From: Catellatospora vulcania
Lineage (GTDB): Bacteria; Actinomycetota; Actinomycetes; Mycobacteriales; Micromonosporaceae
Assembly (NCBI RefSeq): GCF_009720385.1
Contig: NZ_WARX01000007.1
Span: 1 to 64,000 of the forward strand
Reading direction: 5' to 3'
Length of the DNA stretch: 64,000 bases
Part shown: positions 1 through 64,000 of the stretch, in pieces
Layout: each line of letters starts with the position of its first letter
Numbering within the stretch: position 1 is the first letter of the stretch
Made by a program: the position numbers and the translations under genes
Notes under the pieces: generated by a model
The model's input: only the letters and a program-made list of their open reading frames with translations
Database searches by the model: none
What the model was told of the DNA's origin: nothing

Positions 1-841
1 CCCGTTCTTCCTTCTGTTCGCCGCGTTCGGGATCTTCCCTCTGGCGTACACCGCGTGGGTGTCGCTGCACGAGTGGAGCCTGCTGTCGGAGACGCACACG
101 TTCTTGGGCCTGCAGAACTACAAGGACCTGTTCGCCGACGAGTACTTCTGGAACGCGCTGCGTAACACCGCCCAGATCTGGGTGCTGTCGACCGTTCCCC
201 AGCTGCTGATGGCCCTGGTGCTGGCACATGTGCTCAACCAGCGGCTGCGCGCTCCTACGTTCTGGCGGATGACGGCGGTGCTGCCCAACATCACGTCGGT
301 GGCCGCGGTGGCGATCATCTTCGGGCAGATCTTCGGCAAGGACTACGGCCTGGTCAACTGGCTTCTGGAGACTCTCGGTCTCGGTCGTATCGACTGGCAG
401 GCCGGCACGGCGTCGTCGCAGATCGCGATCTCCGTGATGATCATCTGGCGGTGGACGGGTTACAACGCCCTGATCTACCTGGCCGCGATGCAGGCCGTGA
501 GCAAAGACCTCTACGACGCCGCGTCCCTCGACGGCGCGTCGAGCTTCCAGCAGCTGACGAGGATCACGGTCCCGGCGATCCGCCCGACCATCATCTTCAC
601 GGTGATCGTGTCGACGATCGGCGGTATGCAGGTCCTGGCCGAACCGCTGCTGTTCGGCGGAGCGAGTGTCACCGGCGGTTCGGACCGGCAGTTCCAGACG
701 CTGTCGCTGTACCTGTACGAGGTGGCGTTCTCGCGGTTCGACTTCGGTTACGCCTCGACCGCGGCGTGGGCGATGTTCGGCATCATCGTGATCGTCGCGG
801 CGATCAACTACTTCCTGACCAGCCGCCTGCGGAGGTCCTGA
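1..841 (+). CDS. Carbohydrate ABC transporter permease (MalF/CebF-like), 5' truncated
   Basis: Inner-membrane permease subunit of a CUT1-type sugar importer. The reading frame is already open at base 2, so the gene begins upstream of the window; the GTG at 59 is internal. Several hydrophobic helices are visible, and the EAA-loop region that contacts the ATPase is at about 480-570 (reading AVSKDLYDAASLDGASSFQ, a good match to the EAA...G signature). The stop TGA at 839-841 overlaps the ATG of the next permease (TGATG), implying translational coupling. With the second permease and the GH1 glucosidase this matches the cebEFG-bglC (cellobiose/cellodextrin) layout of Streptomyces. The substrate is inferred from that neighbour, and the solute-binding protein gene would lie upstream. 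Confidence 0.9.
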   Translation, partial: PFFLLFAAFGIFPLAYTAWVSLHEWSLLSETHTFLGLQNYKDLFADEYFWNALRNTAQIWVLSTVPQLLMALVLAHVLNQRLRAPTFWRMTAVLPNITSVAAVAIIFGQIFGKDYGLVNWLLETLGLGRIDWQAGTASSQIAISVMIIWRWTGYNALIYLAAMQAVSKDLYDAASLDGASSFQQLTRITVPAIRPTIIFTVIVSTIGGMQVLAEPLLFGGASVTGGSDRQFQTLSLYLYEVAFSRFDFGYASTAAWAMFGIIVIVAAINYFLTSRLRRS

Positions 842-1733
842 TGACCGACACGTTGACCCGTCCGAAGAGCGCCCCCGAGGCCCCCGTGCCCGCGCCTTCG
901 AAACGCTACAAGGGCTTCGTGGAGCGCCGTCCCGGCAAGCTCACCTACCTCGCCCTGACCGGCCTGGCGCTGTTCTCGGCGTTCCCGCTGTACTGGTCGT
1001 TCGTCGTCGGCTCGCACGACAACGGCATCCTCGGCCAGGTGCCGCCGCCGCTGGGCCTGGGCCCGAACCTGTTCGAGAACGTCGAGCGCGCCTTCGGCAC
1101 GATCGACTTCGCCAAGGCGCTGGCCAACTCGTTCATGGTGGCGGGCGCGATCACGATCAGCGTGGTGCTGTTCTCCACCCTGGCCGGGTTCGCGTTCGCG
1201 AAGCTGGCCTTCCGGGGGCGTAACGCGCTGCTCGTCATGGTCATCGCGACCATGATGGTGCCGACGCAGCTGGGCATCATCCCGCTGTACATGCTCATGG
1301 CGAAGATCGAGTGGACCGGCACCATGTACGCGGTAATCGCGCCCAGCCTGGTCAGCGCGTTCGGGGTGTTCTTCATGACGCAGTACCTCGGTGAGGCGGT
1401 GCCGACCGAGCTGATCGAGGCAGCCCGTGCCGACGGCTGCACCACGCTGCGCATCTTCTGGCACGTGGTGCTCCCGGTGTCGAAGCCGGCCGCGGCGGTG
1501 CTGGGCATGCTGACGTTCATGACGGCCTGGAACGACTTCTTCTGGCCGCTGGTGGTGCTCACCCCGGAAGACCCGACCGTGCAGGTCGCGCTGTCCGCGC
1601 TGGCCAGCGGTTACATCACGGACTTCTCGCTGTCGCTCACCGGAACGATCATCGCGACGGTCCCGTTGCTCGTCGTCTTCGTGGCGCTGGGCAAGCACAT
1701 CATCGGAGGCATCATGCAAGGGGCGATCAAGGG

Positions 1734-1737
<4 letters not shown>
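841..1737 (+). CDS. Carbohydrate ABC transporter permease (MalG/CebG-like)
   Basis: Second permease (298 aa) of the same CUT1 sugar importer. It has a short Pro-rich cytoplasmic N-terminus, about six membrane helices and the EAA loop (TELIEAARADGCTTLRIFWH) in the second half. The ATG start overlaps the stop of the upstream permease by one base, with GGAGG (834-838 region) just before it, and its own stop overlaps the GH1 start (ATGA, 1734-1737). The three genes are therefore almost certainly co-translated. No ATPase gene is nearby, which is usual for Streptomyces-type importers that share a multitasking MsiK-like ATPase; that last point is inference. Confidence 0.92.
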
Positions 1738-3125
<1,388 letters not shown>

Positions 3126-3165
3126 CAAGCCCGGTCTGAGCGCTGCTGTCCGTCGCGCTCAGGCA

Positions 3166-3230
3166 GTGTGACGGTTGGGGGCGACCGTCACACGTGAACG
3201 CCCCGGCCCGCGAACCTGCGGGCCGGGGCG
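3166..3230. terminator. Two tandem hairpins ending the sugar-uptake/GH1 operon
   Basis: The first inverted repeat has 10-bp arms GTGTGACGGT (3166-3175) and ACCGTCACAC (3184-3193). The second has a perfect 13-bp GC stem, 3199-3211 with 3218-3230, and a 6-nt loop. They sit between the converging GH1 gene and the minus-strand gene at 3244, so they probably stop transcription from both sides. No long U-tract is present, as is common in actinomycetes. Confidence 0.7.
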
Positions 3231-3243
3231 TCGTGCCCTGCGG

Positions 3244-3906
3244 TCAGTGCTGCGGGGCGTTCCACATCGCGGCGAAGCCTGCCGCCTCACCGGTCAGCCA
3301 GCGGTCCACGTCCGCGCCCTTGGTCGCCTCGCTGCGGTAGGCGATGCCGCGCCGCACGTCGACCAGCACCGGCTCGGCGTGCGGCAGGATCTGGTCCATG
3401 TTCGCCCGCAGCAGGTGCAGCGTCGCCATGATCAGGTCGGCGGTCGGCGGCTCCTCGTCGAAGTGCAGCCGCACCGCTTCGCTGTGCCCGTCCTCATAGC
3501 GCAGCCCGAAGTGGGCGCTGATGCGCACCGGCAGGCTGCCGATCATGGCGAGCGCGTCGTTGGTCTGCGTCAGCCGGCAGCCCTGCCCCTCGATGGAAGT
3601 CAGGTAGCTGGCCGCGCCCGCGGTCAGCGACGCGTAGAGCCGCTGCCAGCGGGGGTCGACGACGTCGTTGACCTCCACCAGGTGTGTGCCCGGCGTGTGC
3701 TGGTCGATGTCGGTCTTGAGGGCCTTGATGAGCCGGCTGTGCGGGTTGAACCCGCGCCCGGTCTCCCGCTGCTTGCGCAACTTGCCGACGAACGCCGCCT
3801 TGGCGGGGCCGGAGCGGTCCACGTAGCGGGTGAACGCCAGCAGCGTGGCGTAGGGGAGCAGGGGCTTGGCGGGGGTGTCGGCGACGGTCGCTTGAGGGGT
3901 AGGCAT
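3244..3906 (-). CDS. Conserved hypothetical protein, 220 aa
   Basis: I do not recognise a family. It is a soluble protein with no signal peptide or membrane helix and a Pro/Ala-rich first 18 residues. It then shows mixed alpha/beta composition with a run of basic and hydrophobic residues (FVGKLRKQRETGRGFNP). The ATG at 3906 opens the frame, and third positions are strongly GC-biased, which supports coding. The upstream 50 bases are unusually AT-rich and contain a LexA-box-like imperfect palindrome (3939-3954). It is monocistronic and converges with the GH1 operon. Confidence 0.75.
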   Translation of the reverse strand: MPTPQATVADTPAKPLLPYATLLAFTRYVDRSGPAKAAFVGKLRKQRETGRGFNPHSRLIKALKTDIDQHTPGTHLVEVNDVVDPRWQRLYASLTAGAASYLTSIEGQGCRLTQTNDALAMIGSLPVRISAHFGLRYEDGHSEAVRLHFDEEPPTADLIMATLHLLRANMDQILPHAEPVLVDVRRGIAYRSEATKGADVDRWLTGEAAGFAAMWNAPQH

Positions 3907-4056
3907 GTCGGCTCCGTTCGCAGCTCAGCGATTGTTTTTCGTACACACATTCTAATCGACGGGGGCGACATTTCCGCGCCCTCGCGGCCAACCGATCGGA
4001 TGCTGGGAGGGCCGTCCGGACGGCCACTGACGCGGACTTGCGCGCGCCTGCACAAT

Positions 4057-4497
4057 GTGGCGGTGGACCTGCTCAGACGCCTCACGAACTCGCCGAAGGC
4101 CCTCGTCTTCAGCTACCTGCTGCTGATCCTGGCCTCCAGCGGCATCTACTGGCTGGTCGAGGACGGCAAGACACCCGGCGACGCGCTCTGGTGGTCCGTG
4201 GTGACCGCCTCGACCGTGGGCTACGGCGACACGTACCCGGAGACCTGGCAGGGCCGGGTGATGGCCGGACTCCTGATCTCGGTCATGGTCCTCTTCGTGA
4301 TCCCACTGATCACGGCGCACTTCGCCAGCAAGCTCATCGTCGACAACGACGCGTTCCAGCACGAGGAGCAGGAAGAGATCAAGAACCAGCTCCGGCAGAT
4401 CCGCGCGATCGTGGAACGGCTGGCTCCGGCCGACGCCGCCCCGGCGGCCGCGGCGCTGGACGCCGTCGAGGCACGAGCCGACGCCGACCGCCGGTAG
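4057..4497 (+). CDS. Two-TM potassium channel family protein
   Basis: Ion channel of about 146 aa with the plan TM1 (residues about 12-32), pore helix and selectivity filter (STVGYGD), TM2 (about 70-95) and a charged cytoplasmic tail rich in Glu/Gln/Arg. The tail is probably a short coiled coil for tetramerisation (EEQEEIKNQLRQIRAIVERL). There is no RCK/TrkA-N domain, so it is a minimal KcsA/MthK-pore-like channel. The open frame runs far upstream, but the homologous part begins at GTG 4057 or GTG 4063. I chose 4057; no strong ribosome-binding site decides between them. Confidence 0.85.
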   Translation: MAVDLLRRLTNSPKALVFSYLLLILASSGIYWLVEDGKTPGDALWWSVVTASTVGYGDTYPETWQGRVMAGLLISVMVLFVIPLITAHFASKLIVDNDAFQHEEQEEIKNQLRQIRAIVERLAPADAAPAAAALDAVEARADADRR

Positions 4498-4522
4498 CCG
4501 CACGCCGGCCGCCCTCGCCTGC

Positions 4523-4590
4523 CATGATCTGTTTCTGTGGACGCCTGACGTCGCCAGAGCAACGTTCAGCGTCCACAAAAACGGATCATG
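4523..4590. terminator. Inverted repeat / hairpin downstream of the channel gene
   Basis: 22-nt arms at 4523-4544 and 4569-4590 match at 20 of 22 positions (CATGATC...GTGGACGC and its complement), with further partial pairing inside the 24-nt loop. It lies just after the channel gene and before the next plus-strand gene, so an intrinsic terminator is the simplest reading. The arms are clearly less GC-rich than the surroundings. Confidence 0.5.
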
Positions 4591-4688
4591 CGCGCCATGG
4601 GGTCATCGCGGCGAGCGTCACGGCCGCCGTGGCCACGGCCGCCGGTAGGCGCGGCTGCTGGTAGGCGGCTGCCGGTAGCATCGCGCCG

Positions 4689-5270
4689 GTGTGGGGGATC
4701 GCCGGGTATCGGCCGGAGCCGGTGGCGACGGTGGACGGGCTGCTCGACGTGCATGGTGACCACCTGCGGTCGCTGGCCGGACGCCGGCTCACCCGGATAC
4801 GCGGGCTCTGCTACGTGGGCGAGGGCGACCGGTGCAGGACGCTGCCGGTGGTGCTGGAGTTCGAGGGCGAGCGGCTGGAGGTCGCCGCCGAAGGCTTCGA
4901 CAGGCTCTTCGTGAGCCGCGATGACCTGGTCGGGGACCCGCTGCCGGACACCGACGACCAGGACGATCCCGAGCGCGAAGTCGCGTGGGCGGATGTCGCG
5001 CGTGCCGAGCTGGACGTGCTGCTCGGTGCGAGGCTGGCCGCGGTGCGGGTGCTGGAGCACGACTTCCGGCTCGCCGTGGTAGACGGTGGGCCGCTCGAGG
5101 CATGGCTGCTCGGCGGGCTGGAGCTGGTGTTCGCGTGCGGGCGCGCGGTGCAACTCGTGAACGTCCTCGACGCGCTGGAGATCGCCGTCGAGCCGGCAGG
5201 CGCGGGTCCGTGGCGTCGGACGGCGCTCGACCTGCCCGGTCAGGACCAGCGGGCGCCCGACAGGTCCTGA
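4689..5270 (+). CDS. Hypothetical protein, 193 aa
   Basis: No family recognised. It is an acidic soluble protein with no signal peptide or membrane helix. It has several short beta-rich stretches (LPVVLEFEGERLEVAAEGFDR and similar spacing in the second half: RLAVVDGGPLEAW, LELVFACGRAVQLVN), which could be a duplicated small beta domain. GTG 4689 is taken as start, with GTG 4691 out of frame. The GC3 bias supports coding. It is isolated between two hairpins (4523-4590 and 5370-5409). Confidence 0.65.
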   Translation: MWGIAGYRPEPVATVDGLLDVHGDHLRSLAGRRLTRIRGLCYVGEGDRCRTLPVVLEFEGERLEVAAEGFDRLFVSRDDLVGDPLPDTDDQDDPEREVAWADVARAELDVLLGARLAAVRVLEHDFRLAVVDGGPLEAWLLGGLELVFACGRAVQLVNVLDALEIAVEPAGAGPWRRTALDLPGQDQRAPDRS

Positions 5271-5369
5271 CCGGAAGCAGCGATCTTCGCGACGGGGAGG
5301 GGCCCACGTCGCATGGCGGGCGCGCTCCGGGTCACCGGTCCGGCCTGCGAGAGCCTTCGCGGTGCTTGA

Positions 5370-5409
5370 CGCCGGTGCCGCCGCCTCGGATCCAGGGGCG
5401 GCACCGGCG
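5370..5409 (+). terminator. Hairpin after the 193-aa hypothetical gene
   Basis: Perfect 13-bp stem: CGCCGGTGCCGCC (5370-5382) with its complement at 5397-5409, 14-nt loop. It is immediately followed by the first LacI-type operator at 5411. Probable factor-independent terminator insulating the DUF1996 promoter region. Confidence 0.55.
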
Positions 5410-5410
5410 A

Positions 5411-5426
5411 TGGAGAGCGCTCTCCA
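5411..5426. promoter_or_regulatory. LacI-family operator, copy 1
   Basis: Perfect 16-bp palindrome TGGAGAGCGCTCTCCA with the central GAGCGCTC typical of LacI/GalR operators. It is close to the CebR site of Streptomyces (TGGGAGCGCTCCCA, established knowledge). An identical copy lies 228 bp downstream, a spacing compatible with looping by a tetrameric repressor (inference). Confidence 0.7.
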
Positions 5427-5606
5427 CAGCGCAGATGTTACGCGGATGTTGCCGCGCGTCAATACCCCCGACGAATCCGTCCGAATTAAACGGTTAGCAG
5501 ATGCTTTCGGATCGCTTTCCCTGTGGCGCTTCGTGATTCAGCCATGCCCGGCGGATCGCCCGGCCCCGACATCGGGACCGACAGAACGGGCAAAATGGAC
5601 GGGACA

Positions 5607-5635
5607 TTGACGTAAGTGCAACCGCGGCGTAACAC
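5607..5635 (+). promoter_or_regulatory. Sigma-70-type promoter of the DUF1996 gene
   Basis: TTGACG (5607-5612), 17-nt spacer, TAACAC (5630-5635). The predicted start point falls at about 5642, inside the second operator (5639-5654), so bound repressor would block initiation. The 5' UTR to the ATG at 5770 would be about 130 nt. Confidence 0.55.
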
Positions 5636-5638
5636 TGT

Positions 5639-5654
5639 TGGAGAGCGCTCTCCA
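5639..5654. promoter_or_regulatory. LacI-family operator, copy 2 (overlaps the transcription start)
   Basis: Exact second copy of TGGAGAGCGCTCTCCA, placed three bases after the -10 box of the promoter at 5607-5635. Operator placement over +1 is the classical repression geometry. No LacI-family gene is encoded in the window, so the regulator is elsewhere; CebR is the natural candidate given the adjacent cebFG-bglC-like operon. Confidence 0.75.
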
Positions 5655-5769
5655 TCGTACTGCGGTGTGGAGACGCCATGCCCGTCATCGGCCCCGCGGT
5701 ACGGACCCGTCCGTCCCGGCTCGACGTACCAGTCCCTGGTCGCCGAGCCCCCATCCTCCGGGAGATTCG

Positions 5770-7155
5770 ATGACATCCATCGGCCAGAGCCGGCCGAGGC
5801 GCTCCAGGGTCGCGGGCCTAGCCGCCGCCGCCCTGCTGGCGTCACTGGTCACCGTGGTGCCCATGCAGTCCGCCCAGGCGGCCGTCACCCTGCTCTCGCA
5901 AGGCAGGCCGGCCACCGCGTCGTCCACCGAGAACGGCGGCGTCCCCGCCGCTGCGGCGGTCGACGGCAACCCCGCGACCCGCTGGTCCAGCCAGTTCAGC
6001 GACCCGCAGTGGCTGCGTGTCGACCTCGGTTCCACCGCCGCGATCAGCCAGGTCGTGCTGCAGTGGGAGGGCGCCTACGCGACCGCGTACCAGATCCAGG
6101 TCTCCAACGACGGCAACAACTGGACCTCGATCTACAGCACCACCACGAGCACCGGCGGCACCCAGACGCTCAACGTCACGGGCAACGGCCGCTACGTGCG
6201 GATGTACGGCACGGTCCGCAACGGCGGCTACGGCTACTCGCTGTGGGAGTTCAAGGTGTACGGCGACAACGGCACCACGCCGCCCGCCACCGGATACGTG
6301 CTGGCGAACCCGCAGGTCACCGGCGTGACGCCGTCGACCTACAACCCGCCGCACGCGTACTTCCACGAGTTCCAGGCCAACTGCGCGACCAGCCACGACC
6401 GGCCCGACGACCCGATCGTCTACCCGGGCCTGCCGGGCGCGTCGCACATGCACACGTTCATGGGCAACCGCACCACCAACGCCGCCAGCACGCTCACGTC
6501 GCTGAACGCGGGCGGCACGACGTGTCTCGCGCCCGGCGACAAGTCCGGGTACTGGATGCCGACCATGTACAACGGCACCCAGGTCGTCAACCCGGTCGGG
6601 CCGCAGGTCATCTACTACAAGACGGGTGTCAACGACTACACCAGCGTCCGGCCGTTCCCGCCGGGCCTGCGGTTCGTCGTCGGCAGCCCGAACGCCACGG
6701 CCGACCAGTTCATGTTCGGGTCGGTCGAGGGCTGGGAGTGCGGCGAGAGCTACCACAACGCCGACTTCCCGGCGTACTGCCCGGTCGGTACCCAGGTCAA
6801 CGTCCGCTACCAGGCCCCGAGCTGCTGGAACGGCCTCTACCTGGACACCCCCGACCACAAGAGCCACATGGCGTACCCGGTCAACCTGGTCTGCCCGACC
6901 AGCCACCCGGTGGCGCTGCCGATGATCGAGTTCAAGATGGCGTTCCCGGCCAGCGGGGACATGTCCCAGGTGCGGCTGTCGAGCGGGCGGGGCTACTCGT
7001 TCCACTACGACTTCTTCAACGCCTGGGACCCGGCTGTGCAGGCCGCCCTGGTCAACCACTGCGTACGCGGTGGCCTGCAGTGCAACGCCCGCGGCTACGA
7101 CGAGACCCAGCCCGGTCGCGGCGCAGCCCTGAACGCGAACTACCAGCTCCCCTAA
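5770..7155 (+). CDS. Secreted F5/8 type C (discoidin) - DUF1996 protein
   Basis: 461 aa. A Sec signal peptide (residues 1-37, ending AQA) precedes a discoidin/CBM32-like module (about 38-170: GRPATASSTENGG..AVDGNPATRWSSQ). This is followed by a DUF1996 domain (about 185-455). The latter shows the family hallmarks DDPIVYPGLPGASHMHTF, a Cys-rich segment and HKSHMAYP-like repeats of histidines. DUF1996 proteins are extracellular; in fungi and actinomycetes they co-occur with lignocellulose degradation, and the catalytic role is unsettled. ATG 5770 is supported by a GGGAG ribosome-binding site. Regulation by a sugar-responsive LacI repressor is suggested by the two operators upstream. Confidence 0.9.
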   Translation: MTSIGQSRPRRSRVAGLAAAALLASLVTVVPMQSAQAAVTLLSQGRPATASSTENGGVPAAAAVDGNPATRWSSQFSDPQWLRVDLGSTAAISQVVLQWEGAYATAYQIQVSNDGNNWTSIYSTTTSTGGTQTLNVTGNGRYVRMYGTVRNGGYGYSLWEFKVYGDNGTTPPATGYVLANPQVTGVTPSTYNPPHAYFHEFQANCATSHDRPDDPIVYPGLPGASHMHTFMGNRTTNAASTLTSLNAGGTTCLAPGDKSGYWMPTMYNGTQVVNPVGPQVIYYKTGVNDYTSVRPFPPGLRFVVGSPNATADQFMFGSVEGWECGESYHNADFPAYCPVGTQVNVRYQAPSCWNGLYLDTPDHKSHMAYPVNLVCPTSHPVALPMIEFKMAFPASGDMSQVRLSSGRGYSFHYDFFNAWDPAVQAALVNHCVRGGLQCNARGYDETQPGRGAALNANYQLP

Positions 7156-7164
7156 CCGCACCAC

Positions 7165-7192
7165 GGCCGGCCCCGACATGGCGGGGCCGGCC
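7165..7192 (+). terminator. Terminator of the DUF1996 gene
   Basis: Perfect 10-bp stem GGCCGGCCCC (7165-7174) with GGGGCCGGCC (7183-7192), 8-nt loop, ten bases after the stop codon. Confidence 0.75.
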
Positions 7193-7198
7193 GCAGTC

Positions 7199-7281
7199 GC
7201 AAGATCGCCGGACTTGCCAGGCGAACGGTCGTATCGCGGGTCAAGATACGCACACCTGCCCGGCAAGTGCGGCGATCTTGC
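7199..7281. repeat. Long-arm inverted repeat before the AfsR-like gene
   Basis: 20-nt arms at 7199-7218 and 7262-7281 match at 19 of 20 positions (GCAAGATCGCC...CTTGCC), with partial pairing continuing into the 43-nt loop. It ends 43 bases before the probable start of the regulator at 7325, so it may be a second terminator or part of that gene's promoter or leader. Confidence 0.55.
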
Positions 7282-7324
7282 AGCTGGTTCGGGGGGCGGG
7301 CGCAGGCCTGGAACACTGGGCGAC

Positions 7325-10300
7325 GTGCGCGTGGGGATTCTGGGTCCGCTGGAGGTGCGCCTCGCCGGAGAACCGGTCGAGGTGGCCGGGGCCCGGCTGC
7401 GCGCGCTGCTGATCAGGCTGGCCGTCGACGCGGGCCGGACCGTGCCGGTGAGCGCGCTCGCCGACGCGCTGTGGGGCGACACGCTGCCCGCCGACCCGGC
7501 CAACGCGGTACAGACGCTGGTGTCCCGGCTGCGCCGGGCGCTGCCCGACGGCGCGGTCAGCTTCGGCCCCGGCGGCTACCGGCTGGAGACCGTGCCCGAG
7601 TCCGTCGACGCCCTGCACTTCGAGGAACTGGCCCGGCGCGGGCGTGCCACGCTGGCGGCCGGGCACCCCGCCGACGCGGCTGAACTGCTCGGGCGGGCCC
7701 TGGCCCTGTGGCGCGGCGACGCACTGGCCGAGGTCTGCGACGCGCCGTACGCCGTCGCGGCGGCGGCGCGGTGGGCGGAGCTGCGGCTGCTCGCCGTCGA
7801 GGACCGGGTCGAGGCGGAGCTGGCCGTGGCCGCGCCCGACCGGGTGGTGCCGGAACTGGAGCGCCTGGTCGCCGACCAGCCGCTGCGGGAACGCCCGCGA
7901 GCGCTGCTGATGCGGGCCCTGCACGCCGCCGGGCGCACCGCCGACGCGCTGGCCGCCTACGAGGACTTCCGCGGCCGCCTCGCCGGGGAGCTGGGCGTCG
8001 ACCCGTCCGTCGAGCTGCGGCAGCTGCACCTGGCCGTGCTGCGCGACGACCCCGCCGCCCGCACCTCCTTCACATCGCCGGGCGCGACACGAACCTCGTT
8101 CACACCGACCGGCGCGGGCCGGACCTCGTCCGACCCGCCCGCTGCGCTTACATCCAGCTCCCTGCCCCGGCGCGACAACCTGCGGGCATCGCTGACCAGC
8201 TTCGTCGGCCGGGCGGAGGAGCTGGACCGCATCGGGCGGCTGCTGGCCGCCGGCAGGCTCGTGACACTGGTCGGTCCCGGTGGGGCGGGCAAGACGCGGC
8301 TCTCGCTCACCGCCGCCGCGCGGCAGGCCGCCGACGATCCCGCGGTACGGGTGTGCCTCGTCGAGCTGGCCCCGGTCACCGACCCGGTGACCCTGGTCCA
8401 GGCACTGCTCGGCGCCCTCGACCTGCGCGAGTCGGGCTTCATGGACAATGGCCAGCCCGTCCTGCCCCGCGACGCGATGTCGCGGCTCGTCGACGCGCTG
8501 TCCGCCGAGGACGTGCTGCTGGTGCTGGACAACTGCGAGCACCTCGTCGAGCCCGTCGCGGCGCTGGCCGAGGAGCTGCTCACCCGCTGCCCGAGGCTGC
8601 GCGTGCTGGCCACCACCCGCGAGCCGCTGAACATCCTCGGCGAGGCGCTGTGCCCGGTGTCGCCGCTGGCCCTGCCCGAGCCGTCGGCGAGCATGGCAGG
8701 CGCGCTGGCGTACCCGGTGGTGCAGTTGCTGCGCGACCGCGCCGCCGCGGTGCGGCCCGACTTCGCGGTCACCGACGACAACGTCGCCGACGTGGTGGAG
8801 ATCTGCCGCCGCCTCGACGGGCTGCCGCTGGCCGTCGAGCTGGCCGCCGCCCGGCTGCGGTTCATGTCCCCGGCGCACCTGGCCGACCGGCTCGGCGACC
8901 GGTTCCGGCTGCTGACCGGCGGCAGCCGCACCGCGATGGCCCGCCACCGCACCCTGCGTGCCGTCGTGGCCTGGAGCTGGGACCTGCTGCTGGAACCCGA
9001 ACGCCTGCTGATCGAGCGGCTGTCGGTGTTCCCGGCCGGGGCGACCCGCGACAGCGCGGCCGGGGTGTGCGCCGACGAGCTGGTCCCGGCGGCCGACATC
9101 GCCGACCTGCTCGACGCGCTGGTCGACAAGTCGCTGCTGCAGGCCACGGGCGACGGCGAGCCCCGCTACCGGATGCTCGACACCATCCGCGAGTACGGCC
9201 TGGAACGGCTCGCCGACACCGACCTGCCCCGGGTGCGGGCCGCGCACACGGCGTACTTCCTGAACCTCGCCGAACAGGCCGAGCCGCACCTGCGCGCCGC
9301 CGACCAGCTGCACTGGATCCGGCTGCTGTCCGCCGAACGGGACAACCTGCTGGCAGCGCTGCACGCCGCCGTCGACGCGGGCGACGCCGACACCGCGGTG
9401 CGCCTGGTCGCCGCGCTCGGGCTGCACTGGACCGTGCTCGGCGCGAACGCCGAAGCCGCGAGCTGGCTCGGGCAGGCGCTCGCGGTGCCCGGCGAGGCGC
9501 CCGGCCCGCAGCGCGCCCTCGCCACCGCGTTCTACCTCATCAACACGGCGAACTCGGACCAGCCCGGCGACGGCACTGAGCTGATCAAGGAGATCGGCCG
9601 GCTGGCCGGCAGCCTCGATCCGTCCTGGGACCATCCGCTGCTGGCCCTGCTGGAACCCGTCGCGGCGCTGCTCATCGACGACACCGCCGCCGGGCTCGCG
9701 GCGATCGAGCGCAAGCTGGCCCACCCCGACCCGTGGGTGCGGTCGATGCTGCGCATGTCGCGCGCGTTCATCGCCGACAACGACGGCGACGGCGAGGCCA
9801 TGTACGCCGACCTGCAGGAGGCGGTCGCGGGGTTCCGGCGGGTGGGGGAGCGGGGCGGGCTGTCCATCGCGCTGACCGCCCTCGGCGAGGCCAGGTCCAA
9901 CCGTGGCGACTTCGACGGCGCGGTGGCCGCGATCACCGAGTCGATCGAGCTGACCCGGGAGCTGTCGGGGACGGACGACACGGAGTACCAGCAGGTGCGG
10001 CTCGCGGTGATACGCGGGCAACGGGGCGAGACGGAGGCGGCCAAGGCGATACTGACGGACATCGCCGAGCACGGGTCGGTCCGGCACGCCTGCGGCGCCC
10101 GCCTGGGCCTGGGTGAGCTGGCCCGCCAGCGCGGCGACCTGGCCGAGGCGAATCGGCAGTACGGGCACGCGCTGGCGCAGCTCGGCGACGCCGTGATGGC
10201 CTCACCGCAGTTCCGCTCACTGATCCTGACGTCGAAGGCGCACCTGGCCGTCGACACCGGCGACCTTGACGAGGCGGCGGCCTGCCTGGTCGAGGCGTAC

Positions 10301-10576
10301 GCCGGTGCGCTCACCGTGAAGGACATGCCGGTGGTGGCGCGGGTCGGGGTCGGGGTGGCCGACGTGTGGCGGGCGCGGGGGGAGCGGGCGCGGGCGGCGC
10401 GGACGCTCGGCGCGACCGAGGCCCTGCGCGGCAGCCCCGACCGGGCCAACCCGGATGTGCTGCGCCTGACCGCCTGGCTGGCCGCGGACCCCGCACTCGC
10501 CGGCCCGTACGCCGAGGGCCGCCTGCTGGACCGCGACGGGTCCCTCGACGCCGTCGACCCCCACCACCTGTCCTGA
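7325..10576 (+). CDS. AfsR/SARP-family transcriptional regulator with BTAD, NB-ARC and TPR domains
   Basis: 1083 aa. An OmpR-type winged helix (about 1-95, starting VRVGILGPLEV) and a BTAD domain (about 96-240) are followed by an STAND ATPase. Walker A is GPGGAGKT (about 316) and Walker B is LLVLDNCEH (about 398). The C-terminal third is rich in helical TPR-like repeats. Such proteins activate antibiotic or sugar-responsive gene sets by binding direct repeats near -35 boxes. The open frame extends to 7178, but GTG 7325 gives the canonical N-terminus. It could control the neighbouring secreted hydrolases or the ABC exporter; no target site was identified. Confidence 0.9.
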   Translation: MRVGILGPLEVRLAGEPVEVAGARLRALLIRLAVDAGRTVPVSALADALWGDTLPADPANAVQTLVSRLRRALPDGAVSFGPGGYRLETVPESVDALHFEELARRGRATLAAGHPADAAELLGRALALWRGDALAEVCDAPYAVAAAARWAELRLLAVEDRVEAELAVAAPDRVVPELERLVADQPLRERPRALLMRALHAAGRTADALAAYEDFRGRLAGELGVDPSVELRQLHLAVLRDDPAARTSFTSPGATRTSFTPTGAGRTSSDPPAALTSSSLPRRDNLRASLTSFVGRAEELDRIGRLLAAGRLVTLVGPGGAGKTRLSLTAAARQAADDPAVRVCLVELAPVTDPVTLVQALLGALDLRESGFMDNGQPVLPRDAMSRLVDALSAEDVLLVLDNCEHLVEPVAALAEELLTRCPRLRVLATTREPLNILGEALCPVSPLALPEPSASMAGALAYPVVQLLRDRAAAVRPDFAVTDDNVADVVEICRRLDGLPLAVELAAARLRFMSPAHLADRLGDRFRLLTGGSRTAMARHRTLRAVVAWSWDLLLEPERLLIERLSVFPAGATRDSAAGVCADELVPAADIADLLDALVDKSLLQATGDGEPRYRMLDTIREYGLERLADTDLPRVRAAHTAYFLNLAEQAEPHLRAADQLHWIRLLSAERDNLLAALHAAVDAGDADTAVRLVAALGLHWTVLGANAEAASWLGQALAVPGEAPGPQRALATAFYLINTANSDQPGDGTELIKEIGRLAGSLDPSWDHPLLALLEPVAALLIDDTAAGLAAIERKLAHPDPWVRSMLRMSRAFIADNDGDGEAMYADLQEAVAGFRRVGERGGLSIALTALGEARSNRGDFDGAVAAITESIELTRELSGTDDTEYQQVRLAVIRGQRGETEAAKAILTDIAEHGSVRHACGARLGLGELARQRGDLAEANRQYGHALAQLGDAVMASPQFRSLILTSKAHLAVDTGDLDEAAACLVEAYAGALTVKDMPVVARVGVGVADVWRARGERARAARTLGATEALRGSPDRANPDVLRLTAWLAADPALAGPYAEGRLLDRDGSLDAVDPHHLS

Positions 10577-10632
10577 TCGCTCAGCGCCGAACCGCCGCTG
10601 CCGCCGCCCAGCTCACCGGCCATGCACGGATG

Positions 10633-10678
10633 GGAAGGGCACCTTCTACATCGCATAGCGATGTGAAGGTGCCCTTCC
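10633..10678. repeat. Dispersed hairpin element, copy A
   Basis: 14-bp stem GGAAGGGCACCTTC (10633-10646) with its complement at 10665-10678, an apical 7-bp stem (ACATCGC/GCGATGT), one bulged T and an ATA loop. It lies between the converging AfsR-like and ABC permease genes. Two relatives occur at 22866-22910 and 47731-47779. Probably acts as a bidirectional terminator. Confidence 0.75.
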
Positions 10679-10721
10679 TTCGGTCGGTGGGGGTGGGGGA
10701 GTGGGGGCCTTTCGCCGGGGG

Positions 10722-11540
10722 TCAGGTGCGGCGGCGGTAGGCGCGGACGGCGAGGGGGGCGAAGACGGCGAGCAGGCCCAGTGACCAGAGCAGCGTCGAT
10801 GTGACAGGGCCGGCGACGGGGCCGCCGAGCATGAGGCCGCGGGCGGCGGCCATGACGTCGGTGACGGGGTTGAGTTTGACCCAGGCCTGGAGCCAGCCGG
10901 GCAGGGTGTCGGTGGGGACCATCATGTTGGTGCCGAAGGTCAGCGGGAACATGATCAGGAACGAGATGCCCTGGACCGCGCCCGGTTCGCGGACCAGCAT
11001 GCCGATCAGCACCGAGGTCCAGCTGAGGCAGAACGAGAAGACCAGTACCACCAGGCAGGCGGTCAGGCCGAGCAGGAGGCCGTTGCCGAAGCGGAAGCCG
11101 AGCGCGGTGCCGAAGCCGAGCAGCACCACCATCGCGACCACGAAGCGGATCACGTCGCCGACGACCGCGCCGATGAGCGGGGCGGAGCGGGCGATGGGCA
11201 GGCTGCGGAAGCGGTCGAAGACGCCCTTCTTGATGTCGGTGTTGAGGTTTACCCCGATCGCGGTGGAGGCGAACATCGCCGTCTGCACCATGATCGCCGG
11301 TAGCAGGAACTGCAGGTAGGCGTGCTGCGAGCCGGCGACCGCGCCGCCCAGCAGGTACACGAAGATGACCACGAAGATGACCGGTTGCAGGGTTACGTCG
11401 AGCAGCTGCTCGGGGGTGCGCCGGGTCTTGGTCAGGCTGCGTGCGGCCAGCGCGAGGCTGTGCCGGATCAGGCGGAACCGGCGGCGGGCCGGGGCCGAGG
11501 GAGTCACGGCCGGGGCGGGCGGGGTGAGCGTGGTGGTCAT
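10722..11540 (-). CDS. ABC-2 type (DrrB-like) transport permease
   Basis: 272 aa membrane subunit of a drug/lipid exporter. A cytoplasmic Pro-rich N-terminus (about 30 aa) is followed by about six hydrophobic helices. It has the ABC-2 signature region near GISFLIMFPLTFGTNMMVPTDTLPGWLQ. The ATG at 11540 overlaps the stop of the ATPase gene by four bases (ATGA), so the two form a translationally coupled operon with the ATPase first. The cargo is unknown; DrrAB homologues export anthracyclines and other hydrophobic compounds. Confidence 0.92.
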   Translation of the reverse strand: MTTTLTPPAPAVTPSAPARRRFRLIRHSLALAARSLTKTRRTPEQLLDVTLQPVIFVVIFVYLLGGAVAGSQHAYLQFLLPAIMVQTAMFASTAIGVNLNTDIKKGVFDRFRSLPIARSAPLIGAVVGDVIRFVVAMVVLLGFGTALGFRFGNGLLLGLTACLVVLVFSFCLSWTSVLIGMLVREPGAVQGISFLIMFPLTFGTNMMVPTDTLPGWLQAWVKLNPVTDVMAAARGLMLGGPVAGPVTSTLLWSLGLLAVFAPLAVRAYRRRT

Positions 11541-12493
11541 ACGCCGGCCTCCTGGCGGTCGTCGGCCCCGTGGCCGGTGAGGGTGAGGAAGACCTCGTCG
11601 AGGCTGGGCAGGCGCAGCGACAGCTCGGTCATCGTGATCCCCGCGGCGGCGAGGCGGCGTACGGCCTCGACGAACGCGGTGTCGTCGGGCACCGGGACGG
11701 TGAGCACGCCACGGCTGGGCGACTCCGGCTGGTGGCCCGAGACGGCGGCCAGGATCTGTGCGGTGTCGCCCAGCCGGGCCGGGTCGGCGGGGCGGGCGGC
11801 GATGGTCTGGCCGCCGACGATGCGCTTGAGGTCGGCGGGCGTGTCGTGGGCGATGACCCGGCCGTGGTCCATCACCGTGATCTCGTCGGCGAGCGCGTCC
11901 GCCTCCTCCAGGTACTGCGTGGTCAGCAGGACGGTCGTGCCGTCGGCGAGCAGCGCGCGGACCATGTTCCACACGTCGTCGCGCTTGGCCGGGTCGAGGC
12001 CGGTCGTCGGCTCGTCGAGGTAGATCACCTCGGGGCGGCCGACCAGGCTCGCGGCGAGGTCGAGGCGGCGGCGCATCCCGCCGGAGTAGGTGCGGGCGGG
12101 GCGGCCGGCCGCCTCGGTGAGGTCGAAGCGGGCCAGCAGCTCGGCGGCGCGGACCCGGGCGTCGGCGGTGCGCAGGTCCATCAGGCGGCCGATGAGCAGC
12201 AGGTTCTCGGTGCCGGTGAGGTCGTCGTCGACGGAGGCGTACTGGCCGGTCAGCCCGATGCGGCGGCGCACCTGGTCGGCGTCGCGGACCACGTCGTAGC
12301 CGCCGACCACGGCCCGGCCCGCGTCGGGGCGCAGCAGCGTGGCGAGCACGCGTACCGCCGTGGTCTTGCCCGCGCCGTTGGGGCCGAGCACGCCGAGCAC
12401 GGTGCCCGGCCGGGCGGCGAGATCCACGCCGTCCAGCGCGATCGTCTTGCCGTACCGCTTGACCAGGCCCTCGGCCTGGAAAGCGTAGGTCAT
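11537..12493 (-). CDS. DrrA-like ABC transporter ATP-binding protein
   Basis: 318 aa. Walker A GPNGAGKTT, ABC signature YSGGMRRRLDLA, Walker B VIYLDEPTTGLDP and the H-loop region are all present. A DrrA-type C-terminal extension follows (about 230-318). The true start is ATG 12493, preceded by GGAAGGAAA; the open frame upstream of it is not homologous. It forms an operon with the permease downstream. It is divergent from the small gene at 12638. Confidence 0.93.
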   Translation of the reverse strand: MTYAFQAEGLVKRYGKTIALDGVDLAARPGTVLGVLGPNGAGKTTAVRVLATLLRPDAGRAVVGGYDVVRDADQVRRRIGLTGQYASVDDDLTGTENLLLIGRLMDLRTADARVRAAELLARFDLTEAAGRPARTYSGGMRRRLDLAASLVGRPEVIYLDEPTTGLDPAKRDDVWNMVRALLADGTTVLLTTQYLEEADALADEITVMDHGRVIAHDTPADLKRIVGGQTIAARPADPARLGDTAQILAAVSGHQPESPSRGVLTVPVPDDTAFVEAVRRLAAAGITMTELSLRLPSLDEVFLTLTGHGADDRQEAGV

Positions 12494-12637
12494 GAGCTTT
12501 TCCTTCCCTGGTCTGACGGGACCAGGGTGGACGGGGCCGCTGGCAGGGCGCGCACAGCGCGCTGGCATGCGCGCACACCTTGGGCACACGCCTCGGCGGT
12601 GCTACCGTCGACAACCCCTGAACCCCGAGGTCAGCCC

Positions 12638-12847
12638 ATGTCTCACCGTTGCGGCAAGCACGTCCTCCTGTCCGCCCCCGCCTCCCCGCGCTCCGGCTGG
12701 GTCGCCTGCGCGGTCCACCGCATGGGCGGCACCCAGCTCGACCAGACGTTCGGCCGCATCGTCGGCCTCGAATTCCACGGCGAAGAGGTCCTCGCCTTCG
12801 GCTGGATCATCCGCCACGCCATGCTCGACGCCCCTCACGACGCCTGA
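12638..12847 (+). CDS. Small hypothetical protein, 69 aa
   Basis: No family recognised. Third codon positions are almost exclusively G or C, and the frame is the only one here with a plausible composition. It has a central hydrophobic/aromatic stretch (FGRIVGLEFHGEEVLAFGWII) and no signal peptide. It starts at ATG 12638 with a weak upstream GAGG. The divergent position to the DrrAB-like operon leaves only about 145 bp for both promoters. Confidence 0.5.
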   Translation: MSHRCGKHVLLSAPASPRSGWVACAVHRMGGTQLDQTFGRIVGLEFHGEEVLAFGWIIRHAMLDAPHDA

Positions 12848-12892
12848 CCCACCCGCCTCGCCCGCGCCCCGTGCCCCGCGCCCTGCGCCCTG

Positions 12893-12960
12893 CGCTGCAG
12901 TTTCGGGGAAAGTGCACCTTCGCCCGCGCCTATTCGTCCACTTCCCCCGAAACTGCAGCG
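12893..12960. terminator. Long hairpin between converging genes
   Basis: 22-nt arms 12893-12914 and 12939-12960 agree at 21 of 22 positions (CGCTGCAGTTTCGGGG core), 24-nt loop. It lies between the 69-aa gene and the end of the GH99-like gene; a bidirectional terminator is most likely. Confidence 0.6.
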
Positions 12961-13030
12961 GGCGACAGCGCGACGGCGAGGCCCGGCCCCGGCGTTCACG
13001 TGGGAGGCGACGCCGGGGCGGGCGGCTCGG

Positions 13031-15511
13031 TCAGGAGGCGTAGGCCTCCAGCTCGGAGAGCTGGCCTGCGGGCCAGCCCGTGTTGCCGGTGAAGACCACG
13101 CGGACGTACCGGGTGGGAGTCACCGCGAAGGTCAGGGTGACCGTGTTCCCCGTGGTCGGGTTGAAGGTGTAGGTCCCGGAAGGGACCAGGGTGCGCCAGG
13201 TGATGCCGTCGTCGCTGCCGAGCACGGACAGGGTCTGGCTGCGGGTGGCCCAGGAGGCCGGGGCGGGCAGCTTCAGCACCAGCCGCGACACCGCGGTGCT
13301 CGATCCGAGGTCGACCTGCGCCCACTGCGGCCAGGCGTTGTTCGGGCTCTCCCAGTAGGTGTCGCGGTTGCCGTCGGTGATGTTGGCCGCGCCGTAGGAC
13401 TGGACGTGTCCGCTCTCCGCGGTCGGCCGGCCCGCGGCGAGGTTGACGTTGCCGGCGGGATCGGTGGTGACGGTGACCGCGTTCGACGGCCCGGAGACCA
13501 GGCCGGCGGCGTCCTGCGCCGCCACGGTGAACGTGTGCGCCGAGCCTGGGGCCAGCCCGGAGACGGTGAACGCCGTCCCGCTCGCGGTGCCGACCTGGGT
13601 GCCGTTGCGCAGGATCCGGTAGCCGGTGACGCCGACGTTGTCGGTGGACGCGGTCCAGGACAGCGACACCGTGGTCTGCGTCTTGCCGGTGACGGTGAGG
13701 TTGCCGGGCACGCTCGGCGGCTGGTTGTCGACGACGCCGCCCGCGTACACCTCGAATTCGGAGATCTGGCCCGCGGGCCAGCCGGTGTTCGTGGTGATGG
13801 TCAGGCGCACGTAGCGCGCCGTGGCCGAGGCCGTGATGTTGACGGTGTTGGCCGTGGCCGGGTCGAACAGGCGGGCGGCGGCCGCCGACAGGGGCTGCCA
13901 GTTCACGCCGTCGGTGGAGCCGTGCACGGCGATCTGCTGGGTGCGTGCGCCCCAGCTCGGGGGCAGTTTCAGGGTGACCCGGGTGACCGGCAGAGCGCTG
14001 CCCAGGTCGACGGTCAGCGTCTGCGGGAACGCGTTGTTGGCGCTCTCCCAGTACGAGTTCGCGTTGCCGTCGACGGCGTTGCCGGGCGGGAAGCCGCCGT
14101 TGGCGCTGGACGCGACGACGGGCCGGTTCAGCGCCACGTTGACGGTGGGTGCGGGCGGGTCGGTGGTGGCGGTGACCGTGTTGCTAGGTCCGGAGATCGC
14201 CCCGGCGGCGTCACGGGCGCGTACGTAGTAGGAGTAGGTCGTGGCCGGGGTGAGGCCGGTGAGGGTGACCGAGGTGCCGATGGGGGACGCGGCGACGTTG
14301 TCGGTCGCGCCCAGCTCCTGGTAGACGGTGTAGCCGACGACGCCGACGTTGTCGGTCGACGCGGTCCAGGACAGCGACAGGCTGGTCGCGGTCTTGCCGG
14401 TGACGGTGAGGTTGCCGGGCACGGTCGGCGGCACGACGTCGCCGGGGCCGGACCGGTTGGCGAACTCGGTGGCCCAGTACCGGGTCCGGGTCAGGTACGC
14501 GGTCTCGGCGGCCGCGCCGGTGAGGCCGTACGCGCCGTCGAAGGTCTGGTAGCCGAAGCCCGCGGGCGGGGTGGCGTGCGCGGGTTCGATGGACGAGCCC
14601 TCGTGCCACTCGTTGAACGACGTGATCGACACCCAGTCCGGCAGGCCGCCGGTGGCCGGGGTCAGCGCGTTGTTCCACTGCAGGTCGTAGGTGGCGCCGT
14701 TGGCGCGGCCGACGGTCGGGGTGGTGTTGCCGGGCACGGCCCGGTCGTCGAGGTAGCCGGGCGCGACCGACGGGGCCCAGATCAGGCCGTTGGCCTTGCA
14801 GAAGGCGCTCGCGTTGGCCCAGCCGGGGGCGGTCGAGCCGGCGATGCCGTCGTAGGTGTACATGCCGCCGAAGTGGGCGACCTTCGAGGTGTCCGTGGTC
14901 TGCGCGAGGATGATGTTGCTGCTCTTCAACGGCGCGATCGGCGACCAGTCGCTGATGAGCAGGCTCTCGAAGACGTAGAACGCGGGGCGGTTGCCGTGCG
15001 CGGCGTCGCGGTAGTAGGCAGGGCTGGACCCGTACCGGCTGTTCAGGTAGTTGATGTCGGCGACGGTGGAGGCGGCGGTGCGCCCGGCGTAGGGCTCCAG
15101 GTGCCAGGCGACCTTCAGGCCCTGCGCCGCGGCGGCGGTCAGCACACCGGCGGCCAGGTTGTCCTCGTAGGAGCCCTGGCCCCACCAGCTGTAGACGAGC
15201 ACGCCCGCGCCCGACTGGCGGATCCACTGCATGTGCTGCGCGACAGCCCCCGCGTAGTCGCCGGAGTCGTACGCGCCGAGCTTGGGGTAGAGGTTCGCGC
15301 CGACGTCGGCGGGCGGGGTGTGGCCGCCCTGCTGCCAGTGGCGGTACTGGCCGTATACGGCGGGGTTGCCGTACCAGGAGTAGTAGAAGACGTGCACGTT
15401 CGGCGACGGCGGCGGGTCGGCGGCCTGCGCGCCCTGGGGCGCTGCCGTGAGCCCGGCGGCCACCACCAGCGCGGCGAGCACCACGCGTAGCGGCCGTGTC
15501 CAGACGGACAT
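13031..15511 (-). CDS. Secreted GH99-like glycoside hydrolase with FN3 and discoidin modules
   Basis: 826 aa. Signal peptide (1-30, ending AQA), then a GH99/endomannosidase-like barrel (about 36-350) with VHVFYYSWYGNP, YSWWGQGS and the conserved ITSFNEWHEGSSIEP block that carries the acidic catalytic residues. The tail is FN3 (about 358-450), F5/8 type C (about 454-592), FN3 (about 596-685) and F5/8 type C (about 687-826). GH99 enzymes cleave alpha-mannosidic linkages; the exact substrate is unknown. ATG 15511 is preceded by GGAGAGG. It is divergent from the GH87 gene across a 650-bp AT-richer region. Confidence 0.88.
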   Translation of the reverse strand: MSVWTRPLRVVLAALVVAAGLTAAPQGAQAADPPPSPNVHVFYYSWYGNPAVYGQYRHWQQGGHTPPADVGANLYPKLGAYDSGDYAGAVAQHMQWIRQSGAGVLVYSWWGQGSYEDNLAAGVLTAAAAQGLKVAWHLEPYAGRTAASTVADINYLNSRYGSSPAYYRDAAHGNRPAFYVFESLLISDWSPIAPLKSSNIILAQTTDTSKVAHFGGMYTYDGIAGSTAPGWANASAFCKANGLIWAPSVAPGYLDDRAVPGNTTPTVGRANGATYDLQWNNALTPATGGLPDWVSITSFNEWHEGSSIEPAHATPPAGFGYQTFDGAYGLTGAAAETAYLTRTRYWATEFANRSGPGDVVPPTVPGNLTVTGKTATSLSLSWTASTDNVGVVGYTVYQELGATDNVAASPIGTSVTLTGLTPATTYSYYVRARDAAGAISGPSNTVTATTDPPAPTVNVALNRPVVASSANGGFPPGNAVDGNANSYWESANNAFPQTLTVDLGSALPVTRVTLKLPPSWGARTQQIAVHGSTDGVNWQPLSAAAARLFDPATANTVNITASATARYVRLTITTNTGWPAGQISEFEVYAGGVVDNQPPSVPGNLTVTGKTQTTVSLSWTASTDNVGVTGYRILRNGTQVGTASGTAFTVSGLAPGSAHTFTVAAQDAAGLVSGPSNAVTVTTDPAGNVNLAAGRPTAESGHVQSYGAANITDGNRDTYWESPNNAWPQWAQVDLGSSTAVSRLVLKLPAPASWATRSQTLSVLGSDDGITWRTLVPSGTYTFNPTTGNTVTLTFAVTPTRYVRVVFTGNTGWPAGQLSELEAYAS

Positions 15512-16161
15512 GACGGGTCCTCTCCGTAACGGGATCGGGACGGTGCTGTTGCCCTGGAGCGCCTGCGGCGCGGCCGGGGGAGCGGTGTAGGCAAAACCTT
15601 AGATACGTGCTCGCAAAAACTCTAGAGTTGCGTGCAAGTTTGCAATGCCAACCGAGACGTTGCGGACGGTGACGGCGCAACGGTTGCCGTCGCGGCGGGC
15701 GCATGGGACGGGGTCCCCCGGGTCCGCAGACCGCCCCTGCTCATCCGCGCGTGACGATGTGATCGGCCGTCCACAACGGAGACTTTCGAGATCAGTGGTC
15801 ATGAGTTGGCGTCACCGGCGGTGACCGGTGCTGGTCGCGGAGGGGTCGTGGCCGTACGCATACGAAATGATCACCGTCCGTCCTCACCCGACTGTTGCTA
15901 CGTTTTTTGCATTGGACTGTGGACTTCTAACTACCTAGGAACTAACGTTTTGCTACCACAGTCAGAAACACCGATGACTTGAACTCGTAACAGGCAGGTG
16001 GCTCCTCGGCCGTGGCGGCGTGTGCGCGAGAGCTGGCACGTCGCCGCAATCCGCTCCGGCCGGGTCGCCTTCCGCACCACGGGGTGGCCGTCGTTCGTCG
16101 ACGGTGACCGCGGATTCGCGGCGGGATGAAACGCAGGAGAGGCAATGCAGGGAGGAGTGCA
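15512..16161. promoter_or_regulatory. Divergent promoter region between the GH99-like and GH87 genes
   Basis: About 650 bp without a convincing gene, with two markedly AT-richer islands (about 15595-15660 and 15890-15990). The first contains the 12-bp palindrome AACTCTAGAGTT (15618-15629) within imperfect CGCAA...TTGCG arms, and several TTGCA/TGCAA words, an operator-like arrangement in front of the GH99-like gene. The second probably carries the promoter of the GH87 gene. No LacI site like those at 5411 and 5639 was seen. A 67-aa minus-strand frame here lacks coding character. Confidence 0.4.
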
Positions 16162-19100
16162 GTGAAAATCAGAAACGTCCGCATCAGGCTGCTCGCGACG
16201 GTCGTCGCCGCCAGCCTGGCCGTCGTGGCGGGGCCGACCACATCGGCCTCGGCCGCCGGAGGGCCGAACCTGGCCGCCGGCAAGGCGACCACGGCGAGCA
16301 GCGTCAACGGACCATACGTGACCGGCAATCTCGTCGACTCCAACGCGGGGTCGTACTGGGAGAGCTCCGGCGCCTTCGCCCAGTGGGCGCAGGTCGACCT
16401 CGGCAGCACCGTCAGCATCGACCAGGTCGTGCTGAAGCTGCCCGCGGGCTGGGGCGAGCGCACCCAGACGCTGTCCGTGCAGGGCAGCACCACCGGCAGC
16501 ACGTTCAGCACGATCGTGGCCTCAGCCGGGTACAACTTCCAGCCGGGCGCCGGCAACGTGGTGACGATCAACTTCGCCGCGGCCAGCACCCGGTACGTGC
16601 GGATCAACATCACCGCCAACACCGGCTGGGCGGCCGCGCAGCTGTCCGAGCTGGAGGTGTACGGCGCGGGCGGCGGCTCGTCCGGCAACCTGGCCAGCGG
16701 CAAGGCGATCGCCGAGAGCGGCCACGCCGACGTGTACGGCGCGGGCAACGCCAACGACGGCAACCAGGGCACCTACTGGGAGAGCGTGAACAACGCCTGG
16801 CCGCAGTGGCTGCGCGTCGACCTCGGCTCCACGGTGAGCGTGAACCGGGTCGTGCTGAAGATCCCGACCGGCTGGGGCGCGCGCACGCAGACCCTCGCCG
16901 TGCAGGGCAGCACCAACGGCACCACGTTCTCCGACATCGTGGCCTCGACCGGGTACAACTTCACCGGCGCGAACACGGTCACGATCAACTTCGCGACCGC
17001 GTCCACCCGGTACGTGCGGATCAACATCACCGCCAACACCGCGTGGCCGGCCGGCCAGATCTCCGAGTTCGAGATCTACGGCCCGACCACCGGTGACACC
17101 CAGGCCCCGACCGTGCCGGGCAGCCTGGCCTACACGCAGCCCGCGTCCGGCCAGATCCGCCTGACCTGGAACGCGTCCACCGACAACGTCGGCGTCACCG
17201 CGTACGACGTGTACGCCAACGGCGACCTGCTGACCAGCGTCAGCGGCTCGACGCTGACCTACACCGACAGCCGGCCGGACAGCCAGACGGTCAGCTACCA
17301 CGTGCGGGCCCGGGACGCGGCCGGCAACCAGTCGGGCAACAGCAACACCGTCACCCGCACCGGGCAGACCGGCGACACCCAGGCGCCCACCGCGCCCGGC
17401 AGCCTCGCCTACACCCTGCCCGCGTCCGGCCAGATCCGGCTGACCTGGACCGCGTCGACCGACAACGTCGGCGTCACCGGCTACGACATCTACGCCAACA
17501 GCGCGCTGCGCGGCAGCGTCAACGGCAGCACCCTGGTCTACACCGACAACCAGCCGGACACGGCGACGGTCAGCTACTACGTCCGGGCCAAGGACGCGGC
17601 GGGCAACATCTCGCCGATGAGCAACATCGTCACCCGCAACGGCTCCGGTGGCGGCGGCACCAACCAGGCGCTGAACAAGCCGATCACCGACAACGGCCAC
17701 ACGCACATCTTCGCGCCGGAGAACGCCAACGACGGCGACCTCACCACGTACTGGGAGGGCAGCACGTCGCCCAACCAGCTCACCGTGGCGATGGGCTCCA
17801 ACGTCGGCGTGAGCTCGGTCGTCGTCAAGCTGAACCCGGACGCCGCGTGGGGCGCGCGTACCCAGACCATCCAGGTCCTGGGCCGCGAGCAGAGCTCGTC
17901 GTCGTTCGTCAACGTGGTCTCCGCGCAGGCGTACAGCTTCAACCCGGCCACCGGAAACACGGTGACCATCAACGCCTCCGGCAGCTACGCCGACATCCGG
18001 CTGCAGTTCACCGGCAACTCCGGCGCCCCCGGCGGCCAGGTCGCCGAGCTCCAGGTCATCGGCACCCCGGCGCCGAACCCGGACCTCACCGTCACCTCGG
18101 TCACCTGGTCCCCGGCCTCCCCGGTGGAGACCGACGCGATCACGCTGAGCGCGGTGGTCCGCAACGCGGGCACCAACACCTCGGGCGCGACCAGCGTCAA
18201 CTTCTACCTGGGCACCACCCTGGTGGGCACCGGCTCGGTCGGCTCGCTGGCCGCCGGCGCGCAGGCGACGGTCAACGCCAACATCGGCACCCGCAACGCC
18301 GGCTCCTACGCGGTCACCGCGAAGGTCGACGAGGCCAACACCGTCGTCGAGCAGAGCGAGACCAACAACAGCTTCACCGCAGCGAGCAACCTCACGGTCA
18401 GCCCGGTGCAGAGCTCCGACCTGGTCGCGAACCTGAGCTGGACGCCGAGCAACCCGTCCGCGGGTAACAACGTCACGTTCTCGGTCGCGATCAAGAACCA
18501 GGGCACCATCGCCTCGGCGAGCGGCGCGCACGGCATCACGCTGACCGTCCTCAACGAGGCCGGCACCGTGGTCCGCACGCTGACCGGGTCGGTCTCCGGC
18601 GTGATCAACGCGGGCGCCACCTCGGCGGCGCAGAACCTGGGCACCTGGACCGCGGCCAACGGCCGGTACACGGTCCGCGTGGTGCTGGCCAACGACGCCA
18701 ACGAGCTGGCCGTCAAGTACGCCAACAACACCAGCAACACGCCGCTGTTCGTCGGGCGTGGCGCGAACATGAACTACGACATGTACGAGGCCGAGGACGG
18801 CTCGACCGGTGGCGGCGCGTCCGTCGTCGGCCCGAACCGCATCATCGGCGACCTCGCCGGTGAGGCCAGCGGCCGCAAGGCCGTGACGCTGAACAGCAAC
18901 GGCCAGTACGTGCAGTGGACCACCAAGTCCGCGTCCAACGCGCTGGTCACCCGGTTCTCCATCCCGGACAACGCGGGCGGCACGGGCACCACGTCGACGC
19001 TGAACATCTACGTCAACAACGTGTTCCACAAGGCGATCACGCTGACCTCGAAGTACTCGTGGCTCTACGGCGCGGAGGCGGGGCCGAGCAACTCGCCCGG

Positions 19101-20430
19101 CGCCGGCGCGCCGCGTCACCTGTACGACGAGGCCAACATCCTGCTGGACTCCACCATCCCGGCAGGCGCCACGATCAAGTTGCAGAAGGACTCCGCCAAC
19201 AGCGGCACCTTCGCGATCGACTTCATCAACCTGGAACTGGTGAGCCCCCGGGCGAACCCGGACGTGACCAAGTACAAGGTCCCGACCGGCACCTCGCACC
19301 AGGAGGTCCAGAACGCGCTTGACGCGGTCCGGATGGACACCACCGGCGCCTTCATCGGCGTCTACCTGCCCGCCGGCAACTACGAGACGGCGCAGAAGTT
19401 CCAGATCTACGGCAAGCCGATCAAGGTCGTCGGCGCGGGCATGTGGTACACCCGCTTCGCCACCCCCGCCGGCCAGGAGAACACCGACGCCGGCTTCCGG
19501 GTGGAGAACACCGCCAGTGGCTCCTCGTTCGAACACCTGGCGTTCTTCGGCAACTACGTCACCCGCATCGACGGCCCGGGCAAGGTCTGGGGCGAGCTGA
19601 ACCAGGTGAACAACCTGACGTTCGACAACGTCTGGGTCGAGCACACGGTCTGCGGCTGGTGGGGCGTCAAGGTCAGCGGCTGGAACGTCAAGAACAGCCG
19701 GGTCCGCGACACCTTCGCCGACGGCATCAACCTGACCAACGACTCCACCAACAACACGGTCAGCAACGTCGAAGGACGCGGCAACGGCGACGACGCGTTC
19801 GCGCTGTTCTCGGCGATCGACTCCGGTGGCTCGGTCGGCAACCACGGCAACGTCTTCGAGAACATCTCGGCGACGCTGACCTGGCGCGCCGCTGGTCTGG
19901 CCGTGTACGGCGGCTACGACAACGTGTTCCGCAACATGTACATCGCGGACATGCTGACGTACTCGGGTATCACGATCAGCTCACTGGACTTCGGATACCC
20001 GTTCGTCGGGTTCGGCACCACACCCACGCGGTTCGAGAACATCTCGCTCGTGCGGGCCGGTGGCCACTTCTGGGGCCAGCAGACCTTCGGCGCCATCTGG
20101 GTCTTCGCGGCCTCGAAGGAGTTCCGCGGGATCCGGGTGACCGATGTGGACATCGTCGACCCGACGTACTCCGGCATCATGTTCCAGTCGAAGTACCCGG
20201 AGCAGCAGCTCGTCACCGACACCATCTTCACCAACGTCAGCATCAGCGGCGCGCAGAAGAGCGGTGACGCGTTCGATGCCAAGTCCGGCATCGGCATCTG
20301 GGTCAACGAGCTGCCCGAGACGGGTCAGGGTCCGGCGAGGGGTTCGGCCACCTTCAACAACCTGACCTTCAGCAACAACTTCCAGAACATCCGCAACACC
20401 ACCACCACCTTCACCCTCAACATCAGCTGA
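16162..20430 (+). CDS. Secreted modular GH87 alpha-1,3-glucanase (mutanase/mycodextranase family)
   Basis: About 1422 aa. Signal peptide (1-33), discoidin modules (about 35-170 and 174-310), FN3 (about 312-400 and 403-495), a third discoidin (about 497-635) and two CARDB modules (about 640-860). A CBM6/35-like module (about 874-1025, starting MYEAEDG) precedes a C-terminal right-handed beta-helix (about 1032-1422). The three aspartates expected in GH87 are visible: D1187 in FADGINL, and D1210-D1211 in GNGDDAF. Their spacing of 23/24 equals that recalled for Agl-KA (1067, 1090, 1091). The start is GTG 16162 with GGAGG six bases upstream; the ATG at 16126 has no such site. It likely attacks fungal cell-wall or bacterial alpha-1,3-glucan. 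Confidence 0.93.
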   Translation: MKIRNVRIRLLATVVAASLAVVAGPTTSASAAGGPNLAAGKATTASSVNGPYVTGNLVDSNAGSYWESSGAFAQWAQVDLGSTVSIDQVVLKLPAGWGERTQTLSVQGSTTGSTFSTIVASAGYNFQPGAGNVVTINFAAASTRYVRINITANTGWAAAQLSELEVYGAGGGSSGNLASGKAIAESGHADVYGAGNANDGNQGTYWESVNNAWPQWLRVDLGSTVSVNRVVLKIPTGWGARTQTLAVQGSTNGTTFSDIVASTGYNFTGANTVTINFATASTRYVRINITANTAWPAGQISEFEIYGPTTGDTQAPTVPGSLAYTQPASGQIRLTWNASTDNVGVTAYDVYANGDLLTSVSGSTLTYTDSRPDSQTVSYHVRARDAAGNQSGNSNTVTRTGQTGDTQAPTAPGSLAYTLPASGQIRLTWTASTDNVGVTGYDIYANSALRGSVNGSTLVYTDNQPDTATVSYYVRAKDAAGNISPMSNIVTRNGSGGGGTNQALNKPITDNGHTHIFAPENANDGDLTTYWEGSTSPNQLTVAMGSNVGVSSVVVKLNPDAAWGARTQTIQVLGREQSSSSFVNVVSAQAYSFNPATGNTVTINASGSYADIRLQFTGNSGAPGGQVAELQVIGTPAPNPDLTVTSVTWSPASPVETDAITLSAVVRNAGTNTSGATSVNFYLGTTLVGTGSVGSLAAGAQATVNANIGTRNAGSYAVTAKVDEANTVVEQSETNNSFTAASNLTVSPVQSSDLVANLSWTPSNPSAGNNVTFSVAIKNQGTIASASGAHGITLTVLNEAGTVVRTLTGSVSGVINAGATSAAQNLGTWTAANGRYTVRVVLANDANELAVKYANNTSNTPLFVGRGANMNYDMYEAEDGSTGGGASVVGPNRIIGDLAGEASGRKAVTLNSNGQYVQWTTKSASNALVTRFSIPDNAGGTGTTSTLNIYVNNVFHKAITLTSKYSWLYGAEAGPSNSPGAGAPRHLYDEANILLDSTIPAGATIKLQKDSANSGTFAIDFINLELVSPRANPDVTKYKVPTGTSHQEVQNALDAVRMDTTGAFIGVYLPAGNYETAQKFQIYGKPIKVVGAGMWYTRFATPAGQENTDAGFRVENTASGSSFEHLAFFGNYVTRIDGPGKVWGELNQVNNLTFDNVWVEHTVCGWWGVKVSGWNVKNSRVRDTFADGINLTNDSTNNTVSNVEGRGNGDDAFALFSAIDSGGSVGNHGNVFENISATLTWRAAGLAVYGGYDNVFRNMYIADMLTYSGITISSLDFGYPFVGFGTTPTRFENISLVRAGGHFWGQQTFGAIWVFAASKEFRGIRVTDVDIVDPTYSGIMFQSKYPEQQLVTDTIFTNVSISGAQKSGDAFDAKSGIGIWVNELPETGQGPARGSATFNNLTFSNNFQNIRNTTTTFTLNIS

Positions 20431-20439
20431 CGGTGAATC

Positions 20440-20471
20440 GGAGCGCCCGGCGGACTCCCGCCGGGCGCTCC
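20440..20471. terminator. Terminator between the GH87 gene and the hydrolase gene
   Basis: Perfect 14-bp stem GGAGCGCCCGGCGG (20440-20453) with 20458-20471 and a 4-nt loop, nine bases after the GH87 stop and fourteen before the convergent gene's stop. Confidence 0.85.
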
Positions 20472-20484
20472 TTCATGTCGCCGG

Positions 20485-21567
20485 TCAGAGCTGGTCGGCG
20501 TCGGCGACGGCCTGCGCGAACGGCCCCGGAGCCTCCTGGGGCACGTTGTGGCCGATGCCCGGCAACGCGCGGTGCTCGTACGGCCCGGTGAACTTCGCGC
20601 GGTAGGCCGCGCCGTTGCCCGGCGCCACGAACGGGTCCTGCTCGGCGTCGATCGTGATCGTGGGGACCCCGATCGTCGGGCTCTTCGCGAGCTGCGCCTC
20701 CAGTTCGTCGTGGCGCGGGTCGCCCTGCGCCAGGCTCAGCCGCCAGCGGTAGTTGCCGATCACGATCGGCACGTAGTCGGGGTTGTCGAAGGCTGCGGCG
20801 GTGCGGTCGAAGGTCGCGTCGTCGAACTTCCACGTCGGGGAGGCGTACGCCCAGATCAGCTTCGCCAGGTCGTGCCGGTTCCGGTCGAGGCCGAGCACGC
20901 CGCGCTCGGTGGCGAAGTAGTACTGGTACCACCACGCCCACTCTGCCTTCGGGGGCAGCGGCTGCTTGTTGGCCTCCCGGTTGGTGATCAGGTAGCCGGA
21001 CACCGAGACCAGCGCCTTGACCCGTGCCGGCCACAGTGCGGCCACGATGTCGGCGGTACGCGAACCCCAGTCGAACCCGGCCAGCAGCGCCTGCCGCACG
21101 CCCAGCGCATCCATCAGCGCCACCAGGTCGAGCGCGAAGGCCGACTGCTCCGCCGTGCGGGGCGTGGCCGCGTCCCGGAACCGCGTCGTGCCGTGGCCGC
21201 GCAGGAACGGGACGATCGTCCGGTAGCCCTTGGCGGCCAGCAGCGGCGCGACGCCGACGTAGCTGTGGATGTCGTACGGCCAGCCGTGCAGCAGGAAAAC
21301 CGGCCGGCCGTCGGCGGGGCCGGACTCGACGTAGCCGACGTTCAGCTCGCCGGCGTCGATCTGGCGTACCGGGCCGAATTCGGGCTGTTCCCGCATCGCG
21401 ACGCTCGCCGTCGGCCCGCTCGCGGAGACGGCACCGGCCGCGGGTTCCGTGCCTGCGGCGCGGGCTGCATGCGCCGCATGGGCCGTGCCGGGTGGCGTGG
21501 CGAGGCCGCCCAGGGCGGCCACCGCCCCGGTGCCGAGGATCTTGCCGAAGGTACGCCGGTCGACCAT
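20485..21567 (-). CDS. Tat-exported alpha/beta hydrolase (epoxide hydrolase-like)
   Basis: 360 aa. The N-terminus MVDRRTFGKILGTGAVAALGG is a twin-arginine signal; ATG 21567 has GGGAGG six bases upstream, so the longer frame to 21618 is not used. The alpha/beta hydrolase core (about 85-360) has HGWP (oxyanion hole), a nucleophile elbow GFDWGS with aspartate, an acidic residue in DAEQDPF and the catalytic histidine in GIGHNVPQ. Asp as nucleophile and the HGWP motif place it with epoxide hydrolases and haloalkane dehalogenases rather than serine esterases. The substrate is unknown. Confidence 0.88.
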   Translation of the reverse strand: MVDRRTFGKILGTGAVAALGGLATPPGTAHAAHAARAAGTEPAAGAVSASGPTASVAMREQPEFGPVRQIDAGELNVGYVESGPADGRPVFLLHGWPYDIHSYVGVAPLLAAKGYRTIVPFLRGHGTTRFRDAATPRTAEQSAFALDLVALMDALGVRQALLAGFDWGSRTADIVAALWPARVKALVSVSGYLITNREANKQPLPPKAEWAWWYQYYFATERGVLGLDRNRHDLAKLIWAYASPTWKFDDATFDRTAAAFDNPDYVPIVIGNYRWRLSLAQGDPRHDELEAQLAKSPTIGVPTITIDAEQDPFVAPGNGAAYRAKFTGPYEHRALPGIGHNVPQEAPGPFAQAVADADQL

Positions 21568-21741
21568 CCGGAACCTCCCGTGAGGTGTCGACGGAGGCGA
21601 GCGCGTGCTGCCGACCACCGCGGCGTGGACGCGCGCGGACTCTCTTGCCCAGCTCGGACGCTACCGGGCGGTCACGCGGCGCGGACGGGTTCCGCGGTAA
21701 GTCGCATCGACGGCCGCCGGAGCAGGCGGAATGATGTAGGC

Positions 21742-22710
21742 ATGTCGCTGGACCGGCTCGACCTGAGCAGCCCCGTCGCCCGGCTCGGATTCGGGCTGGC
21801 GGCGGTGGGGCGGCCGGGGTACATCAACCTGGGCCGGGACCGGGATCTGCCCTCCCCGCGGACGGTTGAGGCGTTGCGGGAGCGCAGCTACGAGCTGCTC
21901 GACGCCGCGTACGCGGCAGGGGTGCGGTACGCCGACGCGGCCCGCTCGTACGGCCGCGCCGAGGAGTTCCTCGCCGGGTGGCTGGACTCCCGCGACGTGC
22001 CCGACATGGTGATCGGCAGCAAGTGGGGCTACACGTACACGGGGGGCTGGCGGGTCGACGCCGAGGTGCACGAGACCAAGGACCACAGCCTCGCGGTGTA
22101 CGAGCGCCAGCTCGGCGAGACTCGGCAGCTGCTGGGGGAGCGGCTGGATCTGTACCAGATCCATTCGCTGACCGTGGAGAGCCCGGCGCTGGCCGACACC
22201 GCGCTGCACCGCCGCCTGGCCGAGCTGGCCGCGGCCGGGGTGACCGTCGGCTTCTCCAGCAGCGGGCCGCGGCAGGCCGACGCGATCGACGCCGCGCTGC
22301 GGATCGAGGTCGACGCGGTGCCGCTGTTCCGCAGCGTGCAGGCCACCTGGAACCTGCTGGAGCCGTCCGCGGGCCGGGCGCTGGCGGCCGCCCGTGCCGC
22401 CGGCTGCGAGGTGATCGTCAAGGAGGCGATGGCCAACGGCCGCCTGGCGGTGCGGTCACCGGACCTGAAGGTGCTGGCCGAGGTGGCGGCCGAGACCGGC
22501 GCGTCGCAGGACGCGGTGGCGCTGGCGGCCGTGCTGCACCAGCCGTGGTCGGGGATCGTGCTGTCCGGGGCGGCGACGACGGATCAGCTCGCGAGCAACC
22601 TCGCCGCCGCCGGGCTGCGCCTGACCGAGGACCAGTTGTCCCGGCTCGCGGCCCTCGCCGAGCCCGCCGACGAGTACTGGAAGCACCGCTCCACCTTGCA
22701 CTGGAGCTGA
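21742..22710 (+). CDS. Aldo/keto reductase family protein
   Basis: 322 aa TIM-barrel NADPH-dependent oxidoreductase. It has the features of the D-threo-aldose/fucose dehydrogenase-like branch: LGFGLAAVGRPGY at the N-terminus, YADAARSYGRAEE (catalytic Asp/Tyr), KWGY (Lys) and DLYQIHS in place of the usual DLYLIH (His). A cofactor-binding SGAATTDQLASN block lies near the end. ATG 21742 gives the family start. It is divergent from the hydrolase at 21567 across 174 bp; the physiological substrate is unknown. Confidence 0.9.
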   Translation: MSLDRLDLSSPVARLGFGLAAVGRPGYINLGRDRDLPSPRTVEALRERSYELLDAAYAAGVRYADAARSYGRAEEFLAGWLDSRDVPDMVIGSKWGYTYTGGWRVDAEVHETKDHSLAVYERQLGETRQLLGERLDLYQIHSLTVESPALADTALHRRLAELAAAGVTVGFSSSGPRQADAIDAALRIEVDAVPLFRSVQATWNLLEPSAGRALAAARAAGCEVIVKEAMANGRLAVRSPDLKVLAEVAAETGASQDAVALAAVLHQPWSGIVLSGAATTDQLASNLAAAGLRLTEDQLSRLAALAEPADEYWKHRSTLHWS

Positions 22711-22731
22711 CGCGCGACGCCGGCGCCTTCC

Positions 22732-22800
22732 TCATAGACGTTGGCCTATTGGATCGATTATGATCTACGAATTCTCGATCTAATAGGCCAACGTCTATGA
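22732..22800. repeat. AT-rich 26-bp near-perfect inverted repeat
   Basis: Arms 22732-22757 and 22775-22800 match at 25 of 26 positions around a 17-nt loop (TCATAGACGTTGG...CCAACGTCTATGA). At roughly 40-50% GC it stands out from its surroundings, which exceed 70%. It lies 22 bases after the aldo/keto reductase and before the convergent HPr gene. It may be a bidirectional terminator or a remnant of a small mobile element. Confidence 0.65.
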
Positions 22801-22865
22801 AAAACGGGCTCGCGACGCCGCGCCACCCACCCTGACCGGCAGCTCCCGCCAGCAGGCGTCAAGCA

Positions 22866-22910
22866 GGTGCCCTTCCGCTACGCATGGCGAGGTGAAGGTG
22901 CCGGTCCTTC
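22866..22910. repeat. Dispersed hairpin element, degenerate copy B
   Basis: Shares the CGCATRGCGAKGTGAAGGTGCC segment with copy A (10633-10678) and has the outer GGTGCCCTTCC word, but the stem no longer pairs cleanly. It sits just beyond the stop of the HPr gene. Confidence 0.4.
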
Positions 22911-22912
22911 GC

Positions 22913-23173
22913 TCACTCGGTGGTTTGGAGGGCGGTGGCCACGGCGGATACGGCCTGCGGGGCGTCGTCGCCGGTGGCGCGGACGGTGACCGTCTCCCCG
23001 GCGGTGGCGCCGAGGGCGAGCAGGGCCAGGACGCCGCGGGCGTTGGCGGTCTTGGCGCCGTAGACGATCTCGACGGTGCTGGTGAACTTGGCGGCGGTGA
23101 CGACCACCTGGCCGGCGGGGCGGGCGTGCAGGTGGGCGGGCAGGACCACGGTGGTCTCAGAGCTTTCGGGCAT
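22913..23173 (-). CDS. HPr-family phosphocarrier protein
   Basis: 86 aa, normal HPr size. The phosphorylatable histidine is H16 in LHARPAG, and the GSGEVTV-like region is replaced by AGETVTVRA, with the ANARGVLALLALGA helix that contains the regulatory Ser region in HPr proteins (here Arg-Gly instead of the KSIM serine). The start overlaps the end of dhaM by 17 bases, so they are co-translated. In this locus it most likely carries phosphate from the EI encoded at 25401 to DhaM. Confidence 0.9.
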   Translation of the reverse strand: MPESSETTVVLPAHLHARPAGQVVVTAAKFTSTVEIVYGAKTANARGVLALLALGATAGETVTVRATGDDAPQAVSAVATALQTTE

Positions 23174-23549
23174 GCCAGGCCTCCTCCGCCGCGACGCTGA
23201 CCGTGTCCAGGTCGGCGCCGGTGGCCGCGATGACGGCGGCGGCGACCGCGCCCTCCACGAAGGGGGCGTCGACCAGGCGCACCCTGGGGTCGGGATGGTC
23301 TGCCAGGAGGGCCTTGGCGGTGAGCACGGAACTGCCCAGGTCGGGCAGGACGACCACGCCCTCGCCGGAGCCGGCCTCGGCGATCGCGTCGCGGATCAGT
23401 TCGTACGAGGTGCCCAGGCCGCCGTCGTCGTCGCCGCCCGCGACGGTCACCGCGACCGCGTCGCCGGCCACCTGCCGCAGCAGTTCGCGCAGTCCGGCCG
23501 CCAGATCGGGACTGTGCGAGACGAGGACCAGGCCCACGGTGCCGCTCAT
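23157..23549 (-). CDS. dhaM: PTS-dependent dihydroxyacetone kinase phosphotransferase subunit DhaM (EIIA-man domain)
   Basis: 130 aa single-domain EIIA-mannose fold: GLVLVSHSPDLAAGLREL with phosphoryl-accepting histidine H12, then VVVLPDLGSSVLTAK and VRLVDAPFVEGAVAAA. In E. coli, DhaM is a fusion of EIIA, HPr and EI-like domains; here the three parts are separate genes (this gene, the overlapping HPr gene, and the EI gene at 25401). It is divergent from dhaK across about 210 bp. It phosphorylates the ADP bound to DhaL. Confidence 0.93.
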   Translation of the reverse strand: MSGTVGLVLVSHSPDLAAGLRELLRQVAGDAVAVTVAGGDDDGGLGTSYELIRDAIAEAGSGEGVVVLPDLGSSVLTAKALLADHPDPRVRLVDAPFVEGAVAAAVIAATGADLDTVSVAAEEAWHARKL

Positions 23550-23758
23550 GTGGGGATGGTAGCCCGCGCGCACCGGTAAACCGGGCACACTGCCGCCGGT
23601 CGGGGCAGGATGGACTTACGACGCCCGCCGGTGGCGCGACGGTCGCGTCCCGGGCTGCCGCGACGCGCCCGGGGCGACGCTGGTGGGGAGTCCGAGGCGG
23701 TCCGCCGTCCGGGCCGACCACCGGGACGAGCCACTAGCGCAGTGAAGGGAGCCCGGCC

Positions 23759-24757
23759 GTGAAGAAGTTCATCAACCATCCTGACGCGGTGGTCCGTGAG
23801 GCGCTGGTGGGACTGGCCGCCGCCCATCCGGAGCTGCGGGTGGACCTGGAGCAGCAGATCGTGGTCCGGGCCGACGCGCCGAGGGCCGGCAAGGTCGGGC
23901 TGATCTCCGGCGGTGGATCGGGCCACGAGCCCCTGCACGCCGGGTTCGTGGGGCTGGGCATGCTCGACGCGGCCTGCCCGGGTGAGGTGTTCACCTCGCC
24001 GGTGCCCGACCAGATCCTCGCCGCGGCAAAGGCGGTCGACGCCGGCTCGGGCGTGGTGCACATCGTGAAGAACTACACCGGCGACGTGATGAACTTCCAG
24101 ATGGCCGCGGAGCTGTCCGGCGACGAGGGCATCGAGGTGTTCACGGTGCTCGTCGACGACGACGTGGCGGTGGAGGACTCCACCTGGACCGCGGGCCGCC
24201 GCGGCACCGGCGCGACGATGCTGGTCGAGAAGATCGCCGGGGCGCTGGCCGAGGAGGGCGGCGACGCCGCCGCGGTCGCCGCGCTGGGCACCCGGGTCAA
24301 CGAGGCCAGCGCCTCGTTCGCGATCGCGCTGACCCCGTGCACCACGCCCGCCGCCGGGCGGCCCGGTTTCGAGCTGGGCGAGGACGAGATGGAGGTCGGC
24401 GTCGGCATCCACGGCGAGCCGGGCCGCCGCCGTGAGAAGCTCCGGCCGGCTCGTGACATCGCCACGATGACGCTGGAGGCGATCCTGGCGGCCAAGCCGG
24501 TCGCCGCGGGCGAGGACGCGATCGTGCTGATGAACGGGCTGGGCGCGACCCCGCTGATCGAGCTGTACCTGCTCTACGGCGAGGTGGCGGGCCTGCTGGA
24601 GTCGGCCGGGGTGCGCATCGCGCGCAATCTCGTCGGCAACTATGTGACCAGCCTGGACATGGCGGGCATGTCGTTGACGGTGTGCCGGGCCGATCCGGAG
24701 CTGCTGCGGCTGTGGGACGCCCCGGTGCGTACGCCCGCGCTGCGCTGGGGGGTCTGA
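23759..24757 (+). CDS. dhaK: Dihydroxyacetone kinase subunit DhaK
   Basis: 332 aa substrate-binding subunit. It carries SGGGSGHEPLHAGFVG and the covalent substrate histidine H218 in GIHGEPG, at exactly the E. coli position. The GTG start at 23759 has GAAGGGAG seven bases upstream. It is the first gene of a dhaK-dhaL-EI operon. DhaK holds dihydroxyacetone as a hemiaminal for phosphorylation by DhaL; the product DHAP feeds glycolysis, fitting the glp genes downstream. Confidence 0.96.
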   Translation: MKKFINHPDAVVREALVGLAAAHPELRVDLEQQIVVRADAPRAGKVGLISGGGSGHEPLHAGFVGLGMLDAACPGEVFTSPVPDQILAAAKAVDAGSGVVHIVKNYTGDVMNFQMAAELSGDEGIEVFTVLVDDDVAVEDSTWTAGRRGTGATMLVEKIAGALAEEGGDAAAVAALGTRVNEASASFAIALTPCTTPAAGRPGFELGEDEMEVGVGIHGEPGRRREKLRPARDIATMTLEAILAAKPVAAGEDAIVLMNGLGATPLIELYLLYGEVAGLLESAGVRIARNLVGNYVTSLDMAGMSLTVCRADPELLRLWDAPVRTPALRWGV

Positions 24758-24759
24758 CG

Positions 24760-25404
24760 ATGGACGTCGCGCTGGCCAAGGCCTGGCTGGACACCGCAGC
24801 GGACGCCATCGCGGCCCAGGCGGACCAGTTGACCACGCTGGACGCCGCGATCGGCGACTCCGATCACGGCGTGAACATGAACCGCGGGTTCGGCGCGGTG
24901 CGCACAGCCCTGGCCGGAGCCGCGCCGGACGGGGTGGGCGCGGTGTTCACGCTGGCCGGCTCGACGCTGGTGTCGAAGGTCGGCGGGGCGTCCGGGCCGT
25001 TGTACGGCAGCGCGCTGCGGGCGCTGGGCAAGGCGCTGCCGGACGGGCCCGAGGTGGACGCGGCCGCGTTCGGTGCGGGGCTGCGCGCGGGCCTGGAGGC
25101 GCTGCGCAAGCTGGGCGGGGCGGCGCCCGGCGACAAGACCATCGTGGACGCGTACCTGCCGGCGGTGGACGCGTACGACGCGGCGCTGCGACAGCACGGC
25201 GGTGACGGTGACGGCGGGCTGGCCGCGGCGACCAGGGCCGCCGCGGCGGCGGCCGCCGAGGGCATGCGGGCCACGGTGCCGCTGCAGGCCCGCAAGGGGC
25301 GCGCGTCGTACCTCGGCGAGCGCAGCATCGGGCACCAGGACCCGGGCGCGACCTCGACCTGGCTCATCTTCCAGGCCCTGGCCGACGCCGCCGCGGCGCC
25401 GTGA
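24760..25404 (+). CDS. dhaL: Dihydroxyacetone kinase subunit DhaL
   Basis: 214 aa nucleotide-binding subunit: LDAAIGDSDHGVNMNRG supplies the Mg-binding aspartates, and SGPLYGSALR and GDKTIVDAYLPA are the other ADP-site motifs. It starts at ATG 24760, two bases after the dhaK stop, and its stop overlaps the start of the EI gene, so the three are one translational unit. As in E. coli, the ADP should be a permanently bound cofactor recharged by DhaM. Confidence 0.96.
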   Translation: MDVALAKAWLDTAADAIAAQADQLTTLDAAIGDSDHGVNMNRGFGAVRTALAGAAPDGVGAVFTLAGSTLVSKVGGASGPLYGSALRALGKALPDGPEVDAAAFGAGLRAGLEALRKLGGAAPGDKTIVDAYLPAVDAYDAALRQHGGDGDGGLAAATRAAAAAAAEGMRATVPLQARKGRASYLGERSIGHQDPGATSTWLIFQALADAAAAP

Positions 25405-26984
25405 TGGCCGAGGTCTACTGCGGGGTGGCGGGCGCGCCGGGGGTCGCGGTGGGCCGGCTGCGCCATCTCGCGTACGGGGCCAACGGCGAGTCGGCGACCG
25501 CCACCCCGGACCAGGTCGGGGCGGCGTTCGACGCGGTCGCGGCCCGGCTGCGCTGCACCGCGCAGGCCATGCGGGGGCACGGCGAGAACGGCACGCCCGC
25601 TGACATCCTGGAGGCGACCGCCCTCATCGCCGACGACCCCGATCTGCGCTCGGCGGCGATCGGCGGCGTCGAGAACGGGACTCCGGCGGACCGGGCGGTG
25701 CTCGACGCGGCGGAGCGGTACGCCAGGGTGCTGGCGGCGCTGTCGGATCCGACCCTGGCCGCCCGCGCCGCCGACGTGCGCCAGATCGGCCGGCGCGTGG
25801 TCGAGCAGCTGCGGTCCGGGGCCGCGCCGCCCGGTGGGCCGGACGAGGAGCCGGTGATCCTGGTCGCCGAGGAGCTCGGAGCTGACGACCTGCTCGACCC
25901 GTCGGCGACGGTGGTGGGCGGGGTGTCCCGGCTGGGCGGCCCGAACGCGCACGTGGCGATCGTGGCGCGGGCACTGGGGGTGCCGCTGCTGTTCGGGGTG
26001 GGCGTGCCGGCGTCGTCGGCGGGCCGCCAGGCGGTGCTGGACGCGGTCGTGGCCACGCTGACCGTGTCGCCGACGCCGCACCGGCTGGAGGCCGCCCAGC
26101 GGGCCGCCACGGCGGCCCGGGTGCGGCGTGAGGAGCTGGCGGCGTTGCGCGACCAGCCGGCGGTGACCCGGGACGGCACTGCGGTGACGCTGCTGGTCAA
26201 CGTCTCGACCGCGGCCGACGCGGTGGCGGGTCTGGCGGCCGGGGCGCAGGGGTCCGGGCTGATCCGCACCGAGGTGGCGTTCCTGCACACGCGGCACTGG
26301 CCGACCCGCGAGGAGCACGCCGCCGCGCTGCGGCCGGTGCTGGCGGCGCTGGCCGGGCACCGGGCCACGGTGCGCACCCTGGACTTCGCGCCGGACAAGC
26401 TGCCGCCGTTCCTGTGGGGCACCTCGTCGCGCCACCGCGGGCTGGAGCTGATGCTGGACGAGCCGCGGTCGCTGGCGGACCAGTTCGCGGCGATCCTGGA
26501 CGAGGCCGACGGGGCACTGCTGCGCGTCATGATTCCGATGGTCGTCTCGGTGGCCCAGCTGGACCGCTGCCGGGAGCTGCTGGCGGCAGCGGCGGCCGCG
26601 CGCGGGGTGCCGGCGCCGCCGCTGGGCGCGATGATCGAGCTGCCGGAGGCGGTGGCGGTGGTGGACGAGCTGGCGGCCGCGGCCGACTTCCTGTCGATCG
26701 GCAGCAACGACCTGACCGCCGCGCTGCTCGGGCTGGACCGGCGCGATCCGGCGCTGACGCCGGGCCGGATCGCCGACCCGGTGGTGCTGGCCGCGGTGGT
26801 GGCGGTGGTGCGCGCGGGCCGCCGGCACGACCGGGACGTGTCGGTGTGCGGCGACGCGGCCGGCGACCCGGTGCTGGTGCCGCTGCTGCTGTCGGCGGGC
26901 TGCCGGACCCTGTCGGCGGCGCCGACGGCCCTGGACGAGGTGCGTTCCGCGGTTCGTGACACGACGCTGGAGCCCGGGGAATAA
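25401..26984 (+). CDS. PTS enzyme I (phosphoenolpyruvate-protein phosphotransferase) of the DHA kinase system
   Basis: 527 aa, slightly short for EI (about 570). Motifs in order: N-terminal swivelling His domain with GGPNAHVAIVAR (H184 as phosphohistidine, where most EI have TSH), LIRTEVAFL (PEP-binding Arg), IPMVVSVAQL, SIGSNDLTAALLGLDR and SVCGDAAGD with catalytic C483. GTG 25401 overlaps the dhaL stop by four bases; ATG 25404 is an alternative one codon later. It should pass phosphate from PEP to the HPr encoded at 22913, then to DhaM and DhaL. The variant phosphohistidine motif may insulate it from a general PTS. Confidence 0.92.
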   Translation: MMAEVYCGVAGAPGVAVGRLRHLAYGANGESATATPDQVGAAFDAVAARLRCTAQAMRGHGENGTPADILEATALIADDPDLRSAAIGGVENGTPADRAVLDAAERYARVLAALSDPTLAARAADVRQIGRRVVEQLRSGAAPPGGPDEEPVILVAEELGADDLLDPSATVVGGVSRLGGPNAHVAIVARALGVPLLFGVGVPASSAGRQAVLDAVVATLTVSPTPHRLEAAQRAATAARVRREELAALRDQPAVTRDGTAVTLLVNVSTAADAVAGLAAGAQGSGLIRTEVAFLHTRHWPTREEHAAALRPVLAALAGHRATVRTLDFAPDKLPPFLWGTSSRHRGLELMLDEPRSLADQFAAILDEADGALLRVMIPMVVSVAQLDRCRELLAAAAAARGVPAPPLGAMIELPEAVAVVDELAAAADFLSIGSNDLTAALLGLDRRDPALTPGRIADPVVLAAVVAVVRAGRRHDRDVSVCGDAAGDPVLVPLLLSAGCRTLSAAPTALDEVRSAVRDTTLEPGE

Positions 26985-27020
26985 ACCCCATTCAGTGCGT
27001 CATCACCCCCGACGAACGCA

Positions 27021-27076
27021 TACCCGGCAGCGGGTATCGGAGAGCGATCCAGGCCGGACGCGATTCGTTCTATGCT
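27021..27076 (+). promoter_or_regulatory. Putative promoter/operator region of the glp operon
   Basis: The 228-bp gap before glpF holds the inverted repeat TACCCG-GCAG-CGGGTA (27021-27036) and a TATGCT -10-like box (27071-27076) preceded by a poor -35. The repeat could be the site of a glycerol regulator (in Streptomyces the IclR-type GylR). The assignment is tentative. Confidence 0.3.
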
Positions 27077-27211
27077 GGACACGTAGCGCGAGTGGATCAC
27101 CGTTTTCGGTGGTCGGCGGCGGTTTTCCTGCCGCGCGACGGCACACGACGCACACGCCGCACGGCCTCGCCGCCGCCCCTACCCGCGGACACCTCTGGGG
27201 GGCGGACAGAC

Positions 27212-28081
27212 ATGGCAAGTTCCGGGACGGCAGCAGAGAAGGCGATCGCCAGGAAGGGCCTGTGGCGCGAGCTGAGCGCGGAGTTCGCCGGCACCATGAT
27301 CCTGATCTTGTTCGGTGTCGGCGTGGTGGCGCAGGTCGTCGGCGGCGGGCTGGGCGATCACGACAGCATCGCCTGGGCCTGGGGCCTGGGCGTGACGATG
27401 GGTGTGTACGTCGCCGCGCGCATCAGCGGCGGGCACCTCAATCCGGCGGTGACGTTCTCGCTGGCGCTGTTCAAGGGATTCCCCTGGGTGAAGGTGCTGC
27501 CCTACATCGTCGCGCAGTTCCTGGGCGCGTTCGTGGCGGCGCTGATCGTCCGGTGGAACTACACCGAGACGCTGCACCAGGTGGACCCGGGGCTGACCAT
27601 GAAGACGCAGGGGGTCTTCTCCACCTTGCCCGGCAACGGCTCGCTGCCGATCGGCACCTGGGGCGCGTTCCGCGACCAGATCATCGGCACGGCGATCCTG
27701 CTGTTCGTGGTGCTGGCGCTCACCGACCTGCTCAACCTGCCGCCGCTGGCCAACCTGGCCCCGCTGATGATCGGCCTGCTGGTGGTCGGGATCGGCATGG
27801 CCTGGGGCACCGCGGCCGGCTACGCGATCAACCCGGCCCGTGACTTCGGGCCCCGGCTGGCGTCTTATCTGACCGGTTACGAGTCCGCCTTCAGAGATCA
27901 GTATGGGAATCTCTATTTCTGGGTGCCGATCGTGGCCCCGCTCATCGGCGGGCCGCTGGGCGCCTGGCTGTACCACCTCCTGGTCGGCCGGTATCTCACG
28001 GTGGAGCAGGTGGAAGAGGCGAGCACGCCGGTCGGCACGGTCGGGGTGAAGGAGTCGGGCACGTCCGACAACGACGCGTGA
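27212..28081 (+). CDS. glpF: Glycerol uptake facilitator (aquaglyceroporin, MIP family)
   Basis: 289 aa membrane channel with six helices and the two NPA boxes: [15 protein letters not shown] and [12 protein letters not shown]. The aspartate after the second NPAR is the mark of glycerol-conducting members (GlpF). I chose ATG 27212, with a GGGGGG ribosome-binding site, over the extension to 27092. It is the first gene of glpF-glpK-glpD. Confidence 0.95.
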
Positions 28082-28121
28082 GCCGTGCCGACCAGGACGA
28101 CGTACAGGGAGAGGACGCGAG

Positions 28122-29639
28122 ATGGCTGACTTCGTGGGTGCGATCGATCAGGGGACGACGAGCACACGGTTCATGATCTTCGACCGGGGCGGCAACGAGG
28201 TCGGCAAGCACCAGCTGGAGCACAAGCAGTACCTGCCGCAGGCCGGCTGGGTGGAGCACAACCCGCTGGAGATCTGGGAGCGGACCAGCGCCGTGATCCG
28301 CACGGCGCTGTCCCAGCGCAAGCTGCAGGCCTCCGATCTGGCCGCGGTCGGCATCACCAACCAGCGCGAGACCACCGTGGTGTGGGACCGCAAGACCGGG
28401 CGGCCCTACTACAACGCCATCGTGTGGCAGGACACCCGCACCGACCGCATCGCCTCCGCGCTGGACCGCGACGGCCGCGGCGACACCATCCGGCGCAAGG
28501 CCGGGCTGCCGCCCGCGACGTACTTCTCCGGCGGCAAGATCCAGTGGATCCTGGAGAACGTCGACGGCGTACGCGAAGCCGCCCAGCGCGGCGACGCGCT
28601 GTTCGGCAACACCGACACCTGGACCCTGTGGTACCTGACCGGCGGCTCCGACGGCGGCGTGCACATCACCGACGTGACCAACGCCAGCCGCACCATGCTG
28701 ATGAACCTGGAGACCCTGGACTGGGACGACGAGCTGCTGTCGTTCTTCGACATCCCGCGCGCGATGCTGCCGGAGATCCGGCCGTCGTCGGACCCGTCGC
28801 TGTACGGCATGACCCGGGCCGGCGGGCCGTTCGCCGGGGAGGTGGCGCTGCCGGCGTCACTGGGCGACCAGCAGGCAGCCACGGTGGGGCAGGTGTGCTT
28901 CTCGCCCGGCGAGGCGAAGAACACCTACGGCACCGGCAACTTCATGCTGCTCAACACCGGCACCGAGCTGGTGCGCTCGAAGGCGGGCCTGCTGACCACG
29001 GTCTGCTACAAGTTCGGCGACCAGCCCGCCGTGTACGCCCTGGAGGGCTCCATCGCGGTGACCGGCTCGGCCATCCAGTGGCTGCGCGACCAGCTCGGCA
29101 TCATCAGCGGCGCGGCGCAGAGCGAGTCGCTGGCCCGGCAGGTCGACGACAACGGCGGCGTGTACTTCGTGCCCGCGTTCTCCGGCCTGTTCGCCCCGTA
29201 CTGGCGCTCCGACGCCCGCGGCGTGATCGTGGGCCTGTCCCGCTTCAACACCAACGCGCACCTGGCCCGCGCCGCCCTGGAGGCGATCTGCTACCAGTCG
29301 CGCGACGTGGTCGAGGCGATGGAGAAGGACTCCGGCGTACGGCTGGAGTTCCTGAAGGTCGACGGCGGCATCACCGCGAACAAGCTGTGCATGCAGCTGC
29401 AGGCCGACATCCTCAACGTGCCGGTGAGCAAGCCGGTCGTCGCCGAGACCACGGCGCTGGGCGCGGCGTACGCGGCCGGGCTCGCGGTGGGCTTCTGGCA
29501 GAACACCGACCAGCTGCGCGAGCAGTGGCACGAGGATCAGCGCTGGGAGCCGACCTGGACCGACGAGCAGCGCGAAGTGGGCTATCAGGGCTGGAAGAAG
29601 GCCGTCGAGCGGACCCTGAACTGGGTCGAGGTCGGGTAA
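28122..29639 (+). CDS. glpK: Glycerol kinase
   Basis: 505 aa FGGY-family kinase. It opens with [19 protein letters not shown] (phosphate-1 motif), and [14 protein letters not shown] and a C-terminal [24 protein letters not shown] block follow. It converts imported glycerol to sn-glycerol 3-phosphate. The AGGGAGAGG site precedes ATG 28122, 40 bp after glpF. The ten-base gap to glpD indicates one operon. Confidence 0.97.
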
Positions 29640-29649
29640 GGGGCCCAGC

Positions 29650-31350
29650 ATGGACGTCGTCGCGCTTTCCGCTGAGTCGCGCCGCCAGGCGCTGGCCGAC
29701 ATGGCCGCCCGTGAGCTGGACATCCTCGTCATCGGCGGGGGCGTGGTCGGGGCCGGCGCGGCGCTCGACGCGGCCACCCGCGGCCTGCGGACCGGCCTGG
29801 TCGAGGCGCGGGACTGGGCCTCGGGCACGTCCAGCCGGTCCAGCAAGCTGATCCACGGCGGCCTGCGCTACCTGGAGATGCTGGACTTCGGGCTGGTCGC
29901 CGAGGCGCTGAAGGAGCGGGCGCTGCTGCTCACCCGCCTCGCCCCGCACCTGGTCAAGCCGGTGAAGTTCCTCTACCCGCTCACCCACCGGGTGTGGGAG
30001 CGGCCGTACGTCGGCTCGGGCGTGCTGCTGTACGACCTGATGGGCCTGGGCACCGGCAACGGCCGCGGCGTGCCGCACCACCGGCACCTGAGCCATCGCC
30101 GGGCCCTGCGCGAGGCACCCTGCCTGAAGAAGGCCTCGCTGGTCGGCGCGGTGCAGTATTACGACGGCCAGGTCGATGACGCCCGGCACACGATGACCGT
30201 GGTGCGCACCGCGGCGTCGTACGGCGCGATGGTCGCCAACCGGGCGAAGATCGTCGAATTCCTGCGCGAAGGCGAGCGGGTGGTCGGCGCGACGGTCGAG
30301 GACGTGCTCACCGGCGAGACCTACGAGATCCGCGCCCAGCAGGTGATCAACGCGACCGGCGTGTGGACCGACGAGACGCAGCGCATGGCCGACACCCGCG
30401 GGCAGTTCCACGTGCGCGCCTCCAAGGGCGTGCACCTGCTGGTGCCGCGCGACCGCATCCAGTCGCGCACCGGGCTGATCCTGCGCACCGAGAAGAGCGT
30501 GCTGTTCGTGATCCCGTGGGGACGGCACTGGATCGTCGGCACCACCGACACCGACTGGAACCTGGACCTGGCCCATCCGGCGGCGACCGCGCACGACATC
30601 AAGTACCTGCTGGAGCACGTGAACTCGGTGCTGGTCACCAAGCTGACCATGGCCGACGTCGAGGGCGTCTACGCCGGGCTGCGCCCGCTGCTGGCGGGGG
30701 AGTCCGAGGAGACCAGCAAGCTGTCCCGCGAGCACCTGGTCGGGCACCCGGTGCCGGGGCTGGTGGTCATCGCCGGCGGCAAGTACACGACGTACCGGGT
30801 GATGGGCAAGGACGCCGTCGACGAGGCGGTGCGCAGCCTGGACCAGCGGGTCCCGGAGTCGATGACGCACGAGGTGCCGCTCGCCGGGGCGGAGGGCTAC
30901 AAGGTGCTGTGGAACCGGCGGCACCTGCTGGCCCAGGAGTCGGGCCTGCACGTGGTGCGCATCGAGCACCTGCTCAACCGGTACGGCTCGATGATCCATG
31001 AGGTGCTGCGCCTGGTGGCCGAGGACCCGTCGCTGGCCGAGCCGCTACCCGGCGCCGACGACTACCTGGGCGCGGAGGCGGTGTACGCCGCCTCGCACGA
31101 GGGCGCGCTGCACGTCGACGACGTGCTGGCCCGGCGTACCCGGGCGTCGATCGAGACCTGGTCGCGCGGGGTGCAGGCGGCCCCGACGGTGGCCCGGCTG
31201 ATGGGCGGGGTGCTCGGCTGGTCCGACAAGGAGATCGAGGAGGAGACCGAGGTGTACGCGGCCCGCGTGGAGGCCGAGCGGCAGTCGCAGCAGGAGCCCG
31301 ACGACGAGTCGGCGGAGCAGGTTCGGCTGGCTGCGCCCGATCTTGGCTGA
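29650..31350 (+). CDS. glpD: Aerobic glycerol-3-phosphate dehydrogenase
   Basis: 566 aa FAD-dependent dehydrogenase: DILVIGGGVVGAGAALDAATRGL is the Rossmann FAD motif, SSKLIHGGLRYLE is family-specific, and GGKYTTYRVMGKDAVD near 375-390 is the FAD-ribityl contact. A C-terminal DUF/helical cap runs from about 420. It oxidises glycerol 3-phosphate to DHAP and passes electrons to menaquinone at the membrane. The product is the same DHAP made by the adjacent DHA kinase, tying the two loci together metabolically. Confidence 0.97.
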   Translation: MDVVALSAESRRQALADMAARELDILVIGGGVVGAGAALDAATRGLRTGLVEARDWASGTSSRSSKLIHGGLRYLEMLDFGLVAEALKERALLLTRLAPHLVKPVKFLYPLTHRVWERPYVGSGVLLYDLMGLGTGNGRGVPHHRHLSHRRALREAPCLKKASLVGAVQYYDGQVDDARHTMTVVRTAASYGAMVANRAKIVEFLREGERVVGATVEDVLTGETYEIRAQQVINATGVWTDETQRMADTRGQFHVRASKGVHLLVPRDRIQSRTGLILRTEKSVLFVIPWGRHWIVGTTDTDWNLDLAHPAATAHDIKYLLEHVNSVLVTKLTMADVEGVYAGLRPLLAGESEETSKLSREHLVGHPVPGLVVIAGGKYTTYRVMGKDAVDEAVRSLDQRVPESMTHEVPLAGAEGYKVLWNRRHLLAQESGLHVVRIEHLLNRYGSMIHEVLRLVAEDPSLAEPLPGADDYLGAEAVYAASHEGALHVDDVLARRTRASIETWSRGVQAAPTVARLMGGVLGWSDKEIEEETEVYAARVEAERQSQQEPDDESAEQVRLAAPDLG

Positions 31351-31370
31351 GGGCGCTCTAATGTGATTTC

Positions 31371-32828
31371 ATGCGAATTGTCCCGGCCGTGCGTGATGTC
31401 AGGATCTGGAGCGCCGCGCTCGTGGCGGGCGCACTGCTGCTGGGCGGGTGCAGCGGCTCACCGCCGCCCGCCCGGCCGGGACCGATGGGCCTCGAACCCG
31501 GCCTGGAGGCCGACACCCCAGCCGAGGTCGACCTGGCCGGGGTAGGCGACCCGTACTTCCCGAACTACGGCAACGGCGGCTACGACGTCGCCTCGTACGG
31601 GCTCAAGGTGAAGTTCGACCCCGCCTCCGGCCGGCTCGACGGCACCGCCACCGTCAAGGCCCAGGCCACCGTGCCGCTGGACCGCTTCCACCTGGACCTC
31701 ATCGGGCTGACCGTCGACTCCGTGGTGGTCGAGGGCGACCCGGCCGAGGTCAGGCGGGACCGCGACGAGCTGGTGATCACGCCGACGAAGCACATCGACT
31801 CGGGGCAGGCGTTCACCGCCGTCATCGCGTACCACGGCAACCCGGGGGACAGCCCGGAGCGCGACGCCGACCACAACGGATTCTTCGTCGGCAAGGACGG
31901 CGCGGTGGCGGTCGGCGAGCCGCAGTCCGCCGCCGCCTGGTTCCCGGTCAACGATCACCCGCGGGACAAGGCGCTCTACACCATCGACGTCACCGTGCCG
32001 AACAAGCTCAGCGGGCTGAGCAACGGGGTGCTCAAGGGGAAGAAGACCGACGGCGACTGGACCACGTGGAGCTGGAACGTCACCGCCCCGATGGCGTCCT
32101 ACCTGGCCACCATGGTCGTCGGCGACTACCGGGTGACGCAGACCGAGCACCGGGGCAAGCCGGTGGTCTACGCGGTGGCCTCCACCGTCCCGGCCGGGGA
32201 GGCCGACCGTAACCTGGCCCGCACCCCCGAGGTCGCCGACTTCCTGGAGAGCCTGTTCGGGCCGTACCCGTTCGACGCGTACGGCGGCATCGTGGTCGGC
32301 GACAACCGGGTCACCGACGAGCTGGAGAACCAGACCCGCCCCATCTACCTGCCCAAGACCTGGGAGAAGGGCCCGGACACGATCATCCTGGCGCACGAGC
32401 TGGCGCATCAGTGGTTCGGCGACAGCGTCTCCGTGCAGTCGTGGCGCGACATGTGGCTCAACGAGGGCTTCGCGACGTACGCCGAGTGGCTGTGGGACGA
32501 GCACCAGGGCGGCCGTACCGTGCAGGAGCACTACGACCGGCGCTACAAGGACCGCAAGGACCGCATGTGGCGGGTGCCCACCGCCGACCCGGGCAGCGAC
32601 GGCATCTTCTCCAGCAGCGTCTACGAGCGCGGCGCGATGACCCTGCACGCCCTGCGCAAACTCGTCGGCGACGACAAGTTCTTCACCATCATGCGCACCT
32701 GGACCGCCGAGCAGCGCGACGGCAACGCCAGCACCGCCGAGTTCATCACCCTGGCCGAACGCATCGCCGCCCGCCCCCTCGACGCCTTCTTCCACCCCTG
32801 GCTCTACGGCAAAACCCGCCCCGAATAA
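31371..32828 (+). CDS. M1-family zinc metallopeptidase, lipoprotein
   Basis: 485 aa. The lipobox LLGGC (Cys about residue 27) follows a short signal, so it should be membrane-anchored outside the cell. An aminopeptidase N-type beta domain (about 60-260) precedes the gluzincin active site HELAHQWFGD (H342, E343, H346) with the third ligand E365 in NEGFAT. The C-terminal ERAP-like helical domain is absent, so it is a short M1 protein of the kind common in actinomycetes. It begins 20 bp after glpD but is functionally unrelated. A hairpin pair follows it. Confidence 0.92.
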   Translation: MRIVPAVRDVRIWSAALVAGALLLGGCSGSPPPARPGPMGLEPGLEADTPAEVDLAGVGDPYFPNYGNGGYDVASYGLKVKFDPASGRLDGTATVKAQATVPLDRFHLDLIGLTVDSVVVEGDPAEVRRDRDELVITPTKHIDSGQAFTAVIAYHGNPGDSPERDADHNGFFVGKDGAVAVGEPQSAAAWFPVNDHPRDKALYTIDVTVPNKLSGLSNGVLKGKKTDGDWTTWSWNVTAPMASYLATMVVGDYRVTQTEHRGKPVVYAVASTVPAGEADRNLARTPEVADFLESLFGPYPFDAYGGIVVGDNRVTDELENQTRPIYLPKTWEKGPDTIILAHELAHQWFGDSVSVQSWRDMWLNEGFATYAEWLWDEHQGGRTVQEHYDRRYKDRKDRMWRVPTADPGSDGIFSSSVYERGAMTLHALRKLVGDDKFFTIMRTWTAEQRDGNASTAEFITLAERIAARPLDAFFHPWLYGKTRPE

Positions 32829-32881
32829 CCCGCCCCACGCCGCCCCGCCCCGCCCCGCCCCGCGTCGCCCGCCGCCTCGGT

Positions 32882-32946
32882 GCCGCGACTCTTAAAGAGT
32901 CGCGGCATCAGGCATGTCCGCAGGCCGCGACTCTTTAAGAGTTGCG
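32882..32946. terminator. Two related hairpins between M1 peptidase and ClC genes
   Basis: First: perfect arms GCCGCGACTCTT (32882-32893) and 32895-32906 around a single A. Second: CGCGACTCTT (32926-32935) with AAGAGTTGCG (32937-32946), one mismatch/GU. The second hairpin contains the stop codon of the minus-strand ClC gene (32935-32937). Likely a bidirectional terminator. The preceding 45 bases are a low-complexity CGCCC run. Confidence 0.7.
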
Positions 32947-34284
32947 CCGGGTGGAGGGGGCGGTGGGCGGGGGTCGGCGGCGGGAGAGGCCGTGTTCGGC
33001 GAGTTGTTCGGTCATGAAGGCGACGACGGTGGCGATGAGGACCACCGGGGTCATGGAGAAGCCGGCCGGGCCCAGGAGCAGGACGACCAGGACTACGGCG
33101 CTGACGGGCAGCGGGAGCATCGCGACGGTGGCGGCGGCCATGCCGGCGGCCATCGCGGGGACCGCGCCGAAGCCGGGCAGCGGGGCGGCCAGCACGCCGA
33201 GCACGCCGCCCAGGGTCACCGCCGGGAAGATCGGGCCGCCGCGCAGCGCGGCCAGCGACAGCGCGTACCCGAGGCCCTTGAACAGGACCAGGGCCAGTAG
33301 CGCGGTCTCCGGCCAGACCGTGGGGTCGGCCGACATCCCCGCGAGCATCTGCTGGCCCGACAGGGCGACCTCCGCCGGGGACCGGCCGGTGATCAGCGCG
33401 TACGCGGCCGCGCACGCGCCCACGCCGAGCGCGGCGAGCACCGTCAGTTCCAGCGGCCGGGCGGTGACCCGCGGGACGAGGCGCCTGGCGAGGCCGCGTA
33501 CCAGCCGGATGCCGACCGCCGCGACGACGGCCAGCGGCAGCGCCCACAGCAGGTCGCCGAGGTCGGGCCGGACGGGGACGGCGGGGATCGGCAGGTTCAG
33601 CGAGCCGATGGGCAGCCCCGACCAGAGCCCCAGGCCGGTGAACACGATCGAGCCGACGCCCGCCGCCAGCAGGCAGGGGATCACCACGGCCGACAGTGCC
33701 GCACCGCTGAGCTGGACCATCTCGATCAGCAGCACCGCGGCGACCACGGGGCTGCCGAAGATCGCGGCGATGGCGGCCGCGGCCCCCGCCCCGCTGACGA
33801 TCAGCGCCGGACGGCTGCCGGGCTCGATGCCGAACAGGTGCGCGGCCAGCAGCGCCAGCCCGCCGCCACCGGCGATCAGCGGCGCCTCCGGCCCGAGCAC
33901 CGCGCCCAGCGGCAGGCTGATCAGCGCCGCGACCAGGACCCAGGGCAGTTGTGCGGGGGTCGGCGGCGGGCCGCCCATGCCGTCGGCGGGGGTGTGCCCG
34001 CCGTGGCCGGGAGCCCAGCGGGCCACCGCGCCGACGCCGAGTCCGGCGAGCGCCAGCAGCGGCAGCGGCCACCACCAGGGCGGGGAGTCGCCGCCGGTCA
34101 ACGCGTGCGGGAGGTCGTGCCAGATCCGGTGCTCGGCGGCGTGCAGCAGGGCCAGGAAGCCGAAGGCCACCAGCGACACGGGCACGCCCAGCAGCCCGGC
34201 GATTCCGAGGACCCGCAGGTATTCCGGTTGCCGGACGAGTGCTGTCTCGCGGTCCGCTGCCTCCTGCGGTGCAATGTCCGACAT
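32935..34284 (-). CDS. ClC-type chloride channel/transporter
   Basis: 449 aa with about 10-12 hydrophobic segments. The anion-pathway motifs are recognisable in divergent form: LGPEAPLIAGGGGLALLAA for the GREGP motif and GGPIFPAVTLGG for the GxFxP motif. The gating glutamate is retained in GPEAP. There is no C-terminal CBS pair. Its ATG lies nine bases after the DUF5996 gene, so the two are probably co-transcribed, but no functional link is evident. Confidence 0.88.
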   Translation of the reverse strand: MSDIAPQEAADRETALVRQPEYLRVLGIAGLLGVPVSLVAFGFLALLHAAEHRIWHDLPHALTGGDSPPWWWPLPLLALAGLGVGAVARWAPGHGGHTPADGMGGPPPTPAQLPWVLVAALISLPLGAVLGPEAPLIAGGGGLALLAAHLFGIEPGSRPALIVSGAGAAAAIAAIFGSPVVAAVLLIEMVQLSGAALSAVVIPCLLAAGVGSIVFTGLGLWSGLPIGSLNLPIPAVPVRPDLGDLLWALPLAVVAAVGIRLVRGLARRLVPRVTARPLELTVLAALGVGACAAAYALITGRSPAEVALSGQQMLAGMSADPTVWPETALLALVLFKGLGYALSLAALRGGPIFPAVTLGGVLGVLAAPLPGFGAVPAMAAGMAAATVAMLPLPVSAVVLVVLLLGPAGFSMTPVVLIATVVAFMTEQLAEHGLSRRRPPPTAPSTRRNS

Positions 34285-34293
34285 GTCACCACG

Positions 34294-35235
34294 TTATGCG
34301 CTGCCGCCCGAGGATCTCGCGTAGACGGCGGCGGAGACCTCCAGCGCGTTCCGGTCCCAGGCGGCGAGCTCGGCGGCGGCCTCGTAGGTGCACTGCAGGA
34401 ACGCCATCAGGGTCGCGTCCGGATCCTCGGCGGTGCGTACGACCTCGTACGGGAGCAGGAACTCGCCCAGTTCCATGTCGTAGACGGCCTGCTCGGGCAG
34501 GACCGGCCAGGCCTGGAAGCCGGGCGGCTCGGGGTAGGCGTACGAGTAGAAGGCGCCCTCGGCCCCGCCGCCCGGCCAGAAGCCGCAGCTGCTCACCTCG
34601 TGGTCATAGGCCAGCCGGCTGACCCGGTCGGGGCAGTTGGGCACCCCGCCCGGATGCGGCGGGGCCTCCTCGCCGGAGAACCGGGTCACCGCGAGGTCCA
34701 GCGCGCCCCAGAACAGGTGCACCGGGCTGACCTTGCCCTGGAACCGGGCCCGGAACGCGGTGAACACCCGGTGCATCTGCACCGTCGCCAGCCAGAACCG
34801 GTGGGCGTACTCCGGGTCGTACGCGCAGTGCTGCTCGTCGTCGGCGAACGGGATCGCCACCGGCAGCTCCACCGGCCGGGCCATGATGTCGACCGGCATG
34901 CCGAGCGAGTCCAGCGCCTGCATCACGGCCGCGTAGAAATCGGCGACGCTGCGCGGGCGCAGCTCCACCTCGCGGCGCTCGCCGCCCGTCGTGCGCAGGT
35001 CGAGCACGTGCCGCTGGAAGTCGAACGTCATCTCCAGCCCGGCCGAACCGTACGGCATCAGCGAGGTGGTGAAACCGCGGACGTCCACGTAGAGCGGCAC
35101 CTGCCACCAATGGTTGATCATCGGCTCCAGCGCCAGCCGCACCTTGCCCACCACCTGGGTCCACAGGTGCAGCGTGTCCCGTGTGTCCGACCACTCCGCC
35201 AGCGTCAACGCAGGCCAGACTCCCTTGCTGGTCAC
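34294..35235 (-). CDS. DUF5996 family protein
   Basis: 313 aa soluble protein with the DUF5996 pattern: WPALTLAEWSDTRDTLHLWTQVVGKVRLALEP..NHWWQVPLYV at the start, then GLEMTFDFQ, and SPVHLFWGALDLAVTRFSG in the middle. The family is widespread in actinobacteria and proteobacteria without an established function. It is first in a two-gene unit with the ClC gene. It is divergent from the AAA ATPase at 35307 across 71 bp. Confidence 0.85.
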   Translation of the reverse strand: MTSKGVWPALTLAEWSDTRDTLHLWTQVVGKVRLALEPMINHWWQVPLYVDVRGFTTSLMPYGSAGLEMTFDFQRHVLDLRTTGGERREVELRPRSVADFYAAVMQALDSLGMPVDIMARPVELPVAIPFADDEQHCAYDPEYAHRFWLATVQMHRVFTAFRARFQGKVSPVHLFWGALDLAVTRFSGEEAPPHPGGVPNCPDRVSRLAYDHEVSSCGFWPGGGAEGAFYSYAYPEPPGFQAWPVLPEQAVYDMELGEFLLPYEVVRTAEDPDATLMAFLQCTYEAAAELAAWDRNALEVSAAVYARSSGGSA

Positions 35236-35306
35236 CTTCCCAGCATGCCGGACCCGGGCCGGGCGCGGCGGCGGTTCGGCGGGGCGGGCGGCGATACGGT
35301 CGGGGG

Positions 35307-36077
35307 ATGGCGAAGGCGGGTGGCGGGTTCCTGCGGTGGGTCGAGCTCGACGACGACGGGGTGGACACCACGGCGTACCCGTTCGCGCTGCCGGTGGTGG
35401 CGGGGCTGCGCAAGGCCGGGCGGCTGGAGCTGGACCCGAAGGTGACGTTCCTGGTCGGCGACAACGGCACCGGCAAGTCGACCCTGGTCGAGGCGATCGC
35501 GGTGGCGGCCGGGTTCAACCCGGAGGGCGGCTCGCAGAACTTCAACTTCGCCACCCGGGCCAGCGAGTCCGTGCTCGGCGAGCACCTGACGCTGGTACGC
35601 GGCCTGCGCAAGCCGCGCACCGGGTTCTTCCTGCGCGCGGAGTCGTTCTACAACGTCGCCACCGAGATCGAGCGCCTGGACGTGCAGGGCTCCTACGGCG
35701 GGCGCAACCTGCATGAGCGCTCGCACGGCGAGTCGTTCCTGGACCTGGTCACGCACCGGTTCGGCGCGCAGGGGCTGTACCTGCTCGACGAGCCGGAGGC
35801 GGCGCTTTCGGTGTACGGCTGCCTGGCCGTCATCGCCCGCATCCAGGAGCTGACCGGCCAGGGCTCGCAGTTCGTCATCGCGACCCACTCGCCGATCCTG
35901 CTGGCCGTGCCCGGGGCGCGCATCCTGCAGCTCGACAGCGGCGGCGGGATCACCCCGGTCGGCTTCGACGAGGCCGAGCCGGTCGCGCTGACCCGCTCGT
36001 TCCTCGCCGAGCCGCAGGTGTACCTGCACCACCTGCTGTCCGGGTCGGACCCGGACAGCAGCGGCGCGGCTGGTTAG
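35307..36077 (+). CDS. AAA family (ABC-like) ATPase
   Basis: 256 aa single-domain ATPase related to the predicted ATPase / AAA_21 group (RecF/SMC-like ABC fold without a membrane partner). Walker A GDNGTGKST (about 52), signature-like RSHGESF (about 141), Walker B GLYLLDEPEAAL (about 155-166) and switch histidine in ATHSPILLA. The role is unknown. ATG 35307 follows a weak site. It converges with and overlaps by four bases the methyltransferase gene (stops at 36077 and 36074). Confidence 0.88.
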   Translation: MAKAGGGFLRWVELDDDGVDTTAYPFALPVVAGLRKAGRLELDPKVTFLVGDNGTGKSTLVEAIAVAAGFNPEGGSQNFNFATRASESVLGEHLTLVRGLRKPRTGFFLRAESFYNVATEIERLDVQGSYGGRNLHERSHGESFLDLVTHRFGAQGLYLLDEPEAALSVYGCLAVIARIQELTGQGSQFVIATHSPILLAVPGARILQLDSGGGITPVGFDEAEPVALTRSFLAEPQVYLHHLLSGSDPDSSGAAG

Positions 36078-36739
36078 CCGCCGAGCTGGAAGACGTTGAC
36101 GCGGTGGAGCTGGGCGTCGACGAAGGTCAACGCACTGCCGGTGTCGTAGGTCGCCACCAGGGCCAGCTCCGTGGTGGGCAGGTAGTCCCGGCCGGGATCG
36201 CCGACGAGCACCCGCGCGCCGCGGTCGGCGGCGCGCCGCAGGAAGGGCATCACCCGCTCGGCCATCTCGTCGCTGTAGAAGACGTCGCCGGCCAGCACGA
36301 GATCGGCGTCACCGCCGTCACCGTCGAGCAGGTCGCCCTGTCGGCCTGTCACGGTCACCCCGTTGGCCCGCGCGTTGAGCTCGACCGCCGCGATGGCGTA
36401 CGGGTCGATGTCGTTGGCGGTCACCGTGGCTGCGCCGGCCAGTGCGGCCGCGATCCCGACCAGGCCGGAGCCTGCGGCGAGGTCGAGCACCCGGCGTCCG
36501 TGCGCCACCTCGGGATTGTCGAGCACGTACCGCGCCACGCCCTGGCCGCCGGCCCAGGCGGACGCCCAGAACGGGGTCGCCAGGGCCTGCCCCGCCTCGG
36601 CTTCCATCCGGGCCCACCACACGATCGCGTCGACCGCGAGGTGCAGGCGGATCTCGGGTACGAGGGGCACCGGCATCAGCGAGAGCCGGTCGAGACCGTC
36701 GCTGTGCACCGAGAGTGTTTTGTCCTTGAGGTCATGCAT
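36074..36739 (-). CDS. Class I SAM-dependent methyltransferase (COG3897-like)
   Basis: About 221 aa. N-terminal VPLVPEIRLHLA and PFWASAWAGGQGVARYVLD are typical of the nicotinamide-N-methyltransferase-like/ETFB-lysine methyltransferase-like group. SAM motif I is VLDLAAGSGLVGIAAA, acidic motif II TANDIDPYAI, motif IV DLVLAGDVFYSDE. The frame opens at TTG 36823; GTG 36763 and ATG 36739 are the alternatives, and no ribosome-binding site decides, so ATG is a conservative choice. The target is probably a protein or small molecule; unknown. Confidence 0.85.
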   Translation of the reverse strand: MHDLKDKTLSVHSDGLDRLSLMPVPLVPEIRLHLAVDAIVWWARMEAEAGQALATPFWASAWAGGQGVARYVLDNPEVAHGRRVLDLAAGSGLVGIAAALAGAATVTANDIDPYAIAAVELNARANGVTVTGRQGDLLDGDGGDADLVLAGDVFYSDEMAERVMPFLRRAADRGARVLVGDPGRDYLPTTELALVATYDTGSALTFVDAQLHRVNVFQLGG

Positions 36740-36876
36740 TGCGTAATCAACGCGACCTGTCACTCGCCCAGCATGCCCGATCCGGCGCTCGATCGGTCGC
36801 AGAATCGCCCTGTTCGTCGGCAAAAGTCATCCTTCCCGTGCATGGCGCGCTAGGGTCAGCGGTTGTGGGGCAATAG

Positions 36877-36899
36877 CCGCACCGCGCAGTGCGGTGCGG
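36877..36899 (+). promoter_or_regulatory. Hairpin in the leader of the cold-shock gene
   Basis: Perfect 9-bp stem CCGCACCGC (36877-36885) with GCGGTGCGG (36891-36899), 5-nt loop, about 30 bases before the csp ATG. Cold-shock mRNAs often have structured 5' UTRs; a role here is inference. Confidence 0.4.
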
Positions 36900-36928
36900 G
36901 GCAGTCGACGGCCCCGTGAGAGGGATTC

Positions 36929-37132
36929 ATGGCAACCGGCACCGTCAAGTGGTTCAACGCTGAGAAGGGCTTCGGCTTCATCGAGCAGGACGGCGGGGGT
37001 GCGGACGTTTTCGTCCACTACTCCGCCATCTCCGGTGGCGGATACCGCGAGCTCCAAGAGGGCCAGCAGGTCGAGTTCGAGGTCACCCAGGGCCAGAAGG
37101 GCCCGCAGGCGGCTAACGTCCACCCGCTCTGA
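36929..37132 (+). CDS. Cold-shock protein (CspA family)
   Basis: 67 aa single CSD domain, standard length: [31 protein letters not shown] contains both RNP motifs (KGFGFI and DVFVHY), with AANVHPL at the end. It binds single-stranded RNA/DNA. ATG 36929 is preceded by GAGAGGG. It is monocistronic, followed by a strong hairpin. Confidence 0.96.
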
Positions 37133-37143
37133 TCAGTGCAGCA

Positions 37144-37184
37144 AAGGGCGTCCCCACCACCGTACAGGTGGTGGGGACGCCCTT
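37144..37184. terminator. Terminator between csp and lon
   Basis: Perfect 18-bp stem 37144-37161 with 37167-37184 and a 5-nt loop (AAGGGCGTCCCCACCACC arm), 11 bases after the csp stop and 18 before the convergent lon stop. Serves both genes. Confidence 0.9.
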
Positions 37185-37202
37185 CCCGTTCGCCCCTGTT
37201 CG

Positions 37203-39575
<2,373 letters not shown>

Positions 39576-39590
39576 CTGCCATCCTGTGAA

Positions 39591-39611
39591 CTTGAGTCTT
39601 ACCCACTCAAG
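39591..39611. promoter_or_regulatory. HAIR operator (HspR-binding inverted repeat) upstream of lon
   Basis: CTTGAGT (39591-39597), seven bases, ACTCAAG (39605-39611): an exact match to the HAIR consensus CTTGAGT-N7-ACTCAAG bound by HspR in Streptomyces and mycobacteria. lon is a known member of the HspR regulon in Streptomyces. Expected effect: heat-shock derepression of lon. Confidence 0.92.
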
Positions 39612-39736
39612 TCCAGGACGACCTTGGTTGTTCCCTCAACCAACCCCTGTGACCCACACCACATCGCACCGCTGCGCCGCAGGGGGCACGTGGGCGGCAA
39701 CCGTCTCGGGCGGGTTGGGATTCCCGTGGGGTCGCG

Positions 39737-40543
39737 TCAGCAGTTGCCGCGGGGGATGTAGATCGGGCGGTCGGTCTCCTCGGCGGGTAGCGCGGCGGGT
39801 CCGGCGGCGACGAGGCTGGCCTCGGCGTGGCTCGGCGCGGGCACCGGCACGGCGGGCGCGTCCGGGATCGTGTGCAGCTCGACCGTGTCGACATCCAGCT
39901 GCGCGCCGGCTCCGGCGCGGCCGGGGTGCTGGGGCGCGACCTGGGCCGCGACCTCGGCGGCGACCGCCTGCACCGGCGCTACCTCGGCCGTGGCGACCGC
40001 CTGCACCGGCGTGATCTCGGCCGTGGCGACCGCCTGCGCAGGCTCGGCAACGGTCGCCTGCGAGGGCGCCACGTCGTTCGTGGCGGCGGGCACGGCCGCG
40101 GGCGCGCCGACCGCCGCGTGCGCGGCCGACTCTGCCGTCGCTGCCGCGGGCTCGGCTGCGGCCGGGAAGGTGGACGGCTTGGGGGCGAGCAGGCCGATCG
40201 CCAGGCCGGTGATCACGGGCATCACCGAGTACGAGGAGGCGACGTCGGTGAAGTACACGTCGAGCCCGATGTTGAACGCGCCGCCCAGGTACAGGCCCAG
40301 GTCACCGGCGGTGGTGACGGCCGCCCAGACGAGGCCGACCAGCACGCCCTCGGGGCCTGCGGCCTCCGGGCGCCGGCGCAGGTAGCGGATGGCGAAGCCG
40401 AGCACCAGCGCCACCATCGTGGTCAGCTTGACCGACTCGTACAGGGCCTCGTGCTTGCCCTCGGCGGGCAGCAGGATCAGCGAGATGCCGACCATGCCGA
40501 GCCAAACTCCCAGCCCGTACCCGAGCACGCGCGACGACCTCAT
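39737..40543 (-). CDS. Membrane protein with Ala/Val/Pro-rich C-terminal repeats
   Basis: 268 aa. The first about 125 residues hold four hydrophobic segments (YGLGVWLGMVGISLILL, TTMVALVLGFAIRYL, a third around GLVWAAVTTAGDLGLYLGG and a fourth VMPVITGLAIGLLA). The rest is low-complexity with an 11-residue imperfect repeat (VQAVATAEVAP), encoded by a 33-bp tandem DNA repeat at about 39952-40040. No family recognised. Monocistronic, ATG 40543. The tail resembles a flexible cytoplasmic or wall-spanning linker. Confidence 0.75.
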   Translation of the reverse strand: MRSSRVLGYGLGVWLGMVGISLILLPAEGKHEALYESVKLTTMVALVLGFAIRYLRRRPEAAGPEGVLVGLVWAAVTTAGDLGLYLGGAFNIGLDVYFTDVASSYSVMPVITGLAIGLLAPKPSTFPAAAEPAAATAESAAHAAVGAPAAVPAATNDVAPSQATVAEPAQAVATAEITPVQAVATAEVAPVQAVAAEVAAQVAPQHPGRAGAGAQLDVDTVELHTIPDAPAVPVPAPSHAEASLVAAGPAALPAEETDRPIYIPRGNC

Positions 40544-40641
40544 GGGCGATTCCTCCTTTGACGCGGGATTGTCACCCTGCTAACCGTTCCGAGTGGTTCG
40601 AAGTCGCTGCCACGGGCACGGAGGTGTCTGTCCCGGTGCGG

Positions 40642-40677
40642 ACATCCCAGGAGTTGTGGCCACAACTCCTGGGATGT
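40642..40677. terminator. Perfect 36-bp palindrome after thrS
   Basis: Every base of 40642-40677 pairs with its mirror (ACATCCCAGGAGTTGTGG and its complement). It lies 15 bases beyond the thrS stop on the minus strand. As RNA it forms a 16-bp hairpin with a 4-nt loop. Terminator function is the simplest reading. Confidence 0.7.
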
Positions 40678-40691
40678 GGCCGCAGCGTCGC

Positions 40692-41939
40692 TCATGCCAC
40701 CGGCGCGGGCGCGAGTTCCGGCGAGCGGGTCGCGACCGCGCCGCCGATCAGGGCCAGGGCCTGCGCGTACGGCATCGGCGGCAGTTGCCGGCCGTCGCGC
40801 AGGCGCAGCGAGACCTCGCCCGAGTCGGCTTCGCGGGAGCCGATGACGGCCAGATAGGGCACCCGGCGTTGGGACGCCTCACGGATGCGCAGGCCTAGCG
40901 ACCCGTCCAGGCTCAGCGACGACCGCAGACCGGCGCGCAGCGCCTGCTCGGCGAACAGCCGTGCGGCCGCGTCCTGCGCCTCGCCGACCGGGGCCACGGC
41001 CAGCTGCACAGGGGCGTACCAGGCCGGGAATGCGCCCTGGTGCACCTCCAGCAGGTGCGCCATCAGCCGCTCCATGCTGCCGACGATGCTGCGGTGCACC
41101 ATCACCGGCCGGGCCGGGCTGCCGTCGCGGTCGGTGTACGACAGGTCGAAGCGCTCCGGCTGCGCGAAGTCCACCTGCACGGTGGCCAGGGTGGACTCCC
41201 GCCCGGCGAGGTCGCGCACCTGAATATCGATCTTCGGCCCGTAGAACGCGGCCTCGCCCGGGACCTCCTCGAACGGCACCCCGGCCTGCACCAGGGCGTC
41301 GCGCAGCAGCGCTTCGGCCCGCGCCCAGTCGGCGTCCGCGCCCAGGTAGCCCGCTCCCGGCCCGCGCAGCGACAGCCGGTAGCCGTCGGCGGCGAAACCG
41401 AGCGCCGGATGGATCCGGGCGCACATGGCCAGGACCAGCGCGACCTCCGCGCCGACCTGGTCGAGTGAGCAGAACACGTGCGCGTCGTTGAGCGAGATCG
41501 CCCGCACCCGGCTCAGCCCGCCGACCACGCCGGAGCGCTCGGCGCGGTACATGCCGCCCAGCTCGGCGATGCGCACCGGCAGCTCGCGGTAGGAGCGGCC
41601 GCGGGAGCGGAACACCATCGCGTGGTGCGGGCACAGGCTCGGGCGCAGCATCAGCGCCTCAGGGTCGTCGGCGGCCGCGTCGGGGTCCTCGGACATCGCC
41701 GGGAACATGTCGTCGGCGAACTTGGCCAGGTGTCCCGACTTTTCGAACATCTGGCGTTTGGCCATCGGCGGGGAGTAGACGTGCTGGTATCCGGCGAGCC
41801 GTTCCTCCTCGCGCACGTGCTCCTCGATCGCGTGGCGGGCGGCGGCGCCGGCGGGCAGCCACAGCGGCAGCCCCGCGCCGATCATCGGGTCGGAGTGGTA
41901 GATCTCGAGGTCGCGGCCGAGGCGGCGGTGGTCCTTCAC
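40692..41939 (-). CDS. thrS: Short threonyl-tRNA synthetase lacking TGS and editing domains
   Basis: 415 aa: the class II catalytic core and C-terminal anticodon-binding domain only; full-length bacterial ThrRS has about 640-690 aa with N1 (TGS) and N2 (editing) domains. The zinc ligands are intact: Cys in LRPSLCPHH, His in ISLNDAHVFC, His in VMVHRSIVGSMER. The anticodon domain spans about 300-400 (WYAPVQLAVAPVG). GTG 41939 has AGGAG six bases upstream. It is probably an accessory or stress-induced paralogue of a full-length ThrRS encoded elsewhere (inference). Its 170-base leader carries a Thr-rich peptide and switchable hairpins. Confidence 0.92.
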   Translation of the reverse strand: MKDHRRLGRDLEIYHSDPMIGAGLPLWLPAGAAARHAIEEHVREEERLAGYQHVYSPPMAKRQMFEKSGHLAKFADDMFPAMSEDPDAAADDPEALMLRPSLCPHHAMVFRSRGRSYRELPVRIAELGGMYRAERSGVVGGLSRVRAISLNDAHVFCSLDQVGAEVALVLAMCARIHPALGFAADGYRLSLRGPGAGYLGADADWARAEALLRDALVQAGVPFEEVPGEAAFYGPKIDIQVRDLAGRESTLATVQVDFAQPERFDLSYTDRDGSPARPVMVHRSIVGSMERLMAHLLEVHQGAFPAWYAPVQLAVAPVGEAQDAAARLFAEQALRAGLRSSLSLDGSLGLRIREASQRRVPYLAVIGSREADSGEVSLRLRDGRQLPPMPYAQALALIGGAVATRSPELAPAPVA

Positions 41940-41940
41940 G

Positions 41941-41976
41941 GTGTGCTCCTGGGGAGTTCAACGGCCCGGAGCACAC
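41941..41976 (-). promoter_or_regulatory. Hairpin sequestering the thrS Shine-Dalgarno
   Basis: On the mRNA strand GTGTGCTCC (41976-41968) pairs perfectly with GGAGCACAC (41949-41941), burying four bases of the AGGAG (41950-41946) that precedes the GTG start. The left arm plus one base (41977-41968) can instead pair with the loop and 3' side of the preceding GC hairpin. Confidence 0.7.
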
Positions 41977-41994
41977 GTGGGGGCGGATACGCGC

Positions 41995-42022
41995 CGGCCC
42001 CGGGGCGTGTGCCCCGGGGCCG
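41995..42022 (-). promoter_or_regulatory. Attenuator-like GC hairpin in the thrS leader
   Basis: Perfect 12-bp stem, 42022-42011 with 42006-41995, and a 4-nt loop (ACAC in the mRNA). It lies 24 bases after the stop of the Thr-rich leader peptide. No U-tract follows, so termination would have to be of the U-less actinobacterial kind, or it acts only on translation. Confidence 0.65.
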
Positions 42023-42046
42023 ACGGTCGACTGAAAGATCAGCAGG

Positions 42047-42106
42047 TCAACGCGTACAAGCGCCGGGACGTCCCGGCGTCGTCGTGCTGACCGCGTGCTG
42101 ATGCAT
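42047..42106 (-). CDS. Putative Thr-rich leader peptide of thrS (19 aa)
   Basis: ATG 42106 opens the ORF MHQHAVSTTTPGRPGACTR, ending at TGA 42049-42047, too short for ordinary gene calling. Residues 8-10 are three consecutive ACG (Thr) codons and residue 18 is a fourth. No Shine-Dalgarno is visible; a TATCGT -10 box ends seven bases before the ATG, so the mRNA would start at or near the A of the ATG (leaderless). The position, between promoter and hairpins of a threonyl-tRNA synthetase, is what attenuation by tRNA-Thr charging requires. An 18-bp perfect palindrome (42061-42078) overlaps the end of the Thr codons. Confidence 0.6.
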   Translation of the reverse strand: MHQHAVSTTTPGRPGACTR

Positions 42107-42113
42107 ACCGAGC

Positions 42114-42144
42114 ACGATAACGTGCCCGCCGCACCCCTGGGCAA
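42114..42144 (-). promoter_or_regulatory. Putative promoter of the thrS leader
   Basis: On the minus strand TTGCCC (42144-42139), 19-nt spacer and TATCGT (42119-42114, fits TANNNT). The predicted start is at 42107 or 42106, the A of the leader-peptide ATG. The -35 and spacer are suboptimal. Confidence 0.4.
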
Positions 42145-42202
42145 GCGATATCCGTCACCGGGGTACCTTCGGATCGAGGAGTCGATCACCCGGGGGTGAG
42201 CG

Positions 42203-42589
42203 GTGGCGCACTGGTACGAGTCGAGCATCGACAAGCAGATCCGTGAGGCGCAGGAGCGCGGCGAGTTCGACGACCTGCCCGGCGCGGGCAAGCCGCTGCC
42301 CGGGGCGGGGGAGACGCTGCCCGATGACTGGTGGCTGCGCGACCTCGTCCAGCGCGAGAACCTGTCCGCGGCGATCCCGGCCACCCTGCTGCTGCGCCGC
42401 GACGTCGAGGACCTGCCCGAAGCGGTCGCCAAGAAGACCTCGGAGCAGGCGGTACGCACGTACATCGCGGAACTGAACGTCCGGATCGTCCGCGCGCACC
42501 GGGGCGAGCTGGCCGGTCCCGCGGTGGCCCTGGCCCTGGTCGACGCCGACGCCGCGGTGCGCCAGTGGCGGGCCCGCCGCGGCCGCTGA
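42203..42589 (+). CDS. DUF1992 (DnaJ-homologue subfamily C member 28-like) protein
   Basis: 128 aa. The DUF1992 block is clear: YESSIDKQIREAQERGEFDDLPGAGKPL at residues 5-32, followed by charged helices. The family shares a conserved region with DNAJC28 but has no J domain; function unestablished. GTG 42203 is used. It is divergent from thrS, so the 260-bp gap contains both the thrS leader and this gene's promoter. Confidence 0.9.
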   Translation: MAHWYESSIDKQIREAQERGEFDDLPGAGKPLPGAGETLPDDWWLRDLVQRENLSAAIPATLLLRRDVEDLPEAVAKKTSEQAVRTYIAELNVRIVRAHRGELAGPAVALALVDADAAVRQWRARRGR

Positions 42590-42630
42590 CCGCAGCCGTC
42601 ACCGCGGTCGGGGGCGACCGCCACGGCGCG

Positions 42631-43095
42631 TCAGGCCACCGGGGTGGCCGCTTCGGTGGATGCGCGGAGCATCGACACCAGCCGGTCGTGTTCGGCTCGG
42701 GTGCCGATGCGGACACGGTCCTCAGGGTGCTCGACGTACCACCGGATCGCCCCCGCGACGAGCCACGGGTGGGTGTCCCAGCCGAGCGAAAGCATCGGGC
42801 GGCGCCGCATACGCACCGGCAGGAGTTCGAGCCGGGCGACAGTCAGGCGGAGCAGCCAGCTGCGCATCGTGGGGCGCTGCGGGAACCCGGGGGCCAGCGC
42901 CTCCCAGGGGATGTCCAAGGCGCGGAGTCCTGGCAGGTGGATGCCTTCGGCGCGCAGTTCGAGCCGGGGCAGGTCACACCAGACCATCCCGATGAGTACC
43001 GCGACACAGGTGCCGGAGATCGCGATCATCAGGTTGCCGACGGGGCCGTCAACGACCCTTTCGCCGAAGATGGTGCGGGACTGCAGGCACACCAT
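42631..43095 (-). CDS. Membrane protein fragment with PH-like C-terminus (distal part of a probably frameshifted gene)
   Basis: About 154 aa from ATG 43095, but the coding character (GC3) extends upstream in this frame to about 43140 without a start codon. Two hydrophobic segments (one partly upstream of the ATG, one around NLMIAISGTCVAVLIGMVW) precede a cytoplasmic PH-like region (LRAEGIHLPGLRALDIPWEAL). No ribosome-binding site precedes the ATG. The 43107-43346 fragment on the same strand supplies the missing N-terminal helices in another frame. Confidence 0.6.
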   Translation of the reverse strand: MVCLQSRTIFGERVVDGPVGNLMIAISGTCVAVLIGMVWCDLPRLELRAEGIHLPGLRALDIPWEALAPGFPQRPTMRSWLLRLTVARLELLPVRMRRRPMLSLGWDTHPWLVAGAIRWYVEHPEDRVRIGTRAEHDRLVSMLRASTEAATPVA

Positions 43096-43106
43096 CGCGA
43101 TGGCGA

Positions 43107-43346
43107 TCAGGCGTGCCGAACGTGACGACGCGACGAACGCCCGGTCCGCACCGTGAAAGCCGTGGCCTGCCCGTTCGGGCGGATGAGCCAGTACGCGTTC
43201 ACGACCATTCCGGCCAGGGGCGCAACCACCTGCAACGGCTCGAAGCCCCGGTCGGTGAGGAGCTGGGCAGCCGCCGCGAGCGCCAGGACCAGCAGGACGA
43301 CGACACGGGTGCGGACGATCGGTCGGAGGGGGATCACGGCGGGCAT
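43107..43346 (-). CDS. Membrane protein fragment (proximal part of a probably frameshifted gene)
   Basis: 79 aa from ATG 43346. Two hydrophobic helices (VVVLLVLALAAAAQLL and LQVVAPLAGMVVNAYWLI) are followed by a Ser/Arg-rich end (TGRSSRRHVRHA) with poor codon usage, suggesting that the true frame was left around GGACCGGGCG (about 43130). One extra base there would join it to the 42631-43095 frame in a four-helix, PH-domain membrane protein of about 230 aa. Confidence 0.5.
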   Translation of the reverse strand: MPAVIPLRPIVRTRVVVLLVLALAAAAQLLTDRGFEPLQVVAPLAGMVVNAYWLIRPNGQATAFTVRTGRSSRRHVRHA

Positions 43347-43482
43347 GGTACCGAGCACCGGCCAGCGCCGCAGACCTCCACACGGACAGGGCGTCAGCCC
43401 GTGCCCGTGGCCCCGCTGATCCGATTCCAGGCAGGTGAACGCATCGATCAACCGGTTGGCGGTCGGTCTATATCCTGGGCCG

Positions 43483-44157
43483 ATGTCAAGGCGATCCAGG
43501 CGCCGGAATGCCCTTCACGAAGCCCGTGCAGCCGCCGCGCAGCGGGCTTCCGCCGCCGCACCCGAGGTCGCCGCCACGGACGTGCCACCCGTGCCGCCGC
43601 CGCAACCCGCGGGATTCTGGGAGTCGTACTTCGACAGATTCGGCATCGTGGCCGGCCCGTTGGTGCTGGCGATGCTCGCCTACATCGGCTGGTCGGTGCT
43701 GATTCCGGGGCCTGATCCGCTGCTCGCCTACACCGAGCGCGACCATCCCGTCTCGGTCCGAGCCGACGAGGGCTGCCTGGTCTACCGGCGCGACATCGGC
43801 GGCAGGTCGCCGGACGAGGTGCTGACCTACTGCCCGGCGCGCAAGCCGGAGGGGGCGCACGGCTGGGCGCCGCAGACCCGCGAGACGTTCGTCCTCGACC
43901 CGTCCGGCCGATTCGCGACCGAGCTGATCGCGTTCGGTCTGCTGCCGGACGGGACCGTCACCGTGCGCTACACCCTGCCCGGCGGTCACGTCATCGAGGC
44001 CCCGACCCAGGCGGTGCCGGGCCTCGACCATCCGGCCGTGCTGCTGCACCTGCGGGATGCCCGGCTGCCGGTCGACCTGGCCGAGGTCGGCGGGCAGCCG
44101 GTCATGGCCGGGGTGCAACTGCTCGACGCGTCAGGTCAGGAGATCGACATTGTCTGA
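43483..44157 (+). CDS. Hypothetical single-pass membrane protein, 224 aa
   Basis: A basic N-terminus (MSRRSRRRN) and a Pro/Ala-rich linker are followed by one membrane helix (about 55-80, VAGPLVLAMLAYIGWSVLI) and an extracytoplasmic beta-rich domain. That domain has DEGCLVYRR...VLTYC, a likely disulfide pair. I chose ATG 43483; GTG 43435 would add 16 residues. Its end overlaps the next gene by eight bases. No family recognised. Confidence 0.7.
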   Translation: MSRRSRRRNALHEARAAAAQRASAAAPEVAATDVPPVPPPQPAGFWESYFDRFGIVAGPLVLAMLAYIGWSVLIPGPDPLLAYTERDHPVSVRADEGCLVYRRDIGGRSPDEVLTYCPARKPEGAHGWAPQTRETFVLDPSGRFATELIAFGLLPDGTVTVRYTLPGGHVIEAPTQAVPGLDHPAVLLHLRDARLPVDLAEVGGQPVMAGVQLLDASGQEIDIV

Positions 44158-44758
44158 GCCGGTTCCCGCCGCGCCCACCGCCGCGCCCCGTCGGCGGCCC
44201 TGGTGGCGCCCGCGCCCGCAGGACTTCGTGACGGTGCCGGTGCTGGCGATCATCGCGGCGTTCATGTTCTGGCCCAGCGATCCGCCGGGCCCGCTGCTGC
44301 TGCTCGGCCAGGGCACGTCGGGGACCGTCGCGTGGAGCGTGCTCGGCCAGTCGACGGACTCCGGCGAGGGCTGCCTGCAGGTGCGGGTCAACGGGGCGCG
44401 CCGCGCGCTGATGTGCGACCAGCATTGGGAGCGGGACGTCCAGCGGCTCTGGCACGGCCCCCTGCCCGATCCGGCCGGCCCGTTGTTCGGGGCCCCGTCG
44501 CTGCTGAAGGTGCCGCTGCCGGAGGGCGGACGGGTCCTCATCGTGTCGGTGGTCTACGACGAGATAGCGGTTCTCCAGGTGCCGGCCGCCGGCACCGCTC
44601 CCGCGGCGTCGCTGCGCCCGGAGCGGCTGTTCGACAGCGACTTCCGGTACGTCGTGGCGGTCCTCGAAGCGGGTCAGGCCGACCGGATCCAGGCGTTCGC
44701 CGCGGACGGCGAGCCGCTTTACTACCAGTTCCTCCCGGACTACCCGTTCGGCCAGTAG
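44150..44758 (+). CDS. Hypothetical single-pass membrane protein, 202 aa
   Basis: It starts at TTG 44150 with AGGAG seven bases upstream, inside the end of the preceding gene, so the pair is translationally coupled. A Pro/Arg-rich N-terminus, one helix (about 25-40, FVTVPVLAIIAAFMFW) and an outer domain beginning GEGCLQVRVNGARRALMC follow. The EGCL...C spacing echoes the upstream gene, suggesting the two are distant paralogues. The role is unknown. Confidence 0.7.
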   Translation: MSEPVPAAPTAAPRRRPWWRPRPQDFVTVPVLAIIAAFMFWPSDPPGPLLLLGQGTSGTVAWSVLGQSTDSGEGCLQVRVNGARRALMCDQHWERDVQRLWHGPLPDPAGPLFGAPSLLKVPLPEGGRVLIVSVVYDEIAVLQVPAAGTAPAASLRPERLFDSDFRYVVAVLEAGQADRIQAFAADGEPLYYQFLPDYPFGQ

Positions 44759-44765
44759 GGCGCGG

Positions 44766-46316
44766 TCAGCCGAACGGCTGCTGGTCGGGCCGGCAGACGG
44801 TGCCCTTGGGCGGCGTGACCAGGTCGACGAGGTAGCGCTCGCGTGCCTGGTCGATGCACTCGCTGGGGACCTGGTAGCTCGGGTGGCCGTAGCCGTCCAG
44901 GGTGAGCAGCTCCGCGTTGGCGAGCCGCTTCTCGGCGACCTGCGCGTTGCGGTAGGGCGTGCCCGCGTCATAGCGGGCGCCGATCAGCAGGACCGGTGTC
45001 TCGGTCGGCGCGTTCCACGGTCCGGCGTAGCGGTCGGCGTCGTAGGCGGGCCAGTTCGCGGCGCACGGGGCCCACAGCCACCAGCCGAGCACCGTGCCCC
45101 AGAGCCTGCCCGCCTCGGTGAAGCGGGCCATCTCGGCCGGCCACCGCGACACGGGCGCGCGGGCGGGGCCGTCCACGCAGCTGATTGCGGCGGACGTGGT
45201 CGCCGCGGCGAAGCCGACCGGGCCCTTCAGCTGGCGGGCCGTGGTCAGCAGCGCCGAGGCGTCGCCGGCGGCCGCGGCGTCGAGGTCCTTGGCGAACTGC
45301 GGCCAGGTCAGCGGCGTGCGGAGCGGGTTGAACGTGGACAACTGCAGGTCGCTGTAGCTGAGCGTGCCGGGCGGGTCGGCGTGCGGTGCCGGGATCGGTG
45401 CGCGGCGCGCCATGGCGAACAGGGTCTCCACGCGTTCGGCGACCGGCACGCCGTGCCCGGCGAGTGCGCACCGGCCCGAGGCCGCCTCCTGGCACAGCTT
45501 GACGAACTGTGCGAAGACCGCGTCGGCGGAGGAGACGTTGTTGGCGGTCCGCGTCTCCGCGCTGGTGGTGTAGTCGACCGCGTCGACGATGCCGTCGAGC
45601 ATCATCGCCCGGGTCCGGCCGGGGAACAGGTTGAGGTACGTCTGGCCGATCATCGAGCCGTAGGACAGCCCGACATAGGTGATCAGCTTGTCGCCGGACA
45701 GCTCGCGCAGCCTGTCGAGGTCGCGGGCGGTGTCGGCGGTGGAGATGTGCGACAGCAGCTTGCCGCTCACCTCGCCGCAGCGCCGGGCCAGCTCGGTGAC
45801 CTTGGCCTGGTACGCCGTCGACTCGGCCGCGGTGGACGGGATCGCCACGCCCTGCCAGAACCGGGCTTCGTCGGCGTCGCTGGTGAAACACCGGACCGGG
45901 GAGCTGCCGTCGGTGCCGCGGGGATCCCAGCTCACCACGTCGAAGCGGCCGCCGCCCCACGCGTCGAAGTCGTCGCCGCCGCCGCGTACCAGCTCGACAC
46001 CGCTCTGACCGGGTCCGCCCGGGTTGATGAACATCGACCCGATGCGCTCCTGGGGGCGGCTCGCGAGGTGGCGGATCACCGCGAGCTCGATGCGCTGCCC
46101 GTTCGGTTCGGACCAGTCGAGCGGCACCGGCACCTTGGCGCACTCGAACCGCTGGTCCAGGCCTTCGCAGCTCGTCCAGGCGATCCCCGGCTGCTCGCGT
46201 CGCGTCACCATGGCGTTCGGCACGGTCGCGCATCCGGCGGCCAGGCCCGCCACGACGGCGACCGCAGCCGCGCGCAGCCCGAGCCGAGCGCGCCGGATCA
46301 AGACACCCCTGGCCAT
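44766..46316 (-). CDS. Alpha/beta hydrolase lipoprotein (TAP-like tripeptidyl aminopeptidase family)
   Basis: 516 aa. Signal with lipobox (GLAAGC, Cys about 29). Core: SMFINPGGPGQSGVELV (oxyanion loop), DVVSWDPRGTDGSSPV, nucleophile serine in VGLSYGSMIG, and a C-terminal TAP domain with GARYDAGTPY (Asp) and LDGYGHPSY (His). Family members in Streptomyces remove tripeptides from secreted proteins; substrate here unknown. ATG 46316. Confidence 0.9.
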   Translation of the reverse strand: MARGVLIRRARLGLRAAAVAVVAGLAAGCATVPNAMVTRREQPGIAWTSCEGLDQRFECAKVPVPLDWSEPNGQRIELAVIRHLASRPQERIGSMFINPGGPGQSGVELVRGGGDDFDAWGGGRFDVVSWDPRGTDGSSPVRCFTSDADEARFWQGVAIPSTAAESTAYQAKVTELARRCGEVSGKLLSHISTADTARDLDRLRELSGDKLITYVGLSYGSMIGQTYLNLFPGRTRAMMLDGIVDAVDYTTSAETRTANNVSSADAVFAQFVKLCQEAASGRCALAGHGVPVAERVETLFAMARRAPIPAPHADPPGTLSYSDLQLSTFNPLRTPLTWPQFAKDLDAAAAGDASALLTTARQLKGPVGFAAATTSAAISCVDGPARAPVSRWPAEMARFTEAGRLWGTVLGWWLWAPCAANWPAYDADRYAGPWNAPTETPVLLIGARYDAGTPYRNAQVAEKRLANAELLTLDGYGHPSYQVPSECIDQARERYLVDLVTPPKGTVCRPDQQPFG

Positions 46317-46355
46317 GACGATCCCCCGTTCGTCGCCGACCGGCCGCCCGCGCGG

Positions 46356-47630
46356 TCAGGCGTCGCGCAGCAGCGGGCAGGTCATGCAGTGGCCGCCGCC
46401 GCGGCCTTTGCCGATCTCGAAGCCGTCGATTTCGACGACCTCGATGCCCGCCTCGCGGTACTTGCGGTTGCTGTAGACGTTCTTCGAGTACGCCACGACC
46501 ACGCCGGGGGACAGCGCGACCACGTTGTTGGCGCAGTCCCACTGCTCGCGTTCCTGCTGCGCCTCGTCGCCGCCGGTAGTGACGACGCGCAGGTCCTTCT
46601 CGTGGGACAGCCCGATGGCGTGCGCGACCGCGGCCAGGAAGCTGTCCTCGGCGGTGACGTCGAGCGTGCCCGCCTTGTCGCCGGGGCGGATGCTGTATGC
46701 CGTGGTGCCGTCGACGACCTTCGGGTAGACGGTGACGGTGTCCCGGTCCAGGAACGTGAACACCACGTCCAGGTGCATGAACTGGCGTTTGCGTTCGAGC
46801 TGCACGGCGATGATCCGGTCGGCCCCGCCGCGGGCGAATAGCCGCTGCGCCAGGATCTCGACCATCTGCGGTGTGGTGCGCTCGCTGATGCCGATCAGGA
46901 CGGTGCGGTTGCCGACCGGCATCACGTCCCCGCCCTCGATCGACGAGCGGCCGAAAGACTGTATGTCGAACTCGTCGTGCTCGTCCTTGCCCGCGTCCGG
47001 GAACCAGAAGTTGATCTTCTCCTGCCGGAACATCGGGTGGAAGCGGTAGACCGTGCCCAGGTTCACGGTCTCCAGCTGGCGCGAGGGCCAGTACATCGGG
47101 TTCAGCGAGACGCCCTCGTAGATCCAGCACGAGGTGTCGCGGGTGAACAGGTGGTTGGGCAGCGGCGGCAGGATGAACGACGAGCCGACCGTGGTCGCCA
47201 CGGCCAGCGAGCGCGCGGCCAGCCGGTCGTCGTCGGCGAACTGCATCAGCTCGGCCCGGGTCACCCCGCCGGTCAGGTGCGTGGCGAGCGTTTCGGGGTC
47301 CATGTTGGCCAGCGCCTCGCGCACCGCGTCCACCATGGCCGGACCCACCGTGTACGGGCTGACCGTGTGCCCGATCACCCACTCCCGCGCCTCGGGCGAG
47401 GCCAGGGCCTCGGTGAGCAGGTCGTGCAGCAGGAACACCTCGATGTCGCGGGAGCGCAGCTCGGCGACGAACTGGTCGTGCTCCTGCTGCGCCCGCTCCA
47501 CCCAGAGCACGTCGTCGAAGAGCAGTTCGCCCCGGTTGGACGGGGTGAGCCGGCGCAGCGCCAGGTCGGGGCGGTGCACCAGCACCTTGCGCAGCCTGCC
47601 GACCTCCGAGTGGACTCCGAATCCGGTCAT
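46356..47630 (-). CDS. arcA: Arginine deiminase
   Basis: 424 aa guanidino-group hydrolase converting arginine to citrulline and ammonia. Motifs: LFTRDTSCWIYEG, EGGDVMPVG (Asp/Glu contacts), HLDVVFTFLDRD (His-Asp) and the nucleophile C415 in GGGHCMTCP at the C-terminus. No arcB, arcC or arcD lies nearby, so it acts alone, as in many actinomycetes. ATG 47630. Confidence 0.95.
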   Translation of the reverse strand: MTGFGVHSEVGRLRKVLVHRPDLALRRLTPSNRGELLFDDVLWVERAQQEHDQFVAELRSRDIEVFLLHDLLTEALASPEAREWVIGHTVSPYTVGPAMVDAVREALANMDPETLATHLTGGVTRAELMQFADDDRLAARSLAVATTVGSSFILPPLPNHLFTRDTSCWIYEGVSLNPMYWPSRQLETVNLGTVYRFHPMFRQEKINFWFPDAGKDEHDEFDIQSFGRSSIEGGDVMPVGNRTVLIGISERTTPQMVEILAQRLFARGGADRIIAVQLERKRQFMHLDVVFTFLDRDTVTVYPKVVDGTTAYSIRPGDKAGTLDVTAEDSFLAAVAHAIGLSHEKDLRVVTTGGDEAQQEREQWDCANNVVALSPGVVVAYSKNVYSNRKYREAGIEVVEIDGFEIGKGRGGGHCMTCPLLRDA

Positions 47631-47730
47631 CGCGCGCTCCTTCGCCGCAGCCCTCCCACCGTCCTCGCCGCTGCCCCGAATGCTACGTCCGATTCACCTT
47701 CTTCGCGCCGAATCGCCGCTTCACGAAGCG

Positions 47731-47779
47731 AAGGAAGGGCACCTTCACAACGCTATGCGTTGCAGAAGGTGCCCTTCTT
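47731..47779. repeat. Dispersed hairpin element, copy C
   Basis: 13-bp stem GAAGGGCACCTTC (47734-47746) with GAAGGTGCCCTTC (47765-47777), an apical 6-bp stem CAACGC/GCGTTG and a TAT loop. The outer stem equals copy A (10633-10678), while the apical stem differs on both sides in a compensating way. It lies between divergent arcA and the end of the GH25 gene. Confidence 0.75.
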
Positions 47780-47804
47780 AACCTTCGCGGAACTGCGAGC
47801 TGGG

Positions 47805-49682
47805 CTAGGGCCGTGGCGCGCTGCGGGTTGCCGGGTGGGTGTGGCCCGAGGGCGTCGGGCGCGGGCCGGGTGCGGAGGTGGCGGCCCGCGTGGGCGACGG
47901 GCTCGACGCCGCCGCCGGAGTGCGGCTCGGCGAGGCCGACGGTATGCGGCTGGGCGAGGCCGACGGCCGGGCCGCGGCCGCGGGCGCGCTCATGGGCGAA
48001 GGGCTCGGCGACGTGCCGGGCTGCGGCGACGCCGGGGCCGGGACGGCGGCGGGTGCGGGAGCCGCGCCCGCACCGGTGCCGCCGTACGTGAAGGTGACCT
48101 CGGCGGCGCCGGTGGTCAGGCTGTTGGTGAGCTGCCAGACCAGGCCCGCGTCCCCGGAGGCGTCGATCACGCCGGGCGTGAAGACCTTGTCGCCGTTCCA
48201 GTCGCCGACCAGCGGCACCGTGTACACCGCGCCGAACCCGGTGTGGACCTGGGTCGGGCCGCCCGTGGTGACGTTGCTCAGGTAGTAGTCGTGGCGCTCG
48301 CCGTCCATGTCGACGGTGCCGGGCGTGAAGGTGCGGTTGCCGTCCCAGTCGCCGACGATCGGCGTCTTGGCGGCGTCGCCGTACGCGAACTGGACCTCGG
48401 TCACCGGCTTTTCGAACGTGTTGGTCAGCTTCCACGCGTGCAGCTTGCCGCTGCTGTCCACCGCCCCCGGGGTGAACGTGCCGTTGCCGTCCCAGTCGCC
48501 GACCACCGGGATGTCCTCGACGTCGCCGAAGCCGGTGTGGATGTCGGCCGGTCCGCTGCGGAAGCCGTTGGCCAGGTAGAAGTCCCGCCGTTTTCCTTCG
48601 GCGTCGACCGTGCCGGGGGTGTAGGTGCCGTTGCCGTCCCAGTCGCCGACGATCGGGGCCTTCTCCGAGTCGCCGTAGGTGAAGTCGAGCGCCGGGTCGG
48701 GTGTGCCGTCCAGCGTGTTGGACAGCCGCCAGCGCCAGGTCTCGCCCTCGGCGCTGACCAGGCCCGGCGTCATCGTGCCGTTGCCGTCCCAGTCGCCGAC
48801 GACGGGGCGGGGCAGCGGCCCGGCCGGGTTCGCGGCGAGGCTGTTCAGGTCGGCCAGGTTGCCGTTGAAGACGTTCTCGTCACCGGGCAGCTTGCCGTGG
48901 TTGGCGTACTGCCACAGCGTCCACCGGTCCCACCCGGCGGGCAGCCCGCGGACCTTGTCGGTGTAGCTGGACACGAACAGGTAGTGGTCGCCGAAGTCGG
49001 CGTTGCGCCCGGTGCACGGGTTCCACCAGTTCGGGTTCGTGTAGATCATGGTGGCGCTGCCGGTGCGCTCGCGTACCCGCTCGGTGAAGTCGCGGATGAA
49101 GCGGACCAGCTCGCTCTTGGACTTGCCCCAGCACGGGCCGGGCGCGACCAGCTTGCCGCCCAGCTTGTACGGCCACTCGATGTCGAGCATCGGCGGCAGG
49201 CTGCGCCCGTCGTTGCGGTACTGCGCCCGGTCGAGGAAGAAGTCGGCCTGGGTACGCCCGTTGGTCTTGTCCGGCCGGGCGAAGTGGTACGCCCCGAAGA
49301 GGATGCCGTTCTTGCGCGCCCCGCTGTAGTTGTCCTTGAACGAGGCGTCGACGTAGTGCACGCCCTCGGTCACCTTGGCGTAGACGAACTTGGCGCCCTT
49401 GTCGGCGACCTTGTCCCAGTCGATGTTCCCCTGGTGGTGCGACACGTCGATGCCGGTGACCGGGTAACCGCCCGGCGCGGCGGCCATCGCCCGCGCGGTT
49501 GCGGGCGGTGCCAGCTCTGCCGGGGTGCCCGCGCCCGCCCAGCCGTCGGTGATCGGCCTGCCGTCGGGCCCGAGCGGGTCATTCGGCGGCGCGGCCCCGG
49601 CCGGCAGCGCGGTCAGGGACAGGACCAGCCCTGCCGCGGCCATCACGGCGCGGCGGGCGGTGGCGGTGCGGGTACGTTTCAC
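47805..49682 (-). CDS. Secreted GH25 lysozyme with DWDGDG repeat domain
   Basis: 625 aa. Signal peptide (1-30) and a GH25 muramidase domain (about 70-285) with GIDVSHHQGNIDW and MLDIEW supplying the acidic active site. Five repeats of about 50 aa follow (PVVGDWDGNGTFTPGxVD...YLxNxxxG), and a Pro/Ser/Ala-rich tail runs from about 540. The repeats resemble VCBS/FG-GAP calcium-binding blades and recur in the adjacent NlpC/P60 gene. GTG 49682 has TGAGGAG four bases upstream. It is the second gene of a two-gene operon; it cleaves the muramic acid-GlcNAc bond of peptidoglycan. Confidence 0.9.
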   Translation of the reverse strand: MKRTRTATARRAVMAAAGLVLSLTALPAGAAPPNDPLGPDGRPITDGWAGAGTPAELAPPATARAMAAAPGGYPVTGIDVSHHQGNIDWDKVADKGAKFVYAKVTEGVHYVDASFKDNYSGARKNGILFGAYHFARPDKTNGRTQADFFLDRAQYRNDGRSLPPMLDIEWPYKLGGKLVAPGPCWGKSKSELVRFIRDFTERVRERTGSATMIYTNPNWWNPCTGRNADFGDHYLFVSSYTDKVRGLPAGWDRWTLWQYANHGKLPGDENVFNGNLADLNSLAANPAGPLPRPVVGDWDGNGTMTPGLVSAEGETWRWRLSNTLDGTPDPALDFTYGDSEKAPIVGDWDGNGTYTPGTVDAEGKRRDFYLANGFRSGPADIHTGFGDVEDIPVVGDWDGNGTFTPGAVDSSGKLHAWKLTNTFEKPVTEVQFAYGDAAKTPIVGDWDGNRTFTPGTVDMDGERHDYYLSNVTTGGPTQVHTGFGAVYTVPLVGDWNGDKVFTPGVIDASGDAGLVWQLTNSLTTGAAEVTFTYGGTGAGAAPAPAAVPAPASPQPGTSPSPSPMSAPAAAARPSASPSRIPSASPSRTPAAASSPSPTRAATSAPGPRPTPSGHTHPATRSAPRP

Positions 49683-49690
49683 GGCTCTCC

Positions 49691-51415
49691 TCAATGCAGA
49701 ACGGTGGGCTGGTCCAGCGGTGGCACCCCGGGTGGCGGCGCGAACTCGGCTGCCGGGCTCGCCGACGGCTCCGGCGTCGAGCCCGGCAGCGGCCCGGCGT
49801 CCCCGCCCGGCGTCGCGGACCCGGGCGGCGCGGACACGGGCGTCGTGGGGATGGCCGCGCCGGGGATCGCGGCGGGCGCGCTCGGCGTGGGGCTCGGCAC
49901 TGCGGGGGAGATGCTCGCCGTGGGTAGCGGCAGGGGAACGACGCTCGGTGCGGCGGCCGGGGAAGGCGACGGCCCGGCGGGGCCGCCCGGGACCATGGGC
50001 GCACCGGCGTACGCGAAGACGGTGTCGGCGATCCCGCTGGCCAGCGCGTTGGACAGCCGCCACTCGTGCCCCGGGGCCGGGTCGGCGACGCCGGGGGTGA
50101 CGAACCCGTCGCCGTCCCAGTCCCCGGTCACCGGCAGCTGCGCCACGTCGCCGAAGGAAACCTCGGTGTCGGTCGCCGGTTCGTCGAGGCTGTTGGTCAG
50201 CTCCCAGTCCCGGTGCTCGCCGTCGCCGTCGACGACGCCGGGCGTGCTCACCCGGTCGCCGTTCCAGTCGCCGACCACCGGCACCTTGTCCACGTCGCCG
50301 AATCCGACGTGCACGTCGTGGTCGCCGCCGGCCAGGCTGTTGGCCAGGTACCAGTCGCGCACGTCGCCCTCGGCGTCGACCACGCCCGGGGTGAACGTGC
50401 CGTTGCCGTCCCAGTCGCCGACGACGGGGGCCTTCTCCACGTCGCCGTAGCCGAGGCGCACGTCGGGTTCGCCGCCGCGCAGCGAGTTGGCCAGGTACCA
50501 GTCGTGGTGCTCGCCGGTCAGGTCGACGGTGCCGGGGGTCCACCGGCCGTCGCCGTCCCAGTCCCCGACGATCGGCAGCTTGCGCACGTCGCCGAAGAGG
50601 AAGTCGGCGTCGGTCGTCGCGCCCCGGGGGTCGTCGGACAGCCGCCAGCGCCAGGCGTCGCCCTCCGGCACGGCCGTGCCGGCGGTGACCCGGCCGTCGC
50701 CGTCCCAGTCCCCGGCGACCGGGTACCAGACCGCCTCGTCCTCGATGACGTTGCGGTAGCGGTAGGACTTGTACCTCTTGCGGCTGTAGCCCGAGTCCGA
50801 CCAGGTGCGGTGCTTGACCGAGGGCGGCGTCTGCTCGTACATGACGAAGTCGCCGCCCGGCTCGCCGACCCAGCGCTCGAACAGCACGACGTGCGAGCCG
50901 TCCTTCGGCCGCGCCCGGTTGTGGTACAGCAGCATGTCGCCGGGACGCATGTCGGCGAAGTCCACCCGCTCGCCGACCTGGTGCAGGTCCCCGGTCCAGT
51001 GGTTGCGGCCCAGCTCCCAGGCCATCGAGACGTAGCCGGAGCAGTCGGTGCGCCACCCCTTGCGGAACTTCAGCTGGCTGTAGCCGACGGCCGCGTCGGC
51101 CCAGATCGCGGCGCGGGCGAGGATCTGCATCCGGGTGATCGGGCGGCCCAGCCCGCGGGACGGCCCGGCCAGGCCGTCGGGCTGCAGCGGCAGGCCCTGC
51201 GCGTCGACGCCCTGCGGGCGCAGCACGTCCGGGTCGTCCGCGCCGTCGGGCGCCGCCGCCGCGGGCGCGGCCAGCGCGAGCGCCGCGACGGCGGCCAGCA
51301 GACCGGCGGCCGCCCGGTGCAGCGGACCGCGGTCGCGGCCCTCCCGCTCGCCGTGCCGCAGGCGTGAGCCGGTCCGGACGCCCCCGTTCCCCGTGCATGA
51401 TCCGCTTTCCCGCAT
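49691..51415 (-). CDS. Secreted NlpC/P60-like cysteine hydrolase with DWDGDG repeat domain
   Basis: 574 aa. A long n-region with signal (about 1-55), then an NlpC/P60-like domain (about 90-240) with catalytic Cys in TDCSGYVSMAW and His in GSHVVLF. Five DWDGDG repeats follow (GDWDGDGRWTPGTVDLTG type), and a Pro/Ser/Ala tail. The shared repeats and the eight-base gap to the GH25 gene indicate an operon for paired wall hydrolysis (peptide and glycan bonds). ATG 51415 lacks a clear Shine-Dalgarno; an internal start is possible. Confidence 0.85.
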   Translation of the reverse strand: MRESGSCTGNGGVRTGSRLRHGEREGRDRGPLHRAAAGLLAAVAALALAAPAAAAPDGADDPDVLRPQGVDAQGLPLQPDGLAGPSRGLGRPITRMQILARAAIWADAAVGYSQLKFRKGWRTDCSGYVSMAWELGRNHWTGDLHQVGERVDFADMRPGDMLLYHNRARPKDGSHVVLFERWVGEPGGDFVMYEQTPPSVKHRTWSDSGYSRKRYKSYRYRNVIEDEAVWYPVAGDWDGDGRVTAGTAVPEGDAWRWRLSDDPRGATTDADFLFGDVRKLPIVGDWDGDGRWTPGTVDLTGEHHDWYLANSLRGGEPDVRLGYGDVEKAPVVGDWDGNGTFTPGVVDAEGDVRDWYLANSLAGGDHDVHVGFGDVDKVPVVGDWNGDRVSTPGVVDGDGEHRDWELTNSLDEPATDTEVSFGDVAQLPVTGDWDGDGFVTPGVADPAPGHEWRLSNALASGIADTVFAYAGAPMVPGGPAGPSPSPAAAPSVVPLPLPTASISPAVPSPTPSAPAAIPGAAIPTTPVSAPPGSATPGGDAGPLPGSTPEPSASPAAEFAPPPGVPPLDQPTVLH

Positions 51416-51496
51416 GCCGTGTTAACGGAGCGGTGCCGGATGGCGTTGCGCCTGCTCGGGCGTGCCGTGGAGCGATCTTCCGCGGGCGCGTCGCAC

Positions 51497-51522
51497 GTTT
51501 CGGCCCGGCAGGCGGCGGGAAT
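51497..51522 (+). promoter_or_regulatory. Sigma-B-like promoter
   Basis: GTTTCG (51497-51502), 14 bases, GGGAAT (51517-51522), fitting GNNT-N14-16-GGGTAY with one change; 29 bases before the ATG at 51552. Confidence 0.45.
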
Positions 51523-51551
51523 GCCCACAGCAGCGTGAAAGGAGAGCTGTC

Positions 51552-51878
51552 ATGCCTCAGCAGGCCTGGAGCGAAAAGCGGGAGCGCCAGTACAAGCACA
51601 TCAAGGCCAGCGCGGAGGAGCGCGGCAAGTCCGAGGACGTCGCCGAGGAGATCGCGGCCCGCACCGTCAACAAGGAGAGGGCGCGCGCGGGCGAGGCCAA
51701 GCAGTCCAGCGCGCTGTCGAAGAAGGACATCTCGTCGGGTCGCCGCGGCGGGCTGCGCTCGCACCGCGGTGAGGGCGGCCGCACGCGCGACCAGCTCTAC
51801 GAGGAGGCCAAGAAGAAGAACATCAAGGGCCGCTCGACCATGACCAAGGACGAGCTGCTGCGCGCCGTCGACCGCTGA
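51552..51878 (+). CDS. Plasmid-stabilization-like protein with Rho N-terminal-type C-terminus
   Basis: 108 aa, highly charged. The N-terminal AWSEKRERQYKHIK..EDVAEEIAARTVNKERARAGE is typical of a small actinobacterial family usually named plasmid stabilization protein. The last 35 residues (RDQLYEEAKKKNIKGRSTMTKDELLRAVDR) resemble the Rho_N/SAP-like helix-extended fold. It probably binds nucleic acid. Such genes are often stress-induced, consistent with the sigma-B-like promoter upstream. GGAG precedes ATG 51552. Confidence 0.85.
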   Translation: MPQQAWSEKRERQYKHIKASAEERGKSEDVAEEIAARTVNKERARAGEAKQSSALSKKDISSGRRGGLRSHRGEGGRTRDQLYEEAKKKNIKGRSTMTKDELLRAVDR

Positions 51879-51912
51879 GGCCGGAGGCCGCCGCCTGGGC
51901 TACCGAGACCGG

Positions 51913-52134
51913 TCAGGACGAGGGCGGCGTGATCACGGTATGCGTGTGCAGCGCATCGAGGACCTCGTCCTGGGCGTACTCGCCCTCGGGCAGGGTGTCG
52001 ATGGACAGCTGCACCTGTGAGGGCATGTCCTCGGCGACCGCCCGGCGGCGCAGCTCGGCGACGCTGAGCCGCTCCTCCCCGATGAACAGCGTGTCCAGCA
52101 GCGTCTCCAGCATCTCGCCGGTGTCCTCGGCCAT
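51913..52134 (-). CDS. Small acidic hypothetical protein, 73 aa
   Basis: From ATG 52134 with AGGAGG six bases upstream; the open frame continues to 52632 but the ribosome-binding site fixes this start. It is a helical, acidic protein ending LSIDTLPEGEYAQDEVLDALHTHTV, which resembles the second half of a DUF2795 domain. It is divergent from the DUF2795 gene at 52270 and has its own sigma-B-like promoter (52170-52194). Confidence 0.75.
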   Translation of the reverse strand: MAEDTGEMLETLLDTLFIGEERLSVAELRRRAVAEDMPSQVQLSIDTLPEGEYAQDEVLDALHTHTVITPPSS

Positions 52135-52169
52135 CTCCCGCCTCCTTCCGTCCGTGATCCGGCGACGTC

Positions 52170-52194
52170 GTACCCAGTGTCCGCCTGGTTGAAC
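52170..52194 (-). promoter_or_regulatory. Sigma-B-like promoter
   Basis: On the minus strand GGTTCAA starts one base beyond GTTCAA (52194-52189), and GGGTAC (52175-52170) follows 13 bases later. In the S. coelicolor form this is GGTT-N16-GGGTAC, an exact fit. It lies 36 bases before the ATG at 52134. Confidence 0.6.
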
Positions 52195-52234
52195 CGGGGC
52201 GAGGCCTATCCGTCGCGACAAATCGGGTGAAGGT

Positions 52235-52260
52235 GTTTCGGGTCGCCCGCTCGCGGGAAC
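52235..52260 (+). promoter_or_regulatory. Sigma-B-like promoter
   Basis: GTTTCG (52235-52240), 14 bases, GGGAAC (52255-52260), the same arrangement as at 51497-51522. The -10 ends nine bases before the ATG at 52270, so the transcript may be leaderless or nearly so. Confidence 0.5.
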
Positions 52261-52269
52261 CCCGGCGGT

Positions 52270-52599
52270 ATGACGCACACACCGTATGGCAGCAGGCAGG
52301 CCGTCGACCCGGTCGAGGACGACATCGACGCGCGGTCCTGGGACACGCCCGGTCGCGACGGCGTCGTGAGCGCCGACGAGCGCGACCCGGACCGCCGCGA
52401 GCTGCGTGCCCGCATCGGTCAGCACGTGTCTCTGGCGACCTTCCCCGCCACCGCCGAGCAGCTGCTCGACGTGGCGCGTGGCGGTGACGCTCCCGAGGAG
52501 GTGCTCGACGAGCTGGGCACGCTGGAACCCGGACGGAGCTTCGCCAATGGCCGGGAGCTGTGGCAGGCCCTCGGCCTGGAGGTCGAGGACCGCTTCTGA
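52270..52599 (+). CDS. DUF2795 domain protein
   Basis: 109 aa. The DUF2795 domain occupies the second half (HVSLATFPATAEQLLDVARGGDAPEEVLDELGTLEPGRSFANG). These are small soluble proteins abundant in actinobacteria, often annotated as stress- or sporulation-associated, with no established activity. ATG 52270 sits just after a sigma-B-like promoter. The next gene follows at 66 bp and may be co-transcribed. Confidence 0.88.
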   Translation: MTHTPYGSRQAVDPVEDDIDARSWDTPGRDGVVSADERDPDRRELRARIGQHVSLATFPATAEQLLDVARGGDAPEEVLDELGTLEPGRSFANGRELWQALGLEVEDRF

Positions 52600-52664
52600 G
52601 GCCGGTGGTACCCCGCACGGCGGAACCTGCACGCGGAGGCGCTCCGGCGTGGTGAGGTTTTGAC

Positions 52665-53063
52665 ATGGCCGACGAGGACGGCGCGGGGCTGGTGCCCGGG
52701 ATCGACGATCCCGGGCCGATCGGCGCGGTGCGCGAGGGCATGCGGGTCGTCGACAGCACCGGGGCCGAGCTGGGCACCGTGCAGGACGTCAAGATCGGGG
52801 ACGAGGCCGCGCTCACCGCGGACGGACAGCGGATGAGCGAGTCGGTGAGCCTGTTCGGGCGGATCGTCCAGGAGGCGGCCGGCCCGGAGCCGGACGTCGA
52901 GCAGGAGCTCGCCGAGCTGCTGCTGCGCGAGGGCTACGTGAAGATCAAGGGCAGGGGGCTGCTGCGGCGCGGACGCTATGCGGGCGCAGCCCAGATAGCC
53001 GCCGTACGCGACGACGCGGTGACCCTGAACGTGCCGGCCGACCAGCTGGCCACCGAGGTGTGA
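52665..53063 (+). CDS. PRC-barrel/DUF2171-like protein
   Basis: 132 aa. The segment IGAVREGMRVVDSTGAELGTVQDVKIGDEAALT is the typical first half of a DUF2171/PRC-type beta barrel. The remainder includes YVKIKGRGLLRRGRYAGAAQIAAVRDDAVTLNVPADQL, which completes it. The function of the family is unknown. ATG 52665 is preceded by GTGAGG. No signal peptide. Confidence 0.82.
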   Translation: MADEDGAGLVPGIDDPGPIGAVREGMRVVDSTGAELGTVQDVKIGDEAALTADGQRMSESVSLFGRIVQEAAGPEPDVEQELAELLLREGYVKIKGRGLLRRGRYAGAAQIAAVRDDAVTLNVPADQLATEV

Positions 53064-53126
53064 CAGGCGGCCCGCAGGACGGGTCCGTGACCGCGAACGG
53101 GTGCTGATCGAAGGGAGTCGGTTCGG

Positions 53127-53369
53127 GTGGACAGGATCGCCGCGAAGTTCGTGCACGGCGCAGCCGAGATCACGCGGGAGATCGAGGTGGATTCGGCCGT
53201 CGACCCGCCGGAGACGTACTCGATCTGCCTGCCGAACGGCATGGACGCCGGGCGCGACCAGTGGGCCGGCGACGACCCGTGGGAGGCCGTGTACGTGCGC
53301 GAAGCCAACCCGGCCGGGGAACCCGCCTGGATCTACCGCTTCCGGGCGCTGGTCGACCCGGAGGAGTGA
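53127..53369 (+). CDS. Hypothetical protein, 80 aa
   Basis: Small acidic soluble protein from GTG 53127 with AAGGGAG upstream. No family recognised. It is Trp-rich for its size (DQWAGDDPWEAVYVREANPAGEPAWIYRF), suggesting a compact beta domain. It is the last plus-strand gene of the small-protein cluster and converges with the HAD-GT9 gene. Confidence 0.65.
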   Translation: MDRIAAKFVHGAAEITREIEVDSAVDPPETYSICLPNGMDAGRDQWAGDDPWEAVYVREANPAGEPAWIYRFRALVDPEE

Positions 53370-53385
53370 GCGCCTGCCCGGCGGC

Positions 53386-54969
53386 TCAGGGCCTGGTCCT
53401 TGCCAGCAGGTCCACGGCCGCGACCACCTCGGCGGGATCGATCTCGCCGAGGCAGGGGTGGCCGGGCTGGGCGCAGGTGAGCGCCCGGGTGTCGCGGCAC
53501 GGCGCGTCGGGGTCACCCAGTCGCACGTGCGGGACGCCGTGCGGGCCCCACCGGGCGAACGGCACCGTGGGCGCGAACATGCTCACCACCGGTGTGCCGA
53601 CCGCCGCGGCCAGGTGCGCCGGGCCGGTGTTGCCCACGACCAGGCAGGCCGAGCCGGCCAGCAGCCGGCCGAGCGCGGCCAGGTCGGTGAGCCCGCCGAG
53701 GTCGCCCGCGACGTCACCGGCCACCTCGGCGGTCAGCTCGGTCTCGTCGGGCCCGCCGGTGACCAGCACCTCCCGGCCGGAAAGCGCCAGTTCCCGCACG
53801 ATCTCGACGGCGATCTTGCGGGGCAGCCCGCGCGCCGACGCGCTGGCGCCGGGATGCACCACGACGCGGCCGGTGCGGGTGCGCGCGTCCGGCAGCACCG
53901 TACGCAGCCGGCCGTCGTCACCGTCGGGCAGCCGATAGCCGGCCGCGGCGGCCAGCGACAGCGCGCGGTGCGCCTCGGGCAGGTCGTCGGGCACGCGGTG
54001 GCGCACGTCGAGCAGGGCCCCGGGATAGTCCTCGCACACGGCGCTGATCCGGCCGACCCCGGCCAGCCGCAGCAGCAGCGCGGTGGGCAGCGGCGACTGC
54101 GCCGACGAGGTGAAGATGACAGCCTCGTCGATCTGCCAGCACCGTACGGTGTCGATGAGCCCGTCCACCGCCGATCTGTCGACCGGAGCGGGATCGCGTT
54201 CGGCCCACGGGGTGCGCCATTCCAGGACCCGGGTCACGCCCGGCAGCAGCCGCCCGGCGGGCACGCCGGGCGGCCCGGTGAGCAGCGAGACCGAGTGCGC
54301 CCGCGCGGCCAGCGCCCGCAGGGCGGGTCCGGTGAGCAGCACGTCTCCGGCCGAGCCGGCGCGGACCGCGAGCACGTTGCCGGGCTCGTCGGCGCCCGCC
54401 GGGCCCGGGCGCAGCAGCTTGCCGCGAGCGAGGATCCACTCCGCGGCGGCCAGCAGGCTGGGGGCGCGGTACGGCGCCGCGGCGGCCTCGGCCACGCAGG
54501 TCTGCCCGGTCGGCACCAGCAGCCCGGTCGCCCCGGCCGCGGCGGCGGCCTGCAGATCGGTGCCGAGGTCGCCGACCATGACGCAGCGGTGCGGGCTGAT
54601 CCCGAGGTCGCGGGCCGCGGCGGTGATCAGGCCGGGCGAAGGTTTGCGGCAGGCGCACCCGTCGGCGGGGGTGTGCCAGCAGGTCTGCCAGGTGTCGAAC
54701 GGGCCGAGCAGCGCCGCGATGCGCGCGTCGACCGCCTCCGCCTGCGCCCGCGTGACGAACCCGAACCCGACGGCGGACTGGTGCGACACGACGCCGATCC
54801 GCAGGCCGGCCTCGCGCAGCAGGTCCAGCGCGGCGCGTACGCCGGGCATCGGCACGACCAGATCGGGGTCGCCGAGTCGTGGCACGTCGCGGATCAGGGT
54901 GTTGTCGCGGTCGAACAGCACCGCATCGAACAGGCCGGTGGACCTGCTGTCGATCTCAGCTCTGCGCAC
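53386..54969 (-). CDS. HAD-IIIA (GmhB-like) phosphatase - GT9 glycosyltransferase fusion
   Basis: 527 aa. N-terminal HAD phosphatase (about 14-185): DxD nucleophile motif LFDRDNTLI, VSHQS motif II, the GmhB-type zinc loop CWHTPADGCACRKPSPG and VGDLGTDLQAA. The C-terminal GT9/heptosyltransferase-like domain (about 195-525) has VVVHPGASASARGLP, VTGGPDETELT and VVGNTGPAHLAAAVGTPVV. In Gram-negatives these activities make and transfer heptose for LPS; in this LPS-free organism it probably builds a heptose-containing glycan or glycoside. GTG 54969 lies eight bases beyond a sigma-B-like -10, so the mRNA may be leaderless. Confidence 0.88.
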   Translation of the reverse strand: MRRAEIDSRSTGLFDAVLFDRDNTLIRDVPRLGDPDLVVPMPGVRAALDLLREAGLRIGVVSHQSAVGFGFVTRAQAEAVDARIAALLGPFDTWQTCWHTPADGCACRKPSPGLITAAARDLGISPHRCVMVGDLGTDLQAAAAAGATGLLVPTGQTCVAEAAAAPYRAPSLLAAAEWILARGKLLRPGPAGADEPGNVLAVRAGSAGDVLLTGPALRALAARAHSVSLLTGPPGVPAGRLLPGVTRVLEWRTPWAERDPAPVDRSAVDGLIDTVRCWQIDEAVIFTSSAQSPLPTALLLRLAGVGRISAVCEDYPGALLDVRHRVPDDLPEAHRALSLAAAAGYRLPDGDDGRLRTVLPDARTRTGRVVVHPGASASARGLPRKIAVEIVRELALSGREVLVTGGPDETELTAEVAGDVAGDLGGLTDLAALGRLLAGSACLVVGNTGPAHLAAAVGTPVVSMFAPTVPFARWGPHGVPHVRLGDPDAPCRDTRALTCAQPGHPCLGEIDPAEVVAAVDLLARTRP

Positions 54970-54978
54970 CTGCGGGGC

Positions 54979-55003
54979 TTACCCTGTCTTGCTTGCACCA
55001 AAC
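54979..55003 (-). promoter_or_regulatory. Sigma-B-like promoter
   Basis: On the minus strand GTTTGG (55003-54998), 13 bases, GGGTAA (54984-54979), i.e. GTTT-N15-GGGTAA. The -10 is nine bases from the GTG at 54969. Confidence 0.55.
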
Positions 55004-55102
55004 ATCCCACGGAGTGGTTTAAGTAATGATTGTCACAAGAATCCTTTTTGGCGACCCGCATCAATGGTCTAGCAGCCTAGGACGTTCTACGGGTGGTGAC
55101 CG

Positions 55103-55780
55103 GTGACACCGGGACCGCCACGGCTACCACGGCTGCTGCGGGACAACGCGCTGTCGGTCACGATGTTCGGCGCCTTCGCCCTGTTCATCGTGTTGCAGAG
55201 CGTGTTCGGCTGGCAGGCGCGCAACGAGGAGCTGGCCGACTACGGGGTGGCCGCCGACTCATACCTGCACTACCTGCGCACCGGCCACTTCGCGGAGGCG
55301 GTGTTCGAGAACTGGGAGTCGGAGTTCCTCCAGATGGGCTCGTACGTGCTGCTTACCGCGTACCTGGTGCAGCGCGGCTCGGCGGAGTCGAAGCAGCCCG
55401 ACGAGCCGGACCGGCCGCAGGACCTGCCCGGCGCGGCGACGGGGGACTCCCCGAAGCCCTCCCGGCGGCGCGGCTTCGCGCAGGTGCTCTACCGCAACAG
55501 CCTGTCCCTGGTGCTGCTCGGGTTCTTCGTGCTGTCGTTCGCCGGCCACCTGCTCGGCGGCGTCGCCGAGCACAACGAGCAGGAGGCGCTGCGCGGCCGG
55601 CCGCCGATCAGCGCGCTGGAGTTCCTGGGCTCGCCGGACTTCTGGTTCCAGTCCATGCAGAACTGGCAGAGCGAGTTCCTGGCCGTCGGGGCGCTCATCG
55701 TGCTGAGCATCGTGCTGCGCCAGCACGGCTCGCCCGAGTCGAAGCCGGTGACCGCGCCGGACGCGCAGACCGGCGAATGA
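55103..55780 (+). CDS. DUF6766 family membrane protein
   Basis: 225 aa with four hydrophobic segments in two related halves. Each half has a helix near its start (LSVTMFGAFALFIVL; LSLVLLGFFVLSFAG), then a loop ending in NWxSEFLxxGxxxxLxxxLxQxGSxESK. The duplication is obvious by eye. The family is a membrane protein of unknown function. GTG 55103 is used; the stop overlaps the next ATG by four bases (ATGA), coupling it to the CBS protein. Confidence 0.85.
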   Translation: MTPGPPRLPRLLRDNALSVTMFGAFALFIVLQSVFGWQARNEELADYGVAADSYLHYLRTGHFAEAVFENWESEFLQMGSYVLLTAYLVQRGSAESKQPDEPDRPQDLPGAATGDSPKPSRRRGFAQVLYRNSLSLVLLGFFVLSFAGHLLGGVAEHNEQEALRGRPPISALEFLGSPDFWFQSMQNWQSEFLAVGALIVLSIVLRQHGSPESKPVTAPDAQTGE

Positions 55781-56265
55781 GCCCGGCGGGGTCCCGGCCC
55801 GGCGACACTGGGAGCGTGGAAGAGCAACTGGCCGGACGCACGATCCGGGACGTCATGACGGGCCGGCCCGTGTGCGTGGAGGCGGGCACGACGCTGACCG
55901 AGGCGGCCCGGCTGATGCGCGACCACGGCATCGGCGACGTGCTGATCACCGAGGGCGAGCGGTTGATCGGCATCGTGACCAGCGGAGACGTCGTACGGGT
56001 GATCGCCGCGGAACGCGACCCCCGCACCGTGCTGGCCGAGGAGCTGACGCACCGGGAACTGGTGACGGTGCACGCGGACGACGACACCGGCGAGGCCGCC
56101 CGGATCATGAAGCAGCGCTCGCTGCGCCGGCTGCCCGTCTGCGAGAGCGACCGGGTCATCGGCGTGATCACCTGGAACGACCTGACCCGCGGCCAGCGCC
56201 CGCAGCCGCCCGAGTCCGACGCGGGCGCCCCGGGCATGGGCTGGTCCACCAGGCCGGACGGGTGA
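55777..56265 (+). CDS. CBS domain-pair protein
   Basis: 162 aa consisting of two CBS motifs (about 18-75 and 80-140): IRDVMTGRPVCVEAGTTLTEAARLMRDHGIGDVLI and ELVTVHADDDTGEAARIMKQRSLRRLPV. CBS pairs bind adenine nucleotides; stand-alone proteins of this type are regulatory and frequently induced under stress. ATG 55777 overlaps the DUF6766 stop; GTG 55816 is a possible later start. It converges with the MEDS-HATPase gene, two bases apart. Confidence 0.88.
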   Translation: MSPAGSRPGDTGSVEEQLAGRTIRDVMTGRPVCVEAGTTLTEAARLMRDHGIGDVLITEGERLIGIVTSGDVVRVIAAERDPRTVLAEELTHRELVTVHADDDTGEAARIMKQRSLRRLPVCESDRVIGVITWNDLTRGQRPQPPESDAGAPGMGWSTRPDG

Positions 56266-56267
56266 GC

Positions 56268-57206
56268 TCAGGCGTTGAGGCCGAGGCGGACGACGCAGCC
56301 GCCGTCCGCCGCGTCGATGGTGAGGTCGTCGGTCATCTGGCGGGCCAGCCACAACCCCATGCCACCGGCGCCGACCACCCGGTCGGTGGGCACGTAACCG
56401 CTGTACGCGCTGAAGCACCGCCCGCCGTCGGACACCGAGCACAGCGCGCGCCTGCCGTCGGACCACAGCCGCACCCGCACCGGGGCCGCGCCGTGCAGGA
56501 TCGCGTTGGTGGCGACCTCGCTGACGGCCAGCACGAACCCCTGCACCGCGTACGCGGACATGCCGTCGCCGAGCAGCGTCTGCTCCACGGCGGCCCGCAG
56601 CGCGGCCAGGTCGTGCGGGCCGGCGACGTCCAGCCGGGGCGGGGCGTCCTCGAGCGGGTCGCGCCAGCGCATGCCGGCCTCGCCCAGCAGGGTCACCGGG
56701 TCGGTGTAGCGGGCGCTGGGCACCCGCCCGCCCTCGGCGAGCAGGTGAGAGTGGCTGCTCTCGCCGGCGCGCAGGATGTCCGCGGGGACCCGGCGGCGGT
56801 CGTACAGGCACAGGTTCCAGACCGGGTAGTCGGCCAGGGCGTGGCCGAGCGCGGCGTCGAAGCGGGCCCACTCCCACTGCCCGCTGGGCCGGGACCCGAA
56901 GTCGATCTCCGTCACCACGCGGACCCGGCTGCTGCCGCGCTGCTGCTCGCGTGCGACCAGCTCGCGGTAGGCGGTCAGGGCGGCGATGGTGCCGCCGTAC
57001 ACGTCCCCGTAGGCCAGTTCGGCGATCCGGTGGCCGTCCAGCGCGTCGCGCAGGCGGGCGGCGTTGTCGGGGCGGCAGATCAGCACCACGCTGTCGCCGG
57101 CTTCGGCGCCCTCGCGCAGGTACGGCACCACGGCGTCGAGCAGCTGGTCGTCGTCGTGGTACTGCAGGGCGTCGTGGCGGGCGAGCGGGGAGCGCGGATA
57201 GCTCAT
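56268..57206 (-). CDS. MEDS domain - HATPase (RsbW-like) regulator
   Basis: 312 aa. The N-terminal MEDS/DcmR-type sensory domain (about 10-170) has HDALQYHDDDQLLDAVVPYLREGAEAGDSVVLICRP. The C-terminal GHKL ATPase (about 190-312) is of the anti-sigma-factor kinase type: AVSEVATNAILHGAAPV (N box) and VVGAGGMGLWLARQMTDDL (G box). It probably phosphorylates or binds an anti-anti-sigma partner in a sigma-B-type partner switch. It starts 13 bases after the SpoIIE phosphatase gene on the same strand, so the two are likely an operon with opposing activities. Confidence 0.88.
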   Translation of the reverse strand: MSYPRSPLARHDALQYHDDDQLLDAVVPYLREGAEAGDSVVLICRPDNAARLRDALDGHRIAELAYGDVYGGTIAALTAYRELVAREQQRGSSRVRVVTEIDFGSRPSGQWEWARFDAALGHALADYPVWNLCLYDRRRVPADILRAGESSHSHLLAEGGRVPSARYTDPVTLLGEAGMRWRDPLEDAPPRLDVAGPHDLAALRAAVEQTLLGDGMSAYAVQGFVLAVSEVATNAILHGAAPVRVRLWSDGRRALCSVSDGGRCFSAYSGYVPTDRVVGAGGMGLWLARQMTDDLTIDAADGGCVVRLGLNA

Positions 57207-57219
57207 GCGGGCACCCCTC

Positions 57220-58818
57220 TCACTGTTCCGCGTCGTTGCGCACCGCCATGATGGCCATGTCGTCGCGCGGCGGGTCGGCGGAGAAGTCCACCGCGGCGGT
57301 GCGCAGCCTGGCGGCGATCACGTCGGCCGGATGGCCGGCCAGGTAGGTCAGCCGCTGGGCGAGCCGCTGGGTGCCGAAGAACTCGTGGCTGTTGCGGCGT
57401 TCGGTGACGCCGTCGGTGAAGAAGACCAGGGTCTCGCCGGGGTGCAGGACGAGTTTGGCGGGCGGGCAGGTCACCGGGGAGACCAGGCCGAGCGCGGTGC
57501 CCCAGCGGCCGGCGGAGGAGACGCGGCCGTCGGCGTGCAGCACCAGCGGCCGGTCGTGGCCCGCGAGGTGGAGTGAGACCTCGACGTCGGGGCCGCCGTC
57601 GCGGGTGTCGAAGGCGGCCAGGGCGAGGGTGCAGTAGCGCTCGGAGCGTTCGCTGAGGGTGTCGTTGAGGGTGGACAGCACCGACTGCAGCGGTCGGCCG
57701 TCCTTGACGAGCACTCTGATGACCTCGCGGATCAGTCCGGTGACCGCGGCGGCATGCACGCCCTTGCCGGACACGTCGCCGACCATCACCAGCCAGCGGC
57801 CGTCCGGCATCGGCATGATGTCGTACAGGTCGCCGCCGACCTCGACGCCGCGTCCGGCGGGCACGTACTCCGCGCCGATGCCCAGGCCCTGGATCGTCGG
57901 CAGTTTCGCGGGCAGCAGGGCCTGCTGGAGGGTGTGCGAGACGGTCTGGCGGTCCTCGTGGATGCGGGCGTTGTCCATGGCGAGCGCGCAGCGCCGGGCG
58001 ACCTCCTCGGCGACCGGGATCTCGTCGGGGTCGCGGGGGGAGTCGGTGTCGCGGCCGATGCTGAGCACGCCGAGCCATTCGCCGCGGGCGAACAGCGGCA
58101 CGGCGATTCCGGACAGGGAGCCCGGCAGGGGGACGTTCTTGCCGGCCAGTAGCGCGTCGGCGAGCGGTGGTGTGAGCAGTGACCGGGTGAGGTCGTCGCT
58201 GACGGCGTCGAGCCAGGCGCTGAGCGCCTCGTCGGCGTGGGCGGCGGCGGCCGGTTCGAGCCGGCGGCCCGCGGTGGCGCGGTGCAGGGTGCACCAGGTG
58301 CCGAGGCGGGGCACGACGAGCCGGGGGATCAGGGCCAGGGTGAGGGTGAGGTCCAGGGACTGCGCGAGCAGTTCGCTGACCTCGGCGAGGAATGCCAGGG
58401 AGGTCTGCCGGCGGCGGTCGCTGTCGCGCAGCCGCTGGTGTTCGAGGGTCATGCCGAGCCGCTGGGTCGCCAGGTGGGTGAGGGTGCGCGCCTGCGGGGT
58501 GTCGGGGGCGTCCAGCCGCAGCTCCGCCGCCCAGGGCAGGCTCACCGGCACGCTGATCCGGCGGGCGGTCGAGGCCGGGTGCAGCCGCTTGCCCTGGGCG
58601 GCCAGCAGCTGTGCGCCGTCGCCGTCGCCGCGGTCGAGCCATACGGCGCTGCCGGTGGCGGCGGTGTGTGCGGCGAGGGTGCGCAGCAGGTCGCCGGCGA
58701 ATCCGTGCACCGTGCCCGTCTCGTCGGCGGTGGTGGCGACGTCGAGCAGGGCGTCGACGGCGGCCAGCGGCCCGGCGGCGTCGTGGGTGTGCTCCTGGTC
58801 CGGAGCGCGGTTCGGCAC
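57220..58818 (-). CDS. GAF-containing SpoIIE/RsbU-type PP2C phosphatase
   Basis: 532 aa. An N-terminal sensory region (about 20-140) is followed by a GAF domain (about 150-300) and a PP2C-type SpoIIE domain (about 320-530). The latter has EVGGDLYDIMPMPDGRWLVMVGDVSGKGVHAA (Mn-binding aspartates), VFFTDGVTERR and DDMAIMAV. It should dephosphorylate an anti-anti-sigma (STAS) protein, opposing an RsbW-type kinase such as the one downstream. GTG 58818. It is divergent from the HAMP-repeat hybrid kinase. Confidence 0.92.
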   Translation of the reverse strand: MPNRAPDQEHTHDAAGPLAAVDALLDVATTADETGTVHGFAGDLLRTLAAHTAATGSAVWLDRGDGDGAQLLAAQGKRLHPASTARRISVPVSLPWAAELRLDAPDTPQARTLTHLATQRLGMTLEHQRLRDSDRRRQTSLAFLAEVSELLAQSLDLTLTLALIPRLVVPRLGTWCTLHRATAGRRLEPAAAAHADEALSAWLDAVSDDLTRSLLTPPLADALLAGKNVPLPGSLSGIAVPLFARGEWLGVLSIGRDTDSPRDPDEIPVAEEVARRCALAMDNARIHEDRQTVSHTLQQALLPAKLPTIQGLGIGAEYVPAGRGVEVGGDLYDIMPMPDGRWLVMVGDVSGKGVHAAAVTGLIREVIRVLVKDGRPLQSVLSTLNDTLSERSERYCTLALAAFDTRDGGPDVEVSLHLAGHDRPLVLHADGRVSSAGRWGTALGLVSPVTCPPAKLVLHPGETLVFFTDGVTERRNSHEFFGTQRLAQRLTYLAGHPADVIAARLRTAAVDFSADPPRDDMAIMAVRNDAEQ

Positions 58819-58987
58819 TCTAGTAGTGTCCGCCGATCAGCGCCGGGTTTCCAGCGCGGGCCCGCCGCCGCGTGCCGGTGGCTCGCATCCGGGGGCCGTA
58901 CCGACGATGATGAAGCGTGCGTCGCGACGGTGTGGCGCGGCGGTGGGCCTTGGGGCGGGGGTCGGCCATCGAGGGGAGTTGGTCCTG

Positions 58988-63396
<4,409 letters not shown>

Positions 63397-63400
<4 letters not shown>

Positions 63401-63450
63401 GCGCGCTGTCCGGGTATGCCGTGAGCGAGCGCAGCGGGGAGGCGGCGTGA
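63397..63450 (+). CDS. 17-codon coupling ORF between kinase and response regulator
   Basis: ATG 63397 overlaps the kinase stop (ATGA), and the ORF MSALSGYAVSERSGEAA ends at TGA 63448-63450, which overlaps the GTG of the response regulator (GTGA). Both junctions are typical termination-reinitiation sites, so the mini-ORF could carry ribosomes from one gene to the next. It may be only spacer; no independent function is claimed. Confidence 0.35.
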
Positions 63451-64000
63451 GCGAGCTGGAGGCGGGGTTTGCTATGGCGAAGGTGCTGCTGGTCGACGAC
63501 CGGCAGGACAACCTGATCGCGCTGGAGGCGATGCTGCAGGGGCTGCCGGTGGACCCGGTCGCGGTCAACAGCGGCGAGGCGGCGCTCAAGCGGCTGCTCG
63601 TCGACGACTTCGCGGTGATCCTGATGGACGCGCAGATGCCGGGCCTGGACGGGTTCGAGACGGCGGGGCACATCAAGCGCCGTGAGCGCACCCGGCACAT
63701 CCCGATCATCTTCCTGACCGCGGCCGACCGGGACGCCCGGCTGGCGCTGCGCGGGTACGCGGCGGGTGCGGTCGACTACCTCACCAAGCCGTTCGATCCG
63801 TGGGTGCTGCGGGCCAAGGTGGCCATCTTCGTCGACCTGTGGGTCAAGACGCAGCAGCTGCGCCAGCAGGCCCAGCAGTGGGCCCGGCTGTCGGGCGCGG
63901 CCCAGGACGCGGTACGCCTGCTCGAAGAGCCCGGCCTGGACAACGTCGAACAGGCCCGCGAGGCGCTGCGTGCCGCCCTGCCGCACGACCCCGAGCCGCT
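63447..64000 (+). CDS. Response regulator (OsaB-like), 3' truncated by the window
   Basis: A receiver domain (KVLLVDDRQDNLIALEAML, phospho-acceptor Asp in VILMDAQMPGLDG, FLTAADRD, YLTKPFDP) is followed by a helical segment that is probably a coiled coil (VKTQQLRQQAQQWARL). The gene runs off the end of the window. GTG 63447 has GGGGAGG four bases upstream; ATG 63474 is the alternative. Receiver plus coiled coil next to a HAMP-repeat kinase is the OsaAB arrangement of Streptomyces (established for osmotic-stress adaptation). Confidence 0.88.
   Translation, partial: MSELEAGFAMAKVLLVDDRQDNLIALEAMLQGLPVDPVAVNSGEAALKRLLVDDFAVILMDAQMPGLDGFETAGHIKRRERTRHIPIIFLTAADRDARLALRGYAAGAVDYLTKPFDPWVLRAKVAIFVDLWVKTQQLRQQAQQWARLSGAAQDAVRLLEEPGLDNVEQAREALRAALPHDPEP

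Follow-up and report, generated by a model that had tools for sequence, protein, structure and literature searches.

A threonine-codon leader, thrL, as the probable attenuator of an auxiliary threonyl-tRNA synthetase gene in Actinomycetota

A short reading frame before a short synthetase

What a reading frame of only 19 codons, crowded with those for threonine, is doing upstream of a threonyl-tRNA synthetase (ThrRS) gene was the question raised by one locus of Catellatospora vulcania, studied here within a window of 64,000 nucleotides (contig NZ_WARX01000007.1, positions 1 to 64,000). The first-pass annotation had pointed out a 19-aa Thr-rich ORF ahead of thrS, with three consecutive ACG codons and a fourth near its end, and a direct reading of the minus strand bears this out: thrL, MHQHAVSTTTPGRPGACTR and its stop, occupies 42047..42106, opening with an ATG at 42106 and closing with a TGA that ends at 42047, with the presumed regulatory codons ACG ACG ACG at 42077..42085 and the fourth ACG two codons ahead of the TGA. 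That annotation took the ORF to be a Thr leader controlling thrS by attenuation, a reading that the comparative evidence favours, and to its description can now be added a terminator, alternative pairings and a WblC-type promoter box. Our answer, drawn from sequence comparison, is that thrL is very probably a threonine-specific, ribosome-mediated transcription attenuator for an auxiliary ThrRS, acting on a leaderless transcript. Folding of 41900-42106 is much more favourable than that of its shuffled versions (z -6.38, with 0/200 shuffles as good). A T-box or other Rfam element was considered for the window and set aside, as no Rfam family reached its gathering score there.

The thrS ORF lies at 40692..41939 on the minus strand, begins with GTG behind an AGGAG at 41950-41946, and encodes a product of 415 aa that matches TIGR00418 (thrS) and has tRNA-synt_2b and HGTP_anticodon as its only Pfam domains, i.e., a short, auxiliary ThrRS without the TGS and editing domains. 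The domain scan covered the window protein; elsewhere, ThrS was called short from a match of at least 50% identity together with a leader lying too close upstream for the N-terminal domains to fit. A further ThrRS match in the genome from which the window comes is long and shows 38% identity. Since the core of the window protein is well conserved and can be aligned along its length to solved structures of ThrRS, the short ThrRS is expected to be a working enzyme.

Borrelidin and obafluorin act against ThrRS (PMC11252418), and resistance to a ThrRS inhibitor through the Gly463 substitution described there was considered for the window enzyme; it found no support, as the enzyme keeps FYGPK. In a motif search, 158 matches read AFYGPKI or AFYGPKL and a single one, from genome G367's long ThrRS, read AYYAPKI, these being counts over all loci fetched by then, with repeats per genome included and only sequences fitting the pattern considered, so that among the pattern-matched enzymes G367 alone has AYYAPK where the others have AFYGPK.

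Conservation and spread of the leader

Within the genus, a short ThrS was present in 10 of 11 genomes, and the Thr run was present in all ten upstream regions; loss of the run from close relatives that retain a short thrS, which the first-pass annotation had named as evidence that would count against its reading, was looked for, and the run was there throughout. In the family, 95 of 150 genomes had a short ThrS (matches of at least 50% identity), and the upstream DNA was read for 90 of these, the remaining five (G084, G095, G098, G112 and G118) being assessed by covariance model only. All 90 regions carried the leader, with TTTP in 87 and TTP in three. Its 82 distinct peptides have the Thr run and the following Pro as their constant part, and the remainder drifts; the leaders start with ATG (84) or GTG (6), the third codon of the run is ACG in every one, and a TANNNT lies 6-9 nt ahead of the start in 89.

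The covariance model, R1, was built from 53 of the 90 family sequences (alignment A1, from which L015, L043, L085, L088, any sequence longer than 190 nt and near-copies were left out), and those 53 match it by construction. R1 matched 97 of the 150 family genomes, these being all 95 with a short ThrS plus G011 and G136. The G011 locus (L305, G011:C1) has a thrL leader ahead of an apparently frame-shifted short thrS, and the G136 locus (L306, G136:C20) has a thrL leader with no thrS within the 1.9 kb read after it; both are possibly recent losses or sequencing errors.

Across the class, a search of 296 genomes, run like that of the phylum with stricter filters under which weak matches can be lost, gave 88 R1 matches at 1e-3, 52 of them below 1e-9. 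All 52 strong matches have a TTTP leader, and 50 precede a short ThrS, the other two being in G360, where the contig ends, and in G367, where a long ThrRS follows; matches between 1e-7 and 1e-3 were mostly noise or other leaders. Seen from the enzyme, these 296 genomes contain 51 short ThrS, every genome with one having two ThrRS matches in all, and 50 of the 51 have the leader, the sole exception (G281) being cut by a contig end. Shortness of the kind seen in thrL is typical of chance ORFs, and a functionless frame of 19 codons would be one account of it, but a leader found in 90 of 90 family regions, in 50 of 51 cases in the class and again in the covariance-model matches refutes that account, to which we attach practically no probability.

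Beyond the class, a phylum sample of 296 genomes yielded 10 that match R1 at 1e-6 or better, five of them from other classes. Four of these five have Thr leaders ahead of a short ThrS in which little besides the Thr run is left (e.g., MIKRLSPQTTTGSHPSAVRR and MAGLRSTTTTTGLPPAVCRVR), and the fifth (G510) has a Val leader ahead of an alternative ValRS. A search by name, among the best 80 of 583 matches, gave 20 actinobacterial short ThrS, 19 of them with the leader; its bearers among those 80 include Plantactinospora mayteni, Micromonospora andamanensis, Streptomyces griseus and Kitasatospora, and also Amycolatopsis, Nocardia aurea, Rhodococcus and Antribacter soli. At L190 (Streptomyces sp. ms191, about 2398-2436) the leader was not found; the terminator and the short thrS are kept, other DNA stands at the leader's place, and the case is either a true leader loss or a misassembly. 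A tree built from 89 ThrRS cores unites 26 leader-bearing short enzymes and that of L190 in one clade with a support of 100/100.

The long ThrRS of G367 groups in the same tree with the long ThrRS of the window genome, and the leader has therefore become joined to a second ThrRS lineage. At this locus (L185, G367:C55), the leader is MARVFWSTTTPGISRRLSLAR, and the long ThrRS behind it is the only ThrRS match in its genome. At the G510 locus (L274:1521-1655), a leaderless-looking leader, MQRHQHVVVPGLREGLVP, with a Val run, is followed by a GC-rich hairpin and then by the alternative ValRS, whose best match is alt_ValS NF000540, below the cut-off and from a partial protein; it looks like the same switch with a changed codon. 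The second tier of R1 matches is made up of leaderless-looking, aromatic-rich leaders (MQRNFWRFYGYRP.., MRTAWSFWYGDGP.., MSCSAYYWFTDG..) at L148, L154, L155, L159, L162, L163, L164, L167, L169-L171, L174-L177, L145 and L152. A DAHP synthase follows L155, and the genes after L145, L148 and L164 begin alike by eye.

Hairpins, ribosome geometry and a predicted alternative pairing

Two hairpins recur behind the start of the leader. In hairpin 1 (segments 1:2; 42061..42078 in the window, CGCCGGG / CCCGGCG), the end of the Thr run plus CCGGG pairs with CCCGGCG, so that the hairpin overlaps the third Thr codon. The second, terminator-like hairpin (segments 3:4) lies at 41992..42025, where it has 15 pairs and -37.0 kcal/mol, and it recurs as GGCCCCGGGG/CCCCGGGGCC with a median of -28.6 kcal/mol. 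These anatomical counts refer to the 131 distinct sequences among 140, with the few rows that the terminator finder misplaced (e.g., L043, L088) kept in. Covariation supports the terminator: its helix has two-sided changes in 9 of 10 aligned pairs (53 sequences). For hairpin 1 and the terminator taken together, 92.8% of cells pair, two-sided changes occur in 10 of 16 pairs, and the covariation score was reached by 0/500 shuffles; the covariation term of RNAalifold is small (-0.87 of -24.03 kcal/mol). Hairpin 1 itself hardly covaries because it is nearly invariant.

Between these two lies the predicted antiterminator (segments 2:3; 42011..42069), formed by the 3' arm of hairpin 1 and the 5' arm of the terminator. 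Minimum free energy folds join segments 2 and 3 in 128 of the 131 distinct sequences, with a mean z of -1.65 and 99 of 131 below -1, and the longest 2:3 complementarity is mildly above shuffles (at least 5 pairs in 65 of 131 vs 37% of shuffles). Covariation between segments 2 and 3, looked for in 122 of the 131 sequences, was not found by a test whose pattern chose the wrong CCGG in several rows, those of the window's genus among them. In the window the energies are -15.1 kcal/mol for hairpin 1, -27.2 for the antiterminator and the -37.0 already given for the terminator; the terminator is thus more stable than its competitor, and the switch must therefore be kinetic.

The spacing of these parts could be set against ribosome footprint sizes, which we used for the geometry of the leader. 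Segment 2 begins 17-21 nt past the first base of the Thr run and would thus lie just outside a ribosome stalled on the run, and the leader stop begins 30-36 nt past the same base in 114 of 131, so that a ribosome at the stop would reach segment 2. With such footprints, the spacing of thrL is as a classical attenuator needs it. Altering codons of the ilvB leader of S. coelicolor was without effect, as related in PMC1262725, so that a leader in actinobacteria does not have to work in the way of a classical attenuator.

As to codon choice within the run, ACG stands at its three codons in 117, 128 and 131 of the 131 sequences; in the 33 CDS-like ORFs of the window ACG makes up 32% of the Thr codons, and ACC outnumbers it two to one. 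Because hairpin 1 takes in the third codon alone, and ACG is chosen at the first two as well, it is suggested that the tRNA sensed by thrL is the one that reads ACG. The loci examined include tRNA-Thr genes with anticodons CGT, TGT and GGT, the anticodons having been read around the best 30 of 60 tRNA matches.

The sequence of events that we infer for this organism, from the start site to stalling, termination, the 2:3 switch and the tRNA sensed, would run as follows. The thrL message would start at or next to the ATG, and because of this the ribosome would begin at its 5' end. With charged Thr-tRNA plentiful, the ribosome would reach the stop, where it would cover segment 2 or let hairpin 1 reform; the GC-rich hairpin 3:4 would then form and transcription would end ahead of thrS. 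When charged Thr-tRNA is short, and probably the ACG-reading tRNA-Thr CGU above all, the ribosome would stall on the ACG run and cover the 5' arm of hairpin 1, and the freed segment 2 (CCCGGCG) would pair with segment 3 (CCGGGG), so that no terminator forms and thrS is transcribed.

Other modes of control have also to be weighed. No clean U-tract follows the terminator hairpin: among the 115 of 131 usable sequences, counting from the last G-run, the fraction of T reaches 0.50 at position 2 and 0.67 at position 3 and is patchy beyond them, compared with 0.23 in the spacer, and the window terminator is followed by CGTATCCG. Control might accordingly fall on translation, with the leader ribosome or a hairpin, GTGTGCTCC/GGAGCACAC (41941..41976), gating the thrS ribosome-binding site in place of transcription; the weak U-tract would suit this, as would the hairpin itself, whose 9 bp in the window would cover the AGGAG. 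By eye, that hairpin could be made out in some loci of the genus and in L075, whereas the terminator is general and covarying, and we consider translational gating unlikely as the main device; as a second, translational layer the hairpin is possible. An imperfect U-tract would also be in keeping with Rho-dependent polarity, in which translation of the leader hides an entry site for Rho and the antiterminator goes unused, and Rho has been considered for mycobacterial cys leaders, where its prediction was called rather weak (PMC1262725). Against this stand the median stability of the hairpin and the two-sided changes that it shows after the leader, and also the direction of the response, since stalling on the Thr run would leave more RNA open to Rho and lower expression, the opposite of what is needed; a Rho mechanism thus seems to us highly improbable. 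Transcription termination is preferred over both.

Promoter, precedents and meaning

The first-pass annotation had placed a TANNNT -10 box seven bases ahead of the ATG, and TATCGT at 42114..42119 (42119-42114 as read on the minus strand), with a gap of 7 nt, is indeed there, preceded by a -35-like TTGCCC at 42139..42144 with a 19-nt spacer. Of 139 promoters from the family and the class, 136 have 6 or 7 nt between the -10 and the start. When promoters were aligned on the -10, a further element came into view: GATATC (42147..42152), which begins 33 nt ahead of the -10 and is one mismatch from the WblC/WhiB7 box GAAAWY, and which has GAAATC in its place in two loci of the same genus (L004 and L008). 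An exact GAAAWY stands at -33 in 39 of 138 distinct promoters vs 0.08 in shuffles, and occurs once away from that position; with one mismatch allowed, as in the window, the count is 89 of 138 vs 1.8 in shuffles. These tests covered family and class promoters (139 of 140, 138 of them distinct); an earlier version that required a TTG -35 had missed most boxes (6 of 89 in the family, 0 of 50 in the class), which the -10 alignment then found.

A GAAAWY 3 nt upstream of the -35 is the WblC box, and the same source, in its accessible text, lists thrS2 among the WblC-activated genes of S. coelicolor (PMC7157823). Sigma-E binding has been recorded at the threonyl tRNA synthetase SCO3778 in ethanol-stressed cells (PMC10771440). 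In our reading, thrS2 is probably SCO3778 and probably belongs to the leader-bearing clade. The thrL-thrS promoter is probably WblC/WhiB7-activated, a judgement that for the window species is carried over from its relatives.

These observations also open another way of reading the leader, in which any slow ribosome on the uORF would open the terminator, as with the wblC/whiB7 uORF, and the Thr codons would be incidental. The WblC-type box in the same promoters speaks for such a translation-stress leader, as do, in S. coelicolor, the WblC activation of thrS2 and the uORF-mediated attenuation of wblC itself (PMC7157823). It does not sit well with the Thr run being the one constant part of the peptide in the family, in the class and in those four genomes from other classes, nor with the Val-run leader before a ValRS and the aromatic-rich leaders, one of them before a DAHP synthase, that are among the weaker R1 matches and point to cognate sensing; we consider it unlikely. 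Threonine-specific attenuation remains our preferred reading, and thrS is probably doubly gated, because the WblC/WhiB7-type box stands in the promoters beside the Thr leader; the full signal would then be translation stress plus Thr-tRNA shortage. The widest form of the proposal is a two-key switch found throughout the phylum, in which a WblC/WhiB7-activated, leaderless Thr attenuator gates an editing-less auxiliary ThrRS and behaves as a movable module, as at the long, housekeeping-type ThrRS of G367 and the Val-codon ValRS of G510; belief and doubt in this are, for us, evenly balanced.

Several known systems resemble thrL. The E. coli thrABC leader (Rfam Thr_leader) combines a leader peptide containing Thr codons with a terminator behind it, but serves a threonine biosynthesis operon and is Shine-Dalgarno-led and proteobacterial; thrL has the Thr codons and terminator in common with it, and the window is without an Rfam match at the gathering score. 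The polycysteine attenuators of mycobacteria are reportedly leaderless short ORFs with cognate codons, differing from thrL in that the amino acid is cysteine and the downstream gene is said not to be a tRNA synthetase. A study of S. coelicolor trpRS1 is likewise said to have placed an attenuator before a trpS gene. Streptomyces trpS attenuators, e.g., that of trpS2 in S. avermitilis (PMC1262725) and trpL2 (PMC8079986), resemble thrL in that an attenuator with cognate codons precedes a second gene for an aminoacyl-tRNA synthetase, but concern tryptophan and an unrelated enzyme class.

The closest relative supplies the described actinobacterial thrS case that the first-pass annotation did not know of: S. 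lividans TK24 has a thrL (SLIV_19412) before thrS (SLIV_19410), the 18-aa MKRVRPFLETTPGFVPAR, leaderless by RNA-seq (PMC8079986). In the accessible text it is credited with two Thr codons and one hairpin, its termination being called unclear (PMC8079986). Compared by sequence pattern, it is like the leaders here in its TTPG...VPAR, the hairpin after it and the thrS downstream, and it differs in having two Thr codons against three and in being known from one strain; its thrL section, as far as accessible, contains no alternative structure, distribution or promoter box (PMC8079986). The accessible part of PMC1262725 covers actinobacterial trpS and leuS attenuators, the words thrS and threonyl being absent from it, and no mention of a thrS leader was found in the accessible parts of PMC2965389 and PMC13236596. 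The literature searched, which reached few of the subscription journals, yielded no other description of a thrS leader. The spread of thrL, its switch, its association with the short ThrRS and the WblC-type box common to the promoters were not found in print and seem new.

What had been one entry in the reannotation of S. lividans thus becomes a defined family of regulators across Actinomycetota that can be aligned and whose switch can be put to the test; in it the sensing of threonine tRNA is linked to the WblC/WhiB7 antibiotic-stress regulon and a spare ThrRS. Because borrelidin and obafluorin both have ThrRS as their target (PMC11252418), the leader could be a natural reporter of ThrRS inhibition in actinomycetes. 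If the two-key proposal is true, the spare ThrRS would be made only when translation stress coincides with a shortage of charged Thr-tRNA.
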